Origin: Symploca sp. SIO2C1
GTDB taxonomy: Bacteria > Cyanobacteriota > Cyanobacteriia > Cyanobacteriales > Coleofasciculaceae
Length of the DNA: 44,546 bases
Assembly (NCBI GenBank): GCA_010692635.1
Contig: JAAHGL010000044.1
Span: forward strand, 1 to 44,546
Direction of reading: 5' to 3'
Below are positions 1-44,546 of this stretch, in pieces. The notes under the pieces are model-generated. The model had not been told where the DNA came from. It ran no database searches and saw nothing but the letters and a program-made list of their open reading frames with translations. Positions within the stretch are counted from its first letter, which is position 1. Each line of letters starts with the position of its first letter. A program made the position numbers and the translations under genes.

Positions 1-126
1 TGCACTTTCATGGGAAATCCCTGAGTAACCTTGGAGAATGGAAGTGCTCACCCACGAGGATAAATGCTTCATTCCTTCTTACTTGTTACTTTTTACTTGT
101 TACTTGTTACTTATTCAGCAAGCCCT
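1..126 (-). repeat. MITE family A, partial copy (runs off window start)
   Basis: This stretch is an inverted copy of 18764-18889: the same core (TTTCATGGGAAATCCCTG, then AACCTTGG, then GAGGATAAATGCTT), the same ACTTGTT heptads and the same end, ACTTATTCAGCAAGCCCT. The other end is outside the window. The end at 125-126 supplies two bases of the stop codon of the neighbouring minus-strand gene. No transposase is present, so it looks non-autonomous. Confidence 0.7.
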
Positions 127-715
127 ATTTCGGCTGTAGGGCAAGGTAAAGAGCCTTTGTCCAAAGTAGTTTTTTAGGAGTGAATTGAAGATACAAGGAG
201 TCGGTAGTAGCTTTTCCATCTGGTTTAAATATTTTAATGGATAATACGAGGCGAAATCCTTCAGATTTATCAATCATTTTATTCAGCTTTTTACTATCAA
301 ATAAAGGGTCATTAAATTTTTCGTCACTTACTTTGATATCACGACTTTCACCAGGTACAAGAATTGTTGCTACTTGCTTTTGAGGTACTTCTTGATCATC
401 ATCTAGTACACGAATTGCTCGTCGTCCACCACCCTCAAAATCCCTGATAGAACTGCGGTCCCAGTCTATATCAATAGAAGAATTTTCTGATTTGTTTTTA
501 AGATTAAATGCTAGGTGTTTAAAGTCACTAATTTGATAACTTGGTGGTAATTTAAATTTAATTTCTAGCGATTCTTTCAATTCTTGTTCTTCTAGTTGTT
601 CATCTAAAAAATTTGAATTGCCTTCAATAACTACTTGACTTTCCAATGACTCTACAGCTTTAGAGAAAGTTAAAGCAACAATAATTAAATAAACGGTCAA
701 AACTAGTAAATTCAT
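125..715 (-). CDS. Hypothetical membrane-anchored protein
   Basis: I do not recognise this 196-residue protein. Residues 1-18 form a hydrophobic stretch (MNLLVLTVYLIIVALTFS), either an uncleaved anchor or a signal peptide. The remainder is polar and charged, with an acidic/Gln-rich segment near residues 25-55, and is predicted to face the periplasm. No catalytic motif is visible. The TAG stop spans the junction with the MITE at 1-126, so the C-terminus may have been reset by the insertion. It is followed upstream by corA, also on the minus strand, but a shared function is not evident. The reading frame is clean, which supports a real gene. Confidence 0.55.
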   Translation of the reverse strand: MNLLVLTVYLIIVALTFSKAVESLESQVVIEGNSNFLDEQLEEQELKESLEIKFKLPPSYQISDFKHLAFNLKNKSENSSIDIDWDRSSIRDFEGGGRRAIRVLDDDQEVPQKQVATILVPGESRDIKVSDEKFNDPLFDSKKLNKMIDKSEGFRLVLSIKIFKPDGKATTDSLYLQFTPKKLLWTKALYLALQPK

Positions 716-769
716 TTCTTTTTATTCCTGATGACGATAATTTTTTTAATTGAATTAAAACTTAATATT

Positions 770-1909
770 TTAATCATTCCGCATAGAAGAAAAATCTTTG
801 AACCAGCCTCGACGCCAGAAAAAGAAAAATAGAACTACCGAGATTACCATCATCACCACCCAGCAAACAAAGTAGCTCCAAGTCCAATCGAGTTCTGGCA
901 TGTACTTAAAGTTCATACCATACACCCCAGCAATAAACGTTAAAGGGATGAAAATAGTTGAGATGATCGTCAAGACTTTCATTATCTCATTCATTTTGTG
1001 ACCTACTGAGGACAGATAAACATCCATCAGGCTAGAAGCTAGTTCCCGATAAGTTTCTACCATATCCAGTACTTGAATTGTATGGTCGTAACAATCTCTC
1101 AAGTAAATTTGAACATCAGCACTAATTAAAGAACTGCCATCCCGAATCAGGCTATTGATTGCACTGCGCTGGGGCCAAATTGCTCGGCGCAAGGCTAGTA
1201 GTTCCCGCCTGACTTGGTAAATTTTTTCCAAAGTATGGGGTGTAGGGTTGAGGATCACCTCATCCTCTAAGTCTTCGATTCTTTCACCATAGTCTTCCAA
1301 AACGGGGAAAAATTCATCAATTACTGCATCTAACAGAGCATAGGCAAGATAATCGGCTCCAGTTTTACGAACCCTGCCTGTATTGGTACGAATGCGAGTG
1401 CGTACTGGCTCAAAGCAATCTCGCAGTAGTTCTTCTTGTACAGTAAGTAGATAATTTTTTCCTAATACAAAACTGACTTGTTCACTCCAGAACCCATCTT
1501 CATCAGGTTTAGGCATAACCATCAAAGCAATAATCACCAGTTGATCATCGTAATACTCTACTTTCGGTCTTTGGGGTACATTAACAACACCTTCTAAAAT
1601 CAATGGATGTAACTGAAAAACCTGACCTAGGCGCTGTAAAATCTCCTCATTCCCTAAACCCACTACATCAACCCAAGACACTGACTCACTATTCAAATAG
1701 GGACTACAAGCTTCCGGTGTCTCCAGGGAAAGACGGCTTGCATTGGCTTCGTTGTAGTCAATCAAGACAATATCAGTAGGTGATGCATTTGCTTCAATCT
1801 TGAGGGTTCCTGGTGCAGTACCTGGTTTATCAAAGTGATAATTCAATAAATTTTCTTTATCATTGGGTTGAGGAATTAAGCCAGAATGCGGAAAACTTCT
1901 TGGTGTCAT
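770..1909 (-). CDS. corA: CorA family magnesium/cobalt transport protein
   Basis: This is a 379-residue CorA-type divalent cation channel that would form a homopentamer in the cytoplasmic membrane and admit Mg2+ (in some members Co2+ or Ni2+). The signature Gly-Met-Asn is at residues 331-333 in YGMNF, at the end of the first transmembrane helix (about 308-330). A second helix lies at about 343-365, followed by a short basic tail. The large N-terminal region (1-300) has the mixed alpha/beta and long-helix pattern of the CorA cytosolic funnel. Length is typical of the family. It starts at ATG 1909, with the 114-bp MITE upstream at 1938-2051. Confidence 0.95.
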   Translation of the reverse strand: MTPRSFPHSGLIPQPNDKENLLNYHFDKPGTAPGTLKIEANASPTDIVLIDYNEANASRLSLETPEACSPYLNSESVSWVDVVGLGNEEILQRLGQVFQLHPLILEGVVNVPQRPKVEYYDDQLVIIALMVMPKPDEDGFWSEQVSFVLGKNYLLTVQEELLRDCFEPVRTRIRTNTGRVRKTGADYLAYALLDAVIDEFFPVLEDYGERIEDLEDEVILNPTPHTLEKIYQVRRELLALRRAIWPQRSAINSLIRDGSSLISADVQIYLRDCYDHTIQVLDMVETYRELASSLMDVYLSSVGHKMNEIMKVLTIISTIFIPLTFIAGVYGMNFKYMPELDWTWSYFVCWVVMMVISVVLFFFFWRRGWFKDFSSMRND

Positions 1910-1937
1910 GTACTTTACCTCATAACTTTGATTCGAT

Positions 1938-2051
1938 TAGGACTTAGGTACTCAACTGTCATGCTGAGGTGATAGTGAAGTATCTGGGCTGTCTGGAGAT
2001 CCTTCGCTATCGCTCAGGATGACATAATTCCGTGGCGGTGCGTAAGTCCTA
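1938..2051. mobile_element. 114-bp MITE, family B, copy 1
   Basis: The terminal inverted repeats are TAGGACTTA and TAAGTCCTA. The body is nearly identical to 16037-16150 and the length is the same, 114 bp. The outer TA could be a TA target duplication, as in IS630/mariner-type insertion, which would leave a 110-bp element. It sits between corA and the cyclo-ligase gene. No ORF is inside. Confidence 0.8.
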
Positions 2052-2062
2052 AAAAATCAAAA

Positions 2063-2638
2063 TTATCTTTGTCCTCTGAAAGCTCTAATGCTTTTTTCTG
2101 TACAAATAGCTTGTAGTGGTTTGTCCCAATTATCTATTGGGAGTTCGGGTAAGTAAGCAAATTCAAACACAATTCCGATCGTAGGTATTGTCGCCCACTC
2201 GGTCGAACTCAGCAACCGGTCATAAAAGCCACCACCGTATCCCAAACGATATCCTCGGGCATCACAAGCAACGGTAGGCACAAGGATTAAATCTACCTCA
2301 TCGGGCGTTAATGGTTGGGAATCACCACTAGGTTCAAAAATGCCATAAGCTCCCTTTTGCAGAGGCTCATCGGGTTGCCAACGATGCCAGAACAGAGATT
2401 TCCCAACACATCTAGGAAATCCCCAATTGTATTTACTATTGGTAAATAGGGGACTTAGATCTGGTTCTTGGCGAAAACTGAAATAGGCAAGAACTGTTTG
2501 AGCTTGGGTAAATAGGGGTGAGGATTGGAGATGACTACAAATGCGATCGCTTTTTTGTCTCCATTCTGACTCAGAAAGCGATCGCCGTTGTTGTAGAATA
2601 ACCTTACGCAATTCGGCTTTACTTGGCAGTTTTTCCAC
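2063..2638 (-). CDS. 5-formyltetrahydrofolate cyclo-ligase
   Basis: This enzyme converts 5-formyl-THF to 5,10-methenyl-THF with ATP hydrolysis, returning a stored folate to one-carbon metabolism. The 191-residue length is normal. Family features seen are the basic N-terminal helix (KAELRKVILQQRRSLS), the FSFRQEPDL segment, and the C-terminal nucleotide/substrate loop YRLGYGGGFYDRLL near residues 130-143, the hallmark of the family. It is cytoplasmic. The gene is monocistronic in appearance, with a degenerate MITE upstream (2662-2868). Identification rests on the conserved loop and is firm. Confidence 0.93.
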   Translation of the reverse strand: MEKLPSKAELRKVILQQRRSLSESEWRQKSDRICSHLQSSPLFTQAQTVLAYFSFRQEPDLSPLFTNSKYNWGFPRCVGKSLFWHRWQPDEPLQKGAYGIFEPSGDSQPLTPDEVDLILVPTVACDARGYRLGYGGGFYDRLLSSTEWATIPTIGIVFEFAYLPELPIDNWDKPLQAICTEKSIRAFRGQR

Positions 2639-2661
2639 CTAACACCTAACACCTCATACCT

Positions 2662-2868
2662 AGGGCTTGCCTCATCGAGTCTATTGATTCGGGTTTTGAA
2701 GTAATGAGTAATGAGTAATAAGTGAATTACCCCTCAATTAGCTCCCAGATTTTTTCCATTGTGCAAGGGTTTTGAGCCCATTTGATTCAATTTCCACGGC
2801 ACAAATTATGAAAAACAATGCAGGAGCACCCTGTTAGGTATAGCTTATACACTCATGCAGCAAGCTCT
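2662..2868. repeat. MITE family A, degenerate copy
   Basis: Ends AGGGCTTGC and ACTCATGCAGCAAGCTCT resemble those of the 18764-18989 copy. The interior shares the GCAAGGnTTTnGAGCCCAT, CAATTTCC and TATAGCTT blocks. Flanks carry a short direct repeat (TACCT/ACCT), compatible with a 4-5 bp target duplication. The interior includes TAATGAG heptads. Confidence 0.6.
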
Positions 2869-2883
2869 ACCTAACACCTAAGC

Positions 2884-3657
2884 TTATTGTCTCCTTAGGG
2901 AGTTACTCTTGACATAAGCGTGCCAACTCAACTCCATAACTGCCATTTCCTGCCACAAATCATCAGCATCTTCTACTTGCGACAAGACGGCTTCACAATG
3001 CTCCTCTCCCAGGATGCTGCAAGCCCAGGAAAGCAAATCATCCTCTGAGCTACAATTTCCATCTGGATAGTGCCAACCTGAACCATATTTGGCGGTTTGT
3101 CCATTAGGGTAATACCAATCTGACTTGGATATGGCAGTTTTTCCATTGGGGTAGTGCCAAACTGAACCTGACCAATATTTGGCAGTTAACCCATTGGGAT
3201 AGTACCAAACTCGACCGATTTTAGCAGATTCTCCGTTAGACCAGCGTACTAAAGACTTTGTTTGTTCTTCAGAGACTTGGCAATCCAATAGTTGTTGATC
3301 CTCAACTATATTAATCAGATTTGGGCTAGCCTCTGCTATCCTTGCTAGTCCAGCAATCAAGGTAAGATCAGTACAATCCTCAGTAGCTTCTAATGGTGGA
3401 GCGAGTGATGATGAGGACTCAACATCGGTATTTGCCGAGGCATGATTACTAGCAAAGCCCATAACTAGTGCCAGAAGGCAGAAGGCAGAACCCACCCCTA
3501 ACCCCTCCAAGGAGGGGAACAGAAGGCAGAAGGGAAGAAAGCTTTTACGATAAGCTTTTTGAGCTTTTTTCACACTTTGGTTATTTACGCCGTGCTGCAC
3601 TAGTAGGGGAATAGCTGAAATTAAAACTTGAATAGCAGGTTTCATAGAATTTAGCAA
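2884..3657 (-). CDS. YPNG-repeat protein with repeat-derived hydrophobic N-terminus
   Basis: The function of this 257-residue protein is not recognised. Residues about 152-200 carry four imperfect copies of a W-Y/H-YP-N/D-G unit (YYPNGLTAKY, HYPNGKTAIS, YYPNGQTAKY, HYPDG), a short aromatic repeat seen in cyanobacterial proteins of unknown role. The N-terminal 80 residues contain a hydrophobic region and an ASA-type cleavage-like site (NHASANTD), suggesting export. Part of that region (3481-3535) is a dispersed genomic repeat, also present near 40736-40800, translated as FPSLEGLGVGSAF. The real start could therefore lie downstream of the repeat, or the repeat may have lengthened the signal segment. 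The C-terminus (about 200-257) is Cys-containing and acidic. Confidence 0.65.
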   Translation of the reverse strand: MLNSMKPAIQVLISAIPLLVQHGVNNQSVKKAQKAYRKSFLPFCLLFPSLEGLGVGSAFCLLALVMGFASNHASANTDVESSSSLAPPLEATEDCTDLTLIAGLARIAEASPNLINIVEDQQLLDCQVSEEQTKSLVRWSNGESAKIGRVWYYPNGLTAKYWSGSVWHYPNGKTAISKSDWYYPNGQTAKYGSGWHYPDGNCSSEDDLLSWACSILGEEHCEAVLSQVEDADDLWQEMAVMELSWHAYVKSNSLRRQ

Positions 3658-3731
3658 TTTGATATCTGAGACTATAAACTTAACTCATCCAAGGCTTCAA
3701 AGTCTTGTAGTAGCGTGACACTACTAAAACT

Positions 3732-3810
3732 GTAGGTTGGGTGGAACGAAGTGAAACCCAACGGAATATGCGAAGAGTGTTGGGTTACGCTATCGCTCCA
3801 CCCAACCTAC
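3732..3810. repeat. Palindromic dispersed repeat (GTAGGTTGGGT type)
   Basis: The outer inverted repeats are GTAGGTTGGGTGGA and TCCACCCAACCTAC. Inner arms are GAAACCCAAC and GTTGGGTTACG. The 79-bp unit folds on itself and resembles common small cyanobacterial palindromic repeats. It lies between the ABC ATPase gene and the YPNG gene and could also act as a transcription end. Confidence 0.7.
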
Positions 3811-3839
3811 CTATTCCGTCATTCTAGCTAAACCCGCCC

Positions 3840-5015
3840 CTAATTTCCGATCACTTCTCCGTCCTTATGAAACAGATATAATTTGCTGGTATCCACAGCT
3901 AAATTTAGCTGAGCACCGGTATAGACATCCTGGGAAGAAGGTACACGAGCAATCAAAATAGAATTACTTTCCCCTTCCTTGAGACTAGCATCAGTCCCAT
4001 CATTACTTTCTTCCACCTCAATTCTCGACACAGGGGCGTCAAAATAGACAATCATCTCATGGCCAAGAGCTTCCACTGCCTTGACTTTCACCTGAAGACA
4101 GCTATCTAGAGAGATATTGGCATCAGGGAGGTAAAAAGCTTCTGGACGCAAACCAGCAATAATGGGTCGCTTAACATATTGCTCCAATTGAGAGTACTTG
4201 TCTACCAAACCCTGCTCTACTGGTAGATGTTGATTACCTATATCAAGAGTAAACGTGCCACTTTCCGTCTTTTGCAATTGGCTGTGAAAGATATTCATCG
4301 CTGGAGAACCAATGAAACCGGCGACAAATATATTGGCAGGGTTATCGTAAAGTTCTTGGGGAGGGGCGATTTGCTGTAGCTCTCCAGCTCGCATCACTGC
4401 CACACGATCACCCATAGTCATTGCTTCTACTTGATCATGAGTCACATATACCATAGTTGTGCTCTTCTGACGCTGCAATTGGGCAATTTCCGTGCGGATT
4501 TGCACCCGCATCTTGGCATCCAAATTAGACAACGGTTCATCCATGAGAAACACTGACGGATTCCTTACTATTGCTCGTCCCATAGCTACCCGTTGTCGTT
4601 GCCCCCCAGACAAAGCCTTTGGCTTGCGCTCCAACAACTCTTGCAATCCTAGTTGTTGAGCAGCATCATTGATAAGCTCTTGCCTCTTATTCACAGGTAT
4701 ATTCATCATTCGCAGAGGAAATTCCAAATTCTGCTTTACTGTCATGTGGGGGTAAAGGGCATAATTTTGGAACACCATGGCAATATTACGCTGTTGAGGA
4801 GTTTTGTTGTTTACCACCTCACCACCAATAATCAGCTTGCCCGCGCTAATCTCTTCCAAACCTGCTAGCATCCTCATAGCAGTGGACTTACCGCAACCCG
4901 AAGGACCAACAAACACTAGAAACTCCTGATCTTGGATTTCTAAGCATAGGTCTTTTATGGCAGTGTAGCCATTGGGGTAAACTTTGAAGACGTGATCAAA
5001 TTCTACAGCTGACAT
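3840..5015 (-). CDS. Sugar ABC transporter ATP-binding protein (UgpC/MalK type)
   Basis: The 391-residue nucleotide-binding subunit would power the two permeases encoded upstream. Walker A is GPSGCGKST at residues 37-45, the Q-loop is [12 protein letters not shown], the ABC signature LSGGQRQR lies near 135, and Walker B is [14 protein letters not shown]. The H-loop histidine is in YVTHDQ. A C-terminal regulatory extension of about 150 residues (TOBE-like) marks the MalK/UgpC/MsmK subclass, which often serves several sugar importers. It is separated from the permease gene by 355 bp of repeats, so it may have its own promoter or be read through. The substrate cannot be inferred from this subunit. 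Confidence 0.92.
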
Positions 5016-5370
5016 ATTCCTAAGTAATAAGTAATGAGTAATGAGTAATAAGTAATGAGTAATGAGCGCCTGACGGCGAATTCAAAATTCAAAATTCATG
5101 CATTGATGGAATCGCAGAAAAAGAAGTAAAAAACTAGTCATATCAAGTAATTCAGCCTTCAATGAGTGTTTCTTGAAAGCCCCCAGGAGCGCTTCGCGCC
5201 CCCAATTGAATGGGAGAAACAATTCTCTTCCCTGTTGTCTGACTCGGAGACTCGTTGTTTATTCAGAGATTAACTATTAGCCATTAGCCATTAGCCATTA
5301 GCCATTAGCCATTAGCTTTGAGCGTGTTTCTCGAGAGTAATAAGTAATAAAATGACCTTTCTCTATTCCT
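5016..5370. repeat. Repeat-filled intergenic region (heptad arrays)
   Basis: There is no gene here. A TAATGAG/TAATAAG heptad array lies at 5022-5066, a short AAAATTC array near 5088-5100, and a GCCATTA array at 5274-5315. These are short tandem repeats with a 7-bp period, interrupting a transporter operon. Confidence 0.7.
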
Positions 5371-6228
5371 TTAACCTTTAGTTCCTGTAGCTGCAACACT
5401 CTGAACAAACCACTTTTGAAACAGAAAGAAAATAACCAAAACGGGTGCAACCATCATAACACCAAAGGCCATAATATCTCCCCATTGTAGAGGTGGTAAG
5501 GTTTGAAAGTAAGTGATCGCTATTGGTAAAGGACGAACTGTTTCATCAATAGTAACCATCAGCGGCCAGAGGAAAGAACCCCACTGACTCAAAAAGTTCA
5601 GAATGGCAACACTAGCAAATACAGGTTTTGATACAGGAACGATAATTTCCCAAAAGATGCGTATAGTGCTCGCACCATCTACTCGAGCAGCTTCTTCCAA
5701 TTCCCTGGGGAGGTCAATAAAGAAAGTATAAAATAGGTAGATTGAGAAAGTGTTGGCGATGAAAGGAAGAATTTGCACAATGTAGGTATTCCGCCAACCC
5801 AGCATTGCCATTTGGAAGAATAAGGGAACAGCGATCGCTTCAAAAGGAACAATCATCAAAGCGAGCACCATCAGTAACAGCCAATTTCTACCAGGCCAAC
5901 GTAAACGAGCCAAGGCATAACCTGCTAAGGAATTGACTACTAAGCCACCTAGGACAACTAGAGCAGTAATGAACGAGGAGTTAAAGAAAAAGCGACCAAA
6001 GTTGACCCGTTGAAATACATCACGATAGTTTTCCCAACTAGCCTCACTGGGGATAAAAGCTTTAATGCTGCCTGCTTCTCCCAACACTAAGTCGTCGGGT
6101 TTAAAACTGCCGACAATCATAAATACAATGGGTGCGATAAATACTAATGCCAGGATAGTCAATAAGAGGTAGCTGCCCAAAGCATTGAGTAATTTTTTGT
6201 TCTTACTTTTTTGAGACATCGTCTTCAT
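5371..6228 (-). CDS. Carbohydrate ABC transporter permease (MalG type)
   Basis: This is an inner-membrane permease of a binding-protein-dependent sugar importer. Six hydrophobic helices are visible. The EAA loop that docks to the ATPase reads ELEEAARVDGASTIRIFWEI, with the diagnostic EAA-x3-G spacing. The C-terminus is typical of MalG proteins. I start at MKTMSQKSKNKK (6228). The frame stays open upstream to 6297, but those residues ([13 protein letters not shown]) are a translated GGGAATT heptad array and unlikely to be protein. At 285 residues the length matches the family. It pairs with the MalF-type permease immediately upstream. Confidence 0.9.
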   Translation of the reverse strand: MKTMSQKSKNKKLLNALGSYLLLTILALVFIAPIVFMIVGSFKPDDLVLGEAGSIKAFIPSEASWENYRDVFQRVNFGRFFFNSSFITALVVLGGLVVNSLAGYALARLRWPGRNWLLLMVLALMIVPFEAIAVPLFFQMAMLGWRNTYIVQILPFIANTFSIYLFYTFFIDLPRELEEAARVDGASTIRIFWEIIVPVSKPVFASVAILNFLSQWGSFLWPLMVTIDETVRPLPIAITYFQTLPPLQWGDIMAFGVMMVAPVLVIFFLFQKWFVQSVAATGTKG

Positions 6229-6398
6229 TGAGAATTGGGAATTGGGAATTGGGAATTCGGAATTGGGAATTGGGTAAGTTTGCATATCAATTAACAATAA
6301 TTATTCACCCTCTTGAATTAGGAAACGGATTGATGTTTTATCTAAAGCCACATCTGTACCAATATGCGATCGCAATTTCATTGTTTCCATATCTCAAA

Positions 6399-7298
6399 TT
6401 AATCGTAAGCTCTTTCTTCTTTGAGTAGTACCCTTTGTACAATAGTAATTGTCAGTACAATTAGGAAAAATACTACGGTCATGGCTGCACCTTTTGCCAT
6501 TTTTTGTTGTTCAAAAGCTATTTTTACCGCCTCATACATGACTGTAGTTGTACCGTCATTAGGACCACCTTGGGTCATAATTTCTACTTGGTCAAATAAG
6601 CGAAAAGCTAAGATAGAAGTAACCAACATCACAAAGATGAGAGTGTTGCGCAATTGGGGTAAGGTGACGTGGAGAAATTGATTCCACTTATTGCTACCGT
6701 CAATAGCTGCGGCTTCATATAATACTGAGGGAATTGATTGTAACCCTGCCAGAATAATCACCATTTGGAATCCCATTCCCTGCCAGAGAGACAAGAGCAT
6801 AATCGCAGGTAAAGCCAGCATTGGTTCGTGGAGAAAATCTTTCGGCGTCCAAAAACCGAAGGTAATAGACTTTAACAAAGCATTCATCAAACCATTAGCA
6901 CTAGGAGCATAGATGAGAGTCCAAACGACTGCTACTAGAGACATGGGAAAAACTACTGGCATGAAGAACAGGGTGCGAAACAATGCCATCGCTTTGAGGG
7001 GACGGTTCAGCAGTAAAGCCAGTCCCAAAGCTAATGCTGTTTGTACTGGTACTATCACCATGGCAAACACAGCATTATTGAATAAGGCACGGAAAAAGGT
7101 AGGGTCACTAAAAATTCTTCTGTACTGCTCAAAGCCTATCCACTTCAGTGGCAAAGGCGAACCAAGTCGGAGGTTGGTAAAAGAAAGTACCACTGCTAAT
7201 AAAAAAGGTAAAGCGATAAACAAGAACAGTCCTGCAAAAGCTGGTCCTGCCATCGTCAATGCCGTTAATCTATCATCTTTAGGTTGGTCATTAGTCAT
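6399..7298 (-). CDS. Sugar ABC transporter permease (MalF type)
   Basis: This is the second membrane subunit of the importer, with six helices and an EAA loop ([19 protein letters not shown]). I choose the ATG at 7298 ([18 protein letters not shown]), giving 299 residues, the normal size. The open frame extends to 7478, but the extra 60 residues are mostly (NSQFPIP)n from the heptad array at 7309-7385 and would overlap the binding-protein gene. About 170 bp separate it from the second permease. Substrate is unknown. In cyanobacteria such importers take up glucosylglycerol, sucrose, trehalose or glucosides. Confidence 0.9.
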
Positions 7299-7308
7299 TT
7301 GTTCTTTG

Positions 7309-7385
7309 GGAATTGGGAATTGGGAATTGGGAATTGGGAATTGGGAATTGGGAATTGGGAATTGGGAATTGGGAATTGGGAATTG
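7309..7385. repeat. GGGAATT heptad array
   Basis: About eleven head-to-tail copies of GGGAATT. It lies between the binding-protein gene and the permease gene and is open in all frames on both strands, which creates a false N-terminal extension of the permease. Confidence 0.9.
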
Positions 7386-7446
7386 TTTCCTCATCTCCCT
7401 CCGCTTCCCTAGCTTCCCCAGCTCCCACAGCTCCCTCAGCTTTTCG

Positions 7447-8727
7447 TTAAGAGGATGGATATCCTTCGTTGTCCTCAATATCTTGGTTAATCGTAATTAC
7501 GGCTTTGTTTAAGGCTGTTGCTACATCTGTACCGTGGCGAATGTCGGCAAAGGCTTGCTGGAAGATTGAGGTAATGACTGGGTAGGCTGGGGTTTGGGGA
7601 CGAGGAATGCTCTTTCCGTTCAATAGCTGGGATGAAAATAGGCGTAATGGACCACCTTCAGCGTAAAGTGGAGATTGAGCGATCGCTGTTTTGGTGGCAG
7701 GTACGGCTCCATTGGCATTAGTCATTGCCAATACTTGATCGGTTTCCAAGAGAAATTCCAGGAAGCGCATGGCTGCTTCGGGGTCTTGACATTTGCTAGT
7801 AATCCCCCAGTTCCAGGAACCTTGACCAGTTTTCGACCCTTGCCCAAAATTGGGTAGGGGCAATAATACTAAATCATCTCCTAGAGCTTCGAGATAATCT
7901 TGGTATACCCAGTGACCTACCAAAGAAAGAGCCACTCTGCCTTTAGTAAAAGCAGCATCATCAATATTGGGGTCTACATACCCTTGTTGTATCCAAGACT
8001 GTAGTTGCTCCATTACCGCTATAGCTGGTTCGCTATTAAGCACGCTGGTGGCTGATTGGTAGTTTTGGCGATTAATCAGATCACCTCCCGCTGATTGAAT
8101 CAGGGGAGAGAAGCCATAGGTAAACCACTCTCCTCGATAGTTAAGTTTTAAGTCAATGACTTGACCATCGGGGTCTTTTTTGTTCAGAGCAGCAAGGACT
8201 TGCTCAAATTCGGCAGTTGTCCAGGCATCCTCATTACTCTTGGGAATGCGAACTCCAGCTGCAAGAAACTGCCTGCGGTTTCCATAAATACCAAGTCCAG
8301 AGTCAAAAGTACCCACGGAATAGAGTTTGTCTTGATAAGTACCCTGGTTAATAATCGAAGGTAGCAGATCCTGGCGAACTTCCGGTGTCAGTAGCTCGTC
8401 TATGGGAATGAGGTTTTTTTGCCAAACATAGTTGTAGACAAAGGGACCATCAAATTCCAGCACATCCGGCAGATCTCGAGAAATTGCTGCTGCTTGGATT
8501 TGGGCGTTATAGGAACCTTCTGGGAGGAATTTGACTTCAACGGTAATTTCCTTTTGGGAAGCATTGAAACTTTCCACCTGTTGCTCAATAGTTTGACGCT
8601 CTGCTTCTGGGCCTGAGTGAGCCCAAACTTGGATAGTACCTGGAGGAGTAATTTTATGGGGACACCCGATCAAAAACAGCAGCAATGCTGTTAGTATGGT
8701 TAGCCAACGCCATTCTTTCAAAATCAT
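7447..8727 (-). CDS. Extracellular sugar-binding lipoprotein of ABC importer
   Basis: This 426-residue family 1 solute-binding protein is the first gene of the importer cluster. The N-terminus has a basic start, a hydrophobic core and a lipobox ending in LIGC (Cys at about residue 22), so it should be lipid-anchored on the periplasmic side. Family features include [10 protein letters not shown], the [16 protein letters not shown] segment, and the late GNWNWGIT-like motif (here [10 protein letters not shown]), all typical of maltose/multiple-sugar binding proteins. It delivers sugar to the two permeases encoded just downstream. The N-terminal lipoprotein signal settles the start. Confidence 0.9.
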
Positions 8728-9313
8728 GATTTAGTTATTGGTCATTTTTCCCATGTCACTGGTCATTAGTGGACTTAAACGAAGTTTAAGCGCCAATATA
8801 CCCAAACCCTCTTGGTAAGCAGCAAATAGATCGATATTCTGCACAGTGAACCAAATACCAACAGAGCTGGTGAAAGTTATTCAAACTATAACCCTCTTGT
8901 TTTGCGATTCGATTAACTCAGTAACAAGTCCTTAATTTTAGAGATATTTCTTGATTTTGGTCTTATTATTGAGTTATTGCAGAAGCAATGATTTGACTAT
9001 CGGGGCTGAAAGCAACTCCCCAAACTACACCAATCTGACTAGATAAATTTTTCAACAATTTATCTAGGCGCACTAGCGGCTTCTCCTAGAGTAGGACGCT
9101 TCAATAGTCGGTTTACGAAGTGCAATACCACAAAATGCAAGTCGTGGGATGAGCTTAATCACTGGGATTATCCACAAAAGGGAATTATAAGTGATTATCC
9201 GAACTTGATATTATTCAGCAAGCCCTAATTCCAGCTTGAACAGTAACCAACACCCTACGGGGAATTGAACATAGGGTATGTCCCGCTACGTTAAAGAAAT
9301 TCAAAAATAACTA
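8728..9313. other. Intergenic region with gene and element remnants
   Basis: This 586-bp stretch has no intact gene. It holds a WD40 fragment (8966-9070), a sequence resembling an IS200/IS605-type end (AAGTCGTGGGATGAGCTTAA near 9141-9162) and a single family A MITE end (TTATTCAGCAAGCCCTA, 9211-9227). Promoters of the divergent importer and hydrolase genes must also lie here, but I see no strong sigma-70 match. Confidence 0.5.
8966..9070 (-). pseudogene. WD40-repeat gene remnant
   Basis: The minus strand reads LDKLLKNLSSQIG followed by VVWGVAFSPDSQIIASA, then a stop. GVAFSPDSQ-IA is the conserved inner strand of a WD40 blade, and LDxLL resembles the tail of cyanobacterial WD40 proteins. There is no start codon and less than one blade, so it is a decayed fragment. 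Confidence 0.55.
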
Positions 9314-10168
9314 ATGATGCAACACAGTGAAGGAACTTTCAATGGTGCTGGAGGATTGAAGCTGTACTATCAAAGTTGGCATCCATCGGAGCAGCCTCAT
9401 GGAGTTTTGGTGATTGTGCATGGACTTGGTGCTCACATTGGTCTATTCGGTAATGTAGTGCAGCATCTGATACCCTGTGGCTATGCTGTCTATGGATTCG
9501 ACCTGCGCGGTCATGGGCGATCACCGGGTCAACAAGGATATATTAGCTCCTGGGCAGAATTTAGAGAAGATTTGGGCGCTTTATTGAGGCTCGTTGAGAA
9601 GCAGGAGCCAGGCTGTCCGCGTTTTTTGCTAGGCCACAGCGTGGGAGCCTTGATTGCCTTAGAATATGTTCTGCGCTCCTCAGGAGAATTACAGGGCGTG
9701 ATTGCTCTCGCACTAGCCCTAGGGGAGGTGGGAGTTTCACCCCTCAAACTGACTCTAGGTCGTATCCTCTCACAAGTGTGGCCCCGCTTCAGTCTTGATA
9801 CTGGAATAAACCATTCTGCTGGCTCACGAGATCCAGCAGTAATAACAGCCTATGCCCAAGATACCCTGCGGCACACTAGAGGGACTGCACGTCTAGTTAC
9901 AGAGTTTTTGGCGGCGGCTGCTTGGATACAAGATCATGCAGCTGATTTGCAGCTACCACTCCTCATTCTCCACGGTGATGGAGATAAGGTGGCTCCCCTC
10001 GAAGCAACTAGTGCTTTCTTTGACCAGGTGACCTTCCTGGATAAGGAACTAAAAGTGTATCCTGGGGTCTATCATGAAATTCACAATGACTTCAATTATC
10101 AGGAAATGTTGGCAGATTTAGAAGATTGGCTCGAACGGCATCGGAATGAAGTAATGAGTAATGAGTAA
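9314..10168 (+). CDS. Alpha/beta hydrolase, monoacylglycerol-lipase-like
   Basis: This 284-residue serine hydrolase has the nucleophile elbow GHSVG (Ser109), the oxyanion segment VIVHGLGAH, the conserved DLRGHGRSPG strand, an acid in LILHGDGDKV and the catalytic His in YHEIHND. This layout is that of monoacylglycerol lipases and lysophospholipases (Hydrolase_4 family), which cleave acyl esters of glycerol. It is cytoplasmic, with no signal peptide. The next gene is a PlsC-like acyltransferase on the same strand, consistent with lipid turnover and reacylation, but 200 bp of heptads separate them. The last residues (EVMSNE) and the TAA stop are made by a TAATGAG heptad array. Confidence 0.88.
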   Translation: MMQHSEGTFNGAGGLKLYYQSWHPSEQPHGVLVIVHGLGAHIGLFGNVVQHLIPCGYAVYGFDLRGHGRSPGQQGYISSWAEFREDLGALLRLVEKQEPGCPRFLLGHSVGALIALEYVLRSSGELQGVIALALALGEVGVSPLKLTLGRILSQVWPRFSLDTGINHSAGSRDPAVITAYAQDTLRHTRGTARLVTEFLAAAAWIQDHAADLQLPLLILHGDGDKVAPLEATSAFFDQVTFLDKELKVYPGVYHEIHNDFNYQEMLADLEDWLERHRNEVMSNE

Positions 10169-10264
10169 TGAGTAATAAGTAATGAGTAATAAGTAATGAG
10201 TAATAAGTAATGAGTAATAAGTAATGAGTAATAAGTAATAAGTAATGAGTAATAAGTAATGAGT
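10149..10264. repeat. TAATGAG/TAATAAG heptad array
   Basis: About sixteen 7-bp units, alternating TAATGAG and TAATAAG. The array begins inside the 3' end of the hydrolase gene and provides its stop codon. Confidence 0.9.
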
Positions 10265-10325
10265 ATTATAGGATGTACTTCGTAAAAATGAGAAACGCTG
10301 TAATTTTAGTATTAAAGTTATCAGC

Positions 10326-10370
10326 ATTCTAAATTCTAAATTCTAAATTCTAAATTCTAAATTCTAAATC
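10326..10370. repeat. TAAATTC heptad array
   Basis: About six units ending directly at the presumed TTG start of the acyltransferase gene. It leaves no recognisable ribosome binding site. Confidence 0.8.
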
Positions 10371-11789
10371 TTGTTTTATTCTAAACACCACGCTCAAACA
10401 AAGCTAGAGTTTATTCCACCAGCTTTCAATCCCTTGGTTCTCAAAATTGCTCAGTGGTCATTGCCATTTTTGCTACGGTTTCGGATTCGCTCTTGGTTAC
10501 CAGCAGGACTAAGTCGCTTTGAAGCAACCAATATGGAGGTTTTAGTCGATCTCTATCGCCAATTTCAGGAAGGTAAAATTCGTTTTTTAATCGCATTTCG
10601 TCACTCTGAAGTTGATGATCCGCTGTGTATGTTACAACTGCTTTCCAACATTTTGCCAAGGGAGGCTCGTAAAGCAAGTATTTCCCTGCAATACCCTACT
10701 CATAGTTATTTTCTTTACGAGCGAGGGATGCTTTTGTGGGCGGGTGATTGGCTCGGTTGGATATTTTCTGGGGGAGGAGGTATTCCCATTCATCGAGGTA
10801 GGCGCATGGATTGGTTTGCTATGCGCACAGCACGAAAGCTGTTTGTTAATGGTAAGTTGCCTATAGCTGTAGCTCCAGAAGGAGCGACTAATGGCCATAG
10901 TGAAATTGTCAGTCCCTTACAACCGGGTGTGGCTCAGTTGGGGTTCTGGTGTGTAGAAGACTTGCTCAAAGCTAATCGTTCTGAACAAGTTTTAATTTTG
11001 CCAGTTAGTCTTCGATATAGCTATATCCAGCCAAATTGGGCAAAGTTAGATTGGTTGTTGAGTAAATTGGAAGCTGATACAGGTTTACCAGTGCAGCGGA
11101 TCGGAAAGTCTGCTAGTAGCGATCGCCAGGATATACTATATCAGCGTCTATTTCAGTTAGGGGAACATCTCCTCTCAGAAATGGAGCAATTTTACCATCA
11201 GTTCTACCATAAAAATTTCCCAGAACCAGCTTCAATCCCTACGGAGCAAGCGGCGGATGCTAACCAAGTACTTGCTATTCGACTCCAAAATTTACTCAAT
11301 GTGGCTCTAGAGGTAGGGGAAGAATATTTTGGTTTGCCAACCGAGGGAACTGTGATTGAGCGTTGTCGCAGATTAGAGGAGGCTGGCTGGCAATATATCT
11401 ACCGGGAAGATATACCAGATTTGAACTCCTTATCTCCTGTGAAACGAGGTTTAGCAGATTGGATTGCTGAAGAAGCCAGTATACGGATGCGACATATGCG
11501 TTTAGTAGAAAGTTTTGTCGCGGTAACTGGAACCTATATTCGGGAGAAACCTACTTTTGAAAGGTTTGCCGAAACTGCTTTAATCTTATTTGATACGATC
11601 GCACGGATCAAAGGTCAGAGAATACCCCCTCGTCCTCGTTTAGGTAAGCGATCAGTAAAGATAACTGTAGGAGAACCAATCTCAGTTAGCGATCGCTGGA
11701 CAATATATCAGAAAAACCGTCAAGCCGCTAGACAATCGGTTTTTCAACTAACACAAGACTTGCAAGGGGCTTTGGAGGAAATGATTTAG
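10371..11789 (+). CDS. PlsC-like 1-acylglycerol-3-phosphate acyltransferase family protein
   Basis: This 472-residue protein has a glycerolipid acyltransferase core. The HX4D catalytic motif is RHSEVDD (His78, Asp83), and the phosphate-binding region is APEGATNGH near residue 170, equivalent to FPEGTRS. Before it, GGIPIHRGRR matches the third PlsC block. It likely transfers acyl groups to a lysophospholipid or glycerol derivative at the membrane. It is longer than plain PlsC (about 240), with a helical C-terminal half of unknown role. TTG at 10371 gives FYSKHHAQTKLEFIPP, where the conserved-looking FIPPAFNPLVLK begins shortly after. The next ATG is far inside. The TAG stop lies in a TTTAGAA heptad array. 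Confidence 0.82.
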   Translation: MFYSKHHAQTKLEFIPPAFNPLVLKIAQWSLPFLLRFRIRSWLPAGLSRFEATNMEVLVDLYRQFQEGKIRFLIAFRHSEVDDPLCMLQLLSNILPREARKASISLQYPTHSYFLYERGMLLWAGDWLGWIFSGGGGIPIHRGRRMDWFAMRTARKLFVNGKLPIAVAPEGATNGHSEIVSPLQPGVAQLGFWCVEDLLKANRSEQVLILPVSLRYSYIQPNWAKLDWLLSKLEADTGLPVQRIGKSASSDRQDILYQRLFQLGEHLLSEMEQFYHQFYHKNFPEPASIPTEQAADANQVLAIRLQNLLNVALEVGEEYFGLPTEGTVIERCRRLEEAGWQYIYREDIPDLNSLSPVKRGLADWIAEEASIRMRHMRLVESFVAVTGTYIREKPTFERFAETALILFDTIARIKGQRIPPRPRLGKRSVKITVGEPISVSDRWTIYQKNRQAARQSVFQLTQDLQGALEEMI

Positions 11790-11930
11790 AATTTAGAATT
11801 TAGAATTTAGAATTTAGAATTGGGAATTGGTAGATATCTCCTTTCTCTCCTCATCTTCCCCAGCTCCCCCAGCTCCCCAGCTCCCCATCCCCTCTCCCCA
11901 TCTCCCCATCTCCCCATCCCCTCTCCTGCA
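11785..11930. repeat. Heptad array TTTAGAA passing into GGGAATT, then C-rich repeat
   Basis: Four TTTAGAA units pass in phase into GAATTGG units (GAATT core kept, dinucleotide changed), followed by a CCCCAGCT/CCCCATCT-rich tract to about 11930. It supplies the TAG stop of the acyltransferase gene. Confidence 0.8.
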
Positions 11931-11997
11931 CTAACTGCTTTTGCCGATTAAAATATGAAGTAATGTAAAAACTTTAGAAACAGCAGATTTAGAAATT

Positions 11998-12660
11998 ATG
12001 GGACTCTTTGGATTTGGTAAGAAGATAACTCTGCCTACTGTTGAGGAGGCATTACCGGGAAGGGCAGAATCTATGCCAGTTCCTGCTAAGCACTTTGTTA
12101 ATGGTAACCCTCTCAAGCCTCCTTTCCCTGATGGATTAGAGACGGCGATGTTTGGTATGGGGTGCTTCTGGGGAGCGGAACGCAAATTCTGGCAGCAGGA
12201 GGGAGTATTTACAACAGCAGTAGGTTATGCTGCTGGAGTAACACAGAATCCCACCTATAGAGAAGTTTGCACCGGAATGACGGGTCATAATGAAGTAGTT
12301 TTGGTGGTTTTTGACCCCAAAGTGGTTAGTTATGAGGATATCCTGAAACTCTTCTGGGAAAGCCACGATCCTACCCAAGGTATGCGTCAGGGTAATGATG
12401 CTGGCACTCAGTACCGCTCCGGGGTTTATGTTTATTCAGAAGCACAAAAGAAGTTAGCTGAAGCCTCACGAGATGTTTATCAGGAAGCTTTGAGTGCAGC
12501 TGGTTATGGAAAAATTACCACTGAGATTATTGAGGCTCCTGAATTCTACTACGCAGAAGATTACCATCAGCAATACCTTGCCAAAAATCCCGGTGGCTAC
12601 TGTGGTTTAGGTGGAACTAAGGTTGAGTGTCAGGTAGAGGAATTAAGAATTAAGAATTAA
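11998..12660 (+). CDS. msrA: Peptide methionine sulfoxide reductase MsrA
   Basis: It reduces the S-epimer of methionine sulfoxide in proteins and free Met, using thioredoxin. The catalytic motif GCFWGAE has Cys56, followed by [22 protein letters not shown], and [12 protein letters not shown], all diagnostic of MsrA. The 220-residue length includes an N-terminal extension of about 45 residues (GLFGFGKK...) common in cyanobacterial forms. It starts at ATG 11998. The last codons (ELRIKN, TAA) are written in GAATTAA heptads, so the natural C-terminus has been replaced or extended by repeat DNA. Cytoplasmic. Neighbours do not suggest an operon. Confidence 0.95.
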
Positions 12661-12709
12661 GAATTGGGAATTGGGAATTGGGAATTGGGAATTGGGAATT
12701 GGGAATTGG
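12640..12709. repeat. Heptad array GAATTAA passing into GAATTGG
   Basis: About three GAATTAA units followed in phase by about seven GAATTGG units. It begins inside msrA and gives its stop. A CCCCCAGCT-type tract follows to about 12800. Confidence 0.85.
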
Positions 12710-12856
12710 TGAATGTCAATATTTCCCTTATCTATTCCCAGCTTCCCCAGCTCCCCCAGCTCCCCCAGCTCCCCCAGCTCCCTATCTCCCCATCCCCTCG
12801 CCATTCCTTCTAAGAGCAAGCCATAATAGCTGTCATAAGGAACTCAAAAAATCGGC

Positions 12857-15800
12857 ATGGTTTGGGAGCTATTGGCGGGGATTGGTGGGAGTGCGGTGAA
12901 GCCAGTTACGGCAAAGATATCGAAGGTACTGGTTGAGAAAGTCACCACTAAGTTGAATCCCTCGGATTTGGAGCAGGCTTTGCAGGGGGGATTGCTGGCG
13001 ACTCAGGAGTATGAGAAGAAACTGCCACAGAATCAGCGTTTATTTTACCGTTGTTTCCCGGATACTGTGCCTGGATTTCTGGAGCGGTTCTTTCAGGAAG
13101 CGATAGTTGAGCAGGAATTGCAAAAACCGCTGAGGGATGCTGGTACTCCCAAGGTGGAATATTTGGTAAAAGTTTTCCAGCAAGTAGCTGAGGCACATTT
13201 AAAGGGAGAATATACGGCAGCTAGCCTGGAATCTTGGCTGGAAGTATTTACTCGAGCTTATCTGGAAAAAACGAGTACTTATCTGAAATTTCAAGTTGCC
13301 AAAGCAGATTATTTTCGGCAATTAGCTATCTACTTTGATGATGTTAAATTTGCCGGGATTGCTGTTGAGGGACAAGAAGGGGAAAAATCAGAGAGGCTGG
13401 AACAAATTTTTGTTATGCCGGAAGTGATGGAGGAGACTGCGGCAAGTCAAATTACTCCTGATTTAGAGTTAGGCATAACAACAACCACTACAGCATTGTT
13501 TCAAACTCAAAAATCTGATGTAGGGGCGAAGCATTTGGGCGATAATTTATCGATAAAACCCAAGGTATACAGTCCAAATGCTTCGCCCTCTGTCAGTTGG
13601 GAAAAAACTGGGAGGAGATTTTCCGCAGAACAGTTGTTGAGTCAAACTACAGCTCGTAAATTAGTGATACTGGGAGACCCTGGTATTGGTAAAACTACTT
13701 TAATGAGCTACTTTGCGGTGATGCTGGCACGGCAGCAGCCGGAAAAGTTGGGTTTAACGGCACAGGTGGATTGGTTACCAATTCTGCTGCGGATTCGGGA
13801 TTTAGCGAGAGTGCCAGATATAGGGATTTTGGATTATATTCAACAGTTTGCTCAGAAGCATTTAACTGTGGCAACTCTGCCAGTGGGTTTCTTTGAACAT
13901 TGGTTAAAAGCAGGAAAAGCTTTAATTTTATTAGACGGTTTGGATGAGGTAGCTAATCCGGCTAAACGGGAAGCAATAGTAGATAAAATAAGGTGTTTCC
14001 TGGGACAATTCCAGCAAAATCCTGCAATTATTACTTCTCGTCCCGCTGGCTACCGCCGGGACTTTTTCCAAACCACGGAGTTTTCCCACTATTGGCTGCA
14101 AAAGTTTGATCAAGAGCGGATTCAACTATTTATTGAACAATGGTACAACAGCCGCATCCGCGACCCCAAGGAAGCTCAACGTTGTAAGGATAGTCTCAAG
14201 CAAGCACTGGGAGAACAAGACAGAATTCAGCTGTTGGCACAAAACCCGTTGCTGCTGACAATTATTGCTCTGATTCACCGCTATGAGGCGTATTTACCGA
14301 GAAAGAGGTATAAACTCTATGACCGGGCTGTTAAAACTCTGTTAACTAATTGGGAAACTAGAAAAGGTGTGGATGGGCATTGGCAATTAGAGTATCTCAC
14401 CAGGGATGACTTAGAGCGGTTGATGCAACGCCTTGCCTATTGGATTCATACCCAAGGAGACACGGGGGATAAGGAAGGTGGTACGCTAATTGACCGGGAT
14501 GAGTTGATTTCCCGGTTAAGTAAATTCATTGCTGAGCAGAAACGGCTGGAGCGGTATCAAGCGAAGGAAGAAGCTAAGCGCTTTTTGCAGTTGGTGCAAA
14601 ATCGGGCTGGTTTATTAAATGAACAAGGGCAAGACTGTTATGCTTTTGTCCACAAGACATTTCAAGAGTACCTGGCAGCGGAGGAAATTCGCTACCGTCA
14701 GGAAGATGATGATTTTAGGATTGTGTTGGAGCATATATACCAATATCTCCACAATCCTCACTGGCGAGAAGTTTTGCTCTTGCTGATTGCTCAGCAAAAA
14801 CCTAAAAAGGCGACGAAGGTGCTGGAGGCAATTTTGGGGCGGGATACGGTTTATGAAGTTTGGTTGCACCGCAATCTCTTCTTTGCTGGTAGTTGTTTGG
14901 CAGAGGATATACAGGTTGCTGAGGAGGGTTTGGTTACAGAGATTTTGCAGCGGTTGGTGGCATTGGAGATTGGTAAGGATGAGCGGGTTGGTAGAAACAT
15001 CCGCAATCAGGTTATGCAGACGCTTTGCAGTTTGTCTGAAAGTAGGTTTGAGAAGCAAGCGCTGAAACTAGTGAGGGCTGTTGAAGATTATTTTGACGAA
15101 GATGAAGAACGATTGTGGAAATATCAGGCAGCATTGGGGGAAAAGGAGGTAGTAATTGAGATGCTGCTGGAGCAACTGACGGATGAAGATAACCTGGTGC
15201 GTAGCAATGCTGCTTCAGTTTTGGGCAACTTAGGTAAGGATTCTGAGGCAGTGGAGAAGGCACTGCTGAAGCTACTCACAGATGGTGATTCAGAGGCGCG
15301 TATTTGGGCAGCTGAGGCGTTGGGTGATTTAGGTAAGAATTCAGAGGAAGTACACCAAGCACTGCTAGCGCTACTCATAAATGATGATTCAGAGATGCGT
15401 ATGTGGGCTGTTTGGGCGTTGGATAATTTAGGTAAGGATTCAGAGGAAGTACACCAAGCACTGCTAGCGCTACTCACAGATGATGATTCAGAGGTGCGTA
15501 TGTGGGCTGTTTGGGCGTTGGATAATTTAGGTAAGAATTCAGAGGAAGTACACCAAGCACTGCTAGCGCTACTCACAGATGATGATTCAGAGGTGCGTTT
15601 CTCGGCTGTTAAGGCATTGGGTAATTTAGGTAAAGATTCAGAGAAAGTACACCAAGCACTGCTAGCGCTACTCACAGATGACGAGCAACTGATGCGTATC
15701 CGGGCTGCTGAGGGGTTAGTTAAATTGGTTAAGGATTCAGAGGAAGCAAACAAAGTACTGCTAGCACTACTCACAGATGACGAGCAACGGGTTTGTCTCC

Positions 15801-16039
15801 GGGCTGCTGAGGTTTTGGGTAATTTGGGTAAGGATTCAGAGGAAGTACACGAAGCACTACTAGCACTACTCAAAGATGATGGGCAACTGGTGCGCACCTC
15901 TGCTGCTGAAGCATTGGGTAATTTGGGTAAGAAATCTAATGAGGTTACCCCTGCTGTCATCCACTGGATAGAGCAGCACCAGGATTCAGAGTATGTAGGC
16001 AGCGGGATTGATGCGCTGTGGGATTTGGTAGTGCAGTAG
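12857..16039 (+). CDS. NACHT-domain STAND NTPase with C-terminal HEAT repeats
   Basis: This is a 1060-residue signal-transduction NTPase. Residues 1-210 are mostly helical, with no enzyme motif I recognise. The NACHT domain follows: Walker [10 protein letters not shown] (273-281), Walker [11 protein letters not shown] (about 356-365) with the NACHT-typical paired acidic residues, and a sensor-like [12 protein letters not shown] helical winged region runs to about 640 ([15 protein letters not shown] is the typical end of such domains). The C-terminus (about 785-1040) holds HEAT-like repeats of 33 residues. In bacteria such proteins sense ligands and oligomerise; several act in antiphage defence, but no effector gene adjoins this one. 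The TAG stop is the first triplet of a 114-bp MITE, so the C-terminus may be truncated. Confidence 0.88.
15239..15931 (+). repeat. Seven 99-bp tandem repeats encoding HEAT units
   Basis: Units begin near 15239, 15338, 15437, 15536, 15635, 15734 and 15833 at exact 99-bp (33-codon) spacing. Units at 15338-15634 are almost identical at the DNA level, including the block CAAGCACTGCTAGCGCTACT, which points to recent expansion or gene conversion. Confidence 0.85.
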
Positions 16040-16150
16040 GACTTACGTACTCAATTGTCATGCTGAGGTGATAGTGAAGCATCTCAGCCGTCTGGAGATC
16101 CTTCGCTATCGCTCAGGATGAGATAATTCCGTGACGGTGCCTAAGTCCTA
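16037..16150. mobile_element. 114-bp MITE, family B, copy 2
   Basis: Same length and termini (TAGGACTTA / TAAGTCCTA) as 1938-2051, with a nearly identical body. Its first three bases are the TAG stop of the NACHT gene. The sequence from 16151 to 16437 has no gene. It includes a HIP1-like site and a SNF-like tract (CAGAATGACA) but nothing I can assign. Confidence 0.82.
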
Positions 16151-16437
16151 CCGCAGGATGAGGGATGAGGTAAATGTAGGGTGGGTTAATTCAATTTGCG
16201 ATCGCTCCTGTCATCCTGTTTGCAAAGCAAGGGGTAGTATCTGGTGAGATTCTTCACTGCACTATCGCGGAGTTTACCCTCGAATGAAGTAAAGGGTTCA
16301 GAATGACAAATAGGAATAAGCTTAGACGCATTCACCTTGGATGTTTCGGACAGGCAAGATGCCTGTTCCACAAGAAGCTGATGATTGAATTTGGTGCAAA
16401 TTAGATGCGTTTTAGCTTACACAAGTAAATCTAGGGT

Positions 16438-16654
16438 AGGGCTTGCTGTATAAGTGTGAAAGCTATGCTATACTTGGCTTCCAATCATTTGGCAAACCAA
16501 ACACGTCCAAGGTTTTTGCATCGATGGGCTCAATTTCTTGGCACCAACTTGGGAAATTTCCTAACACCTAACACCTCCAACCTCACCTACTACCTACCAC
16601 CTACCACCTACCACCTATTCAAACCCGAAAGTTACGACTTATTCAGCAAACCCT
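16438..16654. mobile_element. MITE family A copy with heptad cargo
   Basis: Ends are AGGGCTTGCTGTATAAGT and ACTTATTCAGCAAACCCT, good inverted repeats. AGGGT flanks both sides (16433-16437 and 16655-16659), compatible with a 5-bp target duplication. The interior contains CCTAACA and CCTACCA heptads. No transposase. Confidence 0.7.
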
Positions 16655-16690
16655 AGGGTAGCAAGTTAGAAAGGGTTATGTGTGCCGAAT

Positions 16691-16837
16691 TTAGCCATGA
16701 ACAGGAAGAACACTAAGAGCAGCGATCGCTACAAAAATTAAAGCAGAAACAGTTTCTAAAAGAGCAATATACTGGATTTTAGCGGTACGATACCACTGTA
16801 ACTGCCATGCAATTAGACCAAATTTATCAATTATCAA
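16691..16837 (-). CDS. Possible small membrane peptide or gene-tail remnant
   Basis: A 48-codon frame from TTG reads IIDKFGLIAWQLQWYRTAKI then a hydrophobic stretch (LIFVAIAALSVLPVHG). One transmembrane helix is likely. It overlaps the 3' end of the adenylate cyclase gene by 11 bp and its start lies in ATTGATA repeats. It may be the tail of a lost gene. No homologue is recognised. Confidence 0.22.
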   Translation of the reverse strand: MIIDKFGLIAWQLQWYRTAKIQYIALLETVSALIFVAIAALSVLPVHG

Positions 16838-18560
16838 TTGATAACACAGAGCTTCTTTTGCCTATGAGCCAATAAGTAGTCATTTCTCCTTTACCCTTCA
16901 CCGAAATTGCTCCCCGTTTCTCTAACTTATACTTATGCTTTAACTTTTCATAAGTAACTTCTGTTACTTGCACTCGTCCTGGTTCACCAGAAGATTCCAT
17001 GCGAGAAGCAATATTGACAGCATCTCCCCAGAGATCATAGATAAACTTCCTCGTACCAATTACCCCAGCAACTACCACCCCTGTATTAATCCCAATTCTA
17101 ATTTGGAAACTTTCCCCTTGCTGAATTTGGAAACGCTCAACTGCTTCTTGCATCAGCAGTGCCATTTCCGCAATCACCTCAGCGTGATCTGATCTTGGTA
17201 CAGGTAATCCAGCAGCTACCATATAGGCATCGCCGATGGTTTTGATCTTTTCTAAACCTAGTTGTTCAGCAAATTGATCAAAGGTAGAAAAAATTTGATT
17301 GAGCCAGTTAACTAGTTCAATGGGATCTAAGCGAGATGATAAAGAGGTAAAACCGACAATATCAGCAAATAAGATCGTAACTTCATCAAAATTTTCTGCG
17401 ATCGCTTTTTGATCCTGTTTGAGCTGTGCCGCGATCGGTTCAGGTAAAATATTCAGTAGTAAGTTCTCAGCTTTCTCTTGCTCGATAGAGATTTTTTGTA
17501 ACATCCAGTTAATGGTATGAGCAAGGCTAGTTAATTCATCTTCACCTTTGACTTCTACCCGTATGGATAGGTCGTTAGTTGTACCGATAGCTCTAACATC
17601 AGTGCTGAGTTTAGTCAACCGCAATAGAACCATTCTTTCTAAGAGTAAGAGCGTACTAGCACCAAAAATTATTCCTACAACTAATAGAGATAAAAGTAGG
17701 TAGCGCAGACTAATTAGACCTTGTTTATAGATATCTCTGGGAATGTCTACTCGCAAGAGTAGGGCTGGTTTGCCATAAATATCCGGTAGCAAACTATATC
17801 CAGCAATAACATCAGCATTGAGAGGTTTAATTTTGATCGGAGCCTGAGCCAAACTGCCCGAGGATTCTACTTGTATGTTTTCTAGCTCAGAGCGCACAGC
17901 TTGCATATCGCTAGGAAGTTGGGGATTGTCTACTCGGTAAACCTCCAGGGATAATTGGGTACGTTGCTCTAGCTCTTGGATTTTCTTGTCATCCAGATAG
18001 CGCCCCATAATGAGAGTACCTCGCATCGGGCCAGTACCTTCACTAGTGACAATTGGTTGGGAGGCAACAATTAACGGCTCTTCTTTTAGAAACAGGATAC
18101 CTTGGATTTTGCTTCTAGTATTTGGGTGCTTAAGTAGGATACTCTGATCCGTGACCAGTTTTTCCCGTAAGCTGTCCGGCAGAGGCATTTCCTGTAGCGG
18201 TTCTAGCTGAAATCCTTTGCCAAAAACTTGCTCGTCCTGGTTATTGAACAACAATAAAAAGTTAATCTTGAGAAAAGCAAAAGAGCTATCAACTAGGTTA
18301 GCTTGGACAAACTCCTTGTTCTTATCTTCAATAAAAGCATAAGTATCATCCCAAGCTGCCCAATCTTCCACTGTGAGGCTCAATTTTTGGAGTTCTTCTT
18401 CTAGAGCTTCTTGTAGTCTCTGGACATTCCGACGGGTATTCTGTTGCTCAAGTCGGGCAAAACTACCTAGGATAATAGTAGATAGGCTAGTATAGAGGAC
18501 GGCAATTAGACCTACTAGGAGGATGCTAATTAGCAGCAGTGTTTTTTGTCGAAGGCTCAT
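16827..18560 (-). CDS. Membrane adenylate cyclase, CHASE4-like sensor, HAMP, class III catalytic domain
   Basis: This 577-residue receptor cyclase has a transmembrane helix at about 8-31, then a periplasmic region of about 250 residues with a CHASE4-like WAAWDDTYAF segment. A second helix lies near 283-308, then HAMP (about 309-360), a short linker, and a class III cyclase domain. Metal-binding Asp residues are in ILFADIVGFTSL and KTIGDAY. Substrate residues are Lys in KIKTIGD and Asp in YDLWGDAVN, which select ATP, so the product should be cAMP. The conserved NIASRME carries the transition-state Asn/Arg. It shares the strand with a receiver-cyclase and a hybrid kinase upstream. The TGA stop lies in an ATTGATA repeat. 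Confidence 0.9.
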   Translation of the reverse strand: MSLRQKTLLLISILLVGLIAVLYTSLSTIILGSFARLEQQNTRRNVQRLQEALEEELQKLSLTVEDWAAWDDTYAFIEDKNKEFVQANLVDSSFAFLKINFLLLFNNQDEQVFGKGFQLEPLQEMPLPDSLREKLVTDQSILLKHPNTRSKIQGILFLKEEPLIVASQPIVTSEGTGPMRGTLIMGRYLDDKKIQELEQRTQLSLEVYRVDNPQLPSDMQAVRSELENIQVESSGSLAQAPIKIKPLNADVIAGYSLLPDIYGKPALLLRVDIPRDIYKQGLISLRYLLLSLLVVGIIFGASTLLLLERMVLLRLTKLSTDVRAIGTTNDLSIRVEVKGEDELTSLAHTINWMLQKISIEQEKAENLLLNILPEPIAAQLKQDQKAIAENFDEVTILFADIVGFTSLSSRLDPIELVNWLNQIFSTFDQFAEQLGLEKIKTIGDAYMVAAGLPVPRSDHAEVIAEMALLMQEAVERFQIQQGESFQIRIGINTGVVVAGVIGTRKFIYDLWGDAVNIASRMESSGEPGRVQVTEVTYEKLKHKYKLEKRGAISVKGKGEMTTYWLIGKRSSVLSIDN

Positions 18561-18763
18561 GGGGTCACAGAATTAGTTAATGCACCCTGTCTCAGGTAGG
18601 ACTTCTAGATCCTAGATTACCTCAACTGCCAGGAGGCTTCTTCTATAATCGAAAATCTTCCTTGTCTACTTTCCTCCCTTGTCTGATCTTCACCGAATTA
18701 TTAAAAACCTACCCTTGTGAGAGCTCCCCCAGCTTTCTCAAACCGTTAGAGACAGGGATAGTT

Positions 18764-18989
18764 AGGGCTTGCTGAATAAGTAACAAGTAACAAGTAAAAA
18801 GTAACAAGTAAGAAGGAATTAAGCATTTATCCTCGTTTTGAGCACTTGTATTCCCCAAGGTTACCCAGGGATTTCCCATGAAAGTGCAAGGTTTCTGGAG
18901 CCCATCGATACAATTTCCTTGCACTTATTTAGCACAAAAATGCTTGAAAGCATTCTCTGGTATAGCTTCCACACTTATGCAGCAAGCCC
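18764..18989. mobile_element. MITE family A, well-preserved copy
   Basis: 226 bp with inverted ends AGGGCTTGCTGAATAAGT and ACTTATGCAGCAAGCCC. It contains ACAAGTA heptads and a conserved core shared with 1-126 and 2662-2868. It separates the two cyclase genes. Confidence 0.75.
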
Positions 18990-19010
18990 GAAATAGGTCA
19001 AGATCTTGCT

Positions 19011-19092
19011 ACCCCCCTTATTCCCCCCTTACTAAGGGGGGAAATCTTGTCCTCCCCCTTACTAAGGGGGAGCTAGAGGGGGTCAACCCCCA
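19011..19092. repeat. C/G-rich palindromic dispersed repeat
   Basis: Two consecutive CCCCCTTACTAAGGGGG hairpins followed by AGCTAGAGGGGGTCAACCCC. A related sequence is translated inside the WD40 gene at 43469-43508. It may act as a terminator for the gene upstream, but direction is ambiguous. Confidence 0.65.
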
Positions 19093-19157
19093 GCCAATTC
19101 GCCAACAACATCAGTCATTAGTCATTAGTCATTAGTACTAATGACTAATGACGCGAA

Positions 19158-19188
19158 TCCCACGTACTTTAGTCGTGGGATGAGCTTA
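19158..19188. repeat. IS200/IS605-like end hairpin remnant
   Basis: TCCCACG-N9-CGTGGGA hairpin followed by TGAGCTTAA. The same CGTGGGATGAGCTTAA occurs near 9145-9162. This is typical of the subterminal hairpins of IS200/IS605 family ends. No tnpA or tnpB is nearby. It overlaps the stop codon of the receiver-cyclase gene. Confidence 0.5.
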
Positions 19189-20247
19189 ACTGTAGTTCTT
19201 TCTGCCGATGAGCCAATAAGTGGTCATTTCTCCTTTGCTTTTCACAGTGATTTTACCTCGCTGTTCCAATTGATACTTGTTCTGCAACTGCTCGTAAGTA
19301 GCAGCAGTCACCTGAATCCTCCCTGGCACTCCTTGAGTCTCCATCCGAGAAGCTATATTCACCGTATCCCCCCAGACATCATAGGCGAATTTTTTGATAC
19401 CGAGTACTGCTGCTACCACTGGTCCCCCGGTATTAATACCTATCCTCAAGGCAAGAGGTTGCCCATTGGGCCATGTAAATTTTGCGATCGCTTGTTGCAT
19501 ATCCAAAGCCATCTCCGCGATCGCTAGTGCATGATCCGGGCGCACAACAGGCACTCCCCCAGCTACAAAATAGGCATCCCCAATAGTTCTAATTTTTTCG
19601 ACACCGTGCCACTGTGCTAACTGGTCGAAGGTAGAAAAAACTTGATTTAATAAGTTAACTACTTCCGTAGGAGGCATACAGCCAGAATTGGCAGCAAACT
19701 CAACTATATCGCTAAACAAAAAGGAAGCCTCATCATATTGTTTAGGCATAGCCCTGTGGTTTTGCTTCAATTCCTCAACGATTGTCTGAGGCAAGGTATT
19801 CAATAATAGGCGTTCTGACTTTTTCTGCTCTTCTCGCAGTGCATTATTCAGCGCCCGGAGGTTCAGGTGATTCTCTACACGAGCTAGTACTTCTTCCCTC
19901 TGAAATGGTTTGGTGATATAGTCTACACCACCTACTTTAAAGGCTTTAACCTTGTCCCAAACTTCATCAATAGCACTGATAAAAATTACCGGAATCTCTT
20001 TAGTTTGGTCATGAGCTTTCAACTGCTCACAGACTTTATAGCCATCCATCTCGGGCATTTTGATGTCGAGTAAAATTAGATCTGGTGGTGCTGCTTGAGC
20101 GGATCTTAGTGCTATTTGACCATTCAGCGCTTTACCGACTTCATAACCTTGCTCCGTTAGGAGCGTTGATAACAGACGCAAGTTATTGGGTGTATCATCA
20201 ACGACGAGAATGTTCGCCCTTGGGGACTTAGTTAGATGGCAATTCAT
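19186..20247 (-). CDS. Response regulator with class III adenylate cyclase output
   Basis: This is a 353-residue REC-cyclase fusion, cytoplasmic. The receiver spans about 10-125: DD pair in ILVVDDTPNN, phospho-acceptor Asp in LILLDIKMPEMDG, Thr/Ser in VIFISA, Lys in YITKPF. A short coiled linker leads to the cyclase domain, with metal Asp in FLFSDIVEFAA and TIGDAYF, and NIASRMETQG. The ATP-selecting Asp is present (YDVWGDTVN), while the Lys position is Arg (KIRTIGD). I start at ATG 20247, preceded by GGGAG. The frame extends to 20322, but that part looks non-coding. A hybrid histidine kinase lies directly upstream on the same strand, so it is the likely phosphodonor, coupling its signal to cAMP. 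Confidence 0.9.
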   Translation of the reverse strand: MNCHLTKSPRANILVVDDTPNNLRLLSTLLTEQGYEVGKALNGQIALRSAQAAPPDLILLDIKMPEMDGYKVCEQLKAHDQTKEIPVIFISAIDEVWDKVKAFKVGGVDYITKPFQREEVLARVENHLNLRALNNALREEQKKSERLLLNTLPQTIVEELKQNHRAMPKQYDEASFLFSDIVEFAANSGCMPPTEVVNLLNQVFSTFDQLAQWHGVEKIRTIGDAYFVAGGVPVVRPDHALAIAEMALDMQQAIAKFTWPNGQPLALRIGINTGGPVVAAVLGIKKFAYDVWGDTVNIASRMETQGVPGRIQVTAATYEQLQNKYQLEQRGKITVKSKGEMTTYWLIGRKNYS

Positions 20248-20362
20248 AAAAATTCTCCCGCCTAGATAACCCCATACCCTGATGGCTAGAAAGGAAGGCG
20301 GGGCAGGGTATAACGCCTTCAATTAGTAAAAAAAGCCCCATCCGTTTCTCGGTGAGGTGTGT

Positions 20363-22561
20363 TTACGCTGTAACCTGAGCCCGTTGAATTAACTCTATGA
20401 CTTGATCAAAAAGAAAATTATCTGCCCAATCCCTTAAGCTATTTGCTAGAGGAGAATGAACTTCAGGGATTTGCTCAACAAGCTGAATAATTTCATGATC
20501 CAGGCATTTGAGCGCTGCCTGGTTTAAGTTTTCCAGCCACTCCTTTGGCATATTAGATAAGTAAAAATCGAGGGATCGGTCAGCAGAGTTTATTAAGTTA
20601 CCTTGAATTGCCTCATCTTTTTTCTTAACCGCCAAATCTTCGTAGAGATAGCGCACTCCTAAATGTTGAGCTATTTTTTCCCAGAGCACTTCTTCTCGGA
20701 AAGGCTTACTCATGAAATCATCACAACCTGCTGACAAAACAGCAGTTCGCTCCTCTTCAAAGACACTAGCAGTTAAGGCAATAATAATGGTATTTGTTGT
20801 TGGTTGTTTGAGAATTGGGAATTGGGAATTGGGAATTGGGAATTGGGAATTGGGAATCGAATTTTGAATTGAAGCTCCCTTGTCTCCCCCAGCTTCCCCA
20901 GCTCCCCAGCTCCCCATCTCCCCATCTCCCCATCTCCCCAGCTCCCCAGCTCCCCATCTCTCCATCTCCCTCTCTTTTGCTTTAATTTCCTTGGTTGCTT
21001 GATACCCATTCATCACTGGCATGCGGATATCCATCAAGATTAGATGTGGTGAGTAAGTTGACCAAATTTCAATCGCTTCTTGGCCATTTTCAGCTTCATG
21101 AACTGAGAAACCTATAGATTTGAGCAACTTGAGCAAAAATAAACGACTCTTTGAGCAATCATCAACCACTAAAATGCGATATTCCGGTTGATTTGGTGCT
21201 AAACCAATTACCTTAGGGTTTTCCTGGGATGCTTTAATCTCAGTAGCTTGAGCAAGGGTAACTTGGATCTCAAAGGTAAAAGTTGTCCCCCTCTTGGGAA
21301 TACTGGTGACATTGATTTTTCCTCCCATCAGTTGCACAATTGTCTGGCTAATCGCTAAACCCAATCCTGTTCCTTGCCGGGATTTACAACCTGTTTCCGT
21401 TTGTCCAAAAGCAGTAAATAATTTGTCCATTTCCTCTGGAGCAACACCAGGGCCAGTATCTTCAACTTCAAAATGGATTATTGTTTGGGAATTGGGAATT
21501 GGGAATTGGGAATTGTTAATATCTCCTGGGTTTCCACATCTCCGTGTCTCCACGTCCCCGCGTCCCCGCGTCTTCCTATTTCTCCATCTCTCCTTGCTCC
21601 CCAGTCTCACCCGCAGAGTTACACTGCCCTCTTCAGTAAATTTGATGGCATTGCCTAGAAGATTAATCAAGATTTCACGTAGCTTACCCTCATCTGCTTG
21701 CACATATTGGGGAACATCTGACGAACACTCGAAAATCAGCTGTAATCCCTTGGTTACAGCTTTGAGTTGCAGCATCTGTTTGAGGTTGTCCAGAAAACAG
21801 TACAAGTCAAAGCTATTATTCTTCAAAGTGCTTCTACCTGCCTCAATTTTGGACATTTGCAGAATATCGTTGATCAATTCTAGAAGATGTTTACCAGAGA
21901 GATTGATGATGCTTAGGTATTGCTGTTGCTCAGTAGATAGAGATGAATCGCGAACCATCACTTGGGTAAAACCCAAGATGGCATTGAGGGGAGTGCGCAA
22001 CTCATGACTCATGTTTGCCAGAAATTGGCTTTTGGCTCTATTGGCAGCATCCGCAGTGGTTTTAGCTAAGGCAAATAACTGGGATTGAGCAAGGACTAGA
22101 ACCCGCATATCTAGTAACCGCCACTGTCCATTTAATCCTTTGAGAATAATTGGTTCATAAGCCATAGAGTCTGAACGCTGGAGAGCCAGTTCCACTGCCT
22201 TGTCAATAGAGCAAGTTACACTCAGCACTAGATACTTTTGCAAAAAAGTTTTCCTATCTATAATCCCTTCAAAATCAGCAATTGCGCTCCACATTGACTG
22301 AATTGGATTTCTCAAGTAAATCTCTAATCCGTGGGGACCGGACTCATAGGGACGACTTAGCCACTCAAAAAATTGATTTCTGGAGATCATGCCTATCAGT
22401 TGACTATTAGTCGTAATTATGACTCCCGGTAGCTCTAGTTGCTGCTGAAACTTTTTGGCTACAACCTTGCCCAAAGTCGTCAAGCTAACTTGAAAGTCAT
22501 GACTAGGGAGGTCTGCCAGATTTGAATCAAGAGTAAGCCTATCTAGTTTTTGTACAAGCAC
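20363..22561 (-). CDS. Hybrid histidine kinase with receiver, interrupted by translated repeats
   Basis: The 732-residue kinase starts at GTG 22561. The N-terminal 180 residues are a sensor of uncertain fold (the GVIITTNSQLIGMISRNQFFEW stretch resembles a CBS-like or SPOR-unrelated input module). HisKA is MSHELRTPLNAILGFTQ (His near 188). HATPase has N box (LLGNAIKF), G1 (DTGPGV) and G2 (GTGLGLAISQ). A receiver near 470-620 has Asp in LILMDIRMPVMNG and Lys in FMSKPF. The C-terminal 90 residues are helical and may be a relay region. Two loops are filled by repeat DNA: about 35 residues inside the HATPase and about 60 between receiver strands. Frames remain open, so the protein may be intact. 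Confidence 0.88.
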   Translation of the reverse strand: MLVQKLDRLTLDSNLADLPSHDFQVSLTTLGKVVAKKFQQQLELPGVIITTNSQLIGMISRNQFFEWLSRPYESGPHGLEIYLRNPIQSMWSAIADFEGIIDRKTFLQKYLVLSVTCSIDKAVELALQRSDSMAYEPIILKGLNGQWRLLDMRVLVLAQSQLFALAKTTADAANRAKSQFLANMSHELRTPLNAILGFTQVMVRDSSLSTEQQQYLSIINLSGKHLLELINDILQMSKIEAGRSTLKNNSFDLYCFLDNLKQMLQLKAVTKGLQLIFECSSDVPQYVQADEGKLREILINLLGNAIKFTEEGSVTLRVRLGSKERWRNRKTRGRGDVETRRCGNPGDINNSQFPIPNSQTIIHFEVEDTGPGVAPEEMDKLFTAFGQTETGCKSRQGTGLGLAISQTIVQLMGGKINVTSIPKRGTTFTFEIQVTLAQATEIKASQENPKVIGLAPNQPEYRILVVDDCSKSRLFLLKLLKSIGFSVHEAENGQEAIEIWSTYSPHLILMDIRMPVMNGYQATKEIKAKEREMERWGAGELGRWGDGEMGSWGAGEAGGDKGASIQNSIPNSQFPIPNSQFPILKQPTTNTIIIALTASVFEEERTAVLSAGCDDFMSKPFREEVLWEKIAQHLGVRYLYEDLAVKKKDEAIQGNLINSADRSLDFYLSNMPKEWLENLNQAALKCLDHEIIQLVEQIPEVHSPLANSLRDWADNFLFDQVIELIQRAQVTA
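20811..20967. repeat. Repeat block inside receiver domain of kinase
   Basis: GGGAATT heptads (about 20814-20858) followed by an AGCTCCCC/CATCTCCC tract. It is translated on the minus strand as NSQFPIP units and a G/W/E-rich segment (GELGRWGDGEMG) without breaking the frame. Confidence 0.85.
21484..21602. repeat. Repeat block inside HATPase domain of kinase
   Basis: Four GGGAATT units and a CACGTCCCCGCGTC-type tract, translated in frame between two strands of the ATPase domain ([10 protein letters not shown] and a R/G-rich stretch). Confidence 0.8.
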
Positions 22562-23035
22562 AATGGACTTTGGGTGGCTAGGGTGTATTCAATGGGTTGC
22601 GCTCAAGAGTGCTATTCTTCGCTTCCCTAGGAGAGTTGAAGAATAGACATTGGTAGGATTGGGGGATTGGGAGAGCTTTTCGGAATTGATGCGTGTCCCT
22701 GACTTAAGACTCAACACGAACACTTCACTTACTTAATGACAGATATTGGTGTTGATGAGAATAGTTACTTCGATTCTAACCCTATCAAAAGCTAAAGTCA
22801 GGGTCATAATTGATAATTTTGGCGGTATTACGTTGACTTACAGCAACTTACCTGCTAGCTCCTGACAAATCTCCAGAAAGGCTAGTACTGCTGCGCTGCA
22901 CTAGATTGGTAATTTAGGTTTTACCTAAGATTACTTTTATATATATTAGAAATAATTTAATTATATGATTGAATGATTTGTTACTCTCTCAAGAGCAATC
23001 TGACCAATAACAGAGCATCTAATCTATTCATGATT
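22562..23035. other. Intergenic region without recognised gene
   Basis: 474 bp. I see no protein or RNA gene. It contains a small inverted repeat (TTAGGTTTTACCTAA, near 22915) and an AT-rich stretch (22925-22975) that could hold the promoter region, but nothing decisive. Confidence 0.4.
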
Positions 23036-24436
23036 TTAGCTGCGTGCCAAATCAGAAGGGAATTTTTGACGAGGAATACGCAATGCCTGCTTGCGATTTT
23101 CTAAGAGTTTTATGACTTCGTTAGCAATTATTCTAACTAGCTCAGGATCGCAGCTAGCTAGGAAATCTTCAGAAGAAATAGTTCCTTGAAAAAATTTACG
23201 GGATTGCTCTCGAAGTGCCAGAATACCATCAAAACCGATGAATTTGATTACAAAAGCAGTTAAAGGAGAAGTTTTTATATCATAATTACCCCCATTACCA
23301 CGCCCTAATATGAATAAATTACATACTTCTTTTTCAATATAATTTGTCGGTTGATATGGTTTGATTAAATTAGGAAAAGTATCTCCCAATCTACCTAGAA
23401 AATATCCAGAATCTGGTAATTCTCCCATCATGATTGCCAAAGAAATATCTTGACTTAGACGCAAAGATAGTGCTTCAAGAATAGCATTTGCTATCAGTTT
23501 ACTTTCTAAATATAGCCGTCCTATTTTGATGTTTTCCTTGGCTTGCTCAACTAGATTGTGGTAAGTTTCATCGTCCGGTTCTCCTTGAAAATGTTGAAAA
23601 ATAGTTTCTGGATTGAGAAAATTCATGAAGCCTGTCATTTTTTGAATGGCTATTCTATAATCGCGAACTGTGTAAGCACCCGATTTTTGCAGATTATGGT
23701 TGGTTTCTGGTAAAAGATTCCAAGTGTTGGCTAAAAAAACTGCTGAACTCGGATGGGCAAAACTACCCACATCTCTGTTGGTTACTCTTACCGACTGCTT
23801 AACCGTTTGTCTAATTTCTTCATCTGTCAACTTTAGATTAAACTGCTCATTGGTTGACTTCAAACGCTGGTATAATAATTGACTAGGATTTAAACCTGAT
23901 TCTGAGATTGGTCTAAAGGGAATCGTAGCTTCGATACAAGCCGTCAGCTGCACTATGAGGCTAGAACTAAAAAAAGACTCCAGAGCTTTGGCCGCAACAA
24001 CCGCACTCAAGAACTCGTTTTGCCCGGCCAAAGGAGAAAGTGCCTGCTCTGGAACAAAACCAAATACCGCCGCCACCATCTCGAAAGTGGGATCATCAGG
24101 CAACTCAGGTTTTGCCCGAATAAACAACTGTCCCTGTTCTTCCCTCAGCAAAGGAGCAAGGTAATAGGTGAAGTTAAAGTTTATACTCCCATCTACCTGC
24201 ACATAGACAATATCGTGAAATAAACCTGCTAGTATTTCTATGGCATCTGTAGACCCACCAACTTCAAACATGTGTTCGGCTGAATGGAAGCAGCGTCGAG
24301 GACCAGTCATAGTTTGTACAATGAGCTGGGTGATTTTAGCAAGTTCGGCTAGGCTAACTTCAACCTCTAGCTGCTCTGTAGCCCATAGCAGCTTCTCTAA
24401 ACATTGTTGATGATTCTGATTGTGTTCAAGACTCAT
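23036..24436 (-). CDS. HD-domain-like protein (putative metal-dependent phosphohydrolase)
   Basis: This 466-residue protein has an N-terminal HD-type signature: RCFHSAEHMFEV (His pair) then ILAGLFHDIVYVQVD, giving the H...HD arrangement that binds two metals in HD phosphohydrolases. A later conserved-looking stretch (VTNRDVGSFAHP) may add a metal-site Asp. The C-terminal 250 residues are helical and I do not recognise them. Nucleotide or cyclic-nucleotide turnover is possible, and the nearby adenylate cyclases make a cAMP link conceivable, but that is inference only. No signal peptide. It starts at ATG 24436. Confidence 0.68.
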   Translation of the reverse strand: MSLEHNQNHQQCLEKLLWATEQLEVEVSLAELAKITQLIVQTMTGPRRCFHSAEHMFEVGGSTDAIEILAGLFHDIVYVQVDGSINFNFTYYLAPLLREEQGQLFIRAKPELPDDPTFEMVAAVFGFVPEQALSPLAGQNEFLSAVVAAKALESFFSSSLIVQLTACIEATIPFRPISESGLNPSQLLYQRLKSTNEQFNLKLTDEEIRQTVKQSVRVTNRDVGSFAHPSSAVFLANTWNLLPETNHNLQKSGAYTVRDYRIAIQKMTGFMNFLNPETIFQHFQGEPDDETYHNLVEQAKENIKIGRLYLESKLIANAILEALSLRLSQDISLAIMMGELPDSGYFLGRLGDTFPNLIKPYQPTNYIEKEVCNLFILGRGNGGNYDIKTSPLTAFVIKFIGFDGILALREQSRKFFQGTISSEDFLASCDPELVRIIANEVIKLLENRKQALRIPRQKFPSDLARS

Positions 24437-24607
24437 GAATATTTTTCTACTTTAACTTTTATTCAACCCTTAAGTAAGATAGATGTATTGGTTGACAATA
24501 TTCTAGCCTTATAGAGACCTATCTAATTTTTGGTTAATTTTATAGTGGAAGGATAACTAGAGGCAAATTGCTAATTTTCCTACTTTTTGGGTTTTGACAC
24601 TCCCCTA

Positions 24608-24709
24608 GGGGTGAGTGAAAAAAAGGGTGGGGAGATAGGGAAACAAAGGAGAACTAATAATTTGAGAGAATACTTTGCTAGAAATTCCTTCCCTAATTTC
24701 GCTCATCCC
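24608..24709. mobile_element. MITE family C, copy 1, with 7-bp target duplication
   Basis: Ends GGGGTGAGTGAAA and TTTCGCTCATCCC. It is flanked by TCCCCTA at 24601-24607 and 24710-24716. Next to the left end is AAAAGGGTGGGGA, shared with the 35211 copy. 102 bp, no ORF. Confidence 0.82.
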
Positions 24710-24902
24710 TCCCCTAGCTCCCCCAGCTTCCTGAATGTCAAATATAAAAAACCTACTCCAAAGAGGAGGCTGGGTTTGAGGAACCCTATCGACAATACCC
24801 TCGTCACTGCTAATATTGGAGCCATTCATAGTAGTTAGCATAGACAAGCCGGTGAATCAGCAGCTCAGCCAAAAATTCTTCAAGAAGTTTAGCTTAGTGA
24901 CT

Positions 24903-25451
24903 ATGCTTAGCCTTGGTAAATATTTCACTAAAGGCAGTGTAATGATGGCTAGTGGACTATTAATTGCCATTTTGGCTCAAACTCAGCCAGTTCGCTCCCA
25001 GGCAATTTTCGAGAACCTCAAAATTGAACCGGGGTTTTCTCCAGATCCCATGCAAGTGAAGGGTATCAGCGGCGGTTGTATACCGGCTGGACCAATCGAG
25101 GCTCAAAGGGATCAGAACCTCAGCAACGGTTGTATACCAACTGAGGATAACATTACTGGAGTTGCAGAAACCCAAACCGGTCCCTGTGTAGGTTTTTTTG
25201 ATAAACAACCTGACCATATAGTAGAGTTGACGACTTTTTTCGACTATTTGAGCCTAAAAGTACAAAGTTCTGGGGACACTACCCTAGCTATTACTGGTCC
25301 TGGCGGCACTTGGTGTAGTGATGACTCTCAGGACAAAAACCCTATTGTTGCAGGTCAATGGTTACCTGGGATTTACCAAGTATGGGTAGGTTCTTATGCA
25401 CAAAACCAATATTACCCTTATATCATAAAAATCAGTCAAGTTAAGCCATGA
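24903..25451 (+). CDS. Secreted protein with PPC-like C-terminal domain
   Basis: This 182-residue exported protein has a signal peptide visible after ATG 24903: GKYFTKGSVMMASGLLIAIL, then AQTQPVRSQA with an SQA-type cleavage site. Upstream in-frame codons to 24816 are poorly coding, and 24942 (MMASG) is an alternative start. The mature part has four Cys (GGCIPAG, NGCIPT, GPCVGF, TWCSDD) that could form two disulfides, and ends in a beta-rich segment (FDYLSLKVQSSGDTTLAITG, then GIYQVWVGSY) resembling bacterial pre-peptidase C-terminal or similar extracellular beta domains. Function is unknown. Flanked by a MITE upstream and heptads downstream. Confidence 0.7.
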   Translation: MLSLGKYFTKGSVMMASGLLIAILAQTQPVRSQAIFENLKIEPGFSPDPMQVKGISGGCIPAGPIEAQRDQNLSNGCIPTEDNITGVAETQTGPCVGFFDKQPDHIVELTTFFDYLSLKVQSSGDTTLAITGPGGTWCSDDSQDKNPIVAGQWLPGIYQVWVGSYAQNQYYPYIIKISQVKP

Positions 25452-25455
25452 ATGG

Positions 25456-25713
25456 GGAATTTAGAATTTAGAATTTAGAATTTAGAATTGGAAGTAGCTA
25501 ATGGCTAATGGCTAATGGCTAATTGAAAATTGGGAATTGAGGAAGAAGGATTTTTATCAATGGATAATGGATAATGGATAATGGATAATTGGTTAATTTG
25601 GTCTAAGACCTCTTCATTTATGAAGAAAATAAAAAGAAAATATTTTCCTGATTGTCAATCCTCTTCTTTCAAGGAGAGGTAATTATCCATTATCCATTGT
25701 TCATTATCCATTG
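25456..25713. repeat. Heptad arrays and repeat family D, copy 1
   Basis: TTTAGAA array (25456-25488), GGCTAAT array (25500-25522), then the family D unit at 25558-25713. The latter has TGGATAA heptads at both ends as inverted repeats and an inner AAGACCTCTTCATTT/AAGGAGAGG region similar to 38151-38311. Confidence 0.65.
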
Positions 25714-25749
25714 TTGAACTACGGCATCAGTGTAGCTGATAGCTGATAG

Positions 25750-28485
25750 CTAACACCTAATATTCAAGGGAATTGTGACTGTGAATGTTGTACCTACGCC
25801 AACTTCACTATCTACTGTAATCTTGCCACCGTGTAAGTCAAGGGAGTTTTTGACAATAGCTAGCCCTAGGCCATTACCTGAAATATTACCAACATTATGA
25901 GCCCGATAGAAAGACTCAAATAGGTGTTCTTTGGCTTCTAGCGGAATGCCAATTCCTTGATCTTTAATCTGGAAAATAGCCTCTCGATTTTGGCAGGTGA
26001 GTTCAAAACTAATTGGGCTCTTTTGGGGAGAGTACTTAATGGCATTAGAGAGGAGATTAATAAAAATATGTTTGAGCAATTTTTCGTCCATGTAAGCTTG
26101 AGAAAATTGACATTTTTCAGCATCATTGATATCAGTTTCATTAAAAATAATTTGGTGACTATGAGCATTACCAATTCGTACATCATCTACTAAAGTGCTA
26201 CAGAATTTAATCAAATCCATTTTGACTGGATTAAATTCTAATTTTCCTGCTTCTACTTTGCCAATTAGTAACACATCATCCAATAACTGAGTCATATGTT
26301 TAACTGAAGATTGAATACGCTCAAAATAAACAATTTTCTTTTGATCACTCCATTTGTCTTTGTAATGTTGCAGCAATTCACTAGAACTAAGAATGGTAGT
26401 TAAAGGAGTGCGGAACTCGTGAGAAGTCATGGAAACAAAGCGAGATTTGAGTTCATTAAGTTCTTTGGCTTTTTCTAGGGTTTTGCGTAGTTCTTTTTCC
26501 GCCTGCTTGCGTTCTGTGATATCTCGTACAATTGCCATGACTTCGTTGACTTCACTGACGACAATTCGGGCTTCCCAGTTACGCATTACACCATTGCGAG
26601 GAAACTGATATTCAAAGATTTGGATGTTGCCAGTTTGTAAAGCTTCTTCTACAGAGTGGAGGATTGGCTGCGCCACTTCTGCTGGTAGAACCTCATCTAC
26701 TTTTTTACCGAGAAATTCACTAGGTGAGCTAAATAGCTCGTTATTTTTTGCTGCTTTGTAATTTACAAAAGTACCATCTCGACTAATACGATACATTATA
26801 TCTGGTATTGCATTCAGTAAGGCTCGATTGGTAGCAGCACTGATGCGAACAGCTTCTTCCATCCACTTGCGCTGGGTAATATCAATGCCGATAAATACAG
26901 CAGCTTGGTTATGATTGTATTTTTGGGCAGCTACTAGATAAGTATGCTTATAGCCATCAACTTCCATCTCAAATTCTATGGAAGTGTTGGTCTGGGGAAT
27001 AGCAAAAAACTGACGCCCATATTCGGCAAATTCATAACTGCTGTGGAGAAAGCCAATGTTTTGACCAACAAAATCCTCTGGGGAGACTTTGAATAGGTTT
27101 GCTAACTGCCGATTAACTCCTAAGTATTGAAAATTTGAGTTAATCCAAGAAACATATCCAGGAACGGCGTCCAAAACGGCTTGTAATTGATCTCTAGCTT
27201 GTGCCAATTCTTTCTCTGTTTTTTGGCGCTTAGCAATCTCCGGTTTTAATTGCTGGTTGATTTGTTTTAATTCAGCTGCCCACTCCTCAAATCTAACTTG
27301 GAGCAGATCATGAGCTCTTTGTAGTTCTGATTCTGCCCATTTACGCGCAGCAATTTCAATTTTGCACTGCTCGAAAAGGTTGAATTGTTTGGCGGCAATT
27401 GCTACTTGGGTTGCCAATTTTTCTAGCAAATCAATTTCCGATGAGTACCACTGTCGAGGAATTGAACATTGCTGGACTATCAGTAATCCCCACAATTGTT
27501 CTCCTTGTACAATAGGAACAGCTAAATTAGCTCTAACCTTCAACTGTGCCAATAGCTCCACCTGAGAGGAACTGATGTTTGCGGTGTAAATATCGTCTAT
27601 CACCTCAATGCAACCAGTGGTATATGGTTTAACCCAAGTTCTCTCTAAGCTCAAGTCAGATCTGAGTTTTTCTCTAATTGGCTCCCAAGCAGTATCTACA
27701 GACTCAGCGACAATTACACCATTTCCCTCTGGCTCCAAGGAATAAATAATGACGCGATCGCTCTTGAGATATTGCCGCACCTGTTCTACTGTAGTATTGG
27801 CAATTTCTTCTAAGTTCTCAGACTGATGAATAAGCTGGGCAATTGTTCCTACCAGAAGCTCTTTGGCTGCTGGCTCTTGGATTTGGGTAGCGGGAATCAC
27901 TCGTTCTTCTTTTACTTTAACTTTACTCTTATCTAAGAGTTCTACTTTCTGGCTTTGTGGAGAGGTGATTAACTGCCTCCGTTCCTCGAATTCTTGCCCT
28001 AATACCTGCATTAGATGATCTAATGTCACTATTCCCAGTAGTTGACTCCTATCATCCACTATTGGAAGGTAGCGAAGGCGATGCTGATAAAACAGCTTTA
28101 CTACAGTAAAAATATCCTGAAAATCTGATGCTCTGAGGATAATTACATCCCGTGTTGCTACTGAACCTGCTTGAGCCTCCTCTAGATTCATTCCATTAGC
28201 CACAAATTTGATCACATCCCACTCAGTTAATAAACCAAGTAGCTTTCCCTCTTCCACGACTAAGACGCAACTAGCTTGTGCCTTATTCCTAAAGCTAATA
28301 TCTGGTGATTGGTTATCGTCGAGACTCTGCGGCGTAATTTCTTGCGGCTGCGGGTAAATGTGCTGCACCTGGTTCATCAAATTGACGACTTCTACCAAAG
28401 GAGTTTCCGGCATAACCGTCAGGGGATAAGGATCAATAGCAGCTTCTAAGGCTACCAAAGAAATGGGTAAGTCTTGAGGTGGCAT
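25750..28485 (-). CDS. CBS-GAF-PAS-PAS sensor histidine kinase
   Basis: This is a 911-residue cytoplasmic histidine kinase. A pair of CBS domains (about 1-190; GLLTEWDVIKFV and LGIVTLDHLM ends) suggests adenine-nucleotide sensing. GAF (about 215-375), a coiled coil (375-430), two PAS domains (about 430-545 and 555-665, the second with the PAC-like IVRDITERKQAE), HisKA with SHEFRTPLTTIL (His near 690) and HATPase follow. N, G1 and G2 boxes are LLSNAIKYS, DQGIGIP and GNGLGLAIVK. There is no receiver, so it should hand phosphate to a separate regulator. No cognate regulator is adjacent. The GAF could bind a bilin or small ligand, but no bilin-binding Cys is evident. It starts at ATG 28485. Confidence 0.9.
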   Translation of the reverse strand: MPPQDLPISLVALEAAIDPYPLTVMPETPLVEVVNLMNQVQHIYPQPQEITPQSLDDNQSPDISFRNKAQASCVLVVEEGKLLGLLTEWDVIKFVANGMNLEEAQAGSVATRDVIILRASDFQDIFTVVKLFYQHRLRYLPIVDDRSQLLGIVTLDHLMQVLGQEFEERRQLITSPQSQKVELLDKSKVKVKEERVIPATQIQEPAAKELLVGTIAQLIHQSENLEEIANTTVEQVRQYLKSDRVIIYSLEPEGNGVIVAESVDTAWEPIREKLRSDLSLERTWVKPYTTGCIEVIDDIYTANISSSQVELLAQLKVRANLAVPIVQGEQLWGLLIVQQCSIPRQWYSSEIDLLEKLATQVAIAAKQFNLFEQCKIEIAARKWAESELQRAHDLLQVRFEEWAAELKQINQQLKPEIAKRQKTEKELAQARDQLQAVLDAVPGYVSWINSNFQYLGVNRQLANLFKVSPEDFVGQNIGFLHSSYEFAEYGRQFFAIPQTNTSIEFEMEVDGYKHTYLVAAQKYNHNQAAVFIGIDITQRKWMEEAVRISAATNRALLNAIPDIMYRISRDGTFVNYKAAKNNELFSSPSEFLGKKVDEVLPAEVAQPILHSVEEALQTGNIQIFEYQFPRNGVMRNWEARIVVSEVNEVMAIVRDITERKQAEKELRKTLEKAKELNELKSRFVSMTSHEFRTPLTTILSSSELLQHYKDKWSDQKKIVYFERIQSSVKHMTQLLDDVLLIGKVEAGKLEFNPVKMDLIKFCSTLVDDVRIGNAHSHQIIFNETDINDAEKCQFSQAYMDEKLLKHIFINLLSNAIKYSPQKSPISFELTCQNREAIFQIKDQGIGIPLEAKEHLFESFYRAHNVGNISGNGLGLAIVKNSLDLHGGKITVDSEVGVGTTFTVTIPLNIRC

Positions 28486-29050
28486 AATGAACTGGTGTTC
28501 TGTGGTTGAATGGAGTTACAGCGGTTTTCATCTAAGTGAAGTACAGAGTTTGTTGCTTGAAGGCAGAAGGCAGGAGGCAATCCTGATGAAAAAATTTTCA
28601 CCACTATGAATGAAAATCAATCTCTGGTGCGTCTGGTGCATCCCTACGTCCGGTGCATCTATTTTCTAAGTAGGTAAGCTAAAAAAAGCGAAAGTAAATT
28701 TCTAGGGGTAGGTTTAGCTAAGGATACTTGCTATTGTTCACTGTCTCATGGTTTCAAAATCTACCCTACCCATATGTTTTTACTTATGCCCGCCTACTTA
28801 GTATAAACAACCTAAATTTCAAGTATGAATAGCTAACTTGTAATCGTCAACCTTCCTCAGAGCAAGTTTTTTAGTCTCTGTGTTATCCCAAAATCTAACT
28901 TGTTACCAATGCACTCACCCGTCTAAACTCCAGTAATGAGTGGCTGACTTGAAGTTCTTTGCAACCGAAGGCTGTTAACTTATCTTTTAGAGGGTTGTTT
29001 CAATAATATAGCCCTCCTCAGCCAACCCCCATTGTTCATCAAAAATTACT
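28486..29050. other. Intergenic region between divergent genes
   Basis: 565 bp with no recognised gene. It contains a small AAGGCAGA heptad (28560-28575), a GTGCGTCTGGTGCATC repeat (28627-28658) and the inverted-repeat unit at 28666-28801. Confidence 0.45.
28666..28801. repeat. Inverted-repeat element, possible small MITE
   Basis: Ends CTAAGTAGG and CCTACTTAG are perfect 9-bp inverted repeats. Inner arms GGGTAGGTTT and AAATCTACCC also pair imperfectly. 136 bp, single copy in this window. Confidence 0.5.
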
Positions 29051-30661
29051 GTGAATGAAAAAGCTCCGTCATCTAGAGATTACTATCCGCCACGTCAACT
29101 GGTATTGTTTCCTGAGCAAGCTGAGTTCATGGTGTTAACAGATGAATTACTGCTAGATTACAAACGTTGTCGGCGTAGAGCATTCCTAGAAATTTACGGA
29201 GATATCTGTGAGCAAGAACAACCGCAAGATTTTCTGTTGAAACTCCAACAGGAGAGCTTGGCTCACAAGCAAGCAGTTCTGGAAATTACTCCTCATCAGC
29301 AAGCTAACTACCCTTTTGGAAATTGGGAAGCTGGAGCCAAGGCGACTTGGAAATTAATGCAACAGGGGACAGAGCGCATTTCTCAAGGGGTGCTACTGAC
29401 GAAGACAGTAGAGGGACTGACACTGGTAAGCTTTCCTGATTTGTTAGTTAAACAGCCTGGAAAGTCAATTTTTGGTGATTGGTTCTATGTTTCCACTACC
29501 ATTAAACTAGGCAAGCGCCCCAAGCCAGAATATAAAATTGTTGCTGCTTTTTGCACCCAACTCCTAGCAGTGGTACAAGGAGTATGGCCAACTTCAGCTG
29601 GGTTAATTTTGCGTCGCCAAAATCCTCACGCGGTAAACTTAGATATTTGGATACCGGTGATGCAAAAGCTCGTAGCCGAATGTATTGAGACACTGCAACA
29701 GCAACAAGAGCCAGAAGTATTTATCTCTCGTCAAAAATGTGGTCTTTGCCAATGGTATAACAGTTGTCACGCGATCGCTAAATCTCAAAAGCACTTGTCT
29801 CTTTTGCCTGGAGTAACCCCTCGTCGCTATCAAGAGTTGCAGTCTTTGGGGTTAACGACAGTAGAATCTATCGCCAATGCCCAAGTTACCACTTTGGAGT
29901 CGGTTCTGAGTCAGAAAATTGCAGCTGATTTGGTAGAGCAAGCTCAATCAACAGCACAGAATCGGGCAATTCTCCGTCATAATTACTACCCTACCCTTAA
30001 AAACTTTCAGGGCTCAAACAGTTCTTGGGAAGTAAGGGAAACAACTTCTTCTGGGGAGCATCTTCCTCCCAAAACCTCTCAGCCTTACATTAATCCTTTA
30101 CCTACAGCATCTGTTGAGCTTTACTTTGATATTGAAGCTGAGCCTAGTTTGAAACTCGACTATCTACTAGGTGTTTTAGTCGTGGATCGACGTACTGGTA
30201 CAGAAAAATTTTATCCTCTACTAGCGGAAAAACCAGCAAAAGAAGAGTCTATTTGGCAGCAATTTTTAGATTTGGTTTGGCTCTATCCCGATGCTCCAAT
30301 TTTCCATTTTGCTAACTATGAAGTAGAAACGATAAAACGTTTAGCTAAACTTTACCAGACTTCATCACAGCTGATTAAACCTCTACTGCCTCGATTTGTA
30401 GATATCCATCAGCAGGTGGTAAGTACTGTTGCTTTGCCGGTTGAGAGCTATTCTCTCAAAAATCTTGCCCGATGGTTAGGTTTTGAGTGGCGGGATGAGA
30501 ATATTACTGGTTCCCAATGTGTCTGTTTGTACAGCCGGTGGTTGGCAACCGGTAATCGCTCTGTTCTAGAGATTATTGAACGCTACAACGAAGATGATTG
30601 CCGTGCAACCTATCTCCTCAAGCAGTGGTTAGCGGACTTTTATCAAAAGACATTAGTATAA
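29051..30661 (+). CDS. TM0106-family RecB-like nuclease
   Basis: The 536-residue protein fits the TM0106 RecB-like putative nuclease family. The N-terminus has LLLDYKRCRRRAFLEIYGD. A Cys cluster follows in the middle (KCGLCQWYNSCHA), as in AddB/RecB-type nucleases with an Fe-S cluster. The C-terminal third has an RNase-H-like exonuclease fold: acidic DIEAEP, HFANYEVE, and SLKNLARWLGF... ERYNEDDC with a final Asp-Asp. It probably cleaves DNA in repair, but biochemical function is not established. GTG start at 29051. The TAA stop is the first triplet of a TAATTGA heptad array. Confidence 0.85.
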   Translation: MNEKAPSSRDYYPPRQLVLFPEQAEFMVLTDELLLDYKRCRRRAFLEIYGDICEQEQPQDFLLKLQQESLAHKQAVLEITPHQQANYPFGNWEAGAKATWKLMQQGTERISQGVLLTKTVEGLTLVSFPDLLVKQPGKSIFGDWFYVSTTIKLGKRPKPEYKIVAAFCTQLLAVVQGVWPTSAGLILRRQNPHAVNLDIWIPVMQKLVAECIETLQQQQEPEVFISRQKCGLCQWYNSCHAIAKSQKHLSLLPGVTPRRYQELQSLGLTTVESIANAQVTTLESVLSQKIAADLVEQAQSTAQNRAILRHNYYPTLKNFQGSNSSWEVRETTSSGEHLPPKTSQPYINPLPTASVELYFDIEAEPSLKLDYLLGVLVVDRRTGTEKFYPLLAEKPAKEESIWQQFLDLVWLYPDAPIFHFANYEVETIKRLAKLYQTSSQLIKPLLPRFVDIHQQVVSTVALPVESYSLKNLARWLGFEWRDENITGSQCVCLYSRWLATGNRSVLEIIERYNEDDCRATYLLKQWLADFYQKTLV

Positions 30662-30705
30662 TTGATAATTGATAATTGATAATTGATAATTGATAATTGA
30701 TAAAT
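30659..30705. repeat. TAATTGA heptad array
   Basis: Six or more units beginning at the TAA stop of the nuclease gene, ending 15 bp before the next start. Any ribosome binding for the downstream gene must come from AGAGGATAATTTTGAG at its edge. Confidence 0.85.
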
Positions 30706-30722
30706 AAGAGGATAATTTTGAG

Positions 30723-31442
30723 ATGATTAACCACAATGACTTGTTAAAGAAACTATTTTCTAACTTTTTTGTTGAGTTTTTGGAGCTATTTTTCCCAGAG
30801 GTAGTTACCTATTTAGAACAGGATTCTGTCTCTTTTTTAGAACAATCACTTTTGAATGAGATGAGTATTCTGGAACAAGATGCATTTCAATTAGTAGTGC
30901 AGGCAAAATTTAGAAATCAAGAGTCATTTTTTCTGATTTATTGGAATAATCAGGAGCAAGTATCAGCGAATTTTAGTCAGCAGGTATTCCATTATTTTTC
31001 TAATTTGTATAAGCAATATGGCTTACCGGTATATCCTATTGCTATCTTAGTTAATGATGAGCCTGACAGTTTACAACCGAATTTTCATCAAGTGAAATTT
31101 CATGATCAAGTTGTTTTGGAGTTTAACTATGCACTAATTCAACTCAATCACCTAAGTTGGCGTAACTTTTTGCGTCAACAAAATCCAGTAGCTAGTGCAC
31201 TAATGGCAAGAATGAATATGGCTCCAGAAGAACGCCCTAGAGTAAAATTTCGATGTTTGCATATGCTGGCTAAGTTAGCACTTGCTCCGACAAAGAAGCA
31301 GTTTCTTTTTGAGTTTATTGACACTTATTTGCCTCTAAATTCTGAAGAGAAGCAGCTGTTTGAGGCTGAAATTGATAAAATTGAACCTCTTGAGCGAGAA
31401 GCAGTCATGGACATTATCAGTAACTTTATGGAAAGTTATTAG
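30723..31442 (+). CDS. Rpn/DUF4351-like PD-(D/E)XK protein, catalytically doubtful
   Basis: This 239-residue protein resembles cyanobacterial recombination-promoting nuclease relatives of the PD-(D/E)XK fold. The first third gives the fold (FPEVVTYLEQ, LNEMSILEQD, then VVQAKFRNQESFFLIYW). The usual acidic residue in the following I-E-x-Q motif is absent (WNNQEQ), so it may have lost cleavage activity. The C-terminus (APEERPRVKFRCLHMLAKLALAPTKKQFLFEFIDTYLPL) is helical and typical of the family. AT-rich compared with the downstream metal island. ATG at 30723, 18 bp after a heptad array. It may be a mobile-element relic or a domesticated gene. Confidence 0.55.
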   Translation: MINHNDLLKKLFSNFFVEFLELFFPEVVTYLEQDSVSFLEQSLLNEMSILEQDAFQLVVQAKFRNQESFFLIYWNNQEQVSANFSQQVFHYFSNLYKQYGLPVYPIAILVNDEPDSLQPNFHQVKFHDQVVLEFNYALIQLNHLSWRNFLRQQNPVASALMARMNMAPEERPRVKFRCLHMLAKLALAPTKKQFLFEFIDTYLPLNSEEKQLFEAEIDKIEPLEREAVMDIISNFMESY

Positions 31443-31541
31443 CTCTACTATAGCGCTTCTGAATGGTCTGTGAAAATTTGAGTTGCCGATTTGCTGCTTC
31501 ACTATTGAATGCTTCAAATCTAAACGTTTCTGCATCTATCT

Positions 31542-31605
31542 ACTAAGCAGGTAGAAATTATGTTAAAACGATAATCATTATTATATCATAAGATATTTCT
31601 CATTT
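31542..31605 (+). promoter_or_regulatory. Zur-type operator in a duplicated promoter cassette
   Basis: The core CGATAATCATTATTA (31569-31583) matches TGATAATnATTATCA at 13 of 15 positions. About 64 bp around it (CTAAGCAGGTAGAAA..., TTAAAACGATAATCATTAT) is closely repeated at 39474-39537. It lies about 150 bp upstream of the flavoprotein gene. Assignment to Zur follows the consensus reported for cyanobacterial Zur; a Fur box is the alternative. Confidence 0.7.
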
Positions 31606-31733
31606 TGAGACAGATTCTCTGTGTAGCCTCAAGCCAGGCTTTTCTACTGCACCTAAATTGGGAAATTTAGGGGAAAAGTGTAAAATTTATCTTTGCTTGC
31701 TGCCTAAAGAGTTAAAACCACGAGATTGGAGTT

Positions 31734-32903
31734 ATGGCTATGCCACTCTACGAGTACTTCTGTTCCAACAACAACCAAACTGTTGAAGCTGTTATTGTCG
31801 GTGCGGGTGCGGCGGGGGTCGGTTGTGGGGTCGTTCTCAAAGATTTAGGGCTCCAGAATTTTATCATATTAGAGCGCCATGAAGTGGGAGCATCTTTTAA
31901 TCGCTGGCCTGCACAAATGCGATTTATTACCCCGTCGTTTCCCAGTCACGGCTTTGGGTTACTCGACCTGAATGCAGTAGCTCTAAATACCTCCCCAGCT
32001 CTATCTTTTCGACAAGAACACATAACTGGTAAGGAGTATGCCCTCTATTTACAAACGGTTGTCGAGCATTTTCAGCTTCCGGTAAAAACGGGCATCGAGG
32101 TTCGCGATATTGAAGCACTACCAGGAGAAAAAGGGTTTATCCTCAAAACTTCCCAAGGCGATGTCCAAAGCCGCTTTGTCATTTGGGCAGCAGGAGAATT
32201 TCAGTATCCGCGCCTTGATCCCTTTCCCGGTGCCGATTCGTGCATTCATAATACTCAGGTACGCTCCTGGGACGAGATACAGGGAGAGGAGTTTATTGTT
32301 ATTGGTGGTTATGAAAGCGGAATGGATGCCGCCACCAATTTAGTTGCCTTGGGAAAACGAGTGGGAGTAATCGATCGCGCTAAAAGTTGGGCATCCAATG
32401 ACCCCGATCCGAGCATCTCTTTGTCTCCTTACACACTACAGCGCTTAGAGTTTGTCTATGCTACAGGTCGCCTTGAACTGGTTGGTAATACTGATATTGT
32501 GGGAGTCAAGCGCGACAACAACGGTTATGCTGTCGTCGGAGCGCAAGGTAATGAGAATATCGAGTATCGCCAGTGGATGAGTCCCACGCCTCCTATTCTG
32601 TGTACGGGTTTTAAGGGCAGTCTCAGTACCATAGCCCATTTGTTTCATTGGTCTGAAGGACATGCTGTACTGAATGAATGCGATGAATCGACCCGTACTC
32701 CAGGGTTATTCGTTGTCGGACCTTCTGTGCGTCACGGGGATGTGATTTTCTGTTTTATCTATAAATTCCGGCAGCGGTTTGCGGTGGTGGCTGATGTGAT
32801 CGCACAACGTTTGGGTTTAGATCCCTCACCTTTGCAGGTTTACCGCGAACAGGGTTTATTTCTTGATGACCTTTCCTGCTGTAGCAATGACTGTGTTTGT
32901 TAA
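31734..32903 (+). CDS. CzcO-like FAD/NAD(P)-dependent flavoprotein with Cys-rich tail
   Basis: 389-residue flavoprotein monooxygenase-type oxidoreductase. FAD Rossmann motif is VGAGAAG (23-29), followed by ILERHEVGASFNRWP. A second dinucleotide motif, VIGGYESGMDAATNL (about 186-200), binds NAD(P). It belongs to the same broad group as CzcO (COG2072), which is associated with cation-diffusion facilitators. The last residues are SCCSNDCVC, five cysteines in nine, an apparent metal- or thiol-binding tail. It has an upstream Zur-like operator and ends 25 bp before the FeoB-like gene, so they probably form an operon. Substrate is unknown. A redox step coupled to metal uptake is an inference. Confidence 0.85.
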   Translation: MAMPLYEYFCSNNNQTVEAVIVGAGAAGVGCGVVLKDLGLQNFIILERHEVGASFNRWPAQMRFITPSFPSHGFGLLDLNAVALNTSPALSFRQEHITGKEYALYLQTVVEHFQLPVKTGIEVRDIEALPGEKGFILKTSQGDVQSRFVIWAAGEFQYPRLDPFPGADSCIHNTQVRSWDEIQGEEFIVIGGYESGMDAATNLVALGKRVGVIDRAKSWASNDPDPSISLSPYTLQRLEFVYATGRLELVGNTDIVGVKRDNNGYAVVGAQGNENIEYRQWMSPTPPILCTGFKGSLSTIAHLFHWSEGHAVLNECDESTRTPGLFVVGPSVRHGDVIFCFIYKFRQRFAVVADVIAQRLGLDPSPLQVYREQGLFLDDLSCCSNDCVC

Positions 32904-32928
32904 TAATTGAGTTCTTTTATAGACAGCG

Positions 32929-34623
32929 ATGAACCGAGTTACTGGACAACTCTCTACCCACACTGCCGTCGTTGCGATCGGTAAAGAAAGCGTGGGAAAA
33001 TCCCAGTTAATTGCCTCTCTCACCCAAAAGCCAGCCTATAGCTCGAATTTTCGGGGTACTACCGTGGCTTGTGAAACCTATCGCCGTTGCGATAGCGAAG
33101 CGCTGCTGCGAAGCGCAGATCGCACCTTTGTCGATACGCCTGGGATTTTGCGCCAGTCTGATAGCGTAACGACGGCCACCGTTCTGAACCGTTTGCCAGA
33201 AACGGATACCGTGCTGCTGGTGGTGCAAGCTACTCATATCGACGAGGATTTAGCGGAGTTACTCCCATTGGTTCAAGGCAAGCGGGGAGTCGTGGCTGTT
33301 ACCTTTTGGGATAAGGTACGAGCTAAAACAGAAGCAATGGAAGTAATCGAACGTCTCCGCCAGAGTTCCGGGATTAGTTTCATTCCTGTGGATGCCCGTC
33401 ATCTGAGTGCAAGCGATCGCGTCCAGATTCTCGAGGCTCTTTCATCTCCGGGAACCTTTACCCAAGAGTTTACACCAGAACGCATTGGCTGGTGGATCGA
33501 GCCATCACCAACGTTATTGGAACACCACTACTGGGGACCGGTTGCAGCAATTTTGCTGCTTTTATTGCCTGCCATCATCGCCGTTGGGACAGCCAACACC
33601 TTGGCTGGATTCCTTGAGCCCTTAGTACAAGGGTTGGTTAAGCCTTTAGTCGAACAACTCAACCAATTGCCGTCCCTATTGCGAGAAATACTTGTAGGTC
33701 GATATGGACTGGTGACGATGAGTCCATTGCTGTTCGTTTGGGCTGTTCCCACGGTTTTACTGTATGCCCTGTTTCTTGGTGCTTACAAAGCGAGTGGTTT
33801 GATTGATCGCATCACGGTGGCAATGCATCCATTAATGCTTCCCTTTGGATTAACAGGGCGAGATTTGGTGCGGGTGATTATGGGTTTTGGTTGCAATGTC
33901 CCCGCAGTAATTAACACTAGGGCTTGTTCGAGTTGTTCGCGAGGGACTTGTATTTCTGCGATCGCATTTGGTTCCGCTTGTTCCTACCAGTTCGGGGCAA
34001 CCCTCGGCGTATTTGCGGCGGCTCAACTGCCTTATCTGGTTATCCCTTATTTATTTTATCTGACAGTAACAACCTTAATTTACACCCGACTGACAGCACC
34101 CAAAAAAGCGCGATCGCCGTTAAATAAGTTGCTCGTTGAAGGGCGTAGCTTCCTGGAATTGCCCCGCCCGATCGCCATCTGGCGTGAAGCTCACAGCACC
34201 CTATCTCAATTCTTTCTCCAGGCAATCCCCATCTTCTTGGGAATTACAATTATTGCTTCCCTACTTGACTGGCTAGGCATTCTCTCTTTATTGTCCGGTG
34301 TTCTTCGCCCTGTGATGAGATTGTTTCGCCTTCCAGCTGAAGCCGCTTTACCTGTGGTGCTTGCCTCTATTCGCAAGGATGGCATTTTGCTATTCACCGA
34401 ACCGAATGTAGTGGGTGCTTTAACCCCCTCGCAGATTCTCACAGCCGTTTATCTGGCAGGTGTAATTGTGCCTTGCCTTGTCACCCTCCTAACCATTGTG
34501 CGCGAGGTGTCTTGGCGCTTTGCCCTGAAGCTTTTGACCCAGCAAGTTGTTGCAGCCGTTAGCTTTTCACTGCTTCTGGCTTGGGGCAACGCCCTATTTG
34601 AGCATTCAATTAACCGCTTCTAG
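32929..34623 (+). CDS. FeoB-like GTPase-fused membrane transporter
   Basis: The 564-residue protein has a small GTPase domain (1-175) and a FeoB-type membrane region of about eight helices (about 205-560). G1 is GKESVGKS (18-25), a TT switch I is present, and G3 is DTPG. G4, normally NxxD, reads TFWDK. The channel motif GFGCNVPAV at about 319-327 is the FeoB Gate signature, and it is followed by ACSSCSRGTC and SACSYQFG, unusually Cys-rich. Length is shorter than FeoB (about 770), lacking the spacer/extra helices. In Fe systems this transports Fe2+. Here the Zur-like operator and COG0523 neighbours suggest Zn2+ or another divalent metal. A repeat-like GCGAAGCGC insert falls before G3. Confidence 0.85.
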   Translation: MNRVTGQLSTHTAVVAIGKESVGKSQLIASLTQKPAYSSNFRGTTVACETYRRCDSEALLRSADRTFVDTPGILRQSDSVTTATVLNRLPETDTVLLVVQATHIDEDLAELLPLVQGKRGVVAVTFWDKVRAKTEAMEVIERLRQSSGISFIPVDARHLSASDRVQILEALSSPGTFTQEFTPERIGWWIEPSPTLLEHHYWGPVAAILLLLLPAIIAVGTANTLAGFLEPLVQGLVKPLVEQLNQLPSLLREILVGRYGLVTMSPLLFVWAVPTVLLYALFLGAYKASGLIDRITVAMHPLMLPFGLTGRDLVRVIMGFGCNVPAVINTRACSSCSRGTCISAIAFGSACSYQFGATLGVFAAAQLPYLVIPYLFYLTVTTLIYTRLTAPKKARSPLNKLLVEGRSFLELPRPIAIWREAHSTLSQFFLQAIPIFLGITIIASLLDWLGILSLLSGVLRPVMRLFRLPAEAALPVVLASIRKDGILLFTEPNVVGALTPSQILTAVYLAGVIVPCLVTLLTIVREVSWRFALKLLTQQVVAAVSFSLLLAWGNALFEHSINRF

Positions 34624-34653
34624 TCTCGAGGCAAAAGAAGGGGCTTGCGTTCT

Positions 34654-34836
34654 TCACACCCGCTGTATCTCCCTCCACGATTGTGAAAGCACTTTCCCCC
34701 CTGAGCAGGCTAAGGGTAAAGTGCAGCGGCGGCAGATAATCTCGAATGCAATACCAGTAGCTTCAGTCTGTCGGCTGCCACGCAGTGTTATATCAAGTTC
34801 TGTTTCTGGTTCGTAGAAGACTTTTACCTGTGCCAT
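34654..34836 (-). pseudogene. DUF2283-like fragment
   Basis: The first residues MAQVKVFYEPETEL match the start of small DUF2283-type proteins common in cyanobacteria, with a good AAGGAGAG ribosome site at about 34842-34849 (minus strand). After that, the sequence (DITLRGSRQTEA...) departs from the family. It is 60 residues long and probably broken. Confidence 0.35.
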
Positions 34837-35210
34837 ATCGACTCTCCTTCTTTGATTGCATCGGTTTGATATGCTGTACCAAATTTTTTCCAGGTGAAAC
34901 GCTCCTGGTTATAATGTTTTTTGGCAAGCCTGTAAAATTCGGCTAAGAGTAGCAGCCCAGCAAGCGAGAACGCAAGAGATCGCTGCTCTCGTAGGGTGGG
35001 CAAATTGAATATCTTCAACCATTGGACTAACAAATTACCCGTTTTTGCCCACCAAGTCTGATCGAGCCAGAAGGATTTTTAAGAATACGGAGAAGGGCAT
35101 TGTTCTCAATTCATATCGCAGCTGTTTTCAATTTTTGACAATGCCCACCTTACTACTCCTTTGGCACTGAGGACATCGAATCTCTGTGCCGAATATGGGG
35201 TAGTCCGAGA

Positions 35211-35306
35211 GGGGTGAGCGAAAAAAAGCGTGGGGAAACGAGTCAGCAGACACGGAGACGCGGAGACGCGGAGAATGAAAATCCCACACAAAATTTCGTT
35301 CACCCG
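35211..35306. mobile_element. MITE family C, copy 2, with 7-bp target duplication
   Basis: Ends GGGGTGAGCGAAA and TTTCGTTCACCCG. It is flanked by TCCGAGA at 35204-35210 and 35307-35313. Interior includes CGGAGACG units. 96 bp. Confidence 0.85.
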
Positions 35307-35491
35307 TCCGAGAGGATAGAAGTCATACAAGGTGTAATCACAAAAATTGTTCCTTAAACATCCGTGCAAGTAGACCATACCAATAATTCACCCCTCTGTC
35401 CTCCTACGGCTAAATGGGGATTACCTCCTCAACTTCAACCGCCAGGAGTCCCCCGTCATAATCTATGATTTGACGGTGGGAGGAATGGTGG

Positions 35492-36395
35492 TCAGGATAT
35501 AGCGCTGCTGAGCAATAACTTGGTAGAGCGTTTAAGTAATTTGACCTTGTTGGGAGAGAACTGTCCAATTCTTTTCCAGTTGACATCATAAATTGAGACT
35601 TTTTTTGTCTTTGCTGTTTGGGTATAACCACCGATCCAACCTCTGTATACTTGTCCTGCTTTTTGAGCTTGAACAAAATCACCAGAGCGAAAGCCAAAAG
35701 GGGTAACAGTTCCACCTTTACGTTTACGGTATTGAGTTGGATTAGTCAGATTTATCCTTAGGTAGTTTAAGCCACTGCCTAATATTGGAAGTTTCCCAGC
35801 CAAATATCGTTGCTGTTGGTGCAATTTCACCCAACCACGCCAACATGACTTTTTGACCTACCATTGCTGGGCTAAATCCTTTATCCCCACGAGTCTTGAT
35901 GTACTCATAAACAATGTGGGAAATAGGAAATATTTGACAAATCTCTTTAACTACTCTTAGCTCCAGTTGGCGATTAGCCTTGATGCCAACAGGTAGCTTT
36001 TTCTGAACCCTGTTATCAAATCGCTTGGCTCTATGGCAGCGCTGGCTATAGGGAAGCTTACGATTAATTCTACGTCCACGTCTAGCCCGTCGAAGTATCC
36101 TTCTTCCTGCCATTTTCTTAGTGATATTGGGGAATGGCAGAATTAGGTGAAGTTTGAGTAGGGTAGCTTTACTACTTTGAACTCCCACACCACTAAACAT
36201 TTTGCCAGGGTCGATGCCAATCACTACATCTTGAGTTTCATGCCCAGATGGTTCATTGATTAGTTGAATAGCAAAAATGTTCAGGTCATTTTTGTAGATT
36301 GCTGCTTTACCATCTCTCAGCCATTTTCTGGCTCTTGACGGCTTTGTGGGCATTAATGCTTTCCCTTCTGGGGAAATAACTGGTACTCGTTGCAT
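35492..36395 (-). pseudogene. isrB: IsrB-type (RuvC-only IscB relative) RNA-guided nuclease, frameshifted
   Basis: The N-terminal half (36395-35742) has the PLMP-type segment (ALMPTKPSRARKWLRDGKA), RuvC-I with Asp in IGIDPGKMFSG, an Arg-rich bridge helix (RRARRGRRINRK) and RuvC-II with Glu in IVYEYIKTRG. It then passes straight to GWETSNIRQWLKLPKDKSD, without an HNH domain, as in IsrB. The frame ends there, where RuvC-III (HxxDA) should start. A second frame (35830-35492) carries the C-terminus (GGTVTPFGFRSGDF, YRGWIGGYT, VNWKRIGQF). RuvC-III is deleted, so it should be inactive. IsrB proteins are carried by IS200/IS605-type elements. Confidence 0.82.
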
Positions 36396-36558
36396 GATTG
36401 AGATAATCCTTTACTTTGAAAGTAACTTGCTCCTTACCGCCATCAGCACAAAGATGTCCTTTCTTAAAGCGTCCTGAATCAGAGGACTTGGAGGGGTACA
36501 AACTAGGAGAATATTTGTACGTCCGTACCATATACTGACTCTGTGCGGTAGACACCTA
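36396..36558 (-). ncRNA. Putative omega RNA upstream of IsrB remnant
   Basis: The 160 bp 5' of isrB, between cysS and the nuclease start, is where IscB/IsrB omega RNAs are encoded. It reads ATGGTACGGACGTACAAATA and later CTTTAAGAAAGG, with several short inverted pairs (GTACGGACGTAC). It is open for 82 codons on the minus strand, but that reading lacks protein features. If correct, the guide would come from the flank, the 3' end of cysS. No structure was computed. Confidence 0.42.
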
Positions 36559-38079
36559 TTACTGGGAAACTGACTCTTCCCAAGCTCCCGTTATACCCGT
36601 AGGGTTAGCCGGAGTTGGTGACGAGCGATGCCAACGGGTTTGTCCATCGGGCCCGTCAATCAAGGTAATGCCTGCTGCTTGCAGTTGATTGCGGATGCGA
36701 TCGCTCTCAGCATAGCGTTTTTCTTTGCGTGCTTGATGCCGTTGTTGCAGTAGCGATTCAATCCAATTCACATCAATCTCTGGAACCGGTAAGGTTTCGG
36801 CTTGAACTTCTAAACCAAATACTCCAGCAAGCTGTATCAACGTCTGCGATAGAGCACGCAACTGCCCATCCTCAAGTTACTGAGATTTTTGATAGCAACG
36901 TTGATTAAACTCTCGTTTTAGGGATTTCGCCAACTCAAACAACACTGCTAATCCAGCCGCTGTATTAAAGTCAGAATCCATTGCTGCTTGAAAACGGGCA
37001 ACCGCTTGTGAGTCCAATTCATCAAGAGTCCCAGCTTGTGGCGATAGATTGCATTGCTGCCAGTCTAAATTCAGGGCATCTTTGATGGTTTGCCAGCCAT
37101 GAACGGCAGCGGTAATGGCTGATTCAGTAAAATCTAAAGGCTTGCGATAATGAGCTTGCAAAACGAATAACCTGACAACCATTGGATCGAGCGGCTGCGG
37201 ATACTTTGACCATTTACCGTCTAACAAATCTCGAATGGTCGTAAAGTTCCCTAAAGATTTAGACATCTTCTCCCCATTCACTGTCACCATGCCATTGTGC
37301 AGCCAGTATCGAGCCAAGGGCTTACCTGTTAGCACTTCTGATTGAGCGATTTCATTTTCATGGTGGGGAAACACCAAATCGCCCCCACCGCCATGAATAT
37401 CAATCGTCTCACCCAATCGGGCACGAATCATTGCCGAGCACTCAATATGCCACCCAGGTCGTCCTTTGCCCCAAAGAGAATCCCAAGCAGGCTCTCCTGG
37501 TTTGGCAGCTTTCCACAGTGCAAAATCAAAAGGGTCTTGTTTTTTGCTCTCTGGTTCGTCTGGGTTGATGCGTCCACCTGCTCCAGCTTGCATCTGCTCT
37601 CTTCTTCGTCCAGAGAGTTTGCCATACTCCGAAAACCGCCGCACATTATAGTAAACATCGCCATCCACTGCGTAAGCATAGCCTTTCGTTTCCAGTGCTT
37701 GGATGAGATGAACAATCGCTGGGATATGTTGGGTGACACGGGGATACTCATCAGCGTCAATGACGTTCAACCGCCGAATATCCTCAAAATATTCATTGAT
37801 GTAGCGATCAGCAATTTCTTGCATCGAGCTGCCTTCAACTCTAGCCCGATTCAAAATTTTGTCGTCAATATCGGTAAAGTTCTGCACATACCGTACTTGA
37901 TAACCCCGCCATTGTAAATAACGCCGCATTACATCCCAGCCTATATAAGACCGGGCATGACCTAAATGGCAGTAGTCGTATACTGTTACCCCACAGCAAT
38001 ACATAGTGACTTTACCAGGTTCAATCGTTTTGAACGGCTCTTTTTGGCGAGTCAATGTGTTGTATAGAGTGAGGCTCAT
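36559..38079 (-). pseudogene. cysS: Cysteinyl-tRNA synthetase, interrupted by in-frame TAA
   Basis: The enzyme charges tRNA-Cys. The first 400 residues contain HIGH (HLGH, 38-41), KMSKS ([10 protein letters not shown]) and all four zinc ligands (Cys29, Cys214, His239, Glu243). Translation then stops at TAA (36877-36879). The following codons, in the same frame, read LEDGQLRALSQTLIQLAG and on to GLEVQAE, ERYAESDRIRNQLQ and IDGPDGQTRW, the normal CysRS C-terminus, ending at 36559. A single codon interrupts the gene. It could be a pseudogene, a sequencing error, or two chains. It is downstream of a COG0523 gene and a Zur-like operator, suggesting a zinc-regulated extra copy. Confidence 0.85.
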
Positions 38080-38348
38080 TGCAAATTTTGGATTGTTAAG
38101 GTTTGGAGCAAGTATTCCAGTAGCATTTAGAGCGATAACGCTTCTATTACCAATGGATAATTGATAATTGATAATTGATAATTAATTAATTCGGTTTAAA
38201 GCCTCTCCTTTTAAGGAGAAAAAAAAGAAATAAGATTTCCTTATCTTCAATCAAGCAAGGTTTTAACCTTCTTGTAATTATCCATTATTCATTATCCATT
38301 ATCAATTAATTAAGCACATGGCTTTAATTATCAATTGAAGGACTCCGA
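38080..38348. repeat. Repeat family D, copy 2, between cysS and COG0523 gene
   Basis: Main unit 38151-38311: ATTGATA/TGGATAA heptads at both ends in inverted orientation, inner block CGGTTTAAAGCCTCTCCTTTTAAGG resembling that at 25600-25680. It separates two likely co-regulated genes. Confidence 0.6.
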
Positions 38349-39422
38349 TTAGGCGAGACAATGCTTCAGGTTCTGCCGCAGGTTCTCTGCATCCAGATTG
38401 CGCCCAATAAACACAAGTTGATTACTGGGTGAAGTTCGCCACTGTTCTGCTTGCAAGTCAAAGCGCGGACCACTCAGTTGAAAGATATGGCGCAACTCGC
38501 TGTCAGCAAACCAAAGGATTCCTTTTGCCCGGAAGACTTCCTGGGGCAATTGTTCTTGCAGGAACGATTCAAACTTGTGAACATCAAAGGGGCGATCACT
38601 CTCAAAGGCGATCGACACAAATCCATCATTATCTAGATGATCAGAATGGTGATGATGGTGTTCATGGTGATGATGGGTGTGATCTTCATGATGATCGTGC
38701 GAATGATGATGATCACGATCGTGCTGAGATTGCTCAATCTCTTCCTGAACTAAATCAGCATAGGCTTCCGGATTGTTGTAACCGACATCCAGAATCAACG
38801 GCAGTGACACCTTTCCATGCTGGCTATGAAGAATCCTGGCACCTGCTTTGACGGTGCGAATGTAAGCCTCCAGGTTCTGAATCTGGTTTGGCTTTGCCAG
38901 ATCGGTTTTGTTCAAAATCGTGACATCTCCGTAGGCAATTTGCTTGAATGCCGCTTCGCTCTCAAAGTGATCGGGGGTGAATGTCTCAGAATCCACCACC
39001 GTGATGATTGAATCTAGCCGAGTCATGTCACGCAATTCCGTCCCCAAGAAGGTTATAACGATGGGTAATGGGTCAGCGACTCCAGTGGTTTCAATCACCA
39101 TATAATCAACTTGATCTTCTCGTTCTAACACTCGGTAAACTGCATCCACTAACCCATCATTGATGGTGCAACAGATACAGCCATTACTCAGTTCCATCAT
39201 GTCTTCATCCATCGACACCAATAACTGGCTATCAATGTTGATGTCGCCAAATTCATTGACCAAGATGGCGACTTTTAAATCTTGGCGATTACTCAAAATG
39301 TGGTTAAGCAAAGTAGTTTTACCACTGCCGAGAAACCCTGTGATGATAGTGACAGGCATTCCTCTTTTAGGAATGTCCAGAGTCGTTGGGTGGGAAAGAG
39401 TTACTGTGTCAGTCATATCCAA
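38349..39422 (-). CDS. COG0523 GTPase with His-rich loop, putative zinc chaperone
   Basis: This 357-residue CobW-type G3E GTPase has Walker A GFLGSGKTT (29-37), the zinc-binding CxCC motif NGCICC (Cys82, Cys84, Cys85), the Walker-B-like ETTGVADPLP and guanine NKTD. A His/Asp-rich stretch (about 232-262, more than 15 His) is typical of zinc-storing or chaperoning members. The C-terminal CobW_C domain ends VFIGRNLDAENLRQNL. Proteins of this kind deliver Zn2+ to client enzymes under limitation. Divergent from the CcmM paralogue, with a Zur-type site between. cysS follows on the same strand. A TGG-rich start at ATG 39422 is used; 39416 is also possible. Confidence 0.92.
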   Translation of the reverse strand: MDMTDTVTLSHPTTLDIPKRGMPVTIITGFLGSGKTTLLNHILSNRQDLKVAILVNEFGDINIDSQLLVSMDEDMMELSNGCICCTINDGLVDAVYRVLEREDQVDYMVIETTGVADPLPIVITFLGTELRDMTRLDSIITVVDSETFTPDHFESEAAFKQIAYGDVTILNKTDLAKPNQIQNLEAYIRTVKAGARILHSQHGKVSLPLILDVGYNNPEAYADLVQEEIEQSQHDRDHHHSHDHHEDHTHHHHEHHHHHSDHLDNDGFVSIAFESDRPFDVHKFESFLQEQLPQEVFRAKGILWFADSELRHIFQLSGPRFDLQAEQWRTSPSNQLVFIGRNLDAENLRQNLKHCLA

Positions 39423-39473
39423 TTCCGGGTCTTCCGTTACGTTGTGCCCTCCTGTTAGAGGAATATAACATCG

Positions 39474-39537
39474 ACTAAGCAGGTAGAAACTAGGTTAAAA
39501 CGATAATCATTATCATATTATAAGATCTTTGTCATTG
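39474..39537. promoter_or_regulatory. Zur-type operator between divergent genes
   Basis: Core CGATAATCATTATCA (39501-39515) differs from TGATAATCATTATCA in one base. The surrounding 64 bp match the cassette at 31542-31605. It could control both the COG0523 gene (start 79 bp away) and the CcmM-like gene. Confidence 0.75.
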
Positions 39538-39707
39538 CGGGAACACAACCAAACAGAAGACATTTAGCGGTTACGTAGGAATTTATGAGATGATTGTGCA
39601 ATAATCCTTATGCCCTCACCTTTACGGAAACTACCAAGACTTTTAACCCCGTCGCCGTCTATGGGGATGCGCCCAATCCAACTCAACTTTGAACCGAGGA
39701 CAATATC

Positions 39708-40643
39708 ATGCCGTTGCGTCATCAACCCGCCCCACCCACCCCCTGGGACCACGATCTGGATCGGCCCACCATTGCCGCATCTGCCTATGTCCATCCCCAG
39801 TGCAGTCTAATTGGGGATGTGCAACTGGGCGAAAATGTAATCGTCGCCCCCAATACCTCCATTCGTGCGGACGAAGGGGCTCCCTTTTACATCGGTGCGA
39901 ATACCAACATTCAGGATGGGGTGGTCATTCATGGATTAGAGCAGGGACGAATCTTAGGGGACGATCAGCAAGCCTACTCGGTGTGGATTGGTCATGATAC
40001 CTGCATTACCCATATGGCGTTGATCCACGGTCCTGCTTATGTTGGAAATGAGTGTTTTATTGGCTTTCGCTCGACGGTGTTTAATGCGCAGGTTGGTCAC
40101 GGTTGCATTGTGATGATGCACGCCCTGATTCAGGATGTGGAGATTCCCCCCGGTAAGTATGTGCCGTCGGGAGCGGTGATTACGACTCAGCAGGCAGCCA
40201 AGCGGCTGCCAGATGCTAACGATAGCGATCGCACCTTTTCTCACCACGTAGTCCAAATTAATCAAGCCTTACGGGCGGGGTATCTCTGTGCAGACGATAT
40301 CGCCTGTGTCACCCCTTTGCAGAATCCGGTCTCCAGTAATAGCTCTCGGTCTATGCCTCAAAATGGCAAAGCATCTCATCCTTTACAGGCAGACATCGTA
40401 GACACGATCCGACAACAACTCCGCCAGGGTCACCACATTGGTCTGGAATTCGCCAATGCGCGACGATTCAAGGTTGGTTCCTGGCAGAGTGGCCTTACGA
40501 TTACCAGTGCCCATGAGGCTCAGGTGCTAACCCAGGTGAAACAGTTTTTGGGCAATCACCCTGGCGACTACGTGCGATTGTTGAGCATTGACCCTAAGGC
40601 AAAACAGCGCCAGTTGGAGCAACTGATTCAGAAGCCAGAGTGA
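39708..40643 (+). CDS. Short CcmM paralogue: gamma-carbonic-anhydrase domain with a single SSUL domain
   Basis: 311-residue protein, clearly CcmM-like. Residues 1-200 form the left-handed beta-helix gamma-CA domain ([48 protein letters not shown]), with the three metal-site His candidates retained (VVIHG, ITHM, LIHG). Residues about 230-305 are a RuBisCO-small-subunit-like domain ([18 protein letters not shown], then [20 protein letters not shown]). Standard CcmM has three to five SSULs to gather RuBisCO in the carboxysome; this has one, and the Cys typical of the WQSC loop is Gly (SWQSG). No ccm genes are near. The Zur-like operator upstream suggests expression under zinc limitation. ATG 39708 is preceded by GAGGA. 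Confidence 0.9.
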
Positions 40644-40689
40644 GCCTCGTATCGTCTGATAATGTCAAGGTAGGAGATACCCTGTTGTA

Positions 40690-40884
40690 GGGGTGAACGA
40701 AATTTACAGTGGCTTTCAATAAATAAGGTAGAAGGCAGAGGGCAGAAGGCAGAACCCACCCCTAACCCCTCCCAGGAGGGGAACAGAAGGGAAGATGATT
40801 TGACAAATGTTTCTTCACTCATTACTCATTACTCATTACTCATTACTCAAAAAAGTTCTCCCACACCTTTTTTCACCTCACCCC
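40690..40884. mobile_element. MITE family C, copy 3, with 7-bp target duplication and repeat cargo
   Basis: Ends GGGGTGAACGAAA and TTTCACCTCACCCC. Exact TGTTGTA duplication at 40683-40689 and 40885-40891. It is in inverted orientation relative to the other copies and carries AAGGCAGA, CCCCTAACCCCTCC and ATTACTC heptads inside. Confidence 0.85.
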
Positions 40885-40940
40885 TGTTGTAGAGCCTCCA
40901 GCAACCCAGTGTTTGATTTGTAGTGTCATGGTGTTGACCT

Positions 40941-40979
40941 CACAACAGTTGTTAGGAGGCAAATATAACAACTGTTGTG
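40941..40979. promoter_or_regulatory. Operator-like tandem palindromes
   Basis: CACAACAGTTGTT (40941-40953) and AACAACTGTTGTG (40967-40979) are perfect inverted copies, and each half is itself a palindrome around one base (ACAAC-N-GTTGT). TTGACC lies at 40934-40939. It could bind a dimeric repressor, but no regulator or matching gene is known from this window. A hairpin in RNA is also possible. Confidence 0.4.
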
Positions 40980-41212
40980 ATATGCCGCAAAGCGCATTGG
41001 CTCTCGTATCAAGCTCTCTGGAGCGCAATAGCTTCCGCCATCTGTTCCTCAGATGCTTCGCCTACGCTGCGCTTATCTTAATGGCAATCTTTCTCTGAGT
41101 ACAATTGCTTATTGCAAAACTGGGATGCTCCCCTGTGGTTTTTGCTCAATCTGCGGGAAAAGTTCTTACTCAAGCAAGAGCAGAATTGATTTGAAACTCA
41201 AACGGGATATTA

Positions 41213-41227
41213 TGATAATCATTATTA
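41213..41227 (+). promoter_or_regulatory. Zur-type operator upstream of alpha/beta-hydrolase-like gene
   Basis: TGATAATCATTATTA, 14 of 15 matches to TGATAATCATTATCA, ending 14 bp before ATG 41242. Its position argues for starting the gene at 41242, not at the longer open frame (41053). Confidence 0.72.
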
Positions 41228-41241
41228 TACATAGACCTGTT

Positions 41242-42141
41242 ATGAATCAAGCAACCTTACCGACTCAAAATAACTCTGTGATTGGCGGGACAAAGAATGT
41301 TTACAACTGGAATTTTTTAGACAAACAATATCAAATAGTCTATGAAACAATCGGTGCGGGAAACCCCGTACTGTTACTTCCTCCTTTTAGTACGGTTTCC
41401 AGTCGCACCGAGATGAAAGGGATTGCCAATCTACTTGCCACAACCTATCAAGTGACGGTTTTAGATTGGTTGGGATTTGGCGAGTCTCAATGTCCCCCTG
41501 TGGATTATAATCCCGCATTATTTCAGCAGTTGTTGAGAGATTTTATTAAATCTATCTTTAATAGCTCAATTATCCTCATTGCTGCGGGTCATGCTTCAGG
41601 ATACGCTTTAAAATTTGCCCATGATCAACCAGATATAATTTCTCAACTAATCTTAATTGCTCCCACTTGGCAAGGACCTTTGCGAGTTATGGGTTTACCA
41701 GATGGTGTCAGAAATGGGGTGAAAAACTTGGTGCGATCGCCTTTCATCGGACAAGGGTTATACTATCTCAATACTACCCCTTCCTTTCTCAAGCTAATGT
41801 ATAAACGCCACGTTTATGTGGATGAAAGCAAACTAACTCCCGAATTTATCGCCCAAAAACACCAAATAACTTCTAAAAATGGCGCGAGATATGCTCCTGC
41901 TGCCTTTGTTACTGGCGCGATCGATCCTGTGACAGATAGAGAAGAATTCTTGCAACTTTTGGATTCTGTATCGCTACCCATGTTAATCATTCTGGCAGAA
42001 AATGCACCCCCGAAATCGAAAGCGGAAATGGAGGCGATGGCAGAGTTAGAAAAGGTGCAAACATTTAGATTAAGGGGAACGTTGGGGATTTATGAAGAGT
42101 ATCACGAAGCCGTGACAGAAGCGATTCAGAATTTTCTTTAG
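41242..42141 (+). CDS. Alpha/beta-hydrolase-fold protein lacking the nucleophile Ser
   Basis: This is a 299-residue protein starting MNQATLPTQNNS. The fold is clear: PVLLLPPFSTVSSR (oxyanion strand), VLDWLGFGESQ (strand and turn), the elbow GHASG, a cap with long helices, LIILAENAPPKS (acid strand) and YHEAV with a candidate His. In the elbow, the third position that should be Ser is Ala118, with Ser at 119, so a canonical triad seems absent. It may be a non-enzymatic or altered member. The upstream Zur-type site puts it in the metal island. Role unknown. Confidence 0.72.
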   Translation: MNQATLPTQNNSVIGGTKNVYNWNFLDKQYQIVYETIGAGNPVLLLPPFSTVSSRTEMKGIANLLATTYQVTVLDWLGFGESQCPPVDYNPALFQQLLRDFIKSIFNSSIILIAAGHASGYALKFAHDQPDIISQLILIAPTWQGPLRVMGLPDGVRNGVKNLVRSPFIGQGLYYLNTTPSFLKLMYKRHVYVDESKLTPEFIAQKHQITSKNGARYAPAAFVTGAIDPVTDREEFLQLLDSVSLPMLIILAENAPPKSKAEMEAMAELEKVQTFRLRGTLGIYEEYHEAVTEAIQNFL

Positions 42142-42205
42142 CATCAATATTTAATAATTTCCCAGGCTAATTTTAGATTAAAAACCGTTTTTCTGGAAAT
42201 GAGAT

Positions 42206-42220
42206 CGATTATCATTATCT
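42206..42220 (+). promoter_or_regulatory. Zur-type operator upstream of second COG0523 gene
   Basis: CGATTATCATTATCT, 12 of 15 matches to TGATAATCATTATCA, 22 bp before the ATG at 42243. Weaker than the others, but with the same placement. Confidence 0.62.
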
Positions 42221-42242
42221 AAAAGAGCTTAGGAATTAGATT

Positions 42243-43211
42243 ATGGTAGCGACAACCACCAACACCGTTCCCGTCACGGTACTAACAGGTTATCTAGGTG
42301 CGGGTAAAACTACCCTCCTCAATCGTATCCTTACTTACGAACACGGTAAAAAAGTAGCAGTCATCGTTAACGAGTTTGGAGAAGTCGGGATTGATAATCA
42401 ACTGGTGATTGATGCCGATGAAGAAATCTTTGAGATGAACAACGGCTGTATTTGCTGTACGGTGAGGGGTGACTTGATTCGCATTATCGGCAATTTAATG
42501 AAGCGTCGCAACAAGTTCGACCATTTGGTCATTGAAACCACTGGGTTAGCTGATCCCGCCCCTGTAATTCAAACCTTTTTTGTGGATGAAGATATGAGAG
42601 ACAAGATTGCCTTGGATGCGGTGGTTACTGTCGTCGATGCCAAACATATTCAGCAACACTGGGAAGCAGATGAAGCACAGGAACAAATTGCTTTTGCCGA
42701 TGTAATTCTTCTCAATAAAACCGATCTTGTTCATCCCGAAGAATTGGATGATTTGGAAAGTAAAATTAAAGCCATGAACGGGATGGCAAAAATCTATCGC
42801 ACGCAAAATTCTGAATTATCGATGGATGCGTTGTTAGGAGTCCAAGCATTCGATTTAGACCGCGCTTTGGAAATCGACCCCGAATTTCTCAACGAAGATG
42901 CCCACGAACACGACGAGACAGTAAAATCCTTTGCCATAGTAGAATCTGGAGAACTAGACGGACAGAAACTGGATGACTGGTTGAGTAACTTATTGCAAAC
43001 TAAAGGTGTAGATATCTTTCGCATGAAAGGTATTTTAAATGTTGCAGGAGAAAGCGATCGCTTTGTCTTTCAGGGAGTACATATGCTGTTGGATGGGAAA
43101 CCAGACCGCCCTTGGAAGGAAGGAGAAACCCGTAAGAATGAATTAGTATTTATCGGTCGCAATCTAGATGAGGTACAACTGAGAAAGGATTTCAAACAAT
43201 GTTTGGTGTAG
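42243..43211 (+). CDS. COG0523 GTPase, second copy, putative zinc chaperone
   Basis: A 322-residue G3E GTPase with Walker A GYLGAGKTT (16-24), CxCC (Cys69, Cys71, Cys72 in NGCICC), ETTGLADPAP, and NKTD. There is no long His-rich loop, only EDAHEHDE near residue 221. The C-terminal domain ends VFIGRNLDEVQLRKDF. Together with the His-rich copy at 38349-39422, it gives two sub-types of this family in one region. It probably inserts or hands over Zn2+. Its 3' end overlaps the WD40 gene by 13 bp, suggesting translational coupling. Confidence 0.92.
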   Translation: MVATTTNTVPVTVLTGYLGAGKTTLLNRILTYEHGKKVAVIVNEFGEVGIDNQLVIDADEEIFEMNNGCICCTVRGDLIRIIGNLMKRRNKFDHLVIETTGLADPAPVIQTFFVDEDMRDKIALDAVVTVVDAKHIQQHWEADEAQEQIAFADVILLNKTDLVHPEELDDLESKIKAMNGMAKIYRTQNSELSMDALLGVQAFDLDRALEIDPEFLNEDAHEHDETVKSFAIVESGELDGQKLDDWLSNLLQTKGVDIFRMKGILNVAGESDRFVFQGVHMLLDGKPDRPWKEGETRKNELVFIGRNLDEVQLRKDFKQCLV

Positions 43212-44278
43212 GTACAAAGGGGAAAGTCTTATTCCAGCAACAGTGGCAGGGTAGTCTTTCAGAATACGTTACCGCAGTAGCCTGGTCGCCCAATGGTCTA
43301 TTAGCTGCTAGTTCGGCTGCGGGAGAAGTGGTTTTATGGCAAGATGGCAACCTGGTTAGTTTATTACCTGCTGGTGTAGCATCTATTGACTGTCTGGCTT
43401 TTTCTTCCGATGGCAAGTTTTTAGCTGCTGGCGGACAGAATGGCAAGGTTAGAGTTTGGTCGATCTTAGATTCCCCCCTTTCGCAAGGGGAGCTAGGGGG
43501 GATCTATACCCTAGATAATGCGCCCTCATGGGTCGATAAACTGGCTTGGAGTCCTGCTTGTAACCACTTAGCCTTTAGTTTAGGACGTTACGTAGGAATC
43601 TGGGATGCCGATAGTCAAACTGTTATTACTACTCTACCCTTTGCTAACTCCTCTGTTTTAGATTTAGCTTGGCGACCGAATGGGGAAAATATTGCTATAT
43701 CGGGTAAGGTCGGAGTCAAAGTATGGTCTACTAAAGATTGGGATGATGAACCCTATCTCATCGATATCCCCTCAGCTAGTATGGTTACGGCTTGGTCTAG
43801 GGACAGTAAATATATTGCTTCTGGTAATTTCGACAATACCATCACAGTTCTAGAATATGGCAATCCCCATCCTTGGGTAATGCGGGGTTTTCCTGGTAAG
43901 ATTTCCAATCTAACTTGGTCGCAACGAGGATCGAGTAATGCACCTTTGTTGGCAGCATCGAGTGTAGAAGGCATTGCCGTCTGGAAAAAAGAAGCTGATG
44001 ATAAAGATGGTTGGAATGCAAATGTTTTAACTTTACACGACAGTAAGATTCAAGCCTTAGAGTTTCATCCCCATAGTTTATTACTGGCTTCTGCTGCGGA
44101 TGATGGTTGGTTAGGTTTATGGACGAAAGCCAAACAAGTAGAACAAATATTAGAAGGTGCGTCTGGGGGGTTTTCCTGTGTAGCTTGGAGTCAAAATGGC
44201 AAACAGTTGGCTGCTGGTGGTCAAAATGGGGAGTTAATTATTTGGTCGAAGTCTAAGCGGGGTAAAGGTTTTGGTTGA
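43199..44278 (+). CDS. WD40-repeat protein coupled to COG0523 GTPase
   Basis: This 359-residue beta-propeller protein has about seven blades with the GH-less cyanobacterial style (AWSPNGLLAASSAAGEVVLW, FSSDGKFLAAGGQNGKVRVW, AWSQNGKQLAAGGQNGELIIW). No signal peptide or enzyme domain. The start ATG 43199 lies inside the end of the COG0523 gene, so they are co-translated. A scaffold for delivering the chaperone to a client is an inference. A C/G-rich repeat at 43469-43508 is translated as SPLSQGELGG, inserted in a loop. Confidence 0.85.
   Translation: MFGVGTKGKVLFQQQWQGSLSEYVTAVAWSPNGLLAASSAAGEVVLWQDGNLVSLLPAGVASIDCLAFSSDGKFLAAGGQNGKVRVWSILDSPLSQGELGGIYTLDNAPSWVDKLAWSPACNHLAFSLGRYVGIWDADSQTVITTLPFANSSVLDLAWRPNGENIAISGKVGVKVWSTKDWDDEPYLIDIPSASMVTAWSRDSKYIASGNFDNTITVLEYGNPHPWVMRGFPGKISNLTWSQRGSSNAPLLAASSVEGIAVWKKEADDKDGWNANVLTLHDSKIQALEFHPHSLLLASAADDGWLGLWTKAKQVEQILEGASGGFSCVAWSQNGKQLAAGGQNGELIIWSKSKRGKGFG
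43469..43508. repeat. Dispersed C/G-rich repeat inside WD40 gene
   Basis: CCCCCCTTTCGCAAGGGGAG followed by CTAGGGGGGA, related to 19011-19092. Kept in frame. Confidence 0.6.
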
Positions 44279-44420
44279 TTTGAGTTTAGAGAAAATATCC
44301 TGACTCCGAACAATCCTTATGCACTTATGAAAACTTCTGCCTAAATTAAATTGGGTGCGGCTCTTTTAGGAAGACGCAATGTTACAAGAATACTACTGAC
44401 TTCCAACCCTTTCTGTATCT

Positions 44421-44546
<126 letters not shown>

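Follow-up and report, generated by a model that had tools for sequence, protein, structure and literature searches.

Gene content of the window

The window analysed in this study is a stretch of 44,546 nt from Symploca sp. SIO2C1 (GCA_010692635.1, contig JAAHGL010000044.1), whose assembly comprises 8.17 Mb in 470 contigs. It contains an intact gene for a short CcmM paralogue, named ccmM2 here, which is preceded by a GAGG ribosome-binding site 8 nt ahead of the ATG (Table 1). A sequence-only reading of this DNA had described the product as a complete gamma-carbonic anhydrase (gamma-CA) domain with candidate metal-site histidines plus one SSUL, encoded next to a zinc chaperone, and this description was borne out. 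CcmM2 gave a single stretch each of the Pfam families Hexapep and RuBisCO_small; residues 4-207 aligned with 3KWC, the gamma-CA structure of T. elongatus CcmM (E 1.9e-94), and residues 227-310 aligned with the SSUL structures 6MR1 and 6HBA. The NCBIfam CcmM model NF053794 scored 500 bits, which is below its cut-off of 550. Genes for COG0523 proteins were found on either side of ccmM2, the downstream one lying behind an alpha/beta-hydrolase gene.

Table 1. Features at and around ccmM2, in positions of the window
Feature	Position	Strand	Basis or remark
Flavin-oxidoreductase box, CGATAATCATTATTA (2 mismatches)	31569..31583		165 bp ahead of the genes for the flavin oxidoreductase and the FeoB-like protein
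Flavin-dependent oxidoreductase	31734..32903	+	Homologue in 20/41 short-ccmM loci
FeoB-like GTPase/permease	32929..34623	+	Homologue in 19/41 short-ccmM loci
Second CysRS, one in-frame TAA	36622..38145	-	92% identical to the CysRS beside the clade-B ccmM2 of genome G065
COG0523 GTPase A (His-rich), divergent from ccmM2	38349..39422	-	Pfam/NCBIfam
Zur-type box CGATAATCATTATCA (1 mismatch to TGATAATNATTATCA, the presumed consensus)	39501..39515		Between the divergent COG0523 A and ccmM2
HisI remnant (last ~31 codons and stop)	39597..39692	+	Directly upstream of ccmM2; comparison with relatives
ccmM2 (short CcmM paralogue, 311 aa: gamma-CA domain and one SSUL)	39708..40643	+	Intact ORF
CcmM2 gamma-CA domain, residues 8-200	39729..40307	+	H75, H102, H107, E56, Q69, C194, C200 present
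CcmM2 single SSUL, residues 227-310, no Cys	40386..40637	+	Pfam, structure alignment, Foldseek
Box TGATAATCATTATTA (1 mismatch)	41213..41227		Within the 5' region of the alpha/beta-hydrolase ORF as called
Two overlapping weak boxes (3 mismatches each)	42200..42220		Just upstream of COG0523 B
COG0523 GTPase B	42243..43211	+	Pfam/NCBIfam

Two of the neighbours appear to be damaged. An intact HisI occupies the place of the remnant in two Symploca relatives (L077 and L078), of which Symploca SIO2E6 (L078) is ~96% identical over ccmM2, the window being ~1.2 kb shorter there. The second CysRS has probably decayed, as it carries an in-frame TAA, and the other CysRS of the genome lies on contig C423. 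These decayed HisI and CysRS partners were counted against the zinc-limitation reading developed below. A second, N-terminal piece of HisI was seen elsewhere in the same genome (G000:C452:24354-24464), and the two separate remnants look as if a rearrangement broke the gene.

Two further genes of the window were recorded in passing. An RRXRR-domain protein (PF14239), perhaps IscB-like, is encoded at 35742-36395 (-) between the FeoB-like gene and the CysRS. A 1060-aa protein with an N-terminal NNH2 domain, NACHT and HEAT repeats is encoded at 12857-16039 (+), a make-up that we take to be that of NLR-like signalling or defence proteins.

A second CcmM with an intact gamma-CA site and one SSUL

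We assign metal and catalytic roles to H75, H102, H107, E56, Q69, C194 and C200 by analogy with T. elongatus CcmM and Cam, and R53, D55, E56, N67, Q69, D70, H75, E78, H102 and H107 are presumed to be the metal ligands and catalytic groups of these enzymes. All ten, together with C194, were present in 37/37 short CcmMs, and C200 was present in 36/37. CcmM2 carries the three metal histidines, the catalytic Glu/Gln and the Cys194-Cys200 pair of an active gamma-CA, and the full seven-residue set was found in 36/37 short and 45/58 long CcmMs, the long set being drawn mostly from the top-scoring relatives of short CcmM, so that its residue counts lean towards CcmM2-like sequences. Ligand loss, which would give an enzyme that is metal-free or clearly not a zinc enzyme, was rejected, as the metal ligands are all retained; that these ligands are the same as those of zinc CcmM was counted against the zinc-limitation reading. 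Selection on ccmM2 is purifying, with dN/dS of 0.10-0.25 (4 pairs). The AlphaFold model had a mean pLDDT of 73.4 and a pTM of 0.45, and its gamma-CA part fitted 3KWC poorly (TMt 0.29, rmsd 15 A), so the gamma-CA assignment is based on the sequence alignment.

The SSUL fold was supported by the same model (Foldseek TMt 0.95 to 6hbc_A). Exactly one SSUL was present in 37/37 short CcmMs, compared to 2-5 in 58/58 long CcmMs. In a gapless alignment, R252, R253 and K299 of CcmM2 correspond to R251, R252 and R298 of S. elongatus SSUL1, which are reported to be required for homodemixing and lie in a region that also contacts RuBisCO (PMC8580825). Position 252 is Arg in 37/37 short CcmMs and position 253 in 36/37, while position 299 is Lys in 24/37 and Arg in 13/37 and is therefore basic throughout; CcmM2 has both the SSUL fold and the basic contact positions expected of an SSUL-borne cargo. 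Some acidic SSUL positions in clade B, one of two clades of short CcmMs described in the last section, are unlike those of long CcmM and were counted against our best explanation.

No more than one SSUL Cys was present in 35/37 short CcmMs, which makes a redox-switched disulfide within the single SSUL of most of them unlikely on sequence grounds. The glycine pointed out earlier in place of the WQSC Cys is indeed there, as G262, at a site where many SSULs carry Cys. It was rejected as a diagnostic feature: Gly also occurs in 9/58 first SSULs of long CcmMs and in the solved SSUL 6MR1, and the site is Cys in 12/12 clade-B short proteins.

CcmM2 is not the only CcmM of its genome. The main ccmM lies on contig C24 between ccmL (its end) and ccmN and encodes 562 aa with three SSULs, which agrees with the earlier view of ccmM2 as a second copy. 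The genome also holds an additional gamma-CA-like frame on C13, two beta-CA genes and, on C459, a 433-aa Rubisco activase with an SSUL (AAA, activase helical domain and RuBisCO_small). A search across the window found no CcmL or CcmN homologue, in keeping with the earlier statement that ccm genes are absent nearby, and Pfam showed no shell-protein family in 22 scanned of the 27 ORFs (>=120 aa, overlapping 1-34000); the remaining five overlap longer ORFs. ccmM2 has neither the three or more SSULs nor the position beside ccmL/ccmN of NF053794-type CcmMs. It has instead the attributes of the satellite single-SSLD CcmMs, namely a gamma-CA domain with exactly one SSUL, a place off the main locus and a main ccmM elsewhere in the genome.

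A difference from standard CcmM was found in part: it holds for the number of SSULs, but not for the CA active site, which is standard. The main CcmM (gamma-CA and 3-5 SSULs) shares with CcmM2 the gamma-CA domain, its active site and the basic SSUL contact positions, whereas CcmM2 differs in its one SSUL, its scarcity of SSUL Cys and its distance from ccmL/ccmN. A loss of CA in the main CcmM was considered as a general reason for CcmM2 and rejected, as the main CcmM of the window's genome keeps all tested residues. Among the 9 long copies listed from short-CcmM genomes, 3 (L217, L221 and L223) were without some of the tested residues.

Genomic context of short and long ccmM genes

After removal of duplicates and uncertain cases, 41 short-ccmM and 47 long-ccmM loci were compared. 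A gene for HisI, CysRS, ThrRS, FolE or COG0523 was found within ~10 kb of 33/41 short genes and 0/47 long genes, while ccmL or ccmN was near 0/41 short and 45/47 long genes. A box with <=2 mismatches to the presumed consensus stood within 900 bp upstream of 29/41 short and 0/47 long genes, so that either a zinc gene or an upstream box marked 38/41 short and 0/47 long loci; when the criterion was relaxed to 3 mismatches and the distance set to 400 bp, 2/47 long loci became positive. Boxes with <=1 mismatch numbered 49 in 672,305 b of short loci (27/41 loci) and 1 in 827,850 b of long loci (1/47), compared to Markov-shuffle means of 0.1 and 0.4, respectively, although part of this excess belongs to neighbour genes, since zinc loci hold several zinc genes. 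The locus counts are not independent, as the loci share ancestry. Even so, the comparison supports an association of short ccmM with zinc genes that is both stronger and wider than a single neighbouring chaperone gene, and it co-locates short ccmM with known Zur targets.

The arrangement differed between the two clades. In clade B, a box with 0-2 mismatches starts ~21-28 bp ahead of the start codon chosen for CcmM2 (12/12 loci), a divergent CysRS lies upstream in 10/12, and HisI, COG0523 and FolE follow downstream on the opposite strand in 7/12, with ThrRS as well in 3. Among the clade-A-type loci (n=29), HisI is immediately upstream in 19, as is its remnant in the window, and is often preceded by the FeoB-like and flavin-oxidoreductase genes. 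A box with <=2 mismatches was present within 500 bp before HisI in 12/19 clade-A-type loci with HisI; directly before the intact HisI of the two Symploca loci there was none at this cut, and L078 has a 4-mismatch site. Three of the 41 short loci showed no zinc gene and no upstream box; of these, L082 has a contig starting 29 bp upstream, L108 is cut in the 5' part and L088 has ~19.5 kb flanks. The flavin-oxidoreductase and FeoB-like genes, with a box before the oxidoreductase, were also seen together in L079, L080, L084, L090 and L157.

Zur-type boxes and Fur-family genes

The boxes are matches to the 7-1-7 palindrome TGATAATNATTATCA, which we take to be the cyanobacterial Zur box. Within the window, the box nearest to ccmM2 (39501-39515) is ~190 bp upstream of it and nearer to COG0523 A, and is overlapped by a weak promoter-like hexamer facing that gene. 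Another box (41213-41227) falls within the called alpha/beta-hydrolase ORF; the true start of this gene may be further downstream. The whole window held 6 boxes with <=3 mismatches compared to 3.83 expected, a number reached by 14/100 shuffles and therefore not significant, and so the window alone proves little.

The box count of the whole genome was tried as a test for a zinc regulon and rejected: 18 sites were found compared to 9 for the reversed control, and 9/18 were one sequence, TGATAATCATTGTCA or its complement. For this reason only local box enrichment was used. These nine copies, perhaps part of a repeat family, lie on contigs C81, C123, C169, C201, C282, C426, C431, C435 and C444.

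Elsewhere in the genome, on contig C224, a perfect box precedes a folE-COG0523 pair by 23 bp. A LysM-M23 peptidase gene (L200 3559-6210) was observed on the other side of this box and is read towards it. The genome has four Fur-family genes, one of which (C444) adjoins a hemB-type gene, with genes for a ZnuA-like protein and an ABC ATPase after it. The NCBIfam scan covered the C444 protein, which reached 33 bits against a Zur cut-off of 167 and scored lower with the Zur model than with the Fur and PerR models; that this candidate does not score as Zur weighs slightly against the zinc-limitation reading. A protein of ~241 aa with a GIEGNLAAYEA stretch and no Pfam match is encoded downstream of ccmM2 in G114 (L039 7148-7873), and a similar protein was noted near the Fur-family and ZnuA-like genes of the window's genome (L211 1224-1958).

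Relation to known systems

As a protein type CcmM2 is not new, since satellite CcmMs with a single SSUL have been published before (Long et al. 2011 and Sommer et al. 2017, as stated in PMC5853843). Leptolyngbya and Acaryochloris were the carriers described first (Long et al. 2011, as stated in PMC5853843), and Microcoleus and Rubidibacter were later added (PMC5853843). Like CcmM2, these proteins consist of a gamma-CA domain and one SSLD, and their genes lie outside the main carboxysome locus; a role such as recruitment to RuBisCO was proposed for them in that paper. The available portion of PMC5853843 leaves zinc unmentioned, whereas the short CcmMs of our study, in two clades, mostly lie in box-bearing zinc clusters. 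Another single SSUL borne by an enzyme is that of Rubisco activase, where it is C-terminal; this enzyme is an ATPase and not a CA.

In proteobacteria, Zur regulons have been reported to include paralogues of gamma-CA, HisI, CysRS and ThrRS (PMC2770081), and PA5540 (PaCAgamma1) is an active gamma-CA whose cluster is reported to be Zur-regulated (PMC13261364). These Zur-linked gamma-CAs (Cam paralogues and PA5540) resemble ccmM2 in lying in a Zur cluster with paralogues of zinc enzymes but, unlike CcmM2, no link to RuBisCO or carboxysomes is mentioned for them in the available text of PMC2770081 and PMC13261364. In Anabaena, the reported Zur targets include COG0523 proteins (PMC10957091) and hemB2, thrS2 and folE2 (PMC6103462), and no ccmM is named among them in the available text of these two papers.

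A search of open-access literature, which leaves most subscription papers outside, yielded no report of a Zur-linked, zinc-starvation or COG0523-linked CcmM. In papers on cyanobacteria, microcompartments or carbonic anhydrase that this search brought up, "Zur" was a German title word (PMC9964548, PMC4207490, PMC13249358 and PMC5853843) or part of a remark on Pseudomonas (PMC13261364). Judged from this search, the placement of a short CcmM in zinc-limitation clusters seems to be new.

A proposed zinc-limitation isoform of CcmM and its alternatives

The explanation that we favour, with a probability of about 0.65, is that CcmM2 is a form of the beta-carboxysome protein CcmM made under zinc limitation, with Zur-type control of its gene, and acts as a CA supplement tethered via its SSUL. 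From the domain make-up, intact residues, boxes and neighbours, which are present in the sequence itself, we infer the following course of events. With sufficient zinc, zinc-loaded Zur would bind the 7-1-7 boxes and repress the cluster; as zinc falls, CcmM2 would be induced together with COG0523 metallochaperones and spare HisI, CysRS, ThrRS and FolE. The protein would assemble, perhaps together with CcmM, into the trimer typical of gamma-CAs, and its intact metal site would hold either scarce zinc loaded by COG0523 or another metal (Fe2+ or Co2+). One SSUL per chain may dock it on RuBisCO and so carry it into the carboxysome, where its CA activity would offset lost activity of the zinc beta-CA (CcaA type) and/or of the main CcmM.

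A role as a tethered CA supplement, and not as a builder of the matrix or network, is proposed because an engineered one-SSUL CcmM (gammaCAL-1S) no longer showed homodemixing and condensed far less with CcaA (PMC8580825). The sequence-only reading had suggested a CcmM that could support or replace the carboxysomal CA and RuBisCO matrix when zinc is short. The zinc part of this proposal is strengthened by the contrast between short and long loci and by the boxes, while replacement of the RuBisCO matrix by CcmM2 is unlikely in view of the engineered protein, of which CcmM2 is a natural analogue.

If true, the zinc-limitation isoform would represent a dedicated zinc-shortage response in CO2 fixation and a natural isoform for studying the metal requirement of carboxysomal CA. 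It would connect zinc homeostasis with carboxysome biology, gives a concrete and testable reason for single-SSUL satellite CcmMs, and suggests that some cyanobacteria adjust carbon fixation to metal supply. A broader proposal, which we hold tentatively and at a little under even odds, is that the beta-carboxysome is itself metal-responsive: under zinc starvation, derepression by Zur would add or swap in a single-SSUL CcmM whose gamma-CA, perhaps using iron, stays active after the zinc beta-CA has failed. Both the CA and the scaffold make-up of the carboxysome would then be remodelled directly by zinc status, and the trait would spread between cyanobacterial lineages with the zinc cluster.

Two alternatives concern the metal itself. 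CcmM2 may use zinc and be the first protein to receive it from the COG0523 chaperone expressed alongside it, the isoform providing priority or copy number; this is possible, although we would place it on the doubtful side. The retained metal ligands and the COG0523 genes of 16/41 short loci, divergent from ccmM2 in the window, are consistent with it, and copy number is the alternative raised for proteobacterial HisI, CysRS and ThrRS paralogues that keep their zinc ligands (PMC2770081). No COG0523 gene was seen in the other 25/41 loci, which speaks against this scheme, although many of these contigs are short.

Alternatively, CcmM2 may be a zinc-sparing gamma-CA that uses Fe2+ (or Co2+), with iron supplied by the FeoB-like transporter, which we consider rather unlikely. 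Cam is reported to be most active with Fe and to contain Fe if purified anaerobically (as cited in PMC2770081), the same proposal was made in that paper for the proteobacterial Zur-linked Cam, and the FeoB-like gene, often behind a boxed oxidoreductase gene, accompanies 19/41 short loci. Against this, every tested active-site residue is identical to zinc CcmM, and the FeoB-like protein is well under the cut-off of the FeoB equivalog model (111.5 compared to 315.65 bits).

Apart from its metal, CcmM2 could act chiefly on the network, with its one SSUL mixing into CcmM trimers or capping RuBisCO sites and thereby loosening the matrix, to give fewer or smaller carboxysomes at low zinc, with CA activity secondary. 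The behaviour of gammaCAL-1S and the near absence of SSUL Cys pairs are compatible with this, as are R166 (36/37 short CcmMs) and D174 (37/37), which match by position the head-to-head salt-bridge pair reported in PMC8580825. A purely structural role would need no CA site, yet this site is stricter in short than in long CcmMs, which makes such a modifier improbable.

The zinc-limitation isoform also presupposes that the boxes answer to zinc. If they were bound by Fur (iron) or another member of the Fur family, the cluster would respond to iron or peroxide. The box letters do resemble generic, classical Fur-family boxes, the oxidoreductase - FeoB-like pairs carry such boxes too, and the one NCBIfam-scanned protein of the four Fur-family genes does not score as Zur. 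The consensus of Anabaena FurA, on the other hand, is a different AT-rich 19-mer (PMC4005646); in the reports cited above, Zur has COG0523 proteins, thrS2 and folE2 among its targets in Anabaena and is linked in proteobacteria to paralogues of HisI, CysRS and gamma-CA. Control by Fur is regarded as quite improbable. That ccmM2 is a redundant spare copy, retained by chance and without special regulation, is very improbable given the low dN/dS, an architecture conserved in 37/37 and the recurrent partners and boxes, even though the available text of an earlier survey lists satellite ccmMs without regulatory context (PMC5853843) and two zinc-cluster partners have decayed in the window.

Distribution and evolution of short CcmMs

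A profile of nine short CcmMs was searched against 388 genomes of the class. The top 22 matches were all short frames (309-342 aa), two more (316 and 294 aa) ranked lower, and a short CcmM was present in at least 23/388 genomes. A scan of named genomes covered the best 80 of 206 relatives. Same-genome duplicates were dropped behind the kept locus (L039/L149, L040/L170, L041/L088, L044/L171, L045/L172, L046/L143, L159/L137, L160/L139, L162/L132, L163/L140 and L164/L144), as were longer or unclear frames (L168 and L169), a broken long ccmM (L047), partial or frameshifted genes (L148, L150 and L151) and other gamma-CAs (L155 and L156). The tree and residue counts were made without the partial or broken short genes L089, L091, L108 and L158 (41 to 37) and the partial long gene L130 (47 to 46). 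Fifteen extra long ccmM places were added, 11 from short-copy genomes and 4 from the window's family; a search with PP[TS]PW recovered 12 of them, to give 58 long rows, while L214, L215 and L218 were lost.

In the tree of 95 gamma-CA domains, the short forms fell into two starred clades of 25 and 12 rows, with bootstrap not settled, and an AU test did not reject a single clade of short forms (p 0.305). P30 was found in 36/37 short and 1/58 long CcmMs and Q186 in 36/37 short and 8/58 long CcmMs. Neither a firm single nor a firm double origin was accepted, as the two clades of the tree are set against the AU result and the shared P30 and Q186. Genome G065 belongs to the family of the window's genome and yet carries a clade-B short gene, whereas the long copies of both genomes group together, which fits horizontal spread of the short gene between lineages. 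A clade-B CcmM2 with zinc-cluster genes was also observed in a record labelled Candidatus Gracilibacteria (L138), which is probably mis-binned.
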